Positions 1 to 41,582 of a stretch of DNA of 41,582 nt are shown here, piece by piece. The notes beneath the pieces are model-generated. The model ran no database searches, had not been told where the DNA came from, and was given only the letters and a program-made list of their open reading frames with translations. Position numbers and translations under genes: made by a program. Where the stretch lies: contig DAIDIF010000216.1 of the NCBI GenBank assembly GCA_027451805.1, positions 1 through 41,582 of the forward strand, read 5' to 3'. Position 1 is the stretch's first letter. Each line of letters begins with the position of its first letter. Origin of the DNA: Acidobacteriota bacterium (GTDB lineage Bacteria; Acidobacteriota; Terriglobia; Terriglobales; SCQP01).

Positions 1-1
1 C

Positions 2-478
2 CGCCGCGCGCGCTGCGCCGGTCCGGCCGTCATTCTGGTGGGCGGGGTGGTGCGGCCGTCCCGCGCCGCCCCGCGAACCGCCGGCGTGCCGCTCCGCCCC
101 GCGGCGCCGCCCTCCGGCATCATCGTCATGGCGCACGGCTCGCCCCTCGCCGGCTGGCAGCGCTCGGTGGACGCGCTGGTGCGCGAACTCGCCCGCGGCG
201 GCCGCTTCTGCCGCGCCGCCTATTTGCCACCGGTCGAGCCCGGGCTCAGCGAGGCGGTGGCCCAGGCCGCCGCGGCGAATGTGCGCCGGCTGGCGGTGGT
301 GCCCTATTTTTTGGCCGCCGGTGTTCACGTCCGGCGCGACCTGCCGGAGCTGGTGGCGCTGGCGCGACGCCGATTTCCGCGCTGCCGCATCGAACTCAGC
401 CCGTGCCTGGAAGGCCATCCCGCGCTGGCGACCGCGGTGCTGGCGCGCGCCGACGAGGCGTTTCCTGTTACCCTGTAG
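2..478 (+). CDS. Sirohydrochlorin chelatase (CbiX-like), apparently fused to a SUMT C-terminus; 5' partial
   Basis: The frame is open to the left edge, so the gene is cut. Its first visible residues contain PAVILVGGVV, which matches the very end of uroporphyrinogen-III C-methyltransferase (CobA/SUMT), usually PAxxVVGxVV. A linker rich in Ala, Pro and Arg follows, then a CbiX/SirB domain of about 115 residues beginning IIVMAHGSP. This holds the His of the HGS motif and a second conserved stretch, PYFLAAGVHVRRDLPEL, whose His is the other metal-handling residue of the family. CbiX enzymes insert iron or cobalt into sirohydrochlorin for siroheme or cobalamin; SUMT makes the precursor, so a fusion would join consecutive steps. 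If the SUMT reading is wrong, the gene could begin at GTG 38. ATG 128 would delete the first beta strand and is unlikely. The chelatase is the safer call; the fusion is an inference from about 15 residues. Confidence 0.72.
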   Translation, partial: RRARCAGPAVILVGGVVRPSRAAPRTAGVPLRPAAPPSGIIVMAHGSPLAGWQRSVDALVRELARGGRFCRAAYLPPVEPGLSEAVAQAAAANVRRLAVVPYFLAAGVHVRRDLPELVALARRRFPRCRIELSPCLEGHPALATAVLARADEAFPVTL

Positions 479-480
479 GC

Positions 481-906
481 ATGGAACCGAAGCGGCACAT
501 CCGGGTTCCGGCTGCGGTCCTGTTTTTGGCGACGCTCCTGGCTGCGCTGCCCGGCGGTGCAGCCGCGCAAAAGACGGCGGCAGCGAAGAAGCCCGGCGTC
601 ACCGACATCCGGGTCACCGTCACCGTGCTCGATCCGCATGGCCATCCGGTGAAGAATGCCGGCGTGGTGCTGCGCCAAGCCTCGGTGGATCACGGCAAGC
701 TGGGCAAGGATCCGTTCAACGTCGAGCTCCACACCGGCCATACGGGCACCATCACCGTGCGCGGCTTCACGCCCGGCATCGTCGTGGTGCAGGTGATCGC
801 CAAGGACTTCAACACCTATGGCCAGGCGTTTATCATGAGGCACGCCGATGAGACGGTCCACGTCAAGCTCAAGCCGCCGCAGCGCCAGATCAGCATCTAC
901 CACTAA
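481..906 (+). CDS. Secreted protein with carboxypeptidase-regulatory-like (Ig-fold) domain
   Basis: A 141-aa protein starting at ATG 481, two bases after the CbiX stop. Residues 1-30 form a signal peptide (basic start, hydrophobic core, probable cleavage after an AAA or AAQ stretch). The rest resembles the small beta-sandwich seen in CarboxypepD-regulatory and transthyretin-like modules: VTVTVLDPHGHPVKNAGV, then a paired strand pattern ending in a GTITVRGFTPG turn. The same type of domain begins both large TonB-dependent receptors in this window. No enzymatic residues are recognisable. I infer an export-directed accessory protein in periplasm or envelope, function unknown. There is no Shine-Dalgarno sequence, but a TACCCT box at 469-474 sits at -12 to -7, so a leaderless transcript is possible. 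Start choice is fairly secure because the signal peptide begins exactly there. Confidence 0.7.
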   Translation: MEPKRHIRVPAAVLFLATLLAALPGGAAAQKTAAAKKPGVTDIRVTVTVLDPHGHPVKNAGVVLRQASVDHGKLGKDPFNVELHTGHTGTITVRGFTPGIVVVQVIAKDFNTYGQAFIMRHADETVHVKLKPPQRQISIYH

Positions 907-1084
907 CGCCGCGCCCTGCCCGCCGTCGCCGCAGGCTTGGGACCGCCATCTGCTTGCGCGCGCCTTGGCCGTCCCAGAAAAAGAGATCCCAGCCGCGATT
1001 CACGCCGCTCTGACCGCCTGGCGCACCCGGCCGGGCCGCTCCACGCTGGCCGCGCTGCTGTTGTCCGCGCGGATTCCGCGTTGA
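848..1084 (+). CDS. Possible small or remnant reading frame in the gap before 1118
   Basis: Between the stop at 906 and the next gene there are about 210 bases. One + strand frame stays open to TGA 1084 and its last ~50 residues look protein-like (AWDRHLLARALAVPEK, then a helix-like Ala/Leu stretch ending LLLSARIPR). The only ATG lies at 848, inside the preceding gene, and the residues encoded there look like a frame shadow. No good start with a ribosome site exists in 907-960. It may be a small coupled gene, the remnant of a larger one, or chance in GC-rich DNA. I do not recognise it and list it so the gap is not read as empty. Confidence 0.2.
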   Translation: MRRSTSSSSRRSARSASTTNAAPCPPSPQAWDRHLLARALAVPEKEIPAAIHAALTAWRTRPGRSTLAALLLSARIPR

Positions 1085-1117
1085 ATCCTGTATTCTGGGT
1101 AGCGAGCTGATTTGGCG

Positions 1118-1411
1118 ATGGAAGCGTTTCACTGCCCCTATTGCGGAGCTGCCATTCCGGGCGCGGGCCCGGCGGCGCGGGCATTTGTGTTCAACGTGGC
1201 GGTCCGCCAGGTGGTGGAGAACGCCGCGAATCTCCGTGCCGGCGACGTGCTGGTGGTGGTGGACTCGACGGTGCATCCGGAAGACCATGCCATCCACCGC
1301 TGCGACGATCCCAAGGGCAAACAGGTGGTGAAGTGGTTTGAGCATCACGCCACCGAGGCCTATTCGGCGATCAACTCCGCCATCCGCCGCAGTCTCGACG
1401 CACGTCCCTGA
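1118..1411 (+). CDS. Small protein with N-terminal CPYCG zinc-ribbon half
   Basis: A 97-aa protein. The N-terminus, MEAFHCPYCGAAIPG, has a single CxxC knuckle; one further Cys occurs late (HRCDD), so a full four-Cys zinc ribbon is not present. The rest is a compact soluble domain with strand-rich VVVVDSTVHPEDHAIHR and a C-terminal helix. I do not recognise a family. ATG 1118 is preferred; a TTG at 1112 would add two residues, and neither has a clear ribosome site. It stands alone, with about 210 bases before and 107 after, so it is probably its own transcription unit. A TATTCT box at 1091-1096 could be its -10. Codon use and GC pattern match the neighbours. Function unknown. Confidence 0.6.
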   Translation: MEAFHCPYCGAAIPGAGPAARAFVFNVAVRQVVENAANLRAGDVLVVVDSTVHPEDHAIHRCDDPKGKQVVKWFEHHATEAYSAINSAIRRSLDARP

Positions 1412-1442
1412 GCGCGCAACCCTGTAGCTCACTCCGTTGAGA

Positions 1443-1470
1443 GTTTCGCCAGGCGTCAACTTGGCGAAAC
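1443..1470. other. Perfect 9-bp inverted repeat (hairpin) in the 1412-1518 gap
   Basis: GTTTCGCCA at 1443-1451 and TGGCGAAAC at 1462-1470 are exact reverse complements around a 10-nt loop. No T-run follows on either strand, so a standard intrinsic terminator is not supported. It lies downstream of the zinc-ribbon gene and 48 bases before the next start. It could be a weak terminator, an RNA processing site or a protein-binding site. I see nothing else in this 107-base gap. Confidence 0.45.
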
Positions 1471-1518
1471 CGCGGCCGGCACCCGCCTCGTCTAGCCATC
1501 TAAGCGTAGTGCAAAGCC

Positions 1519-1839
1519 ATGGGGAACCGGTCAAACCGCCGCGGGCAGCCGCGGCGCTGGGTCGCGTTACTTTGTCTGGCGTCGGTGCTGGCGTTCGCCG
1601 GCCTCGATGCCGTCCATAACCGCGATTTCAAGCTGCTGGAGCAGCAGCGCAGCAACACCGCTCCCTGCCTGGTGTGCCAGCTCGCCTCCTCGACGCTGCC
1701 GGTGGCTGGCCACGCCATGCCGCCGCCGATTGCGCCCGCGTCCGACCGTCTGGACCCGGATGTGGCTCTGCCCGAGCCGGTCGCTCAGCCGCGGACGCTG
1801 CCCGACATCCGTCCTCCTCCTGTTCCGGACACGCTCTAA
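1519..1839 (+). CDS. Membrane-anchored small CxxC protein upstream of a TonB receptor
   Basis: A 106-aa protein starting at ATG 1519. A basic N-terminus (residues 1-13) precedes one hydrophobic segment (about 14-28), so it is a signal peptide or membrane anchor. The exported part has a HNRDF segment, a CLVCQ motif (CxxC) near residue 50, a GHAM motif with another His, then a Pro-rich tail of about 40 residues. This layout recalls small metal-associated exported proteins such as the DUF2946 type, but I cannot confirm membership. The next gene on the same strand, 92 bases on, is a TonB-dependent receptor, followed by a MerR-type regulator, so a role in uptake or sensing of a metal or small ligand is a reasonable guess. 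No clear ribosome site is seen. Confidence 0.55.
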   Translation: MGNRSNRRGQPRRWVALLCLASVLAFAGLDAVHNRDFKLLEQQRSNTAPCLVCQLASSTLPVAGHAMPPPIAPASDRLDPDVALPEPVAQPRTLPDIRPPPVPDTL

Positions 1840-1931
1840 AACTGCGCCCGGCCTCGACGGTTGCCCCGCCGGGGCGGAGTGTGTTCGGTCCCTTTTGAAC
1901 CCGCGGGGTTGAACCGCGTGCGAGGAGAACC

Positions 1932-4517
1932 GTGAAGTTTACTTTTTCGTTGTTGTGTGTGGCCGTTCTGGGGGCAGGGGCGGTGCCCCGGCTGGCCGCG
2001 CAAGCTTCCAACATCGGCACCATTCAGGGCATGGTGCTTGATCCCTCCGGCAAGGCGGTGGCGGGCGCGAGCGTGCTGGTGACCGATCCCGCCGCCAACT
2101 ACCAGCACACCGTCACCACCGGCCCGCATGGCCATTACGAACTGCTCAATGTTCCGTTCGATCCTTACGAGGTCATCGCCCGCGCGCCCAAGTTCGCCAC
2201 CGCGGTGCAGTCGGTCAACGTCAAGAGCGCGGTGCCGCTGACGGTCGACCTCAAGCTGGCGCTCGCCGGCTCCAACACCACGGTCAGCGTCGAAGCGGCG
2301 AGCAACATGGTGGCGACGGTCTCGCCGTCGGCCCACACCGTCGTCAGCCAGCGCGCCATCACCGAGCTGCCGGAGCCGTCGCCTGGCGCCGGTCTGGCCG
2401 ACCTGATCGCGGAGACCTCGCCCAGCGTGGTGGCAGACTCCAATGGATTCTTCCATCCGCTCGGGGATCACGCCGAGCAGACATTTGTTGTGGACGGCCA
2501 ACCCGACAGCAACCAGCAGAGCAAGCTCTTTTCCACCGCCATCCCCACCAACGCGATCTCCAGCCTCAATCTGGTCACCGCCGCGCCCAGCGCGGAGTAC
2601 GGCGACAAGACCAGCCTTGTGGTCGAGGCCACCACGCGGTCCGGCCTGGGCGAGACCAAGCCGCACGGCGAGGTCGAAACCTATTACGGTTCGTTCGGCA
2701 CGGTGGGCGAGAACGCGCGCCTGGGCTGGGGCAACGCCAAGTTCGGCAACTTTCTGGCGGTGGACAGCGTGCGTTCGGGCCGCTTCATGGACAGCCCCGA
2801 GTTTGTGCCCCTGCACGACATCGGCAACAACGGCACGATCTTCGACCGGATTGATTTCCAGCTCAACCCCGCCAACATTTTCCACCTCGATCTACTGGGG
2901 GCGCGCAACTGGTTCCAAATCCCCAACACCTACGACCAGCAAGCCACCAACCAGAACCAGCGCCAGCAGGTGATCAGCTTCGACATCGCGCCATCCTACC
3001 AGCACGTGTTCAACGCCAGCACGCTGCTTACCGGCGACGCCTGGCTGCGGCGCGACCACGTGAACTACTACCCCAGCGGCAACCCGTTCGCCGACCAGCC
3101 CGCCACCATGAGCCAGGACCGCTTCCTCACCGTCATCGGCGGCAAGCTGGATGTGACCTACGCCTCGGCCGACAACAACCTGGACGCCGGGATACAGGCG
3201 ACGCAGACGCAGCTGCAGGAACAGTTCCAGTTGGGCCTCACGAATCCGCTGTTCAACGCCGATTGCGTGAACGCGGGCGGCGCGCCGGTGGCGGCGCCGG
3301 GGGTGACGCAGCCGGCCGGCTGCGCCGCCGCCGGCTTCCAGTCCAACCCCAGCTTCAGCGCCGGCCTCGCACCGTACGATCTGACGCGTGGCGGCAGCCT
3401 GTTCAACTTCAGCGGCAGGCACAACATCAATGAGATTTCCGGCTACGCTCAGGACTCGCTGACGCTGGGCGGCTGGAACTTCTCCCTGGGGTTGCGCGAC
3501 GACCACTACGCCGGCCTGGTGACGTACAACGGCATCCAGCCGCGGGTCGGCTTTTCGCGCCGCATCCCCTGGTCGCACTCGGTCATCCGCGCCTCCTACA
3601 CGCGCGCCTACGAGTCGCCCTATAACGAGAACCTGCTGCTCTCCAGCCTGACCGGCCAGGGCGGGCTGGCGACGAACGTCTTCGGCGCCTATGCCGCAGC
3701 GCCGCTGCAACCCGGCCGCCGCAACCTCTTCGACGTCGGCCTGAATCAGGAGCTGAGCAAGTACGTCCGCCTCGACGGCGACTACTTTTGGAAGTACACC
3801 AACAGCGCGTTCGACTTCGACACCATGTTCAACACGCCGATCACGTTTCCGATCACCTGGGCGAAATCGAAGATTGACGGCTTCGGGGTGCGCATCTCCA
3901 CCGTCACCCTCCACGGCGTCAGCGTGGGCACCAGCATGGGCCACGCACGGGCGCGTTACTTCGGCCCCGAAACCGGCGGTCTGATCTTCAACTCGCCGCT
4001 TGCGACCGGCGCCTTCCGCATTGACCACGACCAGAACTTCCAGCAGTCCACCGACGTCAATTATCGCCACGGCAACGTGTGGACGGTGTTCACCTGGCAG
4101 TACGAGAGCGGGCTGGTGGCCGGCGCGGTTCCCACGCTGGCGTCGGTGCTGGCGCTGGGTGGCGATCAGCAGGCCGCCATGGGGTTCTATTGCGGTTCGC
4201 AAGTCGCCACGCTGACCCAACCGATTACCGCCTGCACGGTTCCCTACGGCCAGTGGGGCGCGACGCGGGTAAGCATCCCGGCGCCGGGGACGGAAAACCC
4301 CGACACCAATCCGCCCCGCATCGCGCCGCGCAACCTGTTCGACTTCACGGTCGGCGACGACGACCTGTACCGCACCGAGCTGGGGCAGTTCACCGCCAAC
4401 CTGAGCATGACCAACCTCGGCAACACCGAGGCGCTCTACAACTTTCTCTCCACCTTCAGCGGCACCCATTTTGTCGAGCCGCGGTCGGCGGTGCTCACCC
4501 TGGGGTTCTCGTTTTGA
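1932..4517 (+). CDS. TonB-dependent receptor with N-terminal carboxypeptidase-regulatory domain
   Basis: An 861-aa outer-membrane protein. The GTG start has a GAGGAG ribosome site five bases upstream. Residues 1-24 are a signal peptide ending LAAQ. Residues about 28-110 form a carboxypeptidase-regulatory-like beta-sandwich (IQGMVLDPSGKAVAGASV). The plug follows at about 115-240 (TFVVDGQPDSNQ, then ISSLNLVTAAPSAEYG), and the remainder is a 22-strand-type barrel ending in LTLGFSF, with the C-terminal aromatic expected by the BAM machinery. Proteins of this plan import bulky substrates using TonB energy; the substrate cannot be read from sequence. Two Cys lie close together in an extracellular-type loop near residues 435-460. 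Its stop overlaps the start of a MerR-type regulator (TTGA), so the two are likely co-transcribed. It is shorter than the 1019-aa receptor at 24331-27390. Confidence 0.88.
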   Translation: MKFTFSLLCVAVLGAGAVPRLAAQASNIGTIQGMVLDPSGKAVAGASVLVTDPAANYQHTVTTGPHGHYELLNVPFDPYEVIARAPKFATAVQSVNVKSAVPLTVDLKLALAGSNTTVSVEAASNMVATVSPSAHTVVSQRAITELPEPSPGAGLADLIAETSPSVVADSNGFFHPLGDHAEQTFVVDGQPDSNQQSKLFSTAIPTNAISSLNLVTAAPSAEYGDKTSLVVEATTRSGLGETKPHGEVETYYGSFGTVGENARLGWGNAKFGNFLAVDSVRSGRFMDSPEFVPLHDIGNNGTIFDRIDFQLNPANIFHLDLLGARNWFQIPNTYDQQATNQNQRQQVISFDIAPSYQHVFNASTLLTGDAWLRRDHVNYYPSGNPFADQPATMSQDRFLTVIGGKLDVTYASADNNLDAGIQATQTQLQEQFQLGLTNPLFNADCVNAGGAPVAAPGVTQPAGCAAAGFQSNPSFSAGLAPYDLTRGGSLFNFSGRHNINEISGYAQDSLTLGGWNFSLGLRDDHYAGLVTYNGIQPRVGFSRRIPWSHSVIRASYTRAYESPYNENLLLSSLTGQGGLATNVFGAYAAAPLQPGRRNLFDVGLNQELSKYVRLDGDYFWKYTNSAFDFDTMFNTPITFPITWAKSKIDGFGVRISTVTLHGVSVGTSMGHARARYFGPETGGLIFNSPLATGAFRIDHDQNFQQSTDVNYRHGNVWTVFTWQYESGLVAGAVPTLASVLALGGDQQAAMGFYCGSQVATLTQPITACTVPYGQWGATRVSIPAPGTENPDTNPPRIAPRNLFDFTVGDDDLYRTELGQFTANLSMTNLGNTEALYNFLSTFSGTHFVEPRSAVLTLGFSF

Positions 4518-4903
4518 GCCGCCCCCATACACTTCCGAAAGCCGCGATCCTCCCCGGCGGCAGGAGCTATCTCACGCGCGGGCAACTCGCGCGGCGGGTG
4601 GGGATCAGCCCTGAAACGGTGCGCTTTTACGAGCGTGCCGGGCTGCTGCCCAAGCCTCCACGCTCCGCCGGCGGGTATCGCCAGTATCCGCCCGCGACGG
4701 CCGAGCGGCTGGAGTTCATCCGCCACGCCCGTTTTCTCGGGTTGGGGCTGGCGGATATCCAGGCGCTGCTCGATCACGCGCCCGACCCCGGGAGCGAGCG
4801 CGAGCGCCGGCGCGAGCAGGCGCTCGCGGCGATCGAAGCGCGCGCCGAGGCGTTGGGCCGCCTGCGCGCCCTCGGGCACGGCGGTTGGCGCAACGGCAGC
4901 TAG
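4514..4903 (+). CDS. MerR-family transcriptional regulator lacking cysteines
   Basis: A 129-aa protein with the MerR winged helix-turn-helix: YLTRGQLARRVGISPETVRF, then YERAGLLPKP and GGYRQY, followed by FIRHARFLGLGLADIQALL and a C-terminal coiled-coil helix (about 90-120). MerR proteins bind distorted promoters as dimers and activate after ligand binding. I start it at TTG 4514, which overlaps the receptor stop as TTGA; no ATG or GTG lies before the helix-turn-helix. The chain contains no cysteine, so it cannot use the thiol metal site of MerR, CueR or ZntR. The effector part is only the dimerisation helix plus a short tail, and it may respond to something other than a soft metal. Coupling to the receptor gene suggests it controls that uptake locus. 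Confidence 0.8.
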   Translation: MSRPHTLPKAAILPGGRSYLTRGQLARRVGISPETVRFYERAGLLPKPPRSAGGYRQYPPATAERLEFIRHARFLGLGLADIQALLDHAPDPGSERERRREQALAAIEARAEALGRLRALGHGGWRNGS

Positions 4904-4912
4904 ACTGGAAGG

Positions 4913-5653
4913 GTGATCGTCAAATTCGCCCCGGCGGCGGCGGCGCGCAAGCCGGCGCGGCGCGACAAGCCGGAGATGACGCTCGATCGCGCGCTGTCGC
5001 GCGCCGGGGCAGCCTCGCGCACGGACGCGGCGCGGCTGATTGCCGCCGGGCGGGTACGGGTGGAGGGGCGCGTGGCGCGCGATCCGCAGGCCTGGGTGGC
5101 GCCGGCGCGGCAGCGGATCGAGCTTGACGGGCGTCCGCTGCGGCGGCCGCAGCCGCTCTACCTGGCACTGCACAAGCCGGCGGGGGTGATCACCAGCCAC
5201 GGCGATCCGCGCGGCCGGCGCACGATCTACGATCTGGTGGGCGAACAGGCGAGCTGGTACTTTCCCGTCGGGCGGCTCGACCAGGACACGCGCGGGTTGC
5301 TGCTGCTCACCAACGACAGCGTCTTCGCCGACCGCATCGCCAGCCCCGAGGGCAAAGTGGACAAGACCTACCGCGTGCTGGCCGCTCCGCCGCTCGATGA
5401 CGCCGAGCTGCAGCGGCTGCGCGCCGGGCTGGACATTGGGCGGGGCGAGCGCTCCGGGCCCGCACGGGTGCGGCGCGCCGGCTTGGCGGTGGAGATCACC
5501 ATCCGGGAGGGCAAGAACCGGCAGGTGCGGCGCATGATCGAGGCGCTGGGACACCAGGTCGAGGACCTGCTGCGCATCCGGGTGGGCAAGCTGCGGCTGG
5601 GCGATCTGCCCGAGGGCCGATGCCGAAGCTTCCAGCCCAGCGATGTAATCTAA
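4913..5653 (+). CDS. Pseudouridine synthase, RsuA/RluB family
   Basis: A 246-aa protein. Residues about 22-80 form an S4 RNA-binding domain (RALSRAGAASRTDAARLIAA), and the catalytic domain follows with the family signature PVGRLDQDTRGLLLLTND at about 118-135. The Asp of GRLD is the nucleophile that isomerises uridine in rRNA. The KNRQVRRMIEALGH motif near residue 201-214 is the other conserved block. Length fits RsuA/RluB/RluF enzymes; which rRNA site is modified cannot be told. GTG 4913 is used here; ATG 4976 is an alternative that would start directly at the S4 domain. A TAGACT box at 4901-4906 lies at -12 to -7 relative to the GTG, consistent with a leaderless start. It follows the MerR gene by nine bases and precedes the MBL/rhodanese gene by six. 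Confidence 0.88.
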   Translation: MIVKFAPAAAARKPARRDKPEMTLDRALSRAGAASRTDAARLIAAGRVRVEGRVARDPQAWVAPARQRIELDGRPLRRPQPLYLALHKPAGVITSHGDPRGRRTIYDLVGEQASWYFPVGRLDQDTRGLLLLTNDSVFADRIASPEGKVDKTYRVLAAPPLDDAELQRLRAGLDIGRGERSGPARVRRAGLAVEITIREGKNRQVRRMIEALGHQVEDLLRIRVGKLRLGDLPEGRCRSFQPSDVI

Positions 5654-5659
5654 GAGTTC

Positions 5660-7042
5660 ATGGCGGCAATGCACATCGAGCAGTTTTACCTTGGCTGCCT
5701 GGCCCACGCCTCCTATCTGGTGGCTGACCGCGAAGCCGGTGTCGCCGCGGTGGTGGATCCGCAGCGCGACGTGGAGCAGTACCTCGAGGCCGCGGCCCTT
5801 CTGGGCGTGCGTATCCGGTACGTCTTCCTCACCCATTTCCACGCCGATTTTCTCGCCGGCCATCTCGAGTTGCGCGACCGCGCGGGCGCGGAGATCTGCC
5901 TTGGCGCGCGCGCCCAGGCGGAGTACAAATTCCGCGCCTTCGGCGACGGCGAATCACTGCCGCTGGGCCGCGGCCGGCTCGAGGTGCTGCACACCCCTGG
6001 CCATACGCCCGAGTCCATCACGCTGCTGGTGTTCGACGCCGGCGCAGCGGCGCCGCGCGCGGCGCTCACCGGCGATACGCTGTTTCTGGGCGACGTCGGC
6101 CGCCCCGACCTGCGCGCGTCGCTGGGGTGGTCAGCGGAGGATTTGGGCAGTTTGCTCTACGACTCGCTGCACACCAAGCTGCTGCCGCTGCCCGACGCCA
6201 CGCTGCTCTATCCCGCGCACGGCGCGGGCTCGCTGTGCGGCAAGCAGTTGAGCCGCGATTCGGTGGGCCTGATGGGCGATCAGCGCCGGCTCAATTACGC
6301 GCTGCAGCCGATGAGCCGCGAGGCGTTCCTCAAGCTGGTGCTGGCCGACCAGCCCGACGCGCCGGCGTATTTCACCTATGACGCCGTGCTCAACACGCGC
6401 GAGCGGCCCGGCCTCGAGGCCAGCCTGCAGGAGGGCCTGCGGCCGCTGGGCGTGGCCGAGGCCGAGCGGACGGCGGCCGCGGGCGCGATCGTGCTCGACA
6501 CGCGCGACCCGGTGGAGCACGCGCGCGCGCACTGGCGCGGCGCGGTCAACATTCCGCTGGACGGCGCCTTCGCCACCTGGTGCGGCACGGTGCTGCCGGC
6601 CGACATGCAGATCATGATTGTCGCCCACCCCGGGCGTGAGCGCGAAGCCGCGGTGCGGCTGGGCCGCATCGGGTTCGACCGCGTCGCGGGATTCCTCCAG
6701 GGCGGAATGGCGGCGCTTGACGGCCACGACCGCGTGCTGGCGGGGCGGCCGCGGCTGATCCCGCCCGAGTTGCGCGAGCGGCTGGGGAAGGTGCCGGCGC
6801 CGCGGCTGCTCGACGTGCGTACCGCGCCCGAATATGCGCAGGGCGCGATCGCCGGCAGCCGGCACCTGCCGTTGCAGCAGTTGCGCCAGCGTCGCGCCGA
6901 ACTGGCGGGCGAGGGGCCGTTCGTGGTGTATTGCCAGAGCGGCTACCGCTCGTCCATCGCCGCCAGCCTGCTCGAAGGCTGGGGAGTCGAAGCCAGCGAT
7001 CTCGAAGGCGGCTATCAGGCCTGGCAGGCGGCGGCAGGGTAA
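5660..7042 (+). CDS. MBL-fold persulfide dioxygenase-like protein with two rhodanese domains
   Basis: A 460-aa soluble protein. The metallo-beta-lactamase domain (1-250) has THFHADFLAGH (His59, His61, Asp63), PGHTPES (His114), GDTLFLGDVGRPD (Asp139) and PAHG (His187). HADF in place of HxDH, with a single iron site, is typical of the ETHE1/CstB-type enzymes that oxidise glutathione or low-molecular-weight persulfides to sulfite. Two rhodanese modules follow. The first (about 275-360) has VAHPGRE where the catalytic Cys loop should be, so it is inactive for sulfur transfer. The second (about 372-458) keeps the loop YCQSGYRSS with Cys425. The layout predicts sulfide/persulfide detoxification or sulfane-sulfur relay. 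It is followed by superoxide dismutase, which suggests an oxidative and sulfur stress neighbourhood. The start at ATG 5660 has no good ribosome site; a TAATCT box lies at 5646-5651. Confidence 0.85.
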   Translation: MAAMHIEQFYLGCLAHASYLVADREAGVAAVVDPQRDVEQYLEAAALLGVRIRYVFLTHFHADFLAGHLELRDRAGAEICLGARAQAEYKFRAFGDGESLPLGRGRLEVLHTPGHTPESITLLVFDAGAAAPRAALTGDTLFLGDVGRPDLRASLGWSAEDLGSLLYDSLHTKLLPLPDATLLYPAHGAGSLCGKQLSRDSVGLMGDQRRLNYALQPMSREAFLKLVLADQPDAPAYFTYDAVLNTRERPGLEASLQEGLRPLGVAEAERTAAAGAIVLDTRDPVEHARAHWRGAVNIPLDGAFATWCGTVLPADMQIMIVAHPGREREAAVRLGRIGFDRVAGFLQGGMAALDGHDRVLAGRPRLIPPELRERLGKVPAPRLLDVRTAPEYAQGAIAGSRHLPLQQLRQRRAELAGEGPFVVYCQSGYRSSIAASLLEGWGVEASDLEGGYQAWQAAAG

Positions 7043-7084
7043 GGCGTTAAACTGAGGGAGCATCTCATCCCAGGAGGAAATCGC

Positions 7085-7702
7085 ATGCCGTTCACGCTGC
7101 CGCCGCTTCCCTACGCCTACAACGCCCTGGAGGTGGTGATTGACGACACTACGATGCACCTGCATCACGAAAAGCATCACGGGGGCTACGTCAACAACCT
7201 CAACGCGGCGCTCAAGGTCCACGCCGACCTGGCGGCGCTTTCGCTCGAAGACCTGTTGCGCGGCCTCAACACCAAGGTGCCGGAGGCGATTCGCACCGCG
7301 GTGCGCAACAACGGCGGCGGCCACTCCAATCACAGCATGTTCTGGGCGATCATGAAGCCGGGCGGGGGCGGCGAGCCCACAGGCGCGCTGGCGCAGGCGA
7401 TCCAGACGCAGTTCGGCGGCTTCGCGCCCTTCCAGCAGCGCTTTCAGGAGACCGGCATGAAGCGCTTCGGCTCGGGTTGGGTGTGGCTGGTGCTGAAGAA
7501 CGGCCAATTGGACATCCTCTCGACCGCCAACCAGGACAGCCCGATCATGGATGGGCTCTACCCGGTGATGGGCAACGACGTCTGGGAGCACGCCTACTAC
7601 CTCAAGTATCAGAATCGGCGGGCCGACTACCTGGCGGCGTGGTGGAAGATTGTCAACTGGGGCGAGATCGGCCGCCGCTATGAGGCCGGGCTCAAGGGCT
7701 GA
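7085..7702 (+). CDS. sodA: Superoxide dismutase, Fe/Mn family, manganese-type residues
   Basis: A 205-aa enzyme converting superoxide to hydrogen peroxide and oxygen in the cytoplasm. Metal ligands are visible as His27 (MHLHHEKHH), His83 ([10 protein letters not shown]), Asp165 and His169 ([13 protein letters not shown]). Metal-type markers favour manganese: NNGGGH before the second His and Gln150 in STANQDSP, which replaces the N-terminal-domain Gln used by iron enzymes. There is no signal peptide. A strong ribosome site, AGGAGG, precedes ATG 7085, and a TTAAACT box lies in the 42-base gap after the MBL/rhodanese gene, so it may have its own promoter as well as readthrough. It faces the SDR gene tail to tail. 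Confidence 0.95.
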
Positions 7703-7774
7703 GCGAGGGCTGGGCGGATCGTCGTGCGGGCGGCGGCGCGCCCCGTTATTGCCGGCCGCGCCGTCTGGGCTGAG

Positions 7775-8566
7775 CTACAGGGTGCCTTTGTAGAAGCCGC
7801 CGTCGACCAGCAGGTTCTGGCCGGTGATGAAGGCGGCACGCTCGGAGGCGAGGAAGACGACGGCGTCGGCGAACTCGCGCGGTTCGGCCAAGCGGCCGAG
7901 GGCGGTGTTGCGCGCCCATTCCTCGAAGGCCTCCTCGGTGGCCGTGCCCTGGGCCAGCGCCTTGACCTTGGCCAGTTCGATCAGCCGGTCGGTGCGGGTG
8001 TAGCCGGGACAGATGTTGTTGACCAGGATGTTATAGGGGCCGTACTCGTTGGCCAGGGTGCGGGTTAGGCCGGGCACAGCGCCGCGCACGGTGTTGGAGA
8101 GCACCAGACCTTCGATCGGCTGCTTGACCGCGACCGAGCTGATCATCAGGAAGCGGCCCCATTGCGCCTGCTGCATGATGGGCAGCACCGAGCGCGCGAA
8201 GGCGACGTGGCTGAGGAGGTTGAGATCCACCGCCAGCCGCCACTCCTCGATGGTGGTGGAGGCGAAGGGCTTGGCGGGTGGGCCCCCGGCGTTGGTGACG
8301 CAGATGTCGAGGCGGCCGAACTCGCGCGCCGCCGCGGCCACGAACTCGGCGACTGCCGGCGGCTTGGTGACATCCAGCTCGCGCGCCCAGACGCGCACCC
8401 CGTGCGTGGCAGCGATGGCTTGCGCGGTCGCTTCGATGCGCTCGCGGCTGCGCGAGCACAGCGCCAGATGGCAGCCTTCTTCCGCCAGGCCTTCCGCCAC
8501 CGCCCGGCCGAGGCCGGAGCTGGAAGCAGCAACGATGGCGACGCGGTTCTTGAGTCCGGTGTTCAT
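7775..8566 (-). CDS. SDR-family oxidoreductase with non-canonical catalytic residues
   Basis: A 263-aa Rossmann-fold protein. The dinucleotide motif reads [11 protein letters not shown] in place of TGxxxGxG, and the structural NAG and N-S part of the tetrad are present (VTNAGG, MISSVAV). Where classical SDRs have YxxxK, 13 and 17 residues after the catalytic Ser, this one has SNTVR, so Tyr becomes Ser and Lys becomes Arg. This matches a known atypical group resembling beta-ketoacyl-ACP reductases that lacks the perfect tetrad. The C-terminus, [12 protein letters not shown], is normal. It is the last gene of the M61-leuC-leuD series, and its ATG overlaps the leuD stop as ATGA. Substrate unknown; a link to branched-chain amino acid metabolism is only suggested by position. 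Confidence 0.85.
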
Positions 8567-9111
8567 GGATGCATGGCCTCGTAGGCTTCAATTTGCGGCA
8601 GCCGGCGCAGCGTCAGCGCGATCTCGTCCAGCCCTTCCAGCAGGCGCTGTTTCACCGCCGGCGCGATCTCAAAATGGATCGCCGGCCCGGCGCCGATGAC
8701 CGTCTGCGTGGCGAGGTCCACGCGCAATCGTCCGGCGGCCAGCGCGCGCTGCGCGTCCGGGAGCGCGAGCCGCACCGGCAGCAGACCGTTCTTGCAGCAG
8801 TTGTTGTAGAAGATGTCGCCGAAGGAGGGCGCGATGACGCAGCGGATGCCGTAATCCATCAGCGCCCACACGGCGTGCTCGCGCGAGCTGCCGCAGCCGA
8901 AGTTTTCGCCCGCCACCAGGATGTGGGCGCCGGCGTAGCGCGGCTGGTTGAGCACAAAGGCCGGATCTTGACGCCAGGCGAAGAAGAGGCCGCGACCGAG
9001 GCCGGCGCGTTCGGTGGTTTTGAGGAATTGCTTGGGGATGATCTGGTCGGTGTCCACGTGGGCGCGGTCGAGCGGCAAAACGGCGGCTTCCAGAGGGGTG
9101 AACGGGGTCAT
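8563..9111 (-). CDS. leuD: 3-isopropylmalate dehydratase small subunit
   Basis: A 182-aa swivelling-domain subunit of isopropylmalate isomerase, the second step of leucine synthesis (2- to 3-isopropylmalate). Family landmarks are [20 protein letters not shown] (residues 18-37), [17 protein letters not shown] (68-84) and [17 protein letters not shown] (98-113). The length is a little under the enterobacterial form (about 200). ATG 9111 overlaps the leuC stop as ATGA, and its own stop overlaps the SDR start in the same way, so the three are translationally coupled. It acts with LeuC in the cytoplasm. Confidence 0.96.
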
Positions 9112-10520
9112 AGCCACTCCCGGACGTCGGTGAAGCGGCCGGAGCAGGCGGCGGCGGCCGCCATCGCCGGGCTGACAAGGTGGGTGCGGCCGCCGGCGCC
9201 CTGGCGGCCCTCGAAATTGCGGTTGCTGGTGGAGGCGCAGCGCTCGCCCGGTTGCAGGATGTCGGGGTTCATGCCGAGACACATGCTGCAGCCCGGCTGG
9301 CGCCATTCGAAGCCGGCTTCCTGGAAGATGCGGTCGAGGCCGCGCGCTTCCGCCGCGCGCCGCACCGCCTGCGAGCCCGGCACCACCATGGCGCGCACGC
9401 CGGAAGCCACCCGGCGGCCACGGACGATGGCAGCGGCGCGCTCGAGATCCTCAAGCCGGGCGTTGGTGCAGGAGCCGATGAAGACGCGGTCGATAGCGAT
9501 GTCGCCGATGCGCGTGCCCGGGGCGAGCGCCATGTAGGCGAGCGCGCGCTCGGCCGCCTGGCGCAGCCCGGGGTCGGTGATGACGCGGGGATCGGGCACC
9601 GCGCCGGTCACCGGCGCCACCATGCCCGGACTGGTGCCCCAGGTCACCTGCGGCTCCAGCGCCGCCGCGTCCAGCTCCACCTCCCGGTCGAAGGCGGCGC
9701 CCTCGTCGCTCGCCAGTTCCAGCCACGCCGCGGCGGCCGCGCCGAAGGCCTCGGCGCCGGGCGCGTGGGGGCGGCCGCGCAGGTAGGCGAGGGTGGTAGC
9801 GTCGGGCGCGATCATGCCCGCCTTTGCGCCGGCTTCGATCGACATGTTGCACACGGTCATCCGCTCTTCCATGGTCAGCTCGCGGATCGCCGGGCCGGCG
9901 TACTCGATGACGCTGCCGGTGGCGCCGTTCGTGCCGATGCGGCCGATGGCGTGCAGGATGAGATCCTTGGCGGTGGTGCCCGCGGGGAGGGCGCCGGTGA
10001 AGTTCAGCCGCAGCGTCTGCGGGCGCGCCTGCCACAGGCATTGCGTGGCGAAGACGTGCTCGACTTCGCTGGTGCCGATGCCGAAGGCGAGCGCGCCGAA
10101 GGCGCCGTGGGTCGAGGTGTGGCTGTCGCCGCAAACGATCGTCATTCCCGGCTGGGTCATGCCCAGCTCGGGCGCGATGACGTGCACGATGCCTTGCTCC
10201 GGGCTGTCAAGGCCGGCGAGGCGGACGCCGAAATCACGGCAGTTTTCGGCCAGCGCCGCGAGCTGCGAGGCCGCCTCCGGGTCCAGGATCTTGAACGGGC
10301 GCGGGTCGGTGGGCACGTCGTGATCCATGGTGGCGAAGGTGCGATCGGGCCGCCGCAGCTTGCGCCCGGTGGCGCGCAGGCCGGCGAAGGCCTGGGGCGA
10401 GGTCACTTCGTGGATCAGGTGCAGGTCAACGTAGAGCAGTTCGGGGCCGCCGGGATCGTCCGCGGCGGCGACGATATGGCGCTGCCAAACCTTCTCGAAC
10501 ATCGTGCGCGGCTGGTTCAT
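9108..10520 (-). CDS. leuC: 3-isopropylmalate dehydratase large subunit
   Basis: A 470-aa aconitase-superfamily protein carrying a [4Fe-4S] cluster. Cluster ligands are Cys351 ([13 protein letters not shown]), Cys411 and Cys414 ([13 protein letters not shown]). Other signatures are [14 protein letters not shown] at 32-45, ATMDHDVPT at 63-71, [20 protein letters not shown] at 130-149 and [11 protein letters not shown] near 433. The length equals that of typical LeuC. The ATG overlaps the stop of the upstream M61 peptidase as ATGA, so translation is coupled to an unrelated peptidase gene. No leuB or leuA is in the window. Confidence 0.97.
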
Positions 10521-12376
10521 GGTTGCTGCGCCAGCGGCTGCAAAAACTGGTCGAGGTAATCGGGCCGAGAGGCGTCGCGGACCAGGCGCGGCGCCTTGGG
10601 GCCGCCGTGATAGTCCACCAGGCAGGTGTGGTAGTAGTCATCGTTGACGACCAGTAGCTCGATCGGCTGGCGGCTCATCGGGCTCTGGATCACTGCATCG
10701 CCCAGCCGGTCGCGGGTGTATACGCGGCCGTCCACGCCGAGGATGCGCATGCCGGGTACGACGCCGGCCTTGTACGCTGGCCCGTTCATAATCGAGTCTT
10801 CCACTTCGCCCTCGGGACCCACGCTCAAACCGATAGAGTACTCGAGATCACCCGCTCCCGGCGCCCCGCTGCTCGCCAGTTCGAACTTCCAACCGCTGTC
10901 TTTTATGCCCTGCAGCGGCGGAAGGGGCGAGGTCGAGGTCAGGCGGCGGTGGAAGAAGCCCGCCCAGTCGTAGGGCACGACCTGGTTGAGCGCGGCCACC
11001 AGATCGGCGAAGGTGTAGGTCTTGAGCTGGGGCCCGAGATTGGGGCCGCCGTAGAAGAGGCGAAGAAAGTCCTCGAGCGATTTCTTGCCGTGGCTGCGGT
11101 CGTGGATGATGGTGGCGACCTCGAGCCAGAGCAGATCGCCCTCTTCGTAATAGTCAGTGTCGCGCCGCCAATTGACCCACTGCGGCTGGCCGTTTTCGAA
11201 CATGCCGGGCATGGCCACCGCGGTGTCCAGCAGTGGCCGCCAGGTGCGGCCGGGCCGGCCGGGGCCGAGTTCGGCGGCGATGCCGGCGAGATACCGGCGA
11301 TACTCGGATCGGGTCCAGAGGCCGCTGCGGGTGGCTTCGACATTGCCGAGGAAATCGGTCAGGCCTTCGTAGACCCAGAGCAGATCGTCCTGTTGCGGCG
11401 CCTGGTAGGGCGGCGGCGCAAGATCGGCCGGGCGGCGGAACTTGCCGTTCCAGGAGTGGATGAATTCGTGCGGCAATAAATAGCCGACTTCATAGGCCGC
11501 GCCCGGCTCGATCAGGGTGCGCTCGGGCAGGCGGCTGTCGTCGCTTTCGTAGTGCTCGAGGCCGAAGTGGGCGACGTGGTCGCTGAGCGTGAGCAGGAAG
11601 TGATAGTCGCGGTAGTGGCGGGAACCGAAGAGCAATCCGGTCTGGGTCACCAGGTTGGTCAGCCCTTGCCGCACGGCCGGGCTCAGGTTGAGGTCCTCGG
11701 CCGCATCGGCCACCATGTCAATCTGATGGTGAACGGGCTCGCCGGGCGGCGTGAGGTCGATGCTGCGGTAGTATTGGCCGGCGATGACGGGCGAATCAAT
11801 CAGGCGGTTGAGCGTGGTGGTCTTGAAGTGGACCACGTTGCCGTCGCGGCCGGCGACGCGCAGCGCCGTGCCGTAATTCCACTCTGGCGGCAGAATCAGG
11901 CTGGCGGTGAAGCGCTGCTCGCGCGCCGGAACGTTGGCGAGGTAAAGCAGGTTCTGGTTCCAGTTGATGTCCACCAGCTTGTCGGTGGCGGAACCGCCGG
12001 AGGTGTACTCACCCGCCGAGCCTTCGATGTAGTCAAAATTCACCTGCAGCCTGGAGACACCTTGGGGCACGGTGAGGTGGAACGTGAACACGTCGAGCGT
12101 GTCGCGCGTCCAGGGGATGGCCTTCCCGTTGCCGGCGAACTGGAGGCTGACCAGGTTGCCGATGGGGCCGTCGGGCTCGTGCTCGCCCGGGATCCATTTG
12201 GGATAGTAGAACGTCAGCGGCCCGGGCTGCACTGGCAGCGCCATGGTGGTGTGGACGATGCGCAGCGGGGCCTGCGACGCGTCCACCGTAAGCGTCACCT
12301 GCGCATGGGCGCCGGCGGCCAGAAGCAGTGCCAACACTGCCGCTGCCAGCGCTGCAGGGAAGAGAAAACGGGGCAT
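10517..12376 (-). CDS. M61-family glycyl aminopeptidase-like protein with PDZ domain, exported
   Basis: A 619-aa protein. Residues 1-26 are a signal peptide ending AHAQ. An N-terminal beta-sandwich (about 27-210) is followed by the catalytic domain with the gluzincin motif HEFIH (His303, Glu304, His307) and the third zinc ligand Glu337 in [10 protein letters not shown], 30 residues on. A PDZ-like domain is seen near 500-590 ([20 protein letters not shown]). This is the layout of the M61 family (glycyl aminopeptidase), which releases N-terminal Gly or Ala from peptides in the periplasm. A GGAG ribosome site lies about 13 nt upstream. It is the first gene of an ATGA-coupled series with leuC, leuD and an SDR, so the operon may join peptide salvage with leucine synthesis, but that is speculative. 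Confidence 0.9.
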
Positions 12377-12447
12377 GCGAGCGGGCTCCTAAGCTGAAAG
12401 GACTATGTTCTCATGATGCCCAGGGAACTCTCGCCAGCCGCTCCGGA

Positions 12448-13026
12448 TTACATGCTCTTCATGCAGAGGGCGAAGAGGAGGTCGAAGTCCGCGTCCGGGT
12501 GGGCGTGCACCGCGCGCTGCACCGACTTTTCCGCCTGCGCGGCCGCATAACCAAGGTTCACCAGCGCGCTGACCACGTCCGCCGCGGGCCCGGCGGACGC
12601 GGGCGCGGCGGCGCCGCCGTCGAGTTCCGGCACCTTGTCGCGCAGCTCCACCACCAGGCGCTCCGCCGTCTTTTTGCCGACGCCGGGCACGGCGGTCAGG
12701 CGCGCGATATCGCCCGCGCGCAAGGCTGCCCCCAGCGCCTGCGGCGGCAATCCGCTCAGGATCGCCAGCCCCAGCTTCGGCCCCACGCCGTTGACGGTGA
12801 TCAGCTTTTCGAACAACCGCTTTTCGCCCGCCGAGGCGAAACCGAAAAGCTGAATCGAGTCTTCCCGCACCTGCGTGTAAATGTGCAGCGCCACCGCGTG
12901 GCCGGGCGCCGGCAGCTGGGCGTAGGTGCCCACCGGCACTTGCACTTCGTAGCCCACGCCGTGGACATCCAGCACCAGCGCCGCCGGCTGGCGGTGCAGC
13001 AGCGTGCCTTGGAGAAAGGCGATCAT
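12448..13026 (-). CDS. ruvA: Holliday junction helicase subunit RuvA
   Basis: A 192-aa protein close to the usual 200. Domain I is an OB fold (MIAFLQGTLLHR, VLDVHGVGYEVQVP), domain II has two helix-hairpin-helix motifs (LITVNGVGPKLGLAIL and LTAVPGVGKKTAERLVVEL), and domain III is the small C-terminal three-helix bundle (VVSALVNLGYAAAQAEKSV) that contacts RuvB. RuvA tetramers bind Holliday junctions and direct RuvB-driven branch migration. ATG 13026 overlaps the mqnA stop as ATGA, so its translation is coupled to a menaquinone gene. ruvB and ruvC are not in this window. A longer frame continues upstream but is the shadow of mqnA. Confidence 0.97.
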   Translation of the reverse strand: MIAFLQGTLLHRQPAALVLDVHGVGYEVQVPVGTYAQLPAPGHAVALHIYTQVREDSIQLFGFASAGEKRLFEKLITVNGVGPKLGLAILSGLPPQALGAALRAGDIARLTAVPGVGKKTAERLVVELRDKVPELDGGAAAPASAGPAADVVSALVNLGYAAAQAEKSVQRAVHAHPDADFDLLFALCMKSM

Positions 13027-13865
13027 GCCGTCACCGCCTCGATCAGCGGCGGCAGTTCGGGCGAGCCGACCAGGCCTTCCTCGGCCGCCAGCGCGAGGAA
13101 GCGGCGCAGGCCCGCCATGTGCGCCGGCGTCAGGTGGTAGGCCACGTTTTCCTCCAGATAGCGCAGTACCTCCGCCTCCGGCAGGTCCAAGCGCGGCGCC
13201 CACTGTTGCGCCAGCTCGCGGCGGTTCTGCCAGCCTTCCCGCAGCGCCTGCTGCAGGCGCTGCGGCAACCAGGCCTGATGAGGCGCGAGCGCAGCCTGGC
13301 GGACGCCCCAGAGGGCGAAGACGAATGGCAGGCCGGTCCACTCGCGCCACACGCGCGCCAAATCGTAGACGTGGAGACCTTCGGCGCCGCCGCGCACCCG
13401 CAAGCGCAGCGCCGGGTCGCCGATCAGCAGCACCGCGTCGGCGCGCTCCAGGCCTTTCCGCCAATCGGCGTCGCCGGCGACTGTCGTGCACTCCGCCCCG
13501 AAGCGGCGGCGCAGCAGAATTTGCGCCAGCGCCGCCGAAGTGCGAGAGGCGCGGTCGAGCGCCAGGGTGCGCGCCTCGGACGGCGGCCGCGGGCTGATCA
13601 GCAGGATGCTGCGCACCTCCGCTTCGGCGCCAGCGCCGTCGCGCGAGGCCACGCCGATGCCGCCCAGGCCGAGCAAGCCGCCCTCCGCTTCCGAGGCCCG
13701 CGCCAGCTCGATCGCCGGAATCACGCCCAGGTCGGCGCTGCCGTCGCGCAGCGCATCGGCGCAGGCGGAGGGCAGGGTATGGCGCAGCGTAAACCGCGGG
13801 TCGCGCTCGAGGCCGGCCATCAGGGGGGCGGCGTTGAGGAACTCGATGGCGGCAATGCGCAGCAT
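13023..13865 (-). CDS. mqnA: Chorismate dehydratase of the futalosine menaquinone pathway
   Basis: A 280-aa periplasmic-binding-protein-fold enzyme without signal peptide. The N-terminus, LRIAAIEFLNAAPLMAGL, and SADLGVIPAIELAR near residue 44-57 are typical of MqnA, which dehydrates chorismate to 3-enolpyruvylbenzoate, first step of the futalosine route. The block ADAVLLIGDPALRLR near 140-154 and the YDLARVWREWTGLPFVFALW segment agree. MqnD is related, but this start and the LIGDPAL block favour MqnA. ATG 13865 has no Shine-Dalgarno sequence; a TATACT box sits at -12 to -7, so the transcript is probably leaderless. Its stop overlaps ruvA. Confidence 0.9.
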   Translation of the reverse strand: MLRIAAIEFLNAAPLMAGLERDPRFTLRHTLPSACADALRDGSADLGVIPAIELARASEAEGGLLGLGGIGVASRDGAGAEAEVRSILLISPRPPSEARTLALDRASRTSAALAQILLRRRFGAECTTVAGDADWRKGLERADAVLLIGDPALRLRVRGGAEGLHVYDLARVWREWTGLPFVFALWGVRQAALAPHQAWLPQRLQQALREGWQNRRELAQQWAPRLDLPEAEVLRYLEENVAYHLTPAHMAGLRRFLALAAEEGLVGSPELPPLIEAVTA

Positions 13866-13871
13866 GCCGTC

Positions 13872-13877
13872 AGTATA
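13872..13877 (-). promoter_or_regulatory. -10 box (TATACT) placed for a leaderless mqnA transcript
   Basis: On the minus strand TATACT matches the consensus in five of six positions and ends six bases before the mqnA ATG. Transcription would then start at or next to the ATG. No good -35 hexamer is visible 16-18 bases upstream. Confidence 0.5.
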
Positions 13878-13938
13878 AAGTGGGGCGGGGCCGATCGCGG
13901 GCCCCGGCGGTAACGGCGAGCCCTTCCGGGCCGTCAGT

Positions 13939-13944
13939 TACAAT
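13939..13944 (+). promoter_or_regulatory. -10 box (TACAAT) for the beta-barrel gene
   Basis: TACAAT matches five of six consensus positions. A start about seven bases on would give a leader of roughly 16 nt that begins at the AGGAG ribosome site (13951-13955) and ends at ATG 13967. It is divergent to the mqnA box in a 101-base gap; no -35 is evident. Confidence 0.4.
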
Positions 13945-13966
13945 TCCGACAGGAGACATTCGCCGC

Positions 13967-14620
13967 ATGCGCCACCGCCTGCTTCGTTCCCTCGTGCTGC
14001 CGTTCCTGTGCGCGCTCGCCTTGGCGGCCGCCGCCGCCGCTCAGGCGAATCCCCCGATAGCTCCGAATCTTCCGCCACCCAACCAGCCCGCGCCTTCGCC
14101 CTACGGCGGCAATTGGGAGATTTTTGCCGGCGGTGGCATGCAGTTCGCGAAGGCCACCACGGTCAATAGCCAGCCGCTAAGCACCACCAACGTGGTGAGC
14201 GGCACCTTCGGCGTGCGCTATCACGTCAACGACTTCAACGCGGTCGAGGTGCGCTATACCTTCGCCCAGCCAACACAAACTTACGGTTCCAACCTCTTCG
14301 TCAAGGCGCGGGCCAACGAGTTCACCGCCGCTTATGTGTGGACCTACCCCTCGTCCGGCTTCATCCGGCCGTTCGTGCTGGGCGGGCTGGGATTCACCGA
14401 CTTCACGCCCGTCGCCAGCCAGAGCGTGCCCGGCGCGGTTTCGCAGCGCAAGTGGGGATTGGAGTATGGCGGCGGCCTGGATTTTGCGGTGGCCAAGCAG
14501 TGGACGGTGCGGCTGGAGTATCGTGGCTTGTTCTACCGCATCCCCGACTTCGGCTTTATCGGCATCAAGCAGCTGAACCACATGGCCGAGCCCGATATCG
14601 CGCTCGTTTATCATTTCTAG
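13967..14620 (+). CDS. Outer-membrane beta-barrel protein
   Basis: A 217-aa protein. Residues 1-27 are a signal peptide (RLLRSLVLPFLCALAL, cleavage near AQA), followed by a Pro-rich linker (NPPIAPNLPPPNQPAPSP). From about residue 45 alternating hydrophobic strands with tight turns run to a terminal aromatic: ending DIALVYHF, the usual BAM signal. Strand pairs such as WEIFAGGGMQFAKA, FRPFVLGGLGFTDF-like and LEYGGGLDFAVAKQWTVRLE suggest an eight-strand barrel of the OmpA/OmpW-like porin group. AGGAG lies 11 bases before ATG 13967; a longer reading frame upstream lacks a signal peptide at its start. The specific role is unknown. It converges with the FecR-domain gene across a 99-base gap with only a short palindrome. 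Confidence 0.8.
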   Translation: MRHRLLRSLVLPFLCALALAAAAAAQANPPIAPNLPPPNQPAPSPYGGNWEIFAGGGMQFAKATTVNSQPLSTTNVVSGTFGVRYHVNDFNAVEVRYTFAQPTQTYGSNLFVKARANEFTAAYVWTYPSSGFIRPFVLGGLGFTDFTPVASQSVPGAVSQRKWGLEYGGGLDFAVAKQWTVRLEYRGLFYRIPDFGFIGIKQLNHMAEPDIALVYHF

Positions 14621-14719
14621 GCGCGGGCGCCCGGCGCAGGTGCGGGGCGCAGGGAGGAACGCGGGGTTGCGGCGGGCGCCGTGCCGCGGCACCCTTGAAG
14701 CCGCTACGGGCGGGGGCGG

Positions 14720-16264
14720 TTAGTGGACGATTCGGCCACCAGCGGCGGAGACGGCGCCGGCGTGGAAGCCGCCGCCGCCCATGGGCGCCCCGGCGGGGAA
14801 GCCGCCGGGGGCGGACATGGGGGCGGCGCTCATCTGCACCGGAGCCGGCATTGCCCCGGGGGCAGCGAAGCGCGCTGCGCCGCCCACCGCCGGGCGATAG
14901 GCGTCACGGAAGTTGGTGTGGGACAGCATCACGCCGCTGGGACGCAGGCCGGGGCGGAACGCGGCGGGCGCGCCGCCGGCACCACGCACGTCAAAACGGT
15001 TCTCCATGGGCGGCGGGGCGTGCGGCGCCGGCGGGGGACGCAGAATGGCCGCGCTGCCAACGCCGGTCCCGGGGCGCAGGCCGAGGGGGCCGCGCATCAG
15101 CGGCAAGCGCGCGCTCGGGCCAGCCGCCGTACGCACGCTCAACGCGCCGCCGCCTGCGGGCATGACTAGCGGATAATAGCCGCCGCCCATCCACGGACCG
15201 CCGCCGAAGTCGAACGCGGTCGGGCCATAATAAGCCTGCATGCACAGTTGGTCGCAGAGGAAGGGCGCGCCTAGCATGCCCAGCGCGCTGCCGAATCCGA
15301 GCGAGCCGCCGTAGAATCCGGTCGAACCACCGTAGAACATCACATTGAAGGGCGAGGCGGAGGCGCTTGCCAGCACGCTGTTGGTCTGCGATACGTCCGA
15401 GGCGGAGGCGGCCTGCATGCCCACCATCGGTGGCTGATCGGGGAAGAACCAGCCGTTGGCGTTGCTCCAGCACCAGCCGGAGTAATCGCCGCCGGACATG
15501 GTCCAGGGGCAAGCCGCGGTGCCGACGTAATTCAGGCCGATCCCGCTATAGGCGGGCATGGGCGAAGCGAGGTTGGCGTCCCAGTTGACCACCGAGGTCA
15601 ACCCGCCGGCCTGGACGCCGCTGTGAAATGCCGCGGCGTAGTACTGGTCGCGCTTTTCGCTCCACTTCGTCCAGGGGCCGGCCGGAGCGGCAATGTCCAC
15701 CCGGCGGGCGCTCCCACCACCCGTGAAGAGCGCGGCTTGGTTCTTCTTCAGCATCAGCGGTTTGCCATTGCCGTACAATTCGGCCTTACCCGCCAGCACC
15801 GCGAGCGGCTGCGCCCCGGCGGTGGCGTTCACCCGCAGACGGGCGTCGCCGTGGGCTTGCACCCAGCGGTCACCGGCGAGCGTGATGCGGAAATCCTTGC
15901 TGTCCTGTTTGCGCAACGTCGCGAAGGCGGTGCCTGAGCCGACCCGCGCGGTGGTCTCGAACACGCCCGCATTGCTCAAGGCAAGCCGCGTAAGGTCCAC
16001 TTGAGTGTCCGGGATCAGTCGCAGCGTCGAGCCGTTCTCAAACTGGATCTCGGCACGGCCTGAGCCCAGCGTGCGCACCTGCTCGCCCTGCACCAGCGGG
16101 GCGTCGAGCAGCGCCGGACGCCAGCCGCGTCCATCCGGGAGTTTGACCTGCACCGCGCCGACCACCAGACTCAGGCGTACAATGCGCACGTGGCTGTCGG
16201 CCCGCAAGCCCGCCACCAGGGAAAACAACAACAGGGCGGGAGCGCCAAACCTCAGAGCGCGCAT
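14720..16264 (-). CDS. FecR-domain secreted protein with Gly/Pro-rich C-terminal half
   Basis: A 514-aa protein. ATG 16264 has GGAGG six bases upstream; a start 12 codons earlier lacks a ribosome site. Residues 1-23 are a signal peptide. Residues about 27-180 form a FecR-type beta domain: VRLSLVVGAVQVKLPDGRGW, LVQGEQVRTLGSGRAEIQFE, STLRLIPDTQVDL, and FRITLAGDRWVQAHGDAR. In FecR this domain is the periplasmic sensor of an iron-citrate system, but free-standing versions occur in many envelope proteins. The second half (about 220-514) is low-complexity: Gly, Pro, Ala and Tyr runs with a few Cys (ACPW, GWCW, LCDQLCM), perhaps a cell-surface or matrix part. No sigma factor gene is adjacent, so a signalling role is not supported here. 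Confidence 0.75.
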   Translation of the reverse strand: MRALRFGAPALLLFSLVAGLRADSHVRIVRLSLVVGAVQVKLPDGRGWRPALLDAPLVQGEQVRTLGSGRAEIQFENGSTLRLIPDTQVDLTRLALSNAGVFETTARVGSGTAFATLRKQDSKDFRITLAGDRWVQAHGDARLRVNATAGAQPLAVLAGKAELYGNGKPLMLKKNQAALFTGGGSARRVDIAAPAGPWTKWSEKRDQYYAAAFHSGVQAGGLTSVVNWDANLASPMPAYSGIGLNYVGTAACPWTMSGGDYSGWCWSNANGWFFPDQPPMVGMQAASASDVSQTNSVLASASASPFNVMFYGGSTGFYGGSLGFGSALGMLGAPFLCDQLCMQAYYGPTAFDFGGGPWMGGGYYPLVMPAGGGALSVRTAAGPSARLPLMRGPLGLRPGTGVGSAAILRPPPAPHAPPPMENRFDVRGAGGAPAAFRPGLRPSGVMLSHTNFRDAYRPAVGGAARFAAPGAMPAPVQMSAAPMSAPGGFPAGAPMGGGGFHAGAVSAAGGRIVH

Positions 16265-16282
16265 ACGACCTCCACTAGCCTC

Positions 16283-16310
16283 AGTATGTGCCGAATCCAC
16301 CTAGTGTCAA
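16283..16310 (-). promoter_or_regulatory. Sigma-70-type promoter for the FecR-domain gene
   Basis: On the minus strand a perfect TTGACA (-35, 16310-16305) is followed after 16 bases by CATACT (-10, 16288-16283). The predicted start is about 10-12 bases before the ATG, just ahead of the GGAGG ribosome site. Confidence 0.6.
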
Positions 16311-16340
16311 GCTGCGGTACGCCACCCGCGGCAGGCAGGG

Positions 16341-16346
16341 TAGAAT
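16341..16346 (+). promoter_or_regulatory. -10 box (TAGAAT) placed for a leaderless thioredoxin-like gene
   Basis: TAGAAT (five of six consensus positions) ends five bases before ATG 16352, at -11 to -6. No ribosome site lies between. The placement predicts a transcript beginning at the start codon. It is divergent to the FecR-gene promoter. Confidence 0.5.
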
Positions 16347-16351
16347 GAGCT

Positions 16352-17158
16352 ATGCTGCGTTGGATCAAGCTCTTGGCGCTAGGGTTGGCCGCGGTGGCCG
16401 CGGCAGCCGCGCAACAGCCGCAGGCGTTGCCGCAGATCTTCCTGTACAAGAACCCGCAGCCCGCGCCGGCCCTCACCGTCACCACGCTCGACGGCCGCCA
16501 TCTCAGCCTGGCTTCGCTGCGCGGCAAGGTGGTGCTGCTGAATTTCTGGGCCACCTGGTGCGGGCCCTGCCGGATGGAGATCCCCGAGTTCGAGCAGTTG
16601 CAGCGCCGTTACGCCGGCAAAATCCAAATCGTGGGGCTCTCAGTGGATGAGCTGCCGCCCTCCAGCGTGCGCGCCGCCGCGGTCAAGCTGCACATCAACT
16701 ATCCCGTCGCCCTGGCTCCGGAAGCGGTGCAAACCCGGTTCGGCCCGATCAACACCATTCCGGTCACCTGGGTGATTGATCGCGCCGGCAATGTGGTGCA
16801 GGTCAACCATGGCGCCAACCCCTACCAGGTCTTCGATACCGAGATTCGCGCCCTGCTCGGGCTTTCCACCGCGGTGAAGGTGGCGCGCATTGATCGCTCC
16901 GCGGTGCGCGCGGCCCAGCTCTCGCCTTGGGGCAAGGTGGGCACGCTTGCCATCCCCGGCATCACCGCCGAGCTGCGCGCGCTTACGCCGGCGCAGCGCC
17001 AGCGCGCGCTGGCCGCACTCAACAATGTGGCCTGCACCTGCGGCTGCAACTGGTCGTTGGCCACCTGCCGGACTCAGGATCCGCACTGCGGTTTCAGCCT
17101 GCCCCAGGCGCGCCAACTCATCGCCGCCATCAAGGCGGGCAAAAGCGTTAACCGATAG
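16352..17158 (+). CDS. TlpA/ResA-like thioredoxin with Cys-rich C-terminal tail
   Basis: A 268-aa exported thiol-disulfide protein. Residues 1-21 are a signal peptide or anchor. The thioredoxin fold spans about 35-170 with the active site WATWCGPC (Cys70, Cys73) and a cis-Pro loop TIPVTW (137-141), as in the TlpA, ResA and DsbE group that reduce periplasmic thiols for cytochrome c maturation. The unusual part is the C-terminal ~60 residues: an Ala-rich helix, then ACTCGCNWSLATC and DPHC, giving five Cys (228, 230, 232, 239, 246) in CxCxC-x6-C-x6-C spacing. This could bind a metal or form disulfides with the thioredoxin site. The nearest Shine-Dalgarno is absent. It converges with the small basic gene, whose stop lies 13 bases away. 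Confidence 0.85.
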   Translation: MLRWIKLLALGLAAVAAAAAQQPQALPQIFLYKNPQPAPALTVTTLDGRHLSLASLRGKVVLLNFWATWCGPCRMEIPEFEQLQRRYAGKIQIVGLSVDELPPSSVRAAAVKLHINYPVALAPEAVQTRFGPINTIPVTWVIDRAGNVVQVNHGANPYQVFDTEIRALLGLSTAVKVARIDRSAVRAAQLSPWGKVGTLAIPGITAELRALTPAQRQRALAALNNVACTCGCNWSLATCRTQDPHCGFSLPQARQLIAAIKAGKSVNR

Positions 17159-17171
17159 CGGCGGCGGCAGC

Positions 17172-17417
17172 CTAGTTGGTCTCCGGGTGGGGCGGCGGCA
17201 GCAACTCCTCCAACGTCTTATCGATCGTCTCCGGGGTCAGCTCCTCCAACCCCTCGTAGGGATTGAAGTTATAGTCGATCTCGTTGTTGGCGCTGGGGAT
17301 GCCGGCGGCCTTCTCCTGCTTGCGGACAGAACGGCGCTCGACTTTTTCCCGCTGGCGCTCCTGGCGCGCCTTTTCCTTTTGCCGTTTCTGGAATGTCGGA
17401 CCTGAACGACCCGCCAT
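17172..17417 (-). CDS. Small conserved-looking basic protein beginning MAGRSG
   Basis: An 81-aa cytoplasmic protein. ATG 17417 has a strong GGGAGGT ribosome site. Residues 1-37 are highly charged (GPTFQKRQKEKARQERQREK), likely one long basic helix that could contact RNA or DNA. Residues 38-81 are acidic and hydrophobic (EIDYNFNPYEGLEELTPETI) and end in a Pro-rich stretch. I recall similar short proteins with a MAGRSG-FQKRQKE start in Acidobacteriota and related phyla, with no assigned function; this is memory, not a search result. The bipartite basic/acidic layout is reminiscent of small ribosome-associated proteins. Good ribosome site, fitting codon use and the amino-acid pattern make it real; function unknown. 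Confidence 0.7.
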   Translation of the reverse strand: MAGRSGPTFQKRQKEKARQERQREKVERRSVRKQEKAAGIPSANNEIDYNFNPYEGLEELTPETIDKTLEELLPPPHPETN

Positions 17418-17464
17418 GGGGGGACCTCCCGTGCCGTGGAGATGAACGCCAAGTGGCGCTGCCT

Positions 17465-17479
17465 CTGCTAGTGTAGCAG
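17465..17479. promoter_or_regulatory. Operator-like inverted repeat CTGCTA-GTG-TAGCAG
   Basis: A perfect 6-bp inverted repeat with a 3-base centre. On the minus strand it overlaps TACACT (17475-17470), a possible -10 box about 50 bases before the small basic gene. A repressor site is plausible. The rest of the 17418-17634 gap shows no gene. Confidence 0.35.
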
Positions 17480-17634
17480 CTTCGGGAAGGGGCTTCCGGC
17501 GGGCGAGGAAGAAATTGCCGCCTCGAGGCGCGCGCGAGGCGCGCAAGCCGCGTAAAAACAAGCCCCGGCGCGGTCGAGCCGAGTGGCATGCGAACTGCAT
17601 CAGGAAGGGTGCAAGCCGCATCAGGAATTCTGTC

Positions 17635-18165
17635 GTGTTGCGATTTATCCGCCGCCATCCCATCGCTGGACTGGTGATGGCACTCAGCATCGAAGCATGG
17701 ATCGCCGTTCCCGGCGAGGCGCTGATCGCCCTGGCCGCCTCTTCGCTCGTGACCCGCACCGTGTCGCTGGTGCGCATGGCAGCGGGCGGCATCGCGGGCA
17801 TGCTGGTCAACGACTTCGTACTCTTCGGGTTGAGCCGTGTCGGCCGTGGCGTGATCGTGCACTGGATCGGCGTGCATCGGCTTCATTTTCATCTCTCGGC
17901 CGAGATCATGCTCGGCGCCAAGTTCCTGCCCCCACTCCGCAGCGCCGCCTATGTCATCTACGGCCTGCAGGGCACGCCGTTCTCGCGCTTCCTCTGGGTG
18001 TCGCTGCTCTCCAGCCTGCTCTGGGTGGGCGTCTATACCATCCTGGGTCAGAGCCTCAAAGACCGGATCGTTGGCTGGATGGATCATGTCGAGCGGCGCC
18101 GCGGCTGGATGACGGCGGCGGAGGTGGTCTTGACGCTGGCGGCGGTGCTGGCGATTGTCCTCTAA
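17635..18165 (+). CDS. DedA-like integral membrane protein
   Basis: A 176-aa polytopic membrane protein with four or five hydrophobic segments. It shows the DedA/VTT pattern: an early acidic helix with EAWIAVPGEALIALAASSL, then a re-entrant GAKFLPPLRSAAYVIYG block that parallels the family RFxPxxRxxxxxxAG motif, then a final pair of membrane helices (VSLLSSLLWVGVYTILGQSL and the last 20 residues). DedA proteins are membrane transporters or scramblases affecting lipid carriers and envelope stress. GTG 17635 has AGGAA seven bases upstream; ATG starts further in would lose part of the first helix, and the open frame further upstream is basic, charged and probably not translated. Length is below the usual 200. 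Confidence in family is moderate. Confidence 0.7.
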   Translation: MLRFIRRHPIAGLVMALSIEAWIAVPGEALIALAASSLVTRTVSLVRMAAGGIAGMLVNDFVLFGLSRVGRGVIVHWIGVHRLHFHLSAEIMLGAKFLPPLRSAAYVIYGLQGTPFSRFLWVSLLSSLLWVGVYTILGQSLKDRIVGWMDHVERRRGWMTAAEVVLTLAAVLAIVL

Positions 18166-18204
18166 GACGCCGGGTGGGACGCGGCCGCCGGTAAAATGGG
18201 CTGC

Positions 18205-18420
18205 ATGGCTGGCTGGGGGCGCATGTTCCTGCTGCTTGCCGCCGCGTTGGCGGTTGCGGGTCTTCTGCTGCTCGCCGCCGCGCGCCTGCATCTTCCCTTG
18301 GGACGGCTGCCCGGCGACTTCGTCTACCGCGGCAAGCACGCGACCATTTATATCCCTTGGGTGACCATGTTGCTGCTCAGCGCCCTCCTCACCCTGCTGG
18401 TCCGGTTGTTGCGCCGCTAA
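18205..18420 (+). CDS. DUF2905-like small membrane protein
   Basis: A 71-aa protein with two membrane helices joined by a short conserved loop, LPLGRLPGDFVYRGKHATIYIPWVTMLL in part, in which GRLPGDF and the IP-T segment match the DUF2905 family. The function of that family is unknown. ATG 18205 is used; ATG 18196 would add three residues. TAAAAT at 18192-18197 overlaps the earlier ATG and lies at -13 to -8 for the later one, so a leaderless start at 18205 is favoured. It sits 39 bases after the DedA-like gene on the same strand. Confidence 0.75.
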   Translation: MAGWGRMFLLLAAALAVAGLLLLAAARLHLPLGRLPGDFVYRGKHATIYIPWVTMLLLSALLTLLVRLLRR

Positions 18421-18498
18421 CCCCACCTGTAACACCGCAATATGGAAGGGCGTATTCACTGCCGGCGCAGCCTGCGGGCTCGCCGGGAGGAGCTTTTC

Positions 18499-18858
18499 AT
18501 GTTCAAACGAGCGGGGTTTGCGGCTGCGGCCGCCACCGTGGCGCTGGGCGGGGTGCTGGCTTGGGCGGCGCCGCGGCAGCGCATGCAGATGTCACCCGAG
18601 AGCCGCGCCCAGGCCATGGTGGCGCGGGTGGATAAGGCGGTTGGCGGGCTCAACGCCGATCAGAAAACCAAGATGGAGGCGATTTATGTCAAAGCCTTCA
18701 ACGATGCCGCCAGCGCCCGCCAGAACGGCGACTACCAATCCATGCGCGGCATCATGACCAAAGCGAACGACGATGCCAAGGCGCTGCTCTCGCCCGATCA
18801 GCAGGCCAAGTTCCCGGCCATGATGGGCAGGGGACGCCGGGGCGGCGGCGGACATTAG
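18499..18858 (+). CDS. Small periplasmic LTxxQ/Spy-like protein
   Basis: A 119-aa protein with GGGAGGAG six bases before ATG 18499. Residues 1-28 are a signal peptide (FKRAGFAAAAATVALGG, ending AWAA). The mature part is helical and resembles the Spy/CpxP and heavy-metal-resistance group: a first amphipathic helix (MSPESRAQAMVARVDKAV), GLNADQKTKMEAIYVKAFND, and LLSPDQQAKFPAMMGR, where LNADQ and LSPDQ take the place of the LTxxQ repeats. Such proteins act as periplasmic chaperones or metal/stress buffers. The tail is RGRRGGGGH. A strong terminator follows 29 bases later, so the gene is probably monocistronic. Confidence 0.75.
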   Translation: MFKRAGFAAAAATVALGGVLAWAAPRQRMQMSPESRAQAMVARVDKAVGGLNADQKTKMEAIYVKAFNDAASARQNGDYQSMRGIMTKANDDAKALLSPDQQAKFPAMMGRGRRGGGGH

Positions 18859-18887
18859 GAAGCCCCCCGGTACCCGATTGACCACCC

Positions 18888-18923
18888 CCGGGGGCTCCGC
18901 GCTTGCGCGGAGCCCCCGGTTTT
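18888..18923 (+). terminator. Strong intrinsic terminator after the Spy-like gene
   Basis: A perfect 15-bp GC-rich stem (CCGGGGGCTCCGCGC at 18888-18902, exact complement at 18905-18919) with a minimal two-base loop is followed by TTTT. It stops transcription from the left and separates the next five-gene module. An in-frame upstream extension of the RNase gene would run through this hairpin, which argues for the later ATG 18939. Confidence 0.85.
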
Positions 18924-18938
18924 GTGCCTAATCGGGAG

Positions 18939-20333
18939 ATGCGACTCACCTTTCGCGGCGCTGCCGGCGGCGTCACCGGTTCCTGCCACGAACTCGAGGC
19001 CGCCAGCCGCCATGTGCTGGTGGATTGCGGCATGTTTCAGGGAAGCCGGCGGCTGGCGGAAGACAACGCCGCCGACTTCGGCTTCGACCCCGCCGCCATC
19101 GAGCTTCTGCTCCTCACTCACGCCCACCTCGACCACTGCGGGCGCATCCCGCTACTGGTAAAGCGTGGCTTCCGCGGCCGCATCATTACCACCGCCGCCA
19201 CGCGTGATCTGGCCGAGCTGGTGCTCCAGGACGCCGCCGACCTGCAGGCGGAAGACGCGCGCCACCACAACCACGATGGCAACGAAGCCCCGCTTTACGA
19301 TGCCAACGATGTCGCCCAAGCCATGCGCCTGGTCGAAGGCACGGCGCGCTACGACACGCCGCTGGAGCTCGCCCCCGGTTTGCGCGCCACTTTTCGCAAT
19401 GCCGGCCACATCCTCGGATCGGCCTCCATCCTGATCGAGGCGCAGGAGCCGTCCGGCCTGGGCCGCATCGTTTTTTCGGGCGATCTCGGCAATCGCAACA
19501 AGCCGCTGCTCAATCCGCCCGAGCCCGCGCCCGCCGCCGACGCGGTGGTGATGGAAAGCACCTACGGCGACCGCAATCACCGCTCGGTGGCCGACTCCGT
19601 GCGGCAGTTCCAGCAGGTGGTTGCCGCCACCCTTGCCCGCGGCGGCAACGTCGTCATTCCGACCTTTGCCCTGGAGCGCGCCCAGGATCTGCTCTACTAC
19701 CTGCGCGAGATGGTGGAGCAGAAGCTCATGCCTGCCTCCACCGGCGTCTATCTCGACTCGCCCATGGCCATCTCGGCGACCGAGATCTTTCGGCATCATC
19801 CCGAGAGCTTCAACCCGGAGACGCGGGAGCAGTTCGCCGAAGGCCGCGACCCGTTCGCCCTGCCCGGTCTGCAGATGACCCGCGAGCGGCAGGCCTCGGT
19901 GGCGCTGAACCAGGTGCACGGAGCGGTGATCATGGCGGGTTCGGGCATGGCGGCGGGCGGGCGCATCCGCCACCACCTTATCCACAATCTGCCGGACGCC
20001 AACAATCTCATTCTCTTCGTCGGCTACGCTGCCACCGGCACCGCCGCGCGGCAGATCATTGACGGCGCACGCGAGGTGCGGCTGTTGGGGGAGACGGTGC
20101 CAGTGCGGGCGCAGGTGTGCACCATCGGCGGCTTCTCCGCCCACGCTGACCGCGACGAACTGCTGCAATGGGCGGCTTCGGCCGCCGGGGCGCGTATTTA
20201 CCTGGTGCACGGCGAAGGTGCGGCCGCGCGCGCGCTGGCCGAGGCCATGATCCGGCGGGGACAGTCCGCCACGGTCGCCGCAGCCGACGCGTTCGTCAAC
20301 ATCGCCGCCGCCAACACGGCGGCGCGAACCTGA
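18939..20333 (+). CDS. Beta-CASP metallo-beta-lactamase RNase (CPSF/YSH1-like)
   Basis: A 464-aa cytoplasmic protein. The N-terminus, MRLTFRGAAGGVTGSCHEL, and the zinc motif LTHAHLDHCGRIP (about 57-69) are typical of beta-CASP nucleases. Other residues are visible: AGHILGSASI (His), FSGDLG (Asp), the beta-CASP GNVVIPTFALERAQDLLYYL block, VYLDSPMA, MAGSGMAAGGR-H, GYAATGT and the final VCTIGGFSAHADRDELLQW, which supplies motif C. Members cut RNA endo- or exonucleolytically. The start is ATG 18939; a frame running further upstream crosses the terminator. It begins a same-strand run with a Crp/Fnr regulator, ric and cydAB, with a 17-base gap to the regulator, so it may be controlled by low oxygen or NO. 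I infer a role in stress-related RNA turnover. Confidence 0.88.
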   Translation: MRLTFRGAAGGVTGSCHELEAASRHVLVDCGMFQGSRRLAEDNAADFGFDPAAIELLLLTHAHLDHCGRIPLLVKRGFRGRIITTAATRDLAELVLQDAADLQAEDARHHNHDGNEAPLYDANDVAQAMRLVEGTARYDTPLELAPGLRATFRNAGHILGSASILIEAQEPSGLGRIVFSGDLGNRNKPLLNPPEPAPAADAVVMESTYGDRNHRSVADSVRQFQQVVAATLARGGNVVIPTFALERAQDLLYYLREMVEQKLMPASTGVYLDSPMAISATEIFRHHPESFNPETREQFAEGRDPFALPGLQMTRERQASVALNQVHGAVIMAGSGMAAGGRIRHHLIHNLPDANNLILFVGYAATGTAARQIIDGAREVRLLGETVPVRAQVCTIGGFSAHADRDELLQWAASAAGARIYLVHGEGAAARALAEAMIRRGQSATVAAADAFVNIAAANTAART

Positions 20334-20350
20334 CCGCGAGAGCGCGCGCA

Positions 20351-21037
20351 ATGGCATCCGGCCAGGACCGCCCCGCGCTGCTGACTCGGGTGCCGCTGTT
20401 TGCCCGCCTGCCGGCGCCCGCGCTGGCGGCGCTGGCGGCGCACGCGCATTCCCGCACGTTCGCCGTCGGCGTGCATCTGTTTCGCGAGGGCGACCCCTGC
20501 GCAGGCGTATTCGCCCTGCTGGACGGCAGCGTGCGCATCTACAAGCTCTCGCCTGCGGGGCGGGAAGTGACGCTCTCTATTCAGCCAGCGCCCGCCACCA
20601 TTGCCGAAGTGCCGCTCATGGATGGGGGCCCGTATCCCGCCTCGGTGGTTGCGATCACACCGGTGGAGGCGCTGTTTCTGGGCCGGCAGGAGTTCCTGGC
20701 GGTCTGCCTGCACCATCCGCAGGTCGCGCTGGAAATGCTGGCCGTCTTCGGCGCGCGGCTACGCGGCCTGGTGGCGCTGGTGGAGGCGGTCACGTTTGGC
20801 GGCGTGCGCCAGCGCCTGGCGCGCCTGCTGCTGGAGCGCGCCCGGCCGGGGGGCGGAGGCGTCCTTTCGCTGAGCGCTACCCAGCAAGCGCTGGCACAGG
20901 ATCTGGGCACGGTGCGGGAGGTGGTGTCGCGCAACTTGAGCCGTTTTCAGGCCGACGGGTTGATCCAGTTGCGCCCGCATGCGATCGAACTGCTGGACGA
21001 AGCGGGCCTGCGCCGCGAAGCTGAGCTTGAAATCTGA
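20351..21037 (+). CDS. Crp/Fnr-family transcriptional regulator (DNR-like context)
   Basis: A 228-aa protein. The cyclic-nucleotide-type sensor domain is at about 13-125 (LFREGDPCAGVFALLDGSVR, then an unusual QPAPATIAEVPLMDGG where Crp has the cAMP pocket), a dimer helix follows to 150, and the winged helix ends with SATQQALAQDLGTVREVVSR as recognition unit, then NLSRFQADGLIQL. The N-terminal Cys cluster of Fnr is absent; only two Cys are present, so it does not bind an Fe-S cluster as Fnr does. Position next to ric and cydAB suggests a DNR/NnrR-like heme- or NO-responsive activator. The recognition segment E-xx-SR is the kind that reads TTGA-type half sites, and a TGAC-N4-GTCA palindrome lies just past its stop. 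Confidence 0.88.
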   Translation: MASGQDRPALLTRVPLFARLPAPALAALAAHAHSRTFAVGVHLFREGDPCAGVFALLDGSVRIYKLSPAGREVTLSIQPAPATIAEVPLMDGGPYPASVVAITPVEALFLGRQEFLAVCLHHPQVALEMLAVFGARLRGLVALVEAVTFGGVRQRLARLLLERARPGGGGVLSLSATQQALAQDLGTVREVVSRNLSRFQADGLIQLRPHAIELLDEAGLRREAELEI

Positions 21038-21041
21038 GACG

Positions 21042-21053
21042 TGACAAAAGTCA
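21042..21053. promoter_or_regulatory. TGAC-AAAA-GTCA palindrome, candidate Crp/Fnr-family site
   Basis: Two perfect 4-bp half sites with the 4-base spacing of FNR/DNR boxes (TTGAT-N4-ATCAA) lie in the 61-base gap between the regulator and ric. The core TGA is conserved, while the outer T and the inner T/A differ from the FNR consensus. Autoregulation or control of ric-cydAB is an inference. Confidence 0.4.
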
Positions 21054-21098
21054 TGGCCGGAGGCGCCCGGCGCCGTCATGGTAGGGCAGGAGGCCGCC

Positions 21099-21809
21099 AT
21101 GGAAACTCAACTCTCTCCCGCCGCCCGCGTGGCGGATCTGGCGCTCGCGCTGCCCGGCGCGGCTGCCGTGTTCGAACACTTGGGGATTGACTTTTGCTGC
21201 GGCGGGGGCAAGTCGCTGGAATCCGCCTGCCAAGCCAAAGGCCTGGAGGTCCAAGCGGTGCTGGGCGCGCTGGAGGCCGGGCGAACCCAGCCCGCGCCCG
21301 CCGACGCCCATTGGCAAAGCGAGCCGCTACCGGCGCTGCTGGATTACATCGTGCAGCGCCACCACGGCTACGTGCGCGAAGCCGTGCCGCGGCTTGACGC
21401 CTGGCTGGCCAAGGTGATCGCCGCCCACGGATCACGGCATCCCGAACTGCTTGCTATCCGCCACACCTTTACCGCCATGGCCGGCGAGCTGGCCCAGCAC
21501 ATGGCGAAGGAGGAGTTGGTGCTGTTTCCCGCGATCCGGCAGCTGGGCACCGCGAGCGCCGGCATGAGTGTCGCCGCGCCGGTCGAGCGCATGATCGCGG
21601 AGCACGAACATGCCGGCCGCGACCTGGAGGAGATCCGCCGCGCCAGCGGCGACTTCATCCCTCCGCCGGATGCCTGCGCCACGTTCCGGGCCTGCTACCA
21701 AGGGCTGGAGGAGTTCGCCGCCGACCTGCGCCGCCACGTGCATTTGGAGAACAACATCCTTTTTCCGCGCGCGTTGGGCTTGGAGCGGCGAGCCAGCCCC
21801 GACGCCTGA
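21099..21809 (+). CDS. ric: Iron-sulfur cluster repair di-iron protein, Ric (ScdA/YtfE)
   Basis: A 236-aa protein. The N-terminal ScdA_N part has VFEHLGIDFCCGGGKSLES with the conserved CC pair (about 30-48). A hemerythrin-like four-helix bundle follows, with iron ligands in YIVQRHHGYV, HMAKEELVLFP, MIAEHEHAG and RRHVHLENNILFP. Ric proteins repair Fe-S clusters and iron sites damaged by NO or peroxide. ATG 21099 has CAGGAGG about seven bases upstream and is preferred to ATG 21078. It follows the Crp/Fnr regulator and precedes cydAB, which fits a nitrosative-stress and low-oxygen module. Cytoplasmic. Confidence 0.93.
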   Translation: METQLSPAARVADLALALPGAAAVFEHLGIDFCCGGGKSLESACQAKGLEVQAVLGALEAGRTQPAPADAHWQSEPLPALLDYIVQRHHGYVREAVPRLDAWLAKVIAAHGSRHPELLAIRHTFTAMAGELAQHMAKEELVLFPAIRQLGTASAGMSVAAPVERMIAEHEHAGRDLEEIRRASGDFIPPPDACATFRACYQGLEEFAADLRRHVHLENNILFPRALGLERRASPDA

Positions 21810-21899
21810 CCGCGCCCGCCGCCGCGGATGGCCGCCGCCGCGTCCGGCGGAGTATCCTGCTGCTGAGGGGGCGCCGCGGGCGCTTGCGCCGGCGGCCGC

Positions 21900-23231
21900 A
21901 TGAACAGCAACATGGTTATCGCCGACCGGCTGCAGTTCGCCTTTACGGTGATGTTTCATTACCTGTTTCCGATCGTCACGATGGGGCTGGGCTTCTTCAT
22001 CGCCTGGCTCTCGACCGCGCATCTGATCACCGGCGACGAAGGCTACGCGCGCGCGGCGCACTTCTGGGGCAAGGTCTTCGCCATCAATTTTGCGGTCGGG
22101 GTGGTCACCGGCATCCCCTTGGAGTTTCAGTTCGGCACCAACTGGAGCCAGTTCTCCAGCTTCGCCGGGGGCATTTTCGGGCAGACGCTGCCGCTCGAAG
22201 GCACCTACGCCTTCTTCCTGGAGTCCGGCTTTCTGGGGCTCTTCTTGTTCGGCGAAGGCCGCGTCCCGAAGGTCATCCATTGGCTGGGCGGGATCGGGGT
22301 GGCGTTCGGATCGCTGCTCTCGGGCTATTTCATCACCGCCGCCAATGCGTGGATGCAACACCCGGTGGGCTACGCCCGCGACGCGCAGGGCAACATCCAC
22401 CTCACCTCGTTCTGGCAGGTGATGTTCAACCCCTACGTCGGCTGGCAGTACGCGCACGTGATCAACGGCGCGCTGCTCACCGGGGCGTTTCTGCTGGCGG
22501 CGCTCGGCGCCTTCTATTTGCTCCAGGGCGAGCATCAGGAATTCGCGCGGCGATCGCTGGCGTTGGGGGTGCTCGCCGGCTTGGTGCTGGCGCTGCTGCA
22601 ACTGTTTCCTACCGGCGACGGCGTGGGCCGCAACGTGGTGAAGTACCAGCCGGCCAAGCTGGCCGCCATGGAGGGTCAGTTCCGCACCGAGCCGGGCGCG
22701 CCGCTGGCCATCATCGGCATGCCCGACACCCAGCAGGGCGCCTTACTCGACCCGCTCTACGTTCCCGACGCGCTCAGCTTTCTCGCCTACGGCCGGTTCG
22801 GGGCGCGCGTCACCGGCCTCAACGACATCGCGCCGGATTTGCGCCCCCCGGTTGAGGTGACCTACTACGCCTACCACATCATGGCGGGCCTGGGGACGAT
22901 CTTCATTGCGCTGATGCTTCTGGGCGCGCTGCTGTGGTGGCGCCGGCGCCTGTTCACCAGCCGCTGGTATCTGTGGATCATGATGCTGGCGTTTCCGTTC
23001 CCTTTCATCGCGAACGAAGCCGGTTGGGTGGTCGCTGAGGTGGGCCGCCAGCCCTGGATCGCCTACGGTTTGCTGCGCACCTCGGGCGGCATCTCGCCCA
23101 CGGTGGCCGCCGGCGAAACCATCTTCACGCTGCTCGGCTTTATGGGCATCTATCTCCTGCTCGCGCTGCTCTGGCTGCTGCTGGTCGGGCGGGTGGTAAT
23201 GCAAGGGCCGGAGGAGGGAAGCGCGGCGTGA
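21900..23231 (+). CDS. cydA: Cytochrome bd-type quinol oxidase subunit I, short Q-loop
   Basis: A 443-aa membrane protein of about nine helices. Heme ligands are His20 (FHYLFPIVT), a second His in WQYAHVINGALLTG and Met in YYAYHIMAGLGTIF. The quinol loop keeps KYQPAKLAAMEGQF and the GRQPWI motif is present. It is about 80 residues shorter than E. coli CydA, so it belongs to the short-loop (CIO-like) group, often less cyanide-sensitive. It reduces oxygen to water without proton pumping and with high affinity, protecting against NO and oxygen stress. The ATG start is 90 bases from the ric stop; its stop overlaps cydB as GTGA. Confidence 0.95.
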   Translation: MNSNMVIADRLQFAFTVMFHYLFPIVTMGLGFFIAWLSTAHLITGDEGYARAAHFWGKVFAINFAVGVVTGIPLEFQFGTNWSQFSSFAGGIFGQTLPLEGTYAFFLESGFLGLFLFGEGRVPKVIHWLGGIGVAFGSLLSGYFITAANAWMQHPVGYARDAQGNIHLTSFWQVMFNPYVGWQYAHVINGALLTGAFLLAALGAFYLLQGEHQEFARRSLALGVLAGLVLALLQLFPTGDGVGRNVVKYQPAKLAAMEGQFRTEPGAPLAIIGMPDTQQGALLDPLYVPDALSFLAYGRFGARVTGLNDIAPDLRPPVEVTYYAYHIMAGLGTIFIALMLLGALLWWRRRLFTSRWYLWIMMLAFPFPFIANEAGWVVAEVGRQPWIAYGLLRTSGGISPTVAAGETIFTLLGFMGIYLLLALLWLLLVGRVVMQGPEEGSAA

Positions 23232-24247
23232 TCATTCACGCCCTCTGGTTCGGCCTGCTGGGGGTGATGCTCGCCGTCTACGCCGTGCTCGACGGTTACG
23301 ACCTGGGCGCGGGGGCGGCGCATCTCTGGCTGGCGCGCAGCGACGCGGAGCGGCGCATCGTGCTCAACTCCATCGGGCCGGTGTGGAACGGCAACGAAGT
23401 CTGGCTGCTGGCGGCGGGCGGCATGATGGTGGTGTCGTTTCCGCGGCTCTATGCCGCCGCGTTCAGCGGCTTTTACCTGGCGCTGGTGCTGGTGCTGTGG
23501 CTGCTGATTCTGCGCGGTGTCTCGATCGAGTTCCGCAGCAAAATCGCGCACGAGCTGTGGCGCGCGCTGTGGGACGCTGGCTTCTGCATCGGCAGCCTGC
23601 TGCTCGCCCTGCTGCTCGGTGTCGCGCTCGGCAACGTCCTGCGCGGCCTGCCGATCGGACCGCAGGGCGTGTTTCAGGGCACCTTCGCGATTATGCTCAA
23701 CCCCTATGCGCTGCTCACCGGCGTGCTCAGCGTCGCGGTGCTTGCCTGGCACGGCATGAACTTCCTGCGGGGCAAGACCGAGGGCGTCTTGCATGAGCGC
23801 GCGCTGCGCTGGTCGTCCCGGCTGTGGTGGGCGGCGCTGCTCCTGGCGCTGGGCACGACCGCGGCAACGTTCACCTTGCGCGCCGGCATCGGGTTCAACT
23901 TCGCGCGGGCACCTTGGGCGCTGGCGCTGCCGGCGCTCAGCCTGTTCGGCTTCGCCTGGAGCCAGACCGGCAGCGGCGACGCCGGCGACCGGCGCGCCTT
24001 CGCCGGTTCAACCGTTGCCATCATCGGCCTGCTGGGCTCGGCTGCGGCGACGGTCTATCCCGCGCTGCTACCCTCGACGCTCAGTCCCGCGTACAGCCTG
24101 ACCATTGACAACGCCGCGTCTTCCCCGCACGCGATGATCACTGCCTTCATCGCCAACCTCGTGGGCATGGTGGTGGTTGCCGGCTACAGCCTCTACCTGC
24201 ACCGGCTGTTTCGCGGCAAGACCCGGCTGGGGCGACACGCGTACTGA
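23228..24247 (+). CDS. cydB: Cytochrome bd-type quinol oxidase subunit II
   Basis: A 339-aa protein with eight or nine membrane helices. The N-terminus, LWFGLLGVMLAVYAVLDGYD, followed by LGAGAAHL and GPVWNGNEVWLLAAGG, is the signature of CydB. The last helix ends with a basic tail. It is somewhat short (E. coli 379). The GTG start overlaps the cydA stop by four bases, so the two subunits are made together. No CydX-like small subunit or cydCD assembly genes are seen downstream; a hairpin begins directly at the stop. Confidence 0.95.
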   Translation: MIIHALWFGLLGVMLAVYAVLDGYDLGAGAAHLWLARSDAERRIVLNSIGPVWNGNEVWLLAAGGMMVVSFPRLYAAAFSGFYLALVLVLWLLILRGVSIEFRSKIAHELWRALWDAGFCIGSLLLALLLGVALGNVLRGLPIGPQGVFQGTFAIMLNPYALLTGVLSVAVLAWHGMNFLRGKTEGVLHERALRWSSRLWWAALLLALGTTAATFTLRAGIGFNFARAPWALALPALSLFGFAWSQTGSGDAGDRRAFAGSTVAIIGLLGSAAATVYPALLPSTLSPAYSLTIDNAASSPHAMITAFIANLVGMVVVAGYSLYLHRLFRGKTRLGRHAY

Positions 24248-24271
24248 GGCGGATGCTCGACGCCATCCGCC
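24248..24271. terminator. Hairpin between convergent cydB and Oar-type receptor genes
   Basis: GGCGGATG (24248-24255) and CATCCGCC (24264-24271) pair perfectly around eight bases, directly after the cydB stop. A second nested structure follows (CCGGC-AGT-GCCGG near 24287-24299, flanked by CGCCATC and GATGGCG). No T-run, so it is a terminator-like structure for convergent genes only by position. Confidence 0.4.
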
Positions 24272-24330
24272 ATCCGCGCGCTCCGGCAGTGCCGGGGTGC
24301 GCAGATGGCGGGATCGCGGACTTGGCGCCG

Positions 24331-27300
24331 CTAGAACGAAATCTCGGCGCCGAACTCGCCGCGGAACGCCTTGGGGATGGTGACGCCGTTGGGCGTGACG
24401 TAGCGGGTGGCCTGGCCGAAGGTGGATGAGCGGACGTTGCCGTTGAACGAGCCCCCGAAGTTCGCCCGGTTGGTGAGGTCGAAAGCCTGGAAGAACAGGT
24501 TGAGCGAGACTTTGTCGCTGATCGCCACGCGCTTGCCGAAGCGGCTGTCCAGTTCGAAGAACGACTGGCCACGCAGAGCGTTGATCGGGATCTCGTAGCA
24601 GGTGTTGTTGGCAAGGCAGGCGTTGATGGCCGAGATCGGCGAGGTCGCGTAGGCGGTGTAATCGGTCGGATTGCTGGTGGGCACGATGGCGTGCGGATTC
24701 AGGACGCCGGGGCCGTAGCCGAAGATATCGCGGCCCATGATGGCGTTGTAGGGCGGAGCGGAGGCCCACTGCATGATGGGTTCGATGTTGATGCCCCAGG
24801 GCGCGTTGAAGATGCCGCTGAAGACGATGCGGTGGCGCTGATCGGTGCCGGTGGGGCCGAAATTGACCGGATCCCACTGATTCAGGGTCACGGGACGATT
24901 GCCGAAGGAAGCCGCCGATCCGCCCCAGGCCAGGGCGCGGGCCAGGGTATAGCTGGTATTGATGCTGAAGTGCCGGTCCATGCGCCGCGTCCACTGAATG
25001 CTCAGGCTGTCGTAGCGCGAACGGCCGGTGGCTTCGGCGACGGTGATGGCGCCGAGCGGGGTGATGCCGGCGTTGGCAAAATCGGACGCCAGCACCCGGG
25101 CGCCGTTGACGATGGGGTTGATGTTGATGTACTGGCCCTCGTGCAGCCCCAGCTCGTGGACGTAGTCCACGTTGATGGCGTTCTTGGCATTCAAGGCCCA
25201 GGTGTAGCCCAGATTGAACTGCTCGGAAACGGGATTGCGGTAGTTCGGGTCAACCAACTGGCCGGTGCCGCCGGCGGGGATTTGGGTCGGGGCGGCGCCG
25301 GTCCAGACCGGGTTCGGATCCACACCCAAGCGCCATTGGGAGAGTGGGATGCTGGTGCCGGGGACGTCGCAATTGTTGCAGGCCGCGCCCACGCCGGTCA
25401 GGCTGGCGCTGAACACGGTGAGGAACAGCGAGGGATCGGCCTGCTGCAGCGCGAAGAGCGGGATGTTCTGGAACGTCTGCCCATAGTACATGCCGAAGCC
25501 GCCGCGCAGCAATTGCGTGTGATTTCCCGTGACGTCATAGGTGAAGCCGAGGACGGGGGCGATGTCGCCGTTGTCGGTGGTGGGCAGGTGGGAGGCGTAG
25601 GGATTGCCGATGGCCTTGAGCGCCAGGTAGGTGCGGTTCTTGGCCATGTCATTTTCGCCGTAGGTGTTGGTGTCCCGCTCGTAACGGACGCCCAGGTTCA
25701 AGGTCAGGCGGCGCGTGGCCTGCCAGTCGTCCTCGAAGTACAGGCCCAGCGACTTGGTGCCGCCGGTGGCGATGTAATAGGGGTCGCCGGCGGTGAGGGA
25801 CATGGCGGTGACGGCGCCGGGCGTGGCAAAGCCGTTCGGGTACTCGCCATTGGTGTTATTCACGATCACGCTGGGGTTGTCCTGAAAACTGAGCGACGGA
25901 ACCTCGTTGAATTTGAAAAAGCCGCCCAGGAAGGGATCCCAGATCAGATCTTCGCCGAACTTGATCGAGTGATTGCCATGCAGGATGGAAAAGTCGTCGC
26001 GGAACTCCCACTTCTTCTGGGTGGTGTTCTGCGGCACGTTGCCGTTGGTGCCGAAGCTGGCGCCGTCGGGGAAGCTGACGGCGTAGGGCGTGACCTGGTT
26101 GGTGTCAATGACATTGTTCCAGTACTGGTAGCCGGCGGTGAAGGCGTTGACGATGGTGGGGCTGATGATGGAGTTCCAGGTCAGGCCGCCCAGAATCAGG
26201 GCGTTCTTGGTGAAATTGTTCTCGGTAGCGTCGACGGTGTTGCCGTCCTGGTCGTTGAGACCGTAGTTGTTCTGCCAGTTGAAGTTGAAGGTCAGCGTGT
26301 TGGCGGAGTTGATGGTGTGGTCGAGGCGGACCGCATAGCGGTTGTCGTGATAGGGGGTGGGCATGACCTGAACCGGCTGCGCGCCGATGGGCTTGGCCAG
26401 GGTGAGTGCGCTAAAGGCGCTGGGGGTGATGGGGATGGAGGTCTTCTCGTTGTCGTGATAGAAGGCGAAGAAGAAAAAGTCCTTGTCTTTGCGGATTGGT
26501 CCGCCGATATCGGCGCCTTCCTGCTGGCGATCAAACTGCGGCGTGCTCTGGCCGCCCAGCTTGGAGAAGTAATCGTTGGCGTTGAGCGCGGTGTTGGTGA
26601 AGTAGAATTGGGCGCCGCCGTGGAACTGGTTGGTGCCCTGCTTTTCCACGATGTTGAGCGCGGCGCCTTCACTGCGGCCGTTGGCGGCGGAAAAGCGCGA
26701 GGGCGAGATCTGGAACTCCTGGATGGCGTTCAGCGGGAGCTGCATCACCGGGCCGCCGACGCTGTTGTCCTTGTCTTCGACGCCGTTCACGGTGGCGTTC
26801 ACGTTGCGCCCGGTGCTGCCGTCCACCGAGAAGGTGGCGACGCGCGACTTGGTGGGGTCGTACGGATTGACGGGCGTGACGCCCGGCGCCAGCACCGCCA
26901 AACTGCCCAGATCATTGCCGTTCAAGGGCAAGTTCTGCACCTGGGCGGTGCTGATGTTGTGGGACACGCCGGTTTCGGCGCTGTTGACCAGCGGCGCCGC
27001 CGACGATACTTCGACCGTCTGTGTCTGGCTGCCGGGCTGCATGCTGAAGTTGACCGTGATCGTCTGCCCCACCTGGACTTGGGTGGGCAGGGAGTTCGCC
27101 TTGGCGAACCCGCTCTTGTCGGCGCTGACGATGTAGGTGCCGGGCTGGACCAGCGCAAACGCGAAGCGGCCAGACTGATTGCTGGGCGCGGTACGCGCCA
27201 CTCCGGTCTGGACGTTGGTGAGGGTGATGTTGGCGCCCACCACCAGCGCGCCGGTCTTGTCGGTTACGCGGCCGGAGATGGCGCCGCTGGCGGTCGCATT

Positions 27301-27390
27301 CTGCGCCCGCAAGGGAACCGCGATGAGTCCGGCAGCGAGGCAGATGAACCCGATGCCGCGCCTCAACTGAGAACAATGCCTGGCCAACAT
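24331..27390 (-). CDS. Oar-type TonB-dependent receptor, 1019 aa
   Basis: A large outer-membrane protein with signal peptide (about 1-29), carboxypeptidase-regulatory domain (about 34-120: AISGRVTDKTGALVVGANI, GVARTAPSNQSGRFAF), plug (about 130-270: NLPLNGNDLGSLAVLAPGV, then NATVNGVEDKDNSVGGP and LNAIQEFQISPSRFSAANG), and a long barrel ending EFGAEISF with the terminal Phe. This is the standard plan of the Oar/CarboxypepD receptors that are greatly expanded in Acidobacteriota; they import complex carbohydrates, peptides or similar polymers, but this one's ligand cannot be read. ATG 27390 has GGGAGG five bases upstream and a consensus TATAAT promoter with a palindrome at the start site. It is 158 residues longer than the other receptor. 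The opposite strand stays open for most of its length, a frame shadow. Confidence 0.92.
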   Translation of the reverse strand: MLARHCSQLRRGIGFICLAAGLIAVPLRAQNATASGAISGRVTDKTGALVVGANITLTNVQTGVARTAPSNQSGRFAFALVQPGTYIVSADKSGFAKANSLPTQVQVGQTITVNFSMQPGSQTQTVEVSSAAPLVNSAETGVSHNISTAQVQNLPLNGNDLGSLAVLAPGVTPVNPYDPTKSRVATFSVDGSTGRNVNATVNGVEDKDNSVGGPVMQLPLNAIQEFQISPSRFSAANGRSEGAALNIVEKQGTNQFHGGAQFYFTNTALNANDYFSKLGGQSTPQFDRQQEGADIGGPIRKDKDFFFFAFYHDNEKTSIPITPSAFSALTLAKPIGAQPVQVMPTPYHDNRYAVRLDHTINSANTLTFNFNWQNNYGLNDQDGNTVDATENNFTKNALILGGLTWNSIISPTIVNAFTAGYQYWNNVIDTNQVTPYAVSFPDGASFGTNGNVPQNTTQKKWEFRDDFSILHGNHSIKFGEDLIWDPFLGGFFKFNEVPSLSFQDNPSVIVNNTNGEYPNGFATPGAVTAMSLTAGDPYYIATGGTKSLGLYFEDDWQATRRLTLNLGVRYERDTNTYGENDMAKNRTYLALKAIGNPYASHLPTTDNGDIAPVLGFTYDVTGNHTQLLRGGFGMYYGQTFQNIPLFALQQADPSLFLTVFSASLTGVGAACNNCDVPGTSIPLSQWRLGVDPNPVWTGAAPTQIPAGGTGQLVDPNYRNPVSEQFNLGYTWALNAKNAINVDYVHELGLHEGQYININPIVNGARVLASDFANAGITPLGAITVAEATGRSRYDSLSIQWTRRMDRHFSINTSYTLARALAWGGSAASFGNRPVTLNQWDPVNFGPTGTDQRHRIVFSGIFNAPWGINIEPIMQWASAPPYNAIMGRDIFGYGPGVLNPHAIVPTSNPTDYTAYATSPISAINACLANNTCYEIPINALRGQSFFELDSRFGKRVAISDKVSLNLFFQAFDLTNRANFGGSFNGNVRSSTFGQATRYVTPNGVTIPKAFRGEFGAEISF

Positions 27391-27411
27391 GAGAACCTCC
27401 CGCTACCGCAG

Positions 27412-27421
27412 GTTTGCAAAC
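27412..27421. promoter_or_regulatory. Palindromic operator-like site GTTTGCAAAC at the receptor start site
   Basis: A perfect 10-bp palindrome lies between the TATAAT box and the receptor ATG, where transcription should begin. The position suits a repressor, and the TTTGCAAA core resembles LacI-family type operators, which is an analogy only. Confidence 0.45.
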
Positions 27422-27427
27422 AGCGGC

Positions 27428-27433
27428 ATTATA
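27428..27433 (-). promoter_or_regulatory. Consensus -10 box TATAAT of the Oar-type receptor gene
   Basis: TATAAT on the minus strand, 38 bases before ATG 27390, with a GGGAGG ribosome site between. No good -35 is found at 16-18 bases (only TTTAGT at 20), so an activator or an extended spacing may be used. Confidence 0.6.
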
Positions 27434-27707
27434 GGCACGGGCTAGGCGCCGCGACTAAACTTTTTTATCCCTATCATTACGGGATGAACCTGTTCCCGGG
27501 AGCAGCGATGCGGCCGACCGCCGGCAGTCGGCGTTCGCTCTTCGCGAGACATGTCGTTGCTTGTTAAGGAGTTGCGCCGACCCTGTCCCTTCCCGGCTGA
27601 GGCGCGCGGGCGCCGCCACCGGGCCGAGCGGGAGGCTCAGCGGCTGGGGAATGTCAGTATCGACGAGAGGGCTGAGGGCGGCGGCTTGCCTCTTTTTGTC
27701 TGGCCTG

Positions 27708-27757
27708 CGCCCGCGGGGCGCTCGGCTGGGCAACCGAGGCGCGGGACGCTGCGGGCG
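27708..27757. terminator. Two-part hairpin in the 27434-27779 gap, possible frr terminator
   Basis: Outer arms CGCCCGC (27708-27714) and GCGGGCG (27751-27757) and inner arms CTCGG (27721-27725) and CCGAG (27734-27738), extended by GCGC pairs, pair well. It lies 23 bases past the frr stop. There is no T-run in the frr direction, so it is only terminator-like. I see no gene in the rest of this gap of about 350 bases; short frames there have no ribosome site or recognisable product. Confidence 0.35.
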
Positions 27758-27779
27758 TCTCGCGTGGCCGCATTGTGCG

Positions 27780-28364
27780 CTAGATGGTGGTGATCTCTTT
27801 TTCCTTGGCGGCGGAGATCTCTTCGATCTTGGCGAGTTCGGCGTCGGTGAGCTTCTGGATTTCCTCGTGCGCGCGGCGCTCCTCGTCCTCGCTGATCTCC
27901 TTCGCCGCCTTGAGCTTCTTCACCGCGTCGTTGCCGTCGCGGCGGATGTTGCGCATTCCGGTGCGGTGCTCCTCGAGCACGCGGTGCAGCACCTTGACCA
28001 GGTCCTGGCGGCGTTCCGCGGTGAGCGGCGGCACCGGGATGCGGATGAGCTTGCCGTCGTTGCCGGGATTGAGGCCCAAGTCGGCGGCGCGGATCGCCTT
28101 CTCGATGGCCGGCAGCGCGCCTTGGTCGAAGGGCTGGACGGTAATGAGCTGGGGGTCGGGCGCATGCACCGTGGCCAACTGATTGAGCGGCATCTCGGTG
28201 CCGTAGTACTCGGCGCGCACGGCGTCGAGCAAGTGGACGGAAGCGCGGCCGGTGCGGATGGCGGCGACGGCGGCGCGGAAGTCGCCGGCGGTTTTCTCCA
28301 TGCGGGAGGTGAGCTGCTGCAACACCGGCCGAAGCGCCGGAACGGAGGCGGAGGATGGGTTCAT
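27780..28364 (-). CDS. frr: Ribosome recycling factor
   Basis: A 194-aa protein (typical about 185) that splits post-termination ribosomes with EF-G. Visible blocks: AAVAAIRTGRASVHLLDAV, YYGTEMPLNQLATV, ITVQPFDQGALPAIEKAI, DLGLNPGNDGKLIRIPVPPL, and KVLHRVLEEHRTGMRNIRRD, then a long coiled-coil. ATG 28364 overlaps the pyrH stop as ATGA and has GGAG about eight bases upstream. An N-terminal extension of a few residues is present relative to E. coli. It is the last gene of the translation cluster. Confidence 0.97.
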   Translation of the reverse strand: MNPSSASVPALRPVLQQLTSRMEKTAGDFRAAVAAIRTGRASVHLLDAVRAEYYGTEMPLNQLATVHAPDPQLITVQPFDQGALPAIEKAIRAADLGLNPGNDGKLIRIPVPPLTAERRQDLVKVLHRVLEEHRTGMRNIRRDGNDAVKKLKAAKEISEDEERRAHEEIQKLTDAELAKIEEISAAKEKEITTI

Positions 28365-29092
28365 GAGGCGGCTCCGAACTGCGGTGGCGGCCCGATGCAC
28401 GAGCCAACCGGCTCGCCCTGGGCGGCGCGGACGATGTTGCCGGGAGTGAGCAGGCTGAACACCACCACCGGCATGGCGTTGTCCTGGCAGAGCGCGACCG
28501 CGGCCATATCCATGACCCGCAGGTTGCGCTGGATGAACTCCTGATAGGTGATTGCCGGGAAGCGCTTGGCCCCGGGCACGGCCCGCGGGTCGGCGTCGTA
28601 GACGCCGTCCACTTTGGTGCCCTTGAGGATGGCGTCGGCGTGAATCTCCATGGCGCGCAGCGCCGCGGCGGTGTCGGTGGAGAAATAGGGGCTGCCGGTG
28701 CCGGCCACGAAAATCACGCAGCGGCCTTTTTCCAGATGCCGGATCGCCCGCCGCCGGATGAAGCGTTCCGCCACCTGATCCATGGAGAGGGCACTCATGA
28801 CGCGCGTGTCCAGGCCGTGGCTCTCCAGCGCATCCTGCATGGCGATGCCGTTGATCACCGTCGCCAGCATGCCCATCTGGTCAGCGGCGACGCGGTCCAT
28901 GCGCTCGGCCTGCAACTTGACGCCGCGGAAGAAGTTGCCGCCGCCGAGCACCAGCGCCACCTGCACGCCGGCGCGCGCGACCGCGACGACTTCGCCGGCG
29001 ATGACCGCCAACCGGGCCGGGTCTATGCCCAACGGCTGTTCGCCCGCCAGCGCCTCGCCGGACAGTTTCAACACGATGCGCCGATACGTCAC
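28361..29092 (-). CDS. pyrH: Uridylate kinase (UMP kinase)
   Basis: A 243-aa amino-acid-kinase-fold enzyme phosphorylating UMP to UDP. Landmarks: VLKLSGEALAGE at 7-18, LVLGGGNFFRG at about 47-57, ADQMGMLATVINGIAMQDAL, VIFVAGTGSPYFSTDTAAA, and DAILKGTKVDGVYDADP. It starts with GTG 29092, preceded by GGGGGA. It follows tsf (34-base gap) and overlaps frr. The tsf-pyrH-frr order is standard in bacteria. Confidence 0.97.
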   Translation of the reverse strand: MTYRRIVLKLSGEALAGEQPLGIDPARLAVIAGEVVAVARAGVQVALVLGGGNFFRGVKLQAERMDRVAADQMGMLATVINGIAMQDALESHGLDTRVMSALSMDQVAERFIRRRAIRHLEKGRCVIFVAGTGSPYFSTDTAAALRAMEIHADAILKGTKVDGVYDADPRAVPGAKRFPAITYQEFIQRNLRVMDMAAVALCQDNAMPVVVFSLLTPGNIVRAAQGEPVGSCIGPPPQFGAAS

Positions 29093-29126
29093 GTTCCCCC
29101 TTCGCCGCGCGTGCGCCCGCGCGGGA

Positions 29127-29732
29127 CTACTCGTCGGCGCCGACTTTGAACCGGCAGTAGCGCCGTACTTGGATATTCTCGCCGAATTTGGCCACTTTGC
29201 CCGCGACGAGTTGGGCGATGGTGACTTTGTCGTCCTTGATGAAGTGCTGATCCAGCAGGCAGTGCTCCTCGAAGAACTTCCCCAGCCGGCCCTCGACGAT
29301 CTGGTCCATCACCGCGGGCGGCTTGCCCGGGGAGGACGCCGCCGCCTGCTCGCGCAGGCGGGCGCGCTCGGCGGCGAGCACCTCCGCCGGAATCTGCTCG
29401 CGGGAGACGTAGCGGGGCCCGGAGGCGGCGATGTGCATCGCCAGATCGTGGACCAGATGCTGAAACTCCTCGGTGCGGGCCACAAAATCACTCTCGCAGG
29501 CCACTTCCACCAGCACGCCGAGCTTGCCGCCGGCATGGATGTAGCTGCCCACAGAGCCTTCGGCGGCGACCCGGGCGGCTTTCTTGGCGGCAGCCGCCAC
29601 CCCCTGGCGGGCGAGCACCACCTCGGCCTGTGCCAAGTCGCCCTGGGCTTCGGTCAGCGCCCGCTTGCACTCCATCATCGGAGCGCCGGTGCGCTCGCGC
29701 AGCAATTTCACATTGGCAGCGGAGATCTCCAT
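29127..29732 (-). CDS. tsf: Elongation factor Ts, short form
   Basis: A 201-aa guanine exchange factor for EF-Tu. The N-terminal UBA-like helix block (VKLLRERTGAPMMECKRALT) and the exchange motif CESDFVARTEEFQHLVHDLA (near 79-98) are present. At 201 residues it is much shorter than the E. coli protein (283) and resembles the Thermus form, with one core subdomain reduced. ATG 29732 has GAGAGG upstream. It lies 74 bases after rpsB and 34 before pyrH. Confidence 0.96.
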   Translation of the reverse strand: MEISAANVKLLRERTGAPMMECKRALTEAQGDLAQAEVVLARQGVAAAAKKAARVAAEGSVGSYIHAGGKLGVLVEVACESDFVARTEEFQHLVHDLAMHIAASGPRYVSREQIPAEVLAAERARLREQAAASSPGKPPAVMDQIVEGRLGKFFEEHCLLDQHFIKDDKVTIAQLVAGKVAKFGENIQVRRYCRFKVGADE

Positions 29733-29806
29733 AACAGCCTCTCGTCCTTCCGGGTTATGCGGCACGTGGGCCGCCGGGCTCCCGCGCGCGGAGTCCGATG
29801 ATGCCG

Positions 29807-30694
<888 letters not shown>

Positions 30695-30715
30695 GCAACC
30701 TCCTCCGAAGTTTGC

Positions 30716-30741
30716 AACGGCGCGGCCTAGGCGGCGCCGTT
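30716..30741. other. Hairpin between rpsI and rpsB
   Basis: AACGGCGC (30716-30723) and GCGCCGTT (30734-30741) pair perfectly around a 10-base loop in the 60-base gap. On the transcript it lies between the rpsI stop and the rpsB ribosome site. It may adjust rpsB-tsf expression; the T-run is on the other strand's side, so it is not a normal terminator. Confidence 0.4.
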
Positions 30742-30754
30742 TTCTCTCCCGGCG

Positions 30755-31150
30755 TTACCGCTTGGAGAATTGGAAGCGCTTGCGCGCCCCCTTCTGTCCA
30801 TACTTCTTGCGTTCCTTCATGCGCGAGTCGCGGGTCAGCAGCCCGGCGGCGCGCAGCTTGGCGCGCAGCTCGGGGTTCAACTGCAGCAGTGCGCGGGCGA
30901 TGCCCAGCGCCACCGCGCCGCTCTGGCTGGCCACGCCGCCACCGTGGACATTGGCGAACACGTCGTAGTCGGCGGCCAGTTCCGCCGTCACCAGCGGCCG
31001 GTTGGCGAGCAGCTCGCGGGTGGGGGTGCCGAAGTAGCTGCGGAAGGGCTTGCCGTTGATCTTGCGTTCGCCGCTGCCGGGGCGCACGATGACGCGCGCC
31101 ACGGAGCTCTTGCGGCGTCCGGTGGCTTGATACTGCACAATGTCAGGCAT
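30755..31150 (-). CDS. rpsI: 30S ribosomal protein S9
   Basis: A 131-aa protein of usual size. It has YQATGRRKSSVARVIVRPGS near the start, NVHGGGVASQSGAVALGIAR in the middle and the strongly basic end KYGQKGARKRFQFSKR, whose last residues reach the P-site tRNA. ATG 31150 is 17 bases after the rplM stop. The rplM-rpsI pair is universal. Confidence 0.97.
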   Translation of the reverse strand: MPDIVQYQATGRRKSSVARVIVRPGSGERKINGKPFRSYFGTPTRELLANRPLVTAELAADYDVFANVHGGGVASQSGAVALGIARALLQLNPELRAKLRAAGLLTRDSRMKERKKYGQKGARKRFQFSKR

Positions 31151-31167
31151 GGGGCTGGTCTCGACTC

Positions 31168-31626
31168 CTAGTGAGCGGCCTTGGCGGCGCGCGCCTTGGC
31201 CAGGCTGAGCGGCTGCGGCTCCTGCGCGGCGTGCGGATGTTCGGCGCCGCGGTAAACCTTGAGCTTGGCGCCCAGCTGCTTGCCCAGGCGCGATTTGGGC
31301 AGCATGCCCTCGACCGCGTCCCGCACCACGCGCTCCGGATCCTTGGCCATGCGCTCGCGCAGCGAGCGCGTCTTGAGCCCGCCCGGGGTGCCGGTGAAAT
31401 GGTGATAGAGCTTGCCGTCGAGCTTCTGGCCGGTGCACCGCACCTTGGCGGCGTTGATGACCACCACGTGCTCGCCGGTGCTCATGAACGGCGTGAACTG
31501 CGGATTGGCCTTGCCGCGCAACACGCCTGCGATGCGTGCCGCCAGGCGGCCCAGCACCTGGCCGTCCGCATCCACCAGGTACCAGCGCGGTTCGATGGTC
31601 TTGCTGCTCGGAAAAAACGTGCTCAT
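31168..31626 (-). CDS. rplM: 50S ribosomal protein L13
   Basis: A 152-aa protein. Landmarks: RWYLVDADGQVLGRLAARIA at 18-37 (from the ATG minus a few residues), DHVVVINAAKV-like GEHVVVINAAKVRCTG, KLYHHFTGTPGGLKT, and VEGMLPKSRLGKQL followed by LKVYRGAEHPHAAQEPQPL. ATG 31626 with GGGA upstream is preferred to a TTG four codons earlier. A promoter and leader of about 110 bases precede it. Confidence 0.97.
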   Translation of the reverse strand: MSTFFPSSKTIEPRWYLVDADGQVLGRLAARIAGVLRGKANPQFTPFMSTGEHVVVINAAKVRCTGQKLDGKLYHHFTGTPGGLKTRSLRERMAKDPERVVRDAVEGMLPKSRLGKQLGAKLKVYRGAEHPHAAQEPQPLSLAKARAAKAAH

Positions 31627-31685
31627 AAACGTTCCCAACGATCACCCGCCCGCGCACCTCCGCTCGCACGCCACCGGCGCACGGC

Positions 31686-31720
31686 AAAAACTCCCTCGCA
31701 CACCACCACCGTCTAGGGAG
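31686..31720 (-). terminator. Attenuator-like hairpin in the rplM leader
   Basis: On the minus strand CTCCCT (31720-31715) pairs with AGGGAG (31696-31691), directly followed by TTTTT (31690-31686), about 60 bases before the rplM ATG. It has the shape of a weak intrinsic terminator inside the leader. The stem is only 6 bp with an 18-base loop, so the call is tentative. Confidence 0.4.
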
Positions 31721-31744
31721 GAACCGCAGGCAGGACCGTCTCAA

Positions 31745-31773
31745 ATGCTAGTAGAAAGCCGGTGCGATGTCAA
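31745..31773 (-). promoter_or_regulatory. Sigma-70-type promoter of the rplM-rpsI-rpsB-tsf-pyrH-frr cluster
   Basis: TTGACA (31773-31768), a 17-base spacer and TAGCAT (31750-31745) on the minus strand. The -35 lies over the stop codon of the upstream methyltransferase gene. The predicted start near 31738 gives a leader of about 110 bases. Confidence 0.65.
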
Positions 31774-32474
31774 TCGCGCGCCGTGGCGGGGAGGTTAGTT
31801 ACGTGGCGGGCCACCGCGGGCGGGAGGTTCCAGCGGACGACCGCGGCGTGGTGGGGATGCCGGGCGAGAAAAGCCGCCACCACGGCGCCCACCGCCTCGA
31901 TCCGGGCGCGCTCGGAGGCATCGTGCACCAGAACGCTTTTCAGCTGGCGGATGTAGAGATATTCAAAGAAGGAGAGCACCCCGCCCGGGCGTAGCCGGTT
32001 CTCCATCAACGCCAGGATCTCCGTCACTAGCTGGGGGGGAAAATTGTTCAGCGGCAGGCCGGAAATGATGAAATCGTATGGCGCACCCGGCGGCGCCAGG
32101 CGCAGGTCGCAATTGTGGATCGTGCACCGGATGTGGCGCGCTTCCACTTGCGCCTCCTCCCGCTGCCGCTGCAGCCAGGGCAGAAACACCGGATTGATCT
32201 CGTAGATGTCCAGCTCATCGCCGGCGGTGAGCTGCCGCAGGATGGCGCGGGTGAAGACCCCGGTGCCCGCGCCCGCCTCCATCACCCGCCGCGGTCCGGG
32301 GGCGGCCGCCAGGGGCGCGGTGATGGCTCGCGCCAGCGCTGCGCCGCTGGGCGCAATCGCGCCGGTGGCCTGAAAATGGGCTCGGAACTGGGAATAGAAC
32401 AGCCGGTAGGCCTGCCACTCGGATTGCGACTTCGCCGCGTCCACTGGGCCCAGTATACGGGGCGCGAGCCGCAT
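31770..32474 (-). CDS. Class I SAM-dependent methyltransferase, PmtA/rRNA-dimethylase-like
   Basis: A 234-aa protein (224 if the GTG at 32444 is the start). SAM motif I is RVMEAGAGTGVFTRAIL, motif II LDIYEINPVFLPWLQ, and the catalytic motif IV region reads DFIISGLPLNNFPPQLVTEIL, followed by LRPGGVLSFFEYLYIRQ. SGLPxNNF with FxFEY-like end is typical of phospholipid N-methyltransferases (PmtA) and their rRNA-adenine-dimethylase relatives; a soluble cytoplasmic or membrane-surface enzyme acting on phosphatidylethanolamine is the best guess. The first ten codons look unlike the family. A TATACT box (32457-32452) lies at -13 to -8 of GTG 32444, suggesting that the real, leaderless start is there. 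Its 3' end holds the ribosomal promoter. Confidence 0.78.
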   Translation of the reverse strand: MRLAPRILGPVDAAKSQSEWQAYRLFYSQFRAHFQATGAIAPSGAALARAITAPLAAAPGPRRVMEAGAGTGVFTRAILRQLTAGDELDIYEINPVFLPWLQRQREEAQVEARHIRCTIHNCDLRLAPPGAPYDFIISGLPLNNFPPQLVTEILALMENRLRPGGVLSFFEYLYIRQLKSVLVHDASERARIEAVGAVVAAFLARHPHHAAVVRWNLPPAVARHVTNLPATARD

Positions 32475-32553
32475 CCAAACCGGCGTGCCGTGTGGGTCAA
32501 CCGGCCAGCGTCATTCCCGGCGAGGGCATGGAACCCGGGGCCGGCGCCCGCCC

Positions 32554-33567
32554 TCAGCCGAGATTGGCCAGCAGTTTCTTCGCCGCGGCCGCCGTCGGTT
32601 GCTGGGGCTCGGGCGGCACGCGCAAGTAGGCTTGCAGCAACTGCCGCGCCCAAGCGTAGTCCTGGCCGACGTCCTTCAGGGCTTGCGCCACCAGGAAGTC
32701 CGCCAGCCGGCTGTCGGGAAAGCGCTGGTGCGCGGCCGCAATCACCTGCTGCGCCTGCACCAGCCGGTTCAGGTGCACTAGATTGGCCGCCTGGTAGGCG
32801 GCATAGAGCGCTGAGCGCGCATTCAGGTCGAGCGCCCGCGCCAGGTAGGGCGCCGCCGCCGCGTACTGGCGCTGCTGGAACAACGCCTTGCCCAGCGCAA
32901 ACACACCGCGCGGATCCTGGGGGTGGTTGGTGGCCGCGGCGCGGTACTCGACCAACGCCTGGGCGGGGTTGCCGGTCTGCTTGTAAATGCTGGCCAGCGC
33001 CAGCCGCCCGTCCACCGGATCCAACCGCCGCAGTTGCTGCGCGTGGGCGATGGCGTTCTCGGCGCCGCCGCCGGCGGCCTTGGGCAGCACCAGATCCAGG
33101 TCAATCCAGCCCCATTGCACGTCGCCCAGGCGGGGATTCAGACGTTCGGCCGTCTCCAACTGTTTTTTCATCTTGGGCAGCTGCAGCATGGCGCGGAAAG
33201 TGTTCTGGTGTTTGGCGCGCTTGGCCATGCTCTCGAACAGGTAGAGGCGGCAGGACGCGCATTGGGGGTCAAGCTTCACCGCGCGCTTGGTCATTTTCAG
33301 GCTCTGGCCCAAGTCGCCGAAACTCGCGAGCACGTGCCCGTAATAGGCGATCAGGGGCGCGTTCTGCGCATTGCCCGGATCGGCCACGGCGCTCGCCAGC
33401 AGGCTGCGCGCCTGCTTCCAACGCCCCCACTCGAGATAGTCGGCCGCTTTCTCCAGCACCGGATTGGGAGCGGGAGCGGCGGCCGCAACCGCGGCCAGAG
33501 CCAGGCCGATGATCAGTATTCGCCCGAACAGCCGCCCCCGGGCTGTGATTTTCCCCGATTGGCGCAT
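32554..33567 (-). CDS. Exported TPR-repeat protein
   Basis: A 337-aa protein with a signal peptide or anchor at about 13-34 (RLFGRILIIGLALAAVAAAA). Most of the rest is tandem helical TPR-type repeats: ADYLEWGRWKQARSLLASAV, YGHVLASFGDLGQSLKMTKR, ALASIYKQTGNPAQALVEYR, FALGKALFQQRQYAAAAPYL. Two Cys pair as CASC near 102. TPR proteins form scaffolds for complexes in the periplasm or at the membrane; no partner can be named. ATG 33567 has GAGGAA about six bases upstream and a TACAAT box just before. It is divergent from the two-component operon. Confidence 0.78.
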   Translation of the reverse strand: MRQSGKITARGRLFGRILIIGLALAAVAAAAPAPNPVLEKAADYLEWGRWKQARSLLASAVADPGNAQNAPLIAYYGHVLASFGDLGQSLKMTKRAVKLDPQCASCRLYLFESMAKRAKHQNTFRAMLQLPKMKKQLETAERLNPRLGDVQWGWIDLDLVLPKAAGGGAENAIAHAQQLRRLDPVDGRLALASIYKQTGNPAQALVEYRAAATNHPQDPRGVFALGKALFQQRQYAAAAPYLARALDLNARSALYAAYQAANLVHLNRLVQAQQVIAAAHQRFPDSRLADFLVAQALKDVGQDYAWARQLLQAYLRVPPEPQQPTAAAAKKLLANLG

Positions 33568-33578
33568 CGTTTTCCTCT

Positions 33579-33584
33579 ATTGTA
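33579..33584 (-). promoter_or_regulatory. -10 box (TACAAT) of the TPR gene
   Basis: On the minus strand TACAAT lies 11 bases before ATG 33567, with AGAGGAA between. A start seven bases on leaves a leader of only about four bases. In the same 85-base gap GATACT (33639-33644) precedes the + strand response regulator by eight bases. Confidence 0.4.
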
Positions 33585-33652
33585 ACCTCAGCATTGCGAG
33601 CGTGGCGGTTGCCTCACGCCCTGCCAGCCCTTATTCTGGATACTGGCTGTCC

Positions 33653-34336
33653 ATGCGCATTCTTCTGGTCGAAGACGAGCACAAAGTTGCCCAATTCATC
33701 AAAAAGGGTCTGCAGCAGGACCACTTTGCCGTGGATCTCGCCTCCGACGGGGAAGAGGCGCTCTACCTGGCGGAAAGCAGTCCCTACGACCTCATCATTC
33801 TTGATCTGATGCTGCCCAAAGTCTCGGGATTCTCCGTGCTCTCCACGGTGCGCAAAAAAAACCCTAATGTCCCCATCCTCATCCTCACCGCCAAGACCGC
33901 GGTTGAGGACCGGGTGCGCGGGCTGGAGATCGGCAGCGACGATTATCTGATCAAGCCGTTTGCCTTCGCCGAGTTGCGCGCCCGGGTGCGGGCCCTGCTG
34001 CGGCGGGAATGGCGGGAGTTCAAGCTGCAGCTGCAGGTGGCGGATCTGGTTCTGGACCCGGTGAAGCGCAAAGCCTGGCGCGCTGACAGCGACCTGGAGC
34101 TCTCCAACAAGGAGTTCATGCTGCTGGAGTACCTGATGCGCAACGCCAATCAGGTGGTCACCCGCACCATGATCGCCGAGCATGTCTGGGACGCCAGCTT
34201 CGACAGTTTCACCAACGTGATTGACGTCTACATCAGCTTTTTGCGCACCAAAATTGACAAGGACCGGCCGCACAAGCTGCTGCACAGTGTTCGCGGCGTG
34301 GGCTACATGCTGAAAGACGAGGCGATGCCGGCATGA
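33653..34336 (+). CDS. OmpR-family response regulator
   Basis: A 227-aa protein. The receiver domain (1-118) has the acidic pair in VEDE, phospho-acceptor Asp51 (LIILDLMLPKVSG), Thr79 (ILTAKT) and Lys101 (YLIKPF). A winged-helix output domain (about 125-222) carries LELSNKEFMLLEYLMRNANQ, AEHVWD and the wing VIDVYISFLRTKID. It is a DNA-binding activator or repressor. ATG 33653 has no Shine-Dalgarno; a GATACT box lies eight bases ahead. Its stop overlaps the kinase start as ATGA. The operon continues with an MBL hydrolase and an aminotransferase. Confidence 0.95.
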   Translation: MRILLVEDEHKVAQFIKKGLQQDHFAVDLASDGEEALYLAESSPYDLIILDLMLPKVSGFSVLSTVRKKNPNVPILILTAKTAVEDRVRGLEIGSDDYLIKPFAFAELRARVRALLRREWREFKLQLQVADLVLDPVKRKAWRADSDLELSNKEFMLLEYLMRNANQVVTRTMIAEHVWDASFDSFTNVIDVYISFLRTKIDKDRPHKLLHSVRGVGYMLKDEAMPA

Positions 34337-35814
34337 AAGTCCGGCACCTGCGGTTGCTCTCCCGTCTCCTCTGGCGGCCGACCTCCACCCGGGGGCAGCT
34401 CACCTTCCAGTACACCGTCGTCTTCAGCCTGCTGCTGGTGCTGGCCGCCGGGCTGCTCTACTTCACGCTGAACTGGATCCTGTTCTGGAACATCGACAAC
34501 GAGCTGCAGGACGAGGCGGCGCTGGTCAAGCAATACATCCACTTCGAGCAGGGCAAACCGGTGCTGGTGGCCCACACCGCCGACGTGGACGAGAGCTACG
34601 ACCTGAACACCATCTTCAACGTCTCCCAGATCCTCAACACCGAGGGTGTGCCGGTGAAGTCGTCGCCCGAGCTCACCGCCTTCGGCTTTTCCTTCGAGCC
34701 CAAGCAGCTCAAGGGGTTGGTGGCGATGCAGCCGCCACCCACCTTCACCACCGTCGGCGGGCGGCGCGACGAGGAGGTGCGCTTCGTCAACACCATTCTT
34801 CTGGGCCCCAACGGCCACCGCTACCTGATGCAGATTGGGACCCGGCTCAAGCCCATCAACGACGCGCAGGACACGTTTCTGTGGGTGATGCTGATGCTGC
34901 TGCCGGTGACGGTGGTGCTGAGCGCGGTGGGGGGCTCGGTGATGGCCAAGCGCACGCTCAAGCCCGTGACCGACATGACCCATGCGGCCCAGTCCATCAC
35001 CGCCTCCAACCTCAGCCAGCGCCTGCCCACCCGGGGCCGGCGGGACGAGCTCGACGAGCTGGCCGAGACCTTCAACGCGATGATCGCGCGGCTGCAACTG
35101 TCCTTCGACAAGATGAGCGAGTTCGCCGCGAATGTGAGCCACGAGTTGCGCACCCCGCTGCAGGCGATGCAAGGGGAGACCGAGCTGGCGTTGATCGCGC
35201 GCGCGCCGCTGGGGGAGTGCCGGCGGGTGCTGGAAAGCAACCTGGAGGAGATTGACCGGCTCAACCGCATGATCCGCAACCTGCTCATGCTGGCCCAGGC
35301 GGACGCGGGGGAGATGCGGCCGCGGCTCGAGCCCATGGATCTCAACGAACTGGTGCGGGACCTGGTGGAGCAGATGCGGGTGGTCGCGCAAGCCCGCGGG
35401 GTCGAGCTGCGCGCCTCCACCGCCAACCCCATCCCGGTGAAGGCGGATAGCCTGCGTTTGCGGCAAATGGTGCTGAATTTGATTGACAATGCGGTGAAGT
35501 ACACTCCGGCCGGCGGCCGCATCGAAGTGCGGGTGGATCGCGCCGCTACGGCGGGCCGCAGCGGCGAGGCCCGGCTGCTGGTGCGCGACAGCGGCATCGG
35601 CATCGCGCCCGCCGATCTCCCTTTCATCTTCGATCGCTTCTACCGCGCCGACAAATCCCGCACCCGGGGCACGTCGGGGGAGGACGGCTGCGGGTTGGGC
35701 CTGCCGATCGTCAAGTGGGTGGCCGAGACGCATGGCGGCTCGGTGGAGGTGGCCAGCAATCCGGGGCAGGGGAGCAGCTTCATCGTGCATCTGCCGCTGG
35801 CGGGGGCGGCATGA
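34333..35814 (+). CDS. Membrane sensor histidine kinase
   Basis: A 493-aa kinase. A first membrane helix (about 28-48) and a second (about 183-205) enclose a periplasmic sensor region of about 135 residues with DELQDEAALV and a long variable part. A HAMP domain follows (about 205-258: PVTDMTHAAQSITASNLSQR), then HisKA with His270 in NVSHELRTPLQAMQ, and the ATPase with N box LNLIDNAVKYTP, DSGIGIAPADLPFIFDRFYR, and GCGLGLPIVKWVAETHGGS. It phosphorylates the upstream regulator. Start ATG overlaps the regulator stop, and its stop overlaps the MBL gene, both as ATGA. The signal sensed is unknown. Confidence 0.95.
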   Translation: MKVRHLRLLSRLLWRPTSTRGQLTFQYTVVFSLLLVLAAGLLYFTLNWILFWNIDNELQDEAALVKQYIHFEQGKPVLVAHTADVDESYDLNTIFNVSQILNTEGVPVKSSPELTAFGFSFEPKQLKGLVAMQPPPTFTTVGGRRDEEVRFVNTILLGPNGHRYLMQIGTRLKPINDAQDTFLWVMLMLLPVTVVLSAVGGSVMAKRTLKPVTDMTHAAQSITASNLSQRLPTRGRRDELDELAETFNAMIARLQLSFDKMSEFAANVSHELRTPLQAMQGETELALIARAPLGECRRVLESNLEEIDRLNRMIRNLLMLAQADAGEMRPRLEPMDLNELVRDLVEQMRVVAQARGVELRASTANPIPVKADSLRLRQMVLNLIDNAVKYTPAGGRIEVRVDRAATAGRSGEARLLVRDSGIGIAPADLPFIFDRFYRADKSRTRGTSGEDGCGLGLPIVKWVAETHGGSVEVASNPGQGSSFIVHLPLAGAA

Positions 35815-36626
35815 GCGGGGCTTCGGGCAACGGCAGCCGCGGCAATGGCAGCCGCCGCAACGGCAGCCGGCCCCGCCTGCGCGGCGACGGCGGCTGGCAG
35901 GTGCGGGTGCTGGTCCCCGGTCTGCCGCTGCAGTCCTGCTCGGTGCTGCTCACCGGCCCGCAGAGCGAGCAGATCATTGTGGACACCGGCTTCCCGCAGC
36001 ACGACTCGCTGCTGCTCGAAGGCCTGCAACGCGCCGGCGTGAAGGCCGGCGATATCACCGGCGTGATCAATACCCACTATCATCTCGATCACTTCGGCGG
36101 CAACTTCCTTTTCCCGCAGGCTTGGGTCTACGGTTCCAAGCAGGACTTCGATTGGGCGGTCGCCATCTATGAGAGCGTCAGCGGCGGCGAGACGCGGCGC
36201 GAGGTGTTCCGCAGGTTCTATCCCGAGGCCACCGAGGCCGAGTTCGACCGCATGGACGAGGCCCGGGTGCTGCAGTTGCTGAAGTGGATGTGGGACCCGG
36301 CCACCCTCGGCGATCTCGCCCGCTACCGCTGGCGGGAAGAGCAGGAGCTCGGCCTGGCGGGCCTGCAGATCCTGCCCACCCCGGGCCACACCCCGGGCCA
36401 CCTGGCGCTGGCCGTGGAGGGGATCGAAGGCCCCTACCTGATCGTCGGCGACGCCCGCCCGTTCGCCGAGGACACCGCCGCCGGCTACGACATGCCGCCG
36501 CATTGCCAGCAGCGGTTCCTCGCGTCGCGCAAGCTGATTGACGGGTTCGAGGGCATCCTCATTCCCGGCCACGACGATCCGTTTTCCCAATCCCGCGAAG
36601 CCGTCACCCTAGGCCAACAACCATGA
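35811..36626 (+). CDS. MBL-fold metallohydrolase with N-terminal NGSR repeats
   Basis: A 271-aa protein. Residues 6-20 repeat GNGSR three times, then the MBL domain begins near 28. Metal motifs: NTHYHLDHFGG (His89, His91, Asp93, His94), PTPGHTPGHLAL (His193), VGDARPF (Asp214) and LIPGHDDPF near 256. This is the two-metal HxHxDH layout of glyoxalase-II, lactonase or similar hydrolases; acyl-homoserine lactonase or N-acyl hydrolase activity cannot be excluded. No signal peptide, so it is cytoplasmic. ATG overlaps the kinase stop and its stop overlaps the aminotransferase start, both as ATGA, so a sensory system drives it directly. Substrate unknown. Confidence 0.85.
   Translation: MSGASGNGSRGNGSRRNGSRPRLRGDGGWQVRVLVPGLPLQSCSVLLTGPQSEQIIVDTGFPQHDSLLLEGLQRAGVKAGDITGVINTHYHLDHFGGNFLFPQAWVYGSKQDFDWAVAIYESVSGGETRREVFRRFYPEATEAEFDRMDEARVLQLLKWMWDPATLGDLARYRWREEQELGLAGLQILPTPGHTPGHLALAVEGIEGPYLIVGDARPFAEDTAAGYDMPPHCQQRFLASRKLIDGFEGILIPGHDDPFSQSREAVTLGQQP
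35826..35870 (+). repeat. Three 15-bp tandem repeats encoding (G/R)NGSR
   Basis: Three adjacent 15-base units, each close to GGCAACGGCAGCCGC, with one or two substitutions, lie at the 5' end of the MBL gene. They encode GNGSR, GNGSR and RNGSR. The copy number may vary by slippage, lengthening a flexible basic linker, without shifting the frame. Confidence 0.8.
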
Positions 36627-37831
36627 CTCTGTCTTCCGCTTCCGCACCGGCGGTCCCGCCCCAGTCGCAGCGCGGCGTTTCCACGCGCGTCGCGCAGTTC
36701 ACCGAGAGCGTCATCCGCGAGATGACCCGCCTGGCGATGGAGTACGACGCCGTCAACCTGGCGCAGGGGTTTCCCGACTTTGCCGCGCCCGACTTCATCA
36801 AGGACGCCGCGGTGCGGGCCATCCGCGATGACATCAACCAGTACGCGGTCACTTGGGGCGATCCCGCCTTGCGGCAGGCGATCGCGGCCAAGTACCAGCG
36901 TTGGTATGGCATGGATATCGGCGACCGCCACGTCACCGTCTGTTGCGGCTCGACCGAGGCGATGATCTCGACCCTCATCGCAGTGCTCAACCCCGGCGAC
37001 GAGACGGTCGTGTTCGAGCCCTTCTACGAAAACTATGGTCCGGACTCCATCCTCAGCGGCGCCGCGCCCCGCTTCGTCACCTTGCGCGCGACGGCCGAGG
37101 GCTGGAACTTCGACCGCGCCGAATTGGCGGCCGCCTTCAACCCCAAGACCCGCGCCATCATCGTCAACACGCCCAACAACCCCACCGGCAAGGTCTTCAC
37201 CCGCGCCGAGCTGGAGTTCATCCGCGACCTGTGCGTCAAGTGGGACTGCCTGGCGATCACCGATGAAATCTACGAGCACATCGTCTACGACGGGCGCGAG
37301 CACATCCCCATGGCGACGATTGCGGGCATGGCGGAGCGCACCATCACCATCAGCGGCATCTCCAAGACGTTCAGCGTCACCGGCTGGCGCGTGGGCTGGG
37401 CGCTGTCGCCGGAGCGGTTGGCGGGCGGGATCCGCAAGGTGCACGACTTCCTCACCGTGGGCGCGCCCGCGCCGCTGCAGATCGCGGCCGCGCACGCGCT
37501 CACGGTGGGCGACGATTACTGTCGCCAGTTGGCCGCCGACTACACCGCCCGCCGCCAGCGGACGATTCCCGCGCTGCAGCGCGCCGGCTTCCAGTGCGCC
37601 GCGCCCGAAGGCGCCTACTATGTGCTCACCGACGTGACGCCGTTCCTGGGCCGCTGCCGGGGCGAAGATTTCGCCCGCTGGCTGGTGCGTGAGATCGGCG
37701 TTGCCACGGTGCCCGGTTCCAGCTTCTACCACGACGCCGGGCTGGGCGCAGCGCAGACCCGCTTCTGCTTCTCGAAGACCGACCGCACGCTGGACGCTGC
37801 GGTGGAGCGCCTGGCCAAGCTGGCGCGGTAG
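36623..37831 (+). CDS. PLP-dependent aminotransferase, fold type I (KAT/YbdL-like)
   Basis: A 402-aa enzyme. Conserved blocks: NLAQGFPDFAAPDFIKDA (45-62), the aromatic GDPALRQAIAAKY, CCGSTEAMISTL, NTPNNPTGKVFTRAEL (182-197), AITDEIYEHIVYDG and the PLP lysine Lys248 in TISGISKTFSVTGWRVGW. GFPDF and the TPNNPTGK block suit the kynurenine/methionine aminotransferase group (Kat, YbdL, MtnE-like), which transaminates aromatic or sulfur amino acids. It is the fourth member of the two-component operon; ATG overlaps the MBL stop. Residues 1-20 are a variable extension. Exact substrate unknown. Confidence 0.9.
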   Translation: MTLSSASAPAVPPQSQRGVSTRVAQFTESVIREMTRLAMEYDAVNLAQGFPDFAAPDFIKDAAVRAIRDDINQYAVTWGDPALRQAIAAKYQRWYGMDIGDRHVTVCCGSTEAMISTLIAVLNPGDETVVFEPFYENYGPDSILSGAAPRFVTLRATAEGWNFDRAELAAAFNPKTRAIIVNTPNNPTGKVFTRAELEFIRDLCVKWDCLAITDEIYEHIVYDGREHIPMATIAGMAERTITISGISKTFSVTGWRVGWALSPERLAGGIRKVHDFLTVGAPAPLQIAAAHALTVGDDYCRQLAADYTARRQRTIPALQRAGFQCAAPEGAYYVLTDVTPFLGRCRGEDFARWLVREIGVATVPGSSFYHDAGLGAAQTRFCFSKTDRTLDAAVERLAKLAR

Positions 37832-37960
37832 CCGGTCGCTCGATCGAGTCGCTGCTGCGGCGGCCCCGCGCGCGCCGCCGGGGCCGCGTGTGGGCATGGC
37901 GCTGCAGCCTTGCGGGTCCGCGGACGGGACGATAATACGTCATGCCGATGATCTGTCAGG

Positions 37961-37978
37961 CGCCCCCCGCGGGGGGCG
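37961..37978. other. 18-base perfect GC palindrome in the 37832-38045 gap
   Basis: CGCCCCCCG joined to CGGGGGGCG. It lies 130 bases after the aminotransferase stop. It lacks a T-run. Two further marks are seen in this 214-base gap: GATAAT at 37931-37936 and TTAAACT near 38007-38013, either of which could be the -10 of the dehydrogenase gene, followed by the AAGGAG ribosome site. I see no gene here. Confidence 0.4.
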
Positions 37979-38045
37979 GCAGCGGGACGCCGCCGCGGCG
38001 CCCTGTTAAACTAATCGTTCGTCCCCCAAGGAGCCTGCCGCCATC

Positions 38046-39209
38046 ATGAAAGCCGCCATCATCCGCGCCGAATGGGCGCCCCGCCCCGACTATCCGCTGA
38101 CCGAAGAAGAACAGCGCACGCGCATGGCGCGCGTCGGCTCCTCCGTCTGGAAGCATCCCCGCGCCGAAGTCACCACCCTCCCTGATCCCACGCCCGGGCC
38201 GCAGGACGTCATCGTGCGCGTCGCCGCGGCCGGCCTGTGCGGCTCCGACCTGCACTTTTTCGAGACTGACGCCGAAGGCTACATGCATTATCCCGGCATC
38301 GCGCGCTTCCCCTCGGTTCCGGGGCACGAGGTCTCGGGCGAGGTGGTCGCCCTCGGCGCCGACGCGCGCTACCTCAAGCTGGGCGACCTGGTCTGCCTTG
38401 ACGACATGGTTTGCTGCCACCGATGCGACGCCTGCCGCCGTGGCTTTCCCAACCAGTGCGAGAACCTCGACGACGTGGGCTTCACCATGAACGGCGGCTG
38501 CGCCGAGCTGCTGCGGGTGCCGGAGAGCAACTGCTGGAACATCAACGCGCTGGTCGAGCGCTTCGGCTCCAAGGCGCGCACGCTGGAGGCGGGGGCGGTG
38601 ATCGAGCCCTTCACTGTGGGCTACAACGCGCTGTTCGAGTGCGCGGCGCGCATCAAGCCCGGCGCCTACGCCACCGTCTTCGGCGCCGGCTCCATCGGTC
38701 TGGCGGTGATCCAGCTGCTGCGCGCAACCGGCGCCGCCAAGGTCTTCTGCTTCGAGCAGAACGCCGGCCGGCGCGAGTTGGCGAAAAAAGTCGGCGCGGA
38801 CGAAGTGCGCGACAGCGCCGGCGCGGCCAAATTTGTGCTCGACGCCACCGCCGGCCAGGGAGCGGACGTGCAGGTGGAATGCGCCGGGGCATTTCAGGCC
38901 AGTCTGCCCGAGATGGATGCCTGCGCCGCCATTGCCGGCCAGATCGTGATCATCGGACGGGCGGCGCCGCGCGCGCCGCTGTCGCTGGAGAACCTGCAGA
39001 CCAAGCGCGCGAGCGTGGTCGGGGCCAATGGCAACACCGGCTACGGCACCTATCCCAACGTGCTGCGCATGATGGCGGCGGGGCTGCTGGATCCGACCCA
39101 GTTCATCACCGACCGCTTCCGGCTGGACGAGTTCGCCCAGGCGCTGGCGCAGGCGCAAACCCGCCAGGGCGGCAAGGTGCTGATCGCCATGAACGGGGCG
39201 CGGGGCTGA
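38046..39209 (+). CDS. Zinc-dependent dehydrogenase, scyllo-inosose 3-dehydrogenase-like
   Basis: A 387-aa medium-chain dehydrogenase. Catalytic zinc residues are Cys65 (LCGSDLHFFE), His94 and Glu95 (PGHEVSG). The structural zinc set is Cys124, 127, 130 and 138 (CHRCDAC and NQC). The NAD site is FGAGSIGLAV near 213. The unusual N-terminus (KAAIIRAEWAPR, VWKHP), GYMHYPGIARFP, NLDDVGFTMNGGCAE and IEPFTVGYNALF match the inositol-catabolism enzyme typified by Thermotoga TM0412, which oxidises scyllo-inosose. Other inositol genes are not in the window. AAGGAG lies about 12 bases ahead. It meets the next gene stop to stop with no bases between. Confidence 0.85.
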   Translation: MKAAIIRAEWAPRPDYPLTEEEQRTRMARVGSSVWKHPRAEVTTLPDPTPGPQDVIVRVAAAGLCGSDLHFFETDAEGYMHYPGIARFPSVPGHEVSGEVVALGADARYLKLGDLVCLDDMVCCHRCDACRRGFPNQCENLDDVGFTMNGGCAELLRVPESNCWNINALVERFGSKARTLEAGAVIEPFTVGYNALFECAARIKPGAYATVFGAGSIGLAVIQLLRATGAAKVFCFEQNAGRRELAKKVGADEVRDSAGAAKFVLDATAGQGADVQVECAGAFQASLPEMDACAAIAGQIVIIGRAAPRAPLSLENLQTKRASVVGANGNTGYGTYPNVLRMMAAGLLDPTQFITDRFRLDEFAQALAQAQTRQGGKVLIAMNGARG

Positions 39210-40100
39210 TCAGCGCAGGCGGAAGGTGAGGTGGACGACGCGCTCGCCGCGGATGCGGACCCAGAGGAAGGGCCCCGCCGGGGCCATGCGGATCTGCCGC
39301 GCCTCGGCGTAGCGGGCGTACTGGCGCACGATGCCGGCGATCTCGACGGCGCCACTCATCTTTTCGAAATCGGCTTCCTGCACGGCGCCGTCGGCGGGCG
39401 CGGCGCGCATCTGCTCCAAGACCGCGTCCAGTGCCGAGTCGGTGACGATGCAGGCCTCGGTCGCGCACTCGTAGATGGCGGCCAGCGCCGCCAGCGCGCT
39501 GTACTCCACCGTCTGGGTGAAGCCGACATAGAGCCGGCGCTGCGCCGCCGCCAGATGCAGCGGCAGCATGCGCATCGTCTCCAGTAGCGCCCGCGGCGCC
39601 CACCCCTGGCACTGGCGCCAGCCCTGGGACTGGGCCAGCGGATAGATGGGGCGCGCCCACTGCAGTCCCACCCCGGCGGCGATCGTGTCCTCGCTGACCG
39701 CGCCCTGGCGCACCAGCCATTCGCCGATGCGTCCGCCCTCGGTCTGGCGCGCCTCCAGCGCGCGCCGCAACTGCGTCTGCTCGATGGAGCCGCGCGAGAG
39801 CAGCAGCAGGCCGAGCGGAATGCGATGCGCCCGCGGACCGCGCGGCCGCTCGCTGCGCAGGAACTGGGTTGCCAGGCGCTCGAACGCCGCCTGGAAGCAG
39901 TCCGGGCTGCAGCACCAACCCTGCTGCAGTTGGATGCGCGAGGGCAGCTTCCACAGCGCGCGCAGGCCGTTGCGCTCCTGGCAGCGCGGCCCCATGCAGA
40001 CCCAGCGCTGGCGCAGCGCCTGCCAGGCGAGCGTGGACCGCGGGGTGGGTTCGCTGCCCGGGGCGCCGGGCAGCGGCAGCGGCATGGGCGCGCGGGTCAC
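39210..40100 (-). CDS. Protein with GspE-N-terminal (MshEN-like) domain and N-terminal Cys cluster
   Basis: A 296-aa protein without ATPase motifs. Cys35, 40, 63, 64 and 68 (VCMGPRC, GWCCSPDC) may form a zinc knuckle. Residues about 94-155 match the GspE/PilB N-terminal domain (IPLGLLLLSRGSIEQTQL, RIGEWLVRQGAVSEDTI, then LQWARPIYPL); such MshEN domains can bind cyclic di-GMP. The rest (160-296) repeats similar short helix/strand units but I do not recognise it. GTG 40100 overlaps the fliN stop as GTGA, so it is expressed with the motor-switch genes. It may be a c-di-GMP-responsive accessory of the motor or of a secretion ATPase; neither is shown. Confidence 0.6.
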   Translation of the reverse strand: MTRAPMPLPLPGAPGSEPTPRSTLAWQALRQRWVCMGPRCQERNGLRALWKLPSRIQLQQGWCCSPDCFQAAFERLATQFLRSERPRGPRAHRIPLGLLLLSRGSIEQTQLRRALEARQTEGGRIGEWLVRQGAVSEDTIAAGVGLQWARPIYPLAQSQGWRQCQGWAPRALLETMRMLPLHLAAAQRRLYVGFTQTVEYSALAALAAIYECATEACIVTDSALDAVLEQMRAAPADGAVQEADFEKMSGAVEIAGIVRQYARYAEARQIRMAPAGPFLWVRIRGERVVHLTFRLR

Positions 40101-40975
40101 CGCGCCGCCTCCAGCGCCGCCATGCGTTCGCGCCGGTGCACCAAGCGGTTCACGCGCACGCCGTAGTTGCCATCCACCACCACCACGTCGCCCCAGGCGA
40201 TGATCTTGTTCCCCACCATAAGCTCCACCGGGTCGTCGATGTGGCGGTCGAGCTCCAGCACCGAGCCCGGGGCCAGATCGCAGACGTCGTGGAGCAGCAT
40301 CTGCCGGCCGCCGAAGCGCAGGGTCACGTCCAGCTCCACGTCCAGCAGCAGATCCATCTTGGCGGTGCCCGCGGCCGACTCGCGCACCTCGCCCGGCTTG
40401 GTCGGCGCTGGCTCCTCCGGGTGCAACCGGTGGTGGAGGTGCTCCCGCAAGGTGCGGTCGAACGCCATATCGAGCTCCAGTTCCTGGCCGCTGGGATGGC
40501 GGAAGCGCAGGATCTGGCTGCGCTCGCTGTTCTCCACCGTGCGGCGCAGCGGCCCCAGGTGGCGCAAGATGATCTTGGAGTCTCCCCAGCCGGCCGAGCG
40601 CAGTTCCGGCACCACCGCGGCCAGCAGCCGGCGCACCAACGCGGTGAGCGCATCGCGCTCGGTGTCGTCAATCGGCAGCGTGCGCTGGCGCTCTCCCTCC
40701 GCCACCGGCGGCAGCATGAGCTGCGCCCACGCCCGCGCCGAGGCGCGGTGAAACTTGAACTGCTGGATGCCGGTGAGATCGCCGCTCAATTCGACGTGGG
40801 CCACCATCTCCAGCGACTCCTCCGCCGGCGGGGCCGCGGTGGTCAGCCGCTCCCAGGTGCTGTCTTCGGTCATGCCCTGAACCAGGGCGAGCGCGGTGTG
40901 AGCCCAGACTTCGGGATAGTCGCGGGTCGGCGTCGTCGGCGCCGGCTCAGCCGGAATGATCTCTTCGTCAGCCAC
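40097..40975 (-). CDS. fliN: Flagellar motor switch protein FliN (FliY-like, long form)
   Basis: A 292-aa protein. The C-terminal SpoA domain (about 206-280) reads LLLDVELDVTLRFGGRQML, SVLELDRHIDDPVELMVGNK and IIAWGDVVVVDGNYGVRV, matching the FliN family very well. The N-terminal ~200 residues are an added, mostly helical/strand domain not found in E. coli FliN (137 aa), so it is like FliY or other long forms; no CheC phosphatase motif is obvious to me. It sits in the C-ring and sets rotation with FliM and FliG. GTG 40975 overlaps the fliM stop by eight bases and has a GAAGGGGG site. Confidence 0.85.
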   Translation of the reverse strand: MADEEIIPAEPAPTTPTRDYPEVWAHTALALVQGMTEDSTWERLTTAAPPAEESLEMVAHVELSGDLTGIQQFKFHRASARAWAQLMLPPVAEGERQRTLPIDDTERDALTALVRRLLAAVVPELRSAGWGDSKIILRHLGPLRRTVENSERSQILRFRHPSGQELELDMAFDRTLREHLHHRLHPEEPAPTKPGEVRESAAGTAKMDLLLDVELDVTLRFGGRQMLLHDVCDLAPGSVLELDRHIDDPVELMVGNKIIAWGDVVVVDGNYGVRVNRLVHRRERMAALEAAR

Positions 40976-41582
40976 GGAGTCCCCCTTCGGGTTTGGCCAG
41001 CTTGGCCGGGGATTGAATCAGCGCCGCACGCAGCTTCGCCTGCCGGATCGCCTGCGCCTCGAACACCGCGCGTCCTGCCACCTTCACTTGCGCCGGCCGG
41101 TCGGCGGGATGGTTGAACATCATCACGTGCCCCGGCCGCATCTCCAGCAGCTCGCGAATGGGCACCGGAAACGGCGGCAGCGCCAGCTCCACCGGGAAGC
41201 GCGCTCCCAGCAGCCGCTGCCGCAGCCGCGGCCGAATCTCGCTGTCGTCCTGGCGGCGGTGATAGACCGGTGATTCGGAGAGCTTGCGCAGCAGTCCGGT
41301 GGAGACCACGGCCGGGAACGCGAGGTTCATCATCCCGACGATCCCCGCCAAATGCAGCTCGAAGCTGAGCGACAGGACTTTCTCGTGCGGCGGCATCAGC
41401 CGCATGATCTGCGCCATGGGCTGGCGGTGCTCGAAGGTGAAGCGCAAATCCAGCACTGGCTGCCAGCCCTGCTGCAGCTCGCGCAGGATGACGGCCACGA
41501 TGCTCTCCAAAATCTGTTCCTCGATCTCGGTGACCTCGGCGGGATGCTCCACCGCGGAGCCATTGCCGCCCAGCACCAGGTC
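40968..41582 (-). CDS. fliM: Flagellar motor switch protein FliM, C-terminal part (5' end beyond the window)
   Basis: About 204 residues remain; the frame is open at the right edge. Features are ILELQQGWQ-like helices, LDLRFTFEHRQPMAQIM, VLSLSFELHLAGIVGMMNLA with FPAVV (the FliM middle domain CheC-like core), and a C-terminal SpoA-type domain with PVELALPPFPVPIRELLEM, RPGHVMMFNHP and VKVAGRAVFEAQAIR. FliM is the C-ring subunit that binds CheY-P and transmits rotation changes. The N-terminal CheY-binding peptide lies outside. It overlaps fliN by eight bases. Confidence 0.88.
   Translation of the reverse strand, partial: DLVLGGNGSAVEHPAEVTEIEEQILESIVAVILRELQQGWQPVLDLRFTFEHRQPMAQIMRLMPPHEKVLSLSFELHLAGIVGMMNLAFPAVVSTGLLRKLSESPVYHRRQDDSEIRPRLRQRLLGARFPVELALPPFPVPIRELLEMRPGHVMMFNHPADRPAQVKVAGRAVFEAQAIRQAKLRAALIQSPAKLAKPEGGLRG

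Follow-up and report, generated by a model that had tools for sequence, protein, structure and literature searches.

The 3' end of a flagellar operon was read on the minus strand at the right end of the window, by which the whole analysed stretch of 41,582 nucleotides is meant. It contains three overlapping minus-strand genes, two of which were confirmed with Pfam as the fliM-fliN operon named in a preliminary description of this DNA. The third encodes a protein of 296 amino acids (aa) with an MshEN-like domain. Its coupling to fliN, noted in the same description, is present as a GTG start that overlaps the fliN stop in GTGA (40097-40100); an ATG at codon 6 is a possible alternative start. The overlap between fliM and fliN is 8 bases long. 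The complete fliM product opens with the stretch NQDEIDAL, which we take to be of the CheY-binding type and normal-looking. In the same genome (L082), the order is flhA, a sigma-70-family gene at the fliA position, fliM, fliN and the MshEN gene. The latter converges with a gene on the plus strand that, judged by eye, is alcohol-dehydrogenase-like, and the two stop codons abut at 39209/39210 with 0 bases between them. The features are as follows, with the basis of each in brackets.

40968..41582, minus strand: fliM, 5' end beyond the window (Pfam; whole gene read outside the window)
40097..40975, minus strand: fliN, FliY type, 292 aa (Pfam FliMN_C, 3.8e-22; NCBIfam FliY PRK08432 as best model)
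40406..40924, minus strand: N-terminal CheC/FliM-middle-like domain of the FliN/FliY protein (profile matches, structure model)
40139..40351, minus strand: SpoA/FliMN_C domain of FliN (Pfam)
39210..40100, minus strand: gene of the putative zinc-finger/MshEN protein, 296 aa (ORF, family profile, NCBIfam NF053729 above cut-off)
39897..39998, minus strand: four-cysteine element C35-x4-C40 ... C64-x3-C68 (Cys conservation)
39660..39818, minus strand: 53-residue c-di-GMP-type motif pair (comparison with the motif in the accessible part of PMC5013675, NCBIfam, conservation)
39405..39824, minus strand: whole MshEN-like domain with N four-helix and C alpha/beta subdomains (AlphaFold model, 5htl_B match)
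39213..39395, minus strand: small C-terminal beta-alpha-beta-beta-beta domain with conserved W280-x-R282 (AlphaFold model, alignment)

Architecture of the MshEN protein

The MshEN domain proposed in the preliminary description was recovered by several approaches, despite the fact that Pfam gave no match at all for the window protein at E-values up to 1. With the NCBIfam model NF053729 ('c-di-GMP_motif, MshE-related') it scored 46.8 bits, above the cut-off of 38 bits, and a family profile of 35 relatives matched MshE (5htl) at 1.8e-24 as well as solved PilB and PilF chains. An AlphaFold model of residues 29-296, built with 35 sequences (mean pLDDT 90.9), aligned to c-di-GMP-bound MshE (5htl_B) over 138 residues with a Z-score of 16.1 and an rmsd of 3.2; the four-helix plus alpha/beta fold of MshEN is present in this model. 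Motif I (residues 95-118, PLG...R) is degenerate and motif II (124-147, RIG...Q) is intact, and the spacer of residues 119-123 places the two 24-residue motifs exactly 5 residues apart, as in MshEN. Within the family, the Pfam MshEN model matches 26 of 35 members, and in the two relatives with coordinates seen the match spans the later, C-subdomain part only.

The cysteine cluster described earlier is a family trait, since C35, C40, C64 and C68 are kept in 100, 102, 101 and 102 of 103 distinct aligned sequences, respectively. The element is likely a zinc site. The MshEN domain is followed by a domain of about 60 residues alone, in which the W-x-R is almost invariant in the family. With the protein ending there and Pfam silent at E-values up to 1, a RecA-type ATPase domain is absent, as had been stated. 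The profile alignment to 6f8l continues to its 'VRL', so that the C-terminal domain may correspond to the beginning of N-terminal domain 2 of GspE/PilF. This is not claimed here, as the matches in the fold search were weak and unrelated (Z about 4). No PilZ domain was matched by Pfam in the window protein at E-values up to 1, nor was PilZ among the Pfam families matched by the 35 family members. DUF4388 was matched weakly by 10 of the 35 members of the family alignment (best E-value 0.0017).

The FliN protein

The N-terminal extension of about 200 residues that had been pointed out in FliN exists, but it is not unusual and was discarded as a novelty because it corresponds to a FliY-type domain. 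A profile of 17 FliN proteins matches Thermotoga FliY (4hyn) at 1.1e-5, with CheX also matched, and a structure model of the window FliN (mean pLDDT 81.2) aligns to 4hyn_A with a Z-score of 14.7, tied with FliM middle domains. Like FliY (Thermotoga 4hyn, PRK08432), the window FliN combines a CheC/FliM-like N-terminal domain with a C-terminal SpoA domain. Unlike FliY, it stays below the NCBIfam cut-off, PRK08432 being its best model with 91 bits over residues 62-288 against a cut-off of 219, and its N-terminal domain is very divergent, with 10% identity in the structural alignment. In many Terriglobales a short FliN is found instead.

Distribution in Acidobacteriota

The occurrence of the gene was determined in a sample of 297 genomes covering the phylum, with FliM called by the Pfam cut-off. 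Family members were separated from PilB-type N-terminal domains by the profile search, in which the former reached E-values of 1.2e-48 or better and the latter 2e-37 or worse. The MshEN gene was found in 38 of the 297 genomes, one of these (G211) carrying a fragment at a contig end, and all 38 are among the 71 genomes with fliM (Fisher p 1.3e-28, with shared ancestry ignored). The carriers are spread over ten families according to the family labels of the sample, and named isolates with the gene belong to Edaphobacter, Granulicella and Terracidiphilus. Among the 71 fliM genomes, 33 do not carry the gene, 17 of these 33 belonging to a single family (f24), and the gene is therefore dispensable for a flagellum. 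A first scan of the genome contigs with the single window protein as query had returned no relative, and plasmid records gave four weak partial matches only. Two records titled Rhodanobacteraceae (L134, L135) show the acidobacterial fliN-MshEN arrangement and are probably mislabelled or misbinned contigs.

Gene order around fliN

The preliminary description had made its proposal depend on conservation of the gene next to fliN in Acidobacteriota, and this conservation was observed. Among 113 loci with the MshEN gene, 105 were distinct by the last 200 residues, and in 100 of these a FliN match lies upstream on the same strand, so that the gene follows fliN. Four of the remaining five (L066, L077, L152, L186) end at contig ends, whereas L076 genuinely departs from the pattern. 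When the named genome collection is taken alone, 73 of the 75 loci found with the protein as query are linked to fliN, the other two being contig ends; L078-L080 and L197 were retrieved around fliM matches. These results provide strong genetic evidence that the MshEN protein works with FliN.

The order flhA-fliA-fliM-fliN-gene was found in 33 of the 113 loci and its extension flhA-fliA-fliM-fliN-gene-cheY-cheX-flgF-flgG in 30, counted within the available flanks on loci not made distinct and with labels assigned by phmmer using one query each. For one locus (L083), the response regulator, CheX and FlgF-type genes were confirmed with Pfam. In three loci (L096, L098, L101), the MshEN gene follows fliN in a cluster without fliM, directly so in L096 and L101. 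In the Terriglobales genome G241 (L096/L097), fliN and the MshEN gene are part of the main flagellar cluster, from which fliM is missing; some 80 kb away, a weak fliM is accompanied by another FliN-like gene on the opposite strand.

In L062, an HDOD gene (5314-6732; Pfam) is inserted between fliN and the MshEN gene. In other Acidobacteriota, HDOD genes (this one and L195, 4790-5500) are located between fliN and flgF at loci with as well as without the MshEN gene, in one case together with a small DUF2802/DUF6115-like gene.

At the exception L076 (G248, contig C87), a relative with the same cysteine element and MshEN domain is encoded at 5246-6100 on the minus strand, away from fliN. Its profile match covers positions 4-269 at an E-value of 2.4e-35, and its neighbours, named by eye, are secD/secF/yajC-like genes on one side and a TatD-like gene on the other.

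Ligand site and c-di-GMP supply

Conservation was counted over 103 distinct sequences after removal of duplicates from 111 aligned rows, the contact residues of an MshEN receptor domain being Arg, Leu, Gly, Leu, Leu and Gln in each motif. The Gly of motif I, the Gly of motif II and the Gln of motif II are each present in 103/103 sequences, and the Gln of motif I in 101/103. The Arg position of motif I holds Pro in 88/103 and K or R in 12/103, and only 24/103 retain Gly at motif II position 10; motif I is degenerate in most Terriglobales. The window copy is among the 88 sequences with Pro and is one of the two without the motif I Gln, which is replaced by Arg; its motif II is intact with conservative changes. 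The c-di-GMP-type domain of the preliminary description is in line with the conserved contact residues of the family; the window copy, however, differs from the motif at two contact positions, both in motif I.

According to the accessible part of PMC5013675, changes of Arg9 or Gln32 in MshE shift c-di-GMP binding no more than about fivefold, a perfect motif is not required for binding, and XpsE, which does not bind, lacks both Gly and Gln61 as well as other residues. In view of the contact conservation, this published tolerance and the XpsE losses, the family looks like a binder, and the window copy is doubtful. As far as sequences can tell, there is good evidence that the MshEN/fliN family senses c-di-GMP and fair evidence that the window copy does so. 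Binding in the window's organism is uncertain, since both the Arg and the Gln of motif I are missing there, and the affinity may be reduced as a result of the degenerate motif.

The window's genome (95% complete) encodes 7 GGDEF domains, and no PilZ domain was found in it at this completeness. PilZ domains occur in 271 of the 297 genomes of the phylum, including most carriers of the MshEN gene, and the PilZ-less state is unusual, being shared by the window's genome and few others. The absence of PilZ is therefore a point on the window's genome and not on the MshEN family, and a role of the protein as a stand-in for absent PilZ brakes was no longer considered.

Interpretation

Control of flagellar motors by c-di-GMP is known via PilZ and CheY-like proteins. 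With a probability of about 0.5, the MshEN protein is an accessory component of the flagellar switch (C-ring) that responds to c-di-GMP; its binding, partners and output are inferred. Counted in its favor were the linkage to fliN, the presence of fliM in 38/38 carriers, the MshE fold, the Gly/Gln conservation, the retention of the gene beside fliN in clusters without fliM, the cheY-cheX order, and the 7 GGDEF domains together with the lack of PilZ. Counted against it were the motif I changes of the window copy, the 33/71 fliM genomes without the gene, the commonness of PilZ and the exception L076. Binding of c-di-GMP to the MshEN domain could alter the docking of the zinc finger and/or the C-terminal domain, either on the FliN/FliY ring or on CheY/CheX, and the switching bias or speed would then shift when c-di-GMP rises on surfaces. 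Such a job would be comparable to that of the PilZ proteins YcgR and MotI and of the CheY-like Cle proteins of Caulobacter. That the protein may alter switching or speed is suggested by its gene neighbours and by analogy with the c-di-GMP effectors at other motors.

A more far-reaching proposal, which is put forward tentatively, is that the protein represents a class of its own, and a new one, among the c-di-GMP effectors of motors. The MshEN receptor of pilus or secretion ATPases would have been recruited in Acidobacteriota without the ATPase part, joined to a zinc finger and attached to the FliN/FliY ring, where it would set switching together with CheY and CheX.

Alternatively, the protein could serve the structure or assembly of the C-ring, for instance as a chaperone or scaffold of FliN/FliY, and retain the MshEN fold without making use of c-di-GMP, at least in the window's lineage. 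The tight coupling to fliN is compatible with this, and so are the replacement of the motif I Arg by Pro in most sequences, the loss of the Gln in the window copy and the rarely kept Gly at position 10 of motif II. However, the Gly and Gln residues at the ligand contacts belong to the small set of positions that are invariant throughout the family, and a mere scaffold would not need them, and the gene is absent from many fliM genomes, which makes this explanation rather unlikely. A regulator that is encoded in the flagellar operon but has its target outside the motor, for example in flagellar export or gene expression, would fit the signalling genes (HDOD proteins, cheY, cheX) that also occupy the slot between fliN and flgF, but is considered improbable because the gene follows fliN even where the cluster lacks fliM. 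A PilB mimic that couples flagella to type IV pili by competing for, or sharing, partners of the PilB N-terminal domain, and thereby balances both, is very improbable: the closest profile matches are PilB/PilF N-terminal domains, PilB-type MshEN matches are common in the phylum and the PilB N-terminal domain binds PilZ in the solved complex 7lko, but the gene sits in flagellar and not pilus clusters in the loci read and the window's genome lacks a PilZ domain.

If the more far-reaching proposal is true, no MshEN-based control of a flagellar switch would precede this one. An MshEN protein tied to fliN across the phylum would also offer a first handle on how soil Acidobacteriota pass from swimming to surface life, and the proposal is testable since the named isolates carry the gene.

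Comparison with known systems

In the literature covered, which consisted largely of open-access journal papers and included the accessible parts of PMC5013675, PMC12943098, PMC12564702 and PMC10519070, no flagellar switch operon with an MshEN protein was found. Wang et al. report MshEN in association with CheA and CheX domains and mention the swarming protein PA3740 (accessible part of PMC5013675). The protein resembles the MshEN domains of MshE, PilB and PilF (5htl, 5tsg, 8pdk) in its fold, the two 24-residue motifs, the 5-residue spacer and the Gly/Gln contacts. In contrast to these, it has no ATPase, carries a putative zinc-type finger in front and its own C-terminal domain, is encoded in a flagellar switch operon, and shows a degenerate motif I in most Terriglobales.

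With the PilZ brakes YcgR and MotI (DgrA) it would share the proposed role alone, that of a c-di-GMP effector on the motor, as described for YcgR in the accessible part of PMC12564702; it has no PilZ domain and its fold is unrelated. The same holds for the role proposed with regard to the Caulobacter Cle effectors, in which c-di-GMP acts on the switch. These are CheY-like proteins (c-di-GMP motor effectors in the accessible part of PMC5677366), whereas the window protein is an MshEN protein. A phylum-wide MshEN protein that is genetically tied to fliN would bring the receptor folds at the switch to three, the new one being unrelated to the other two.
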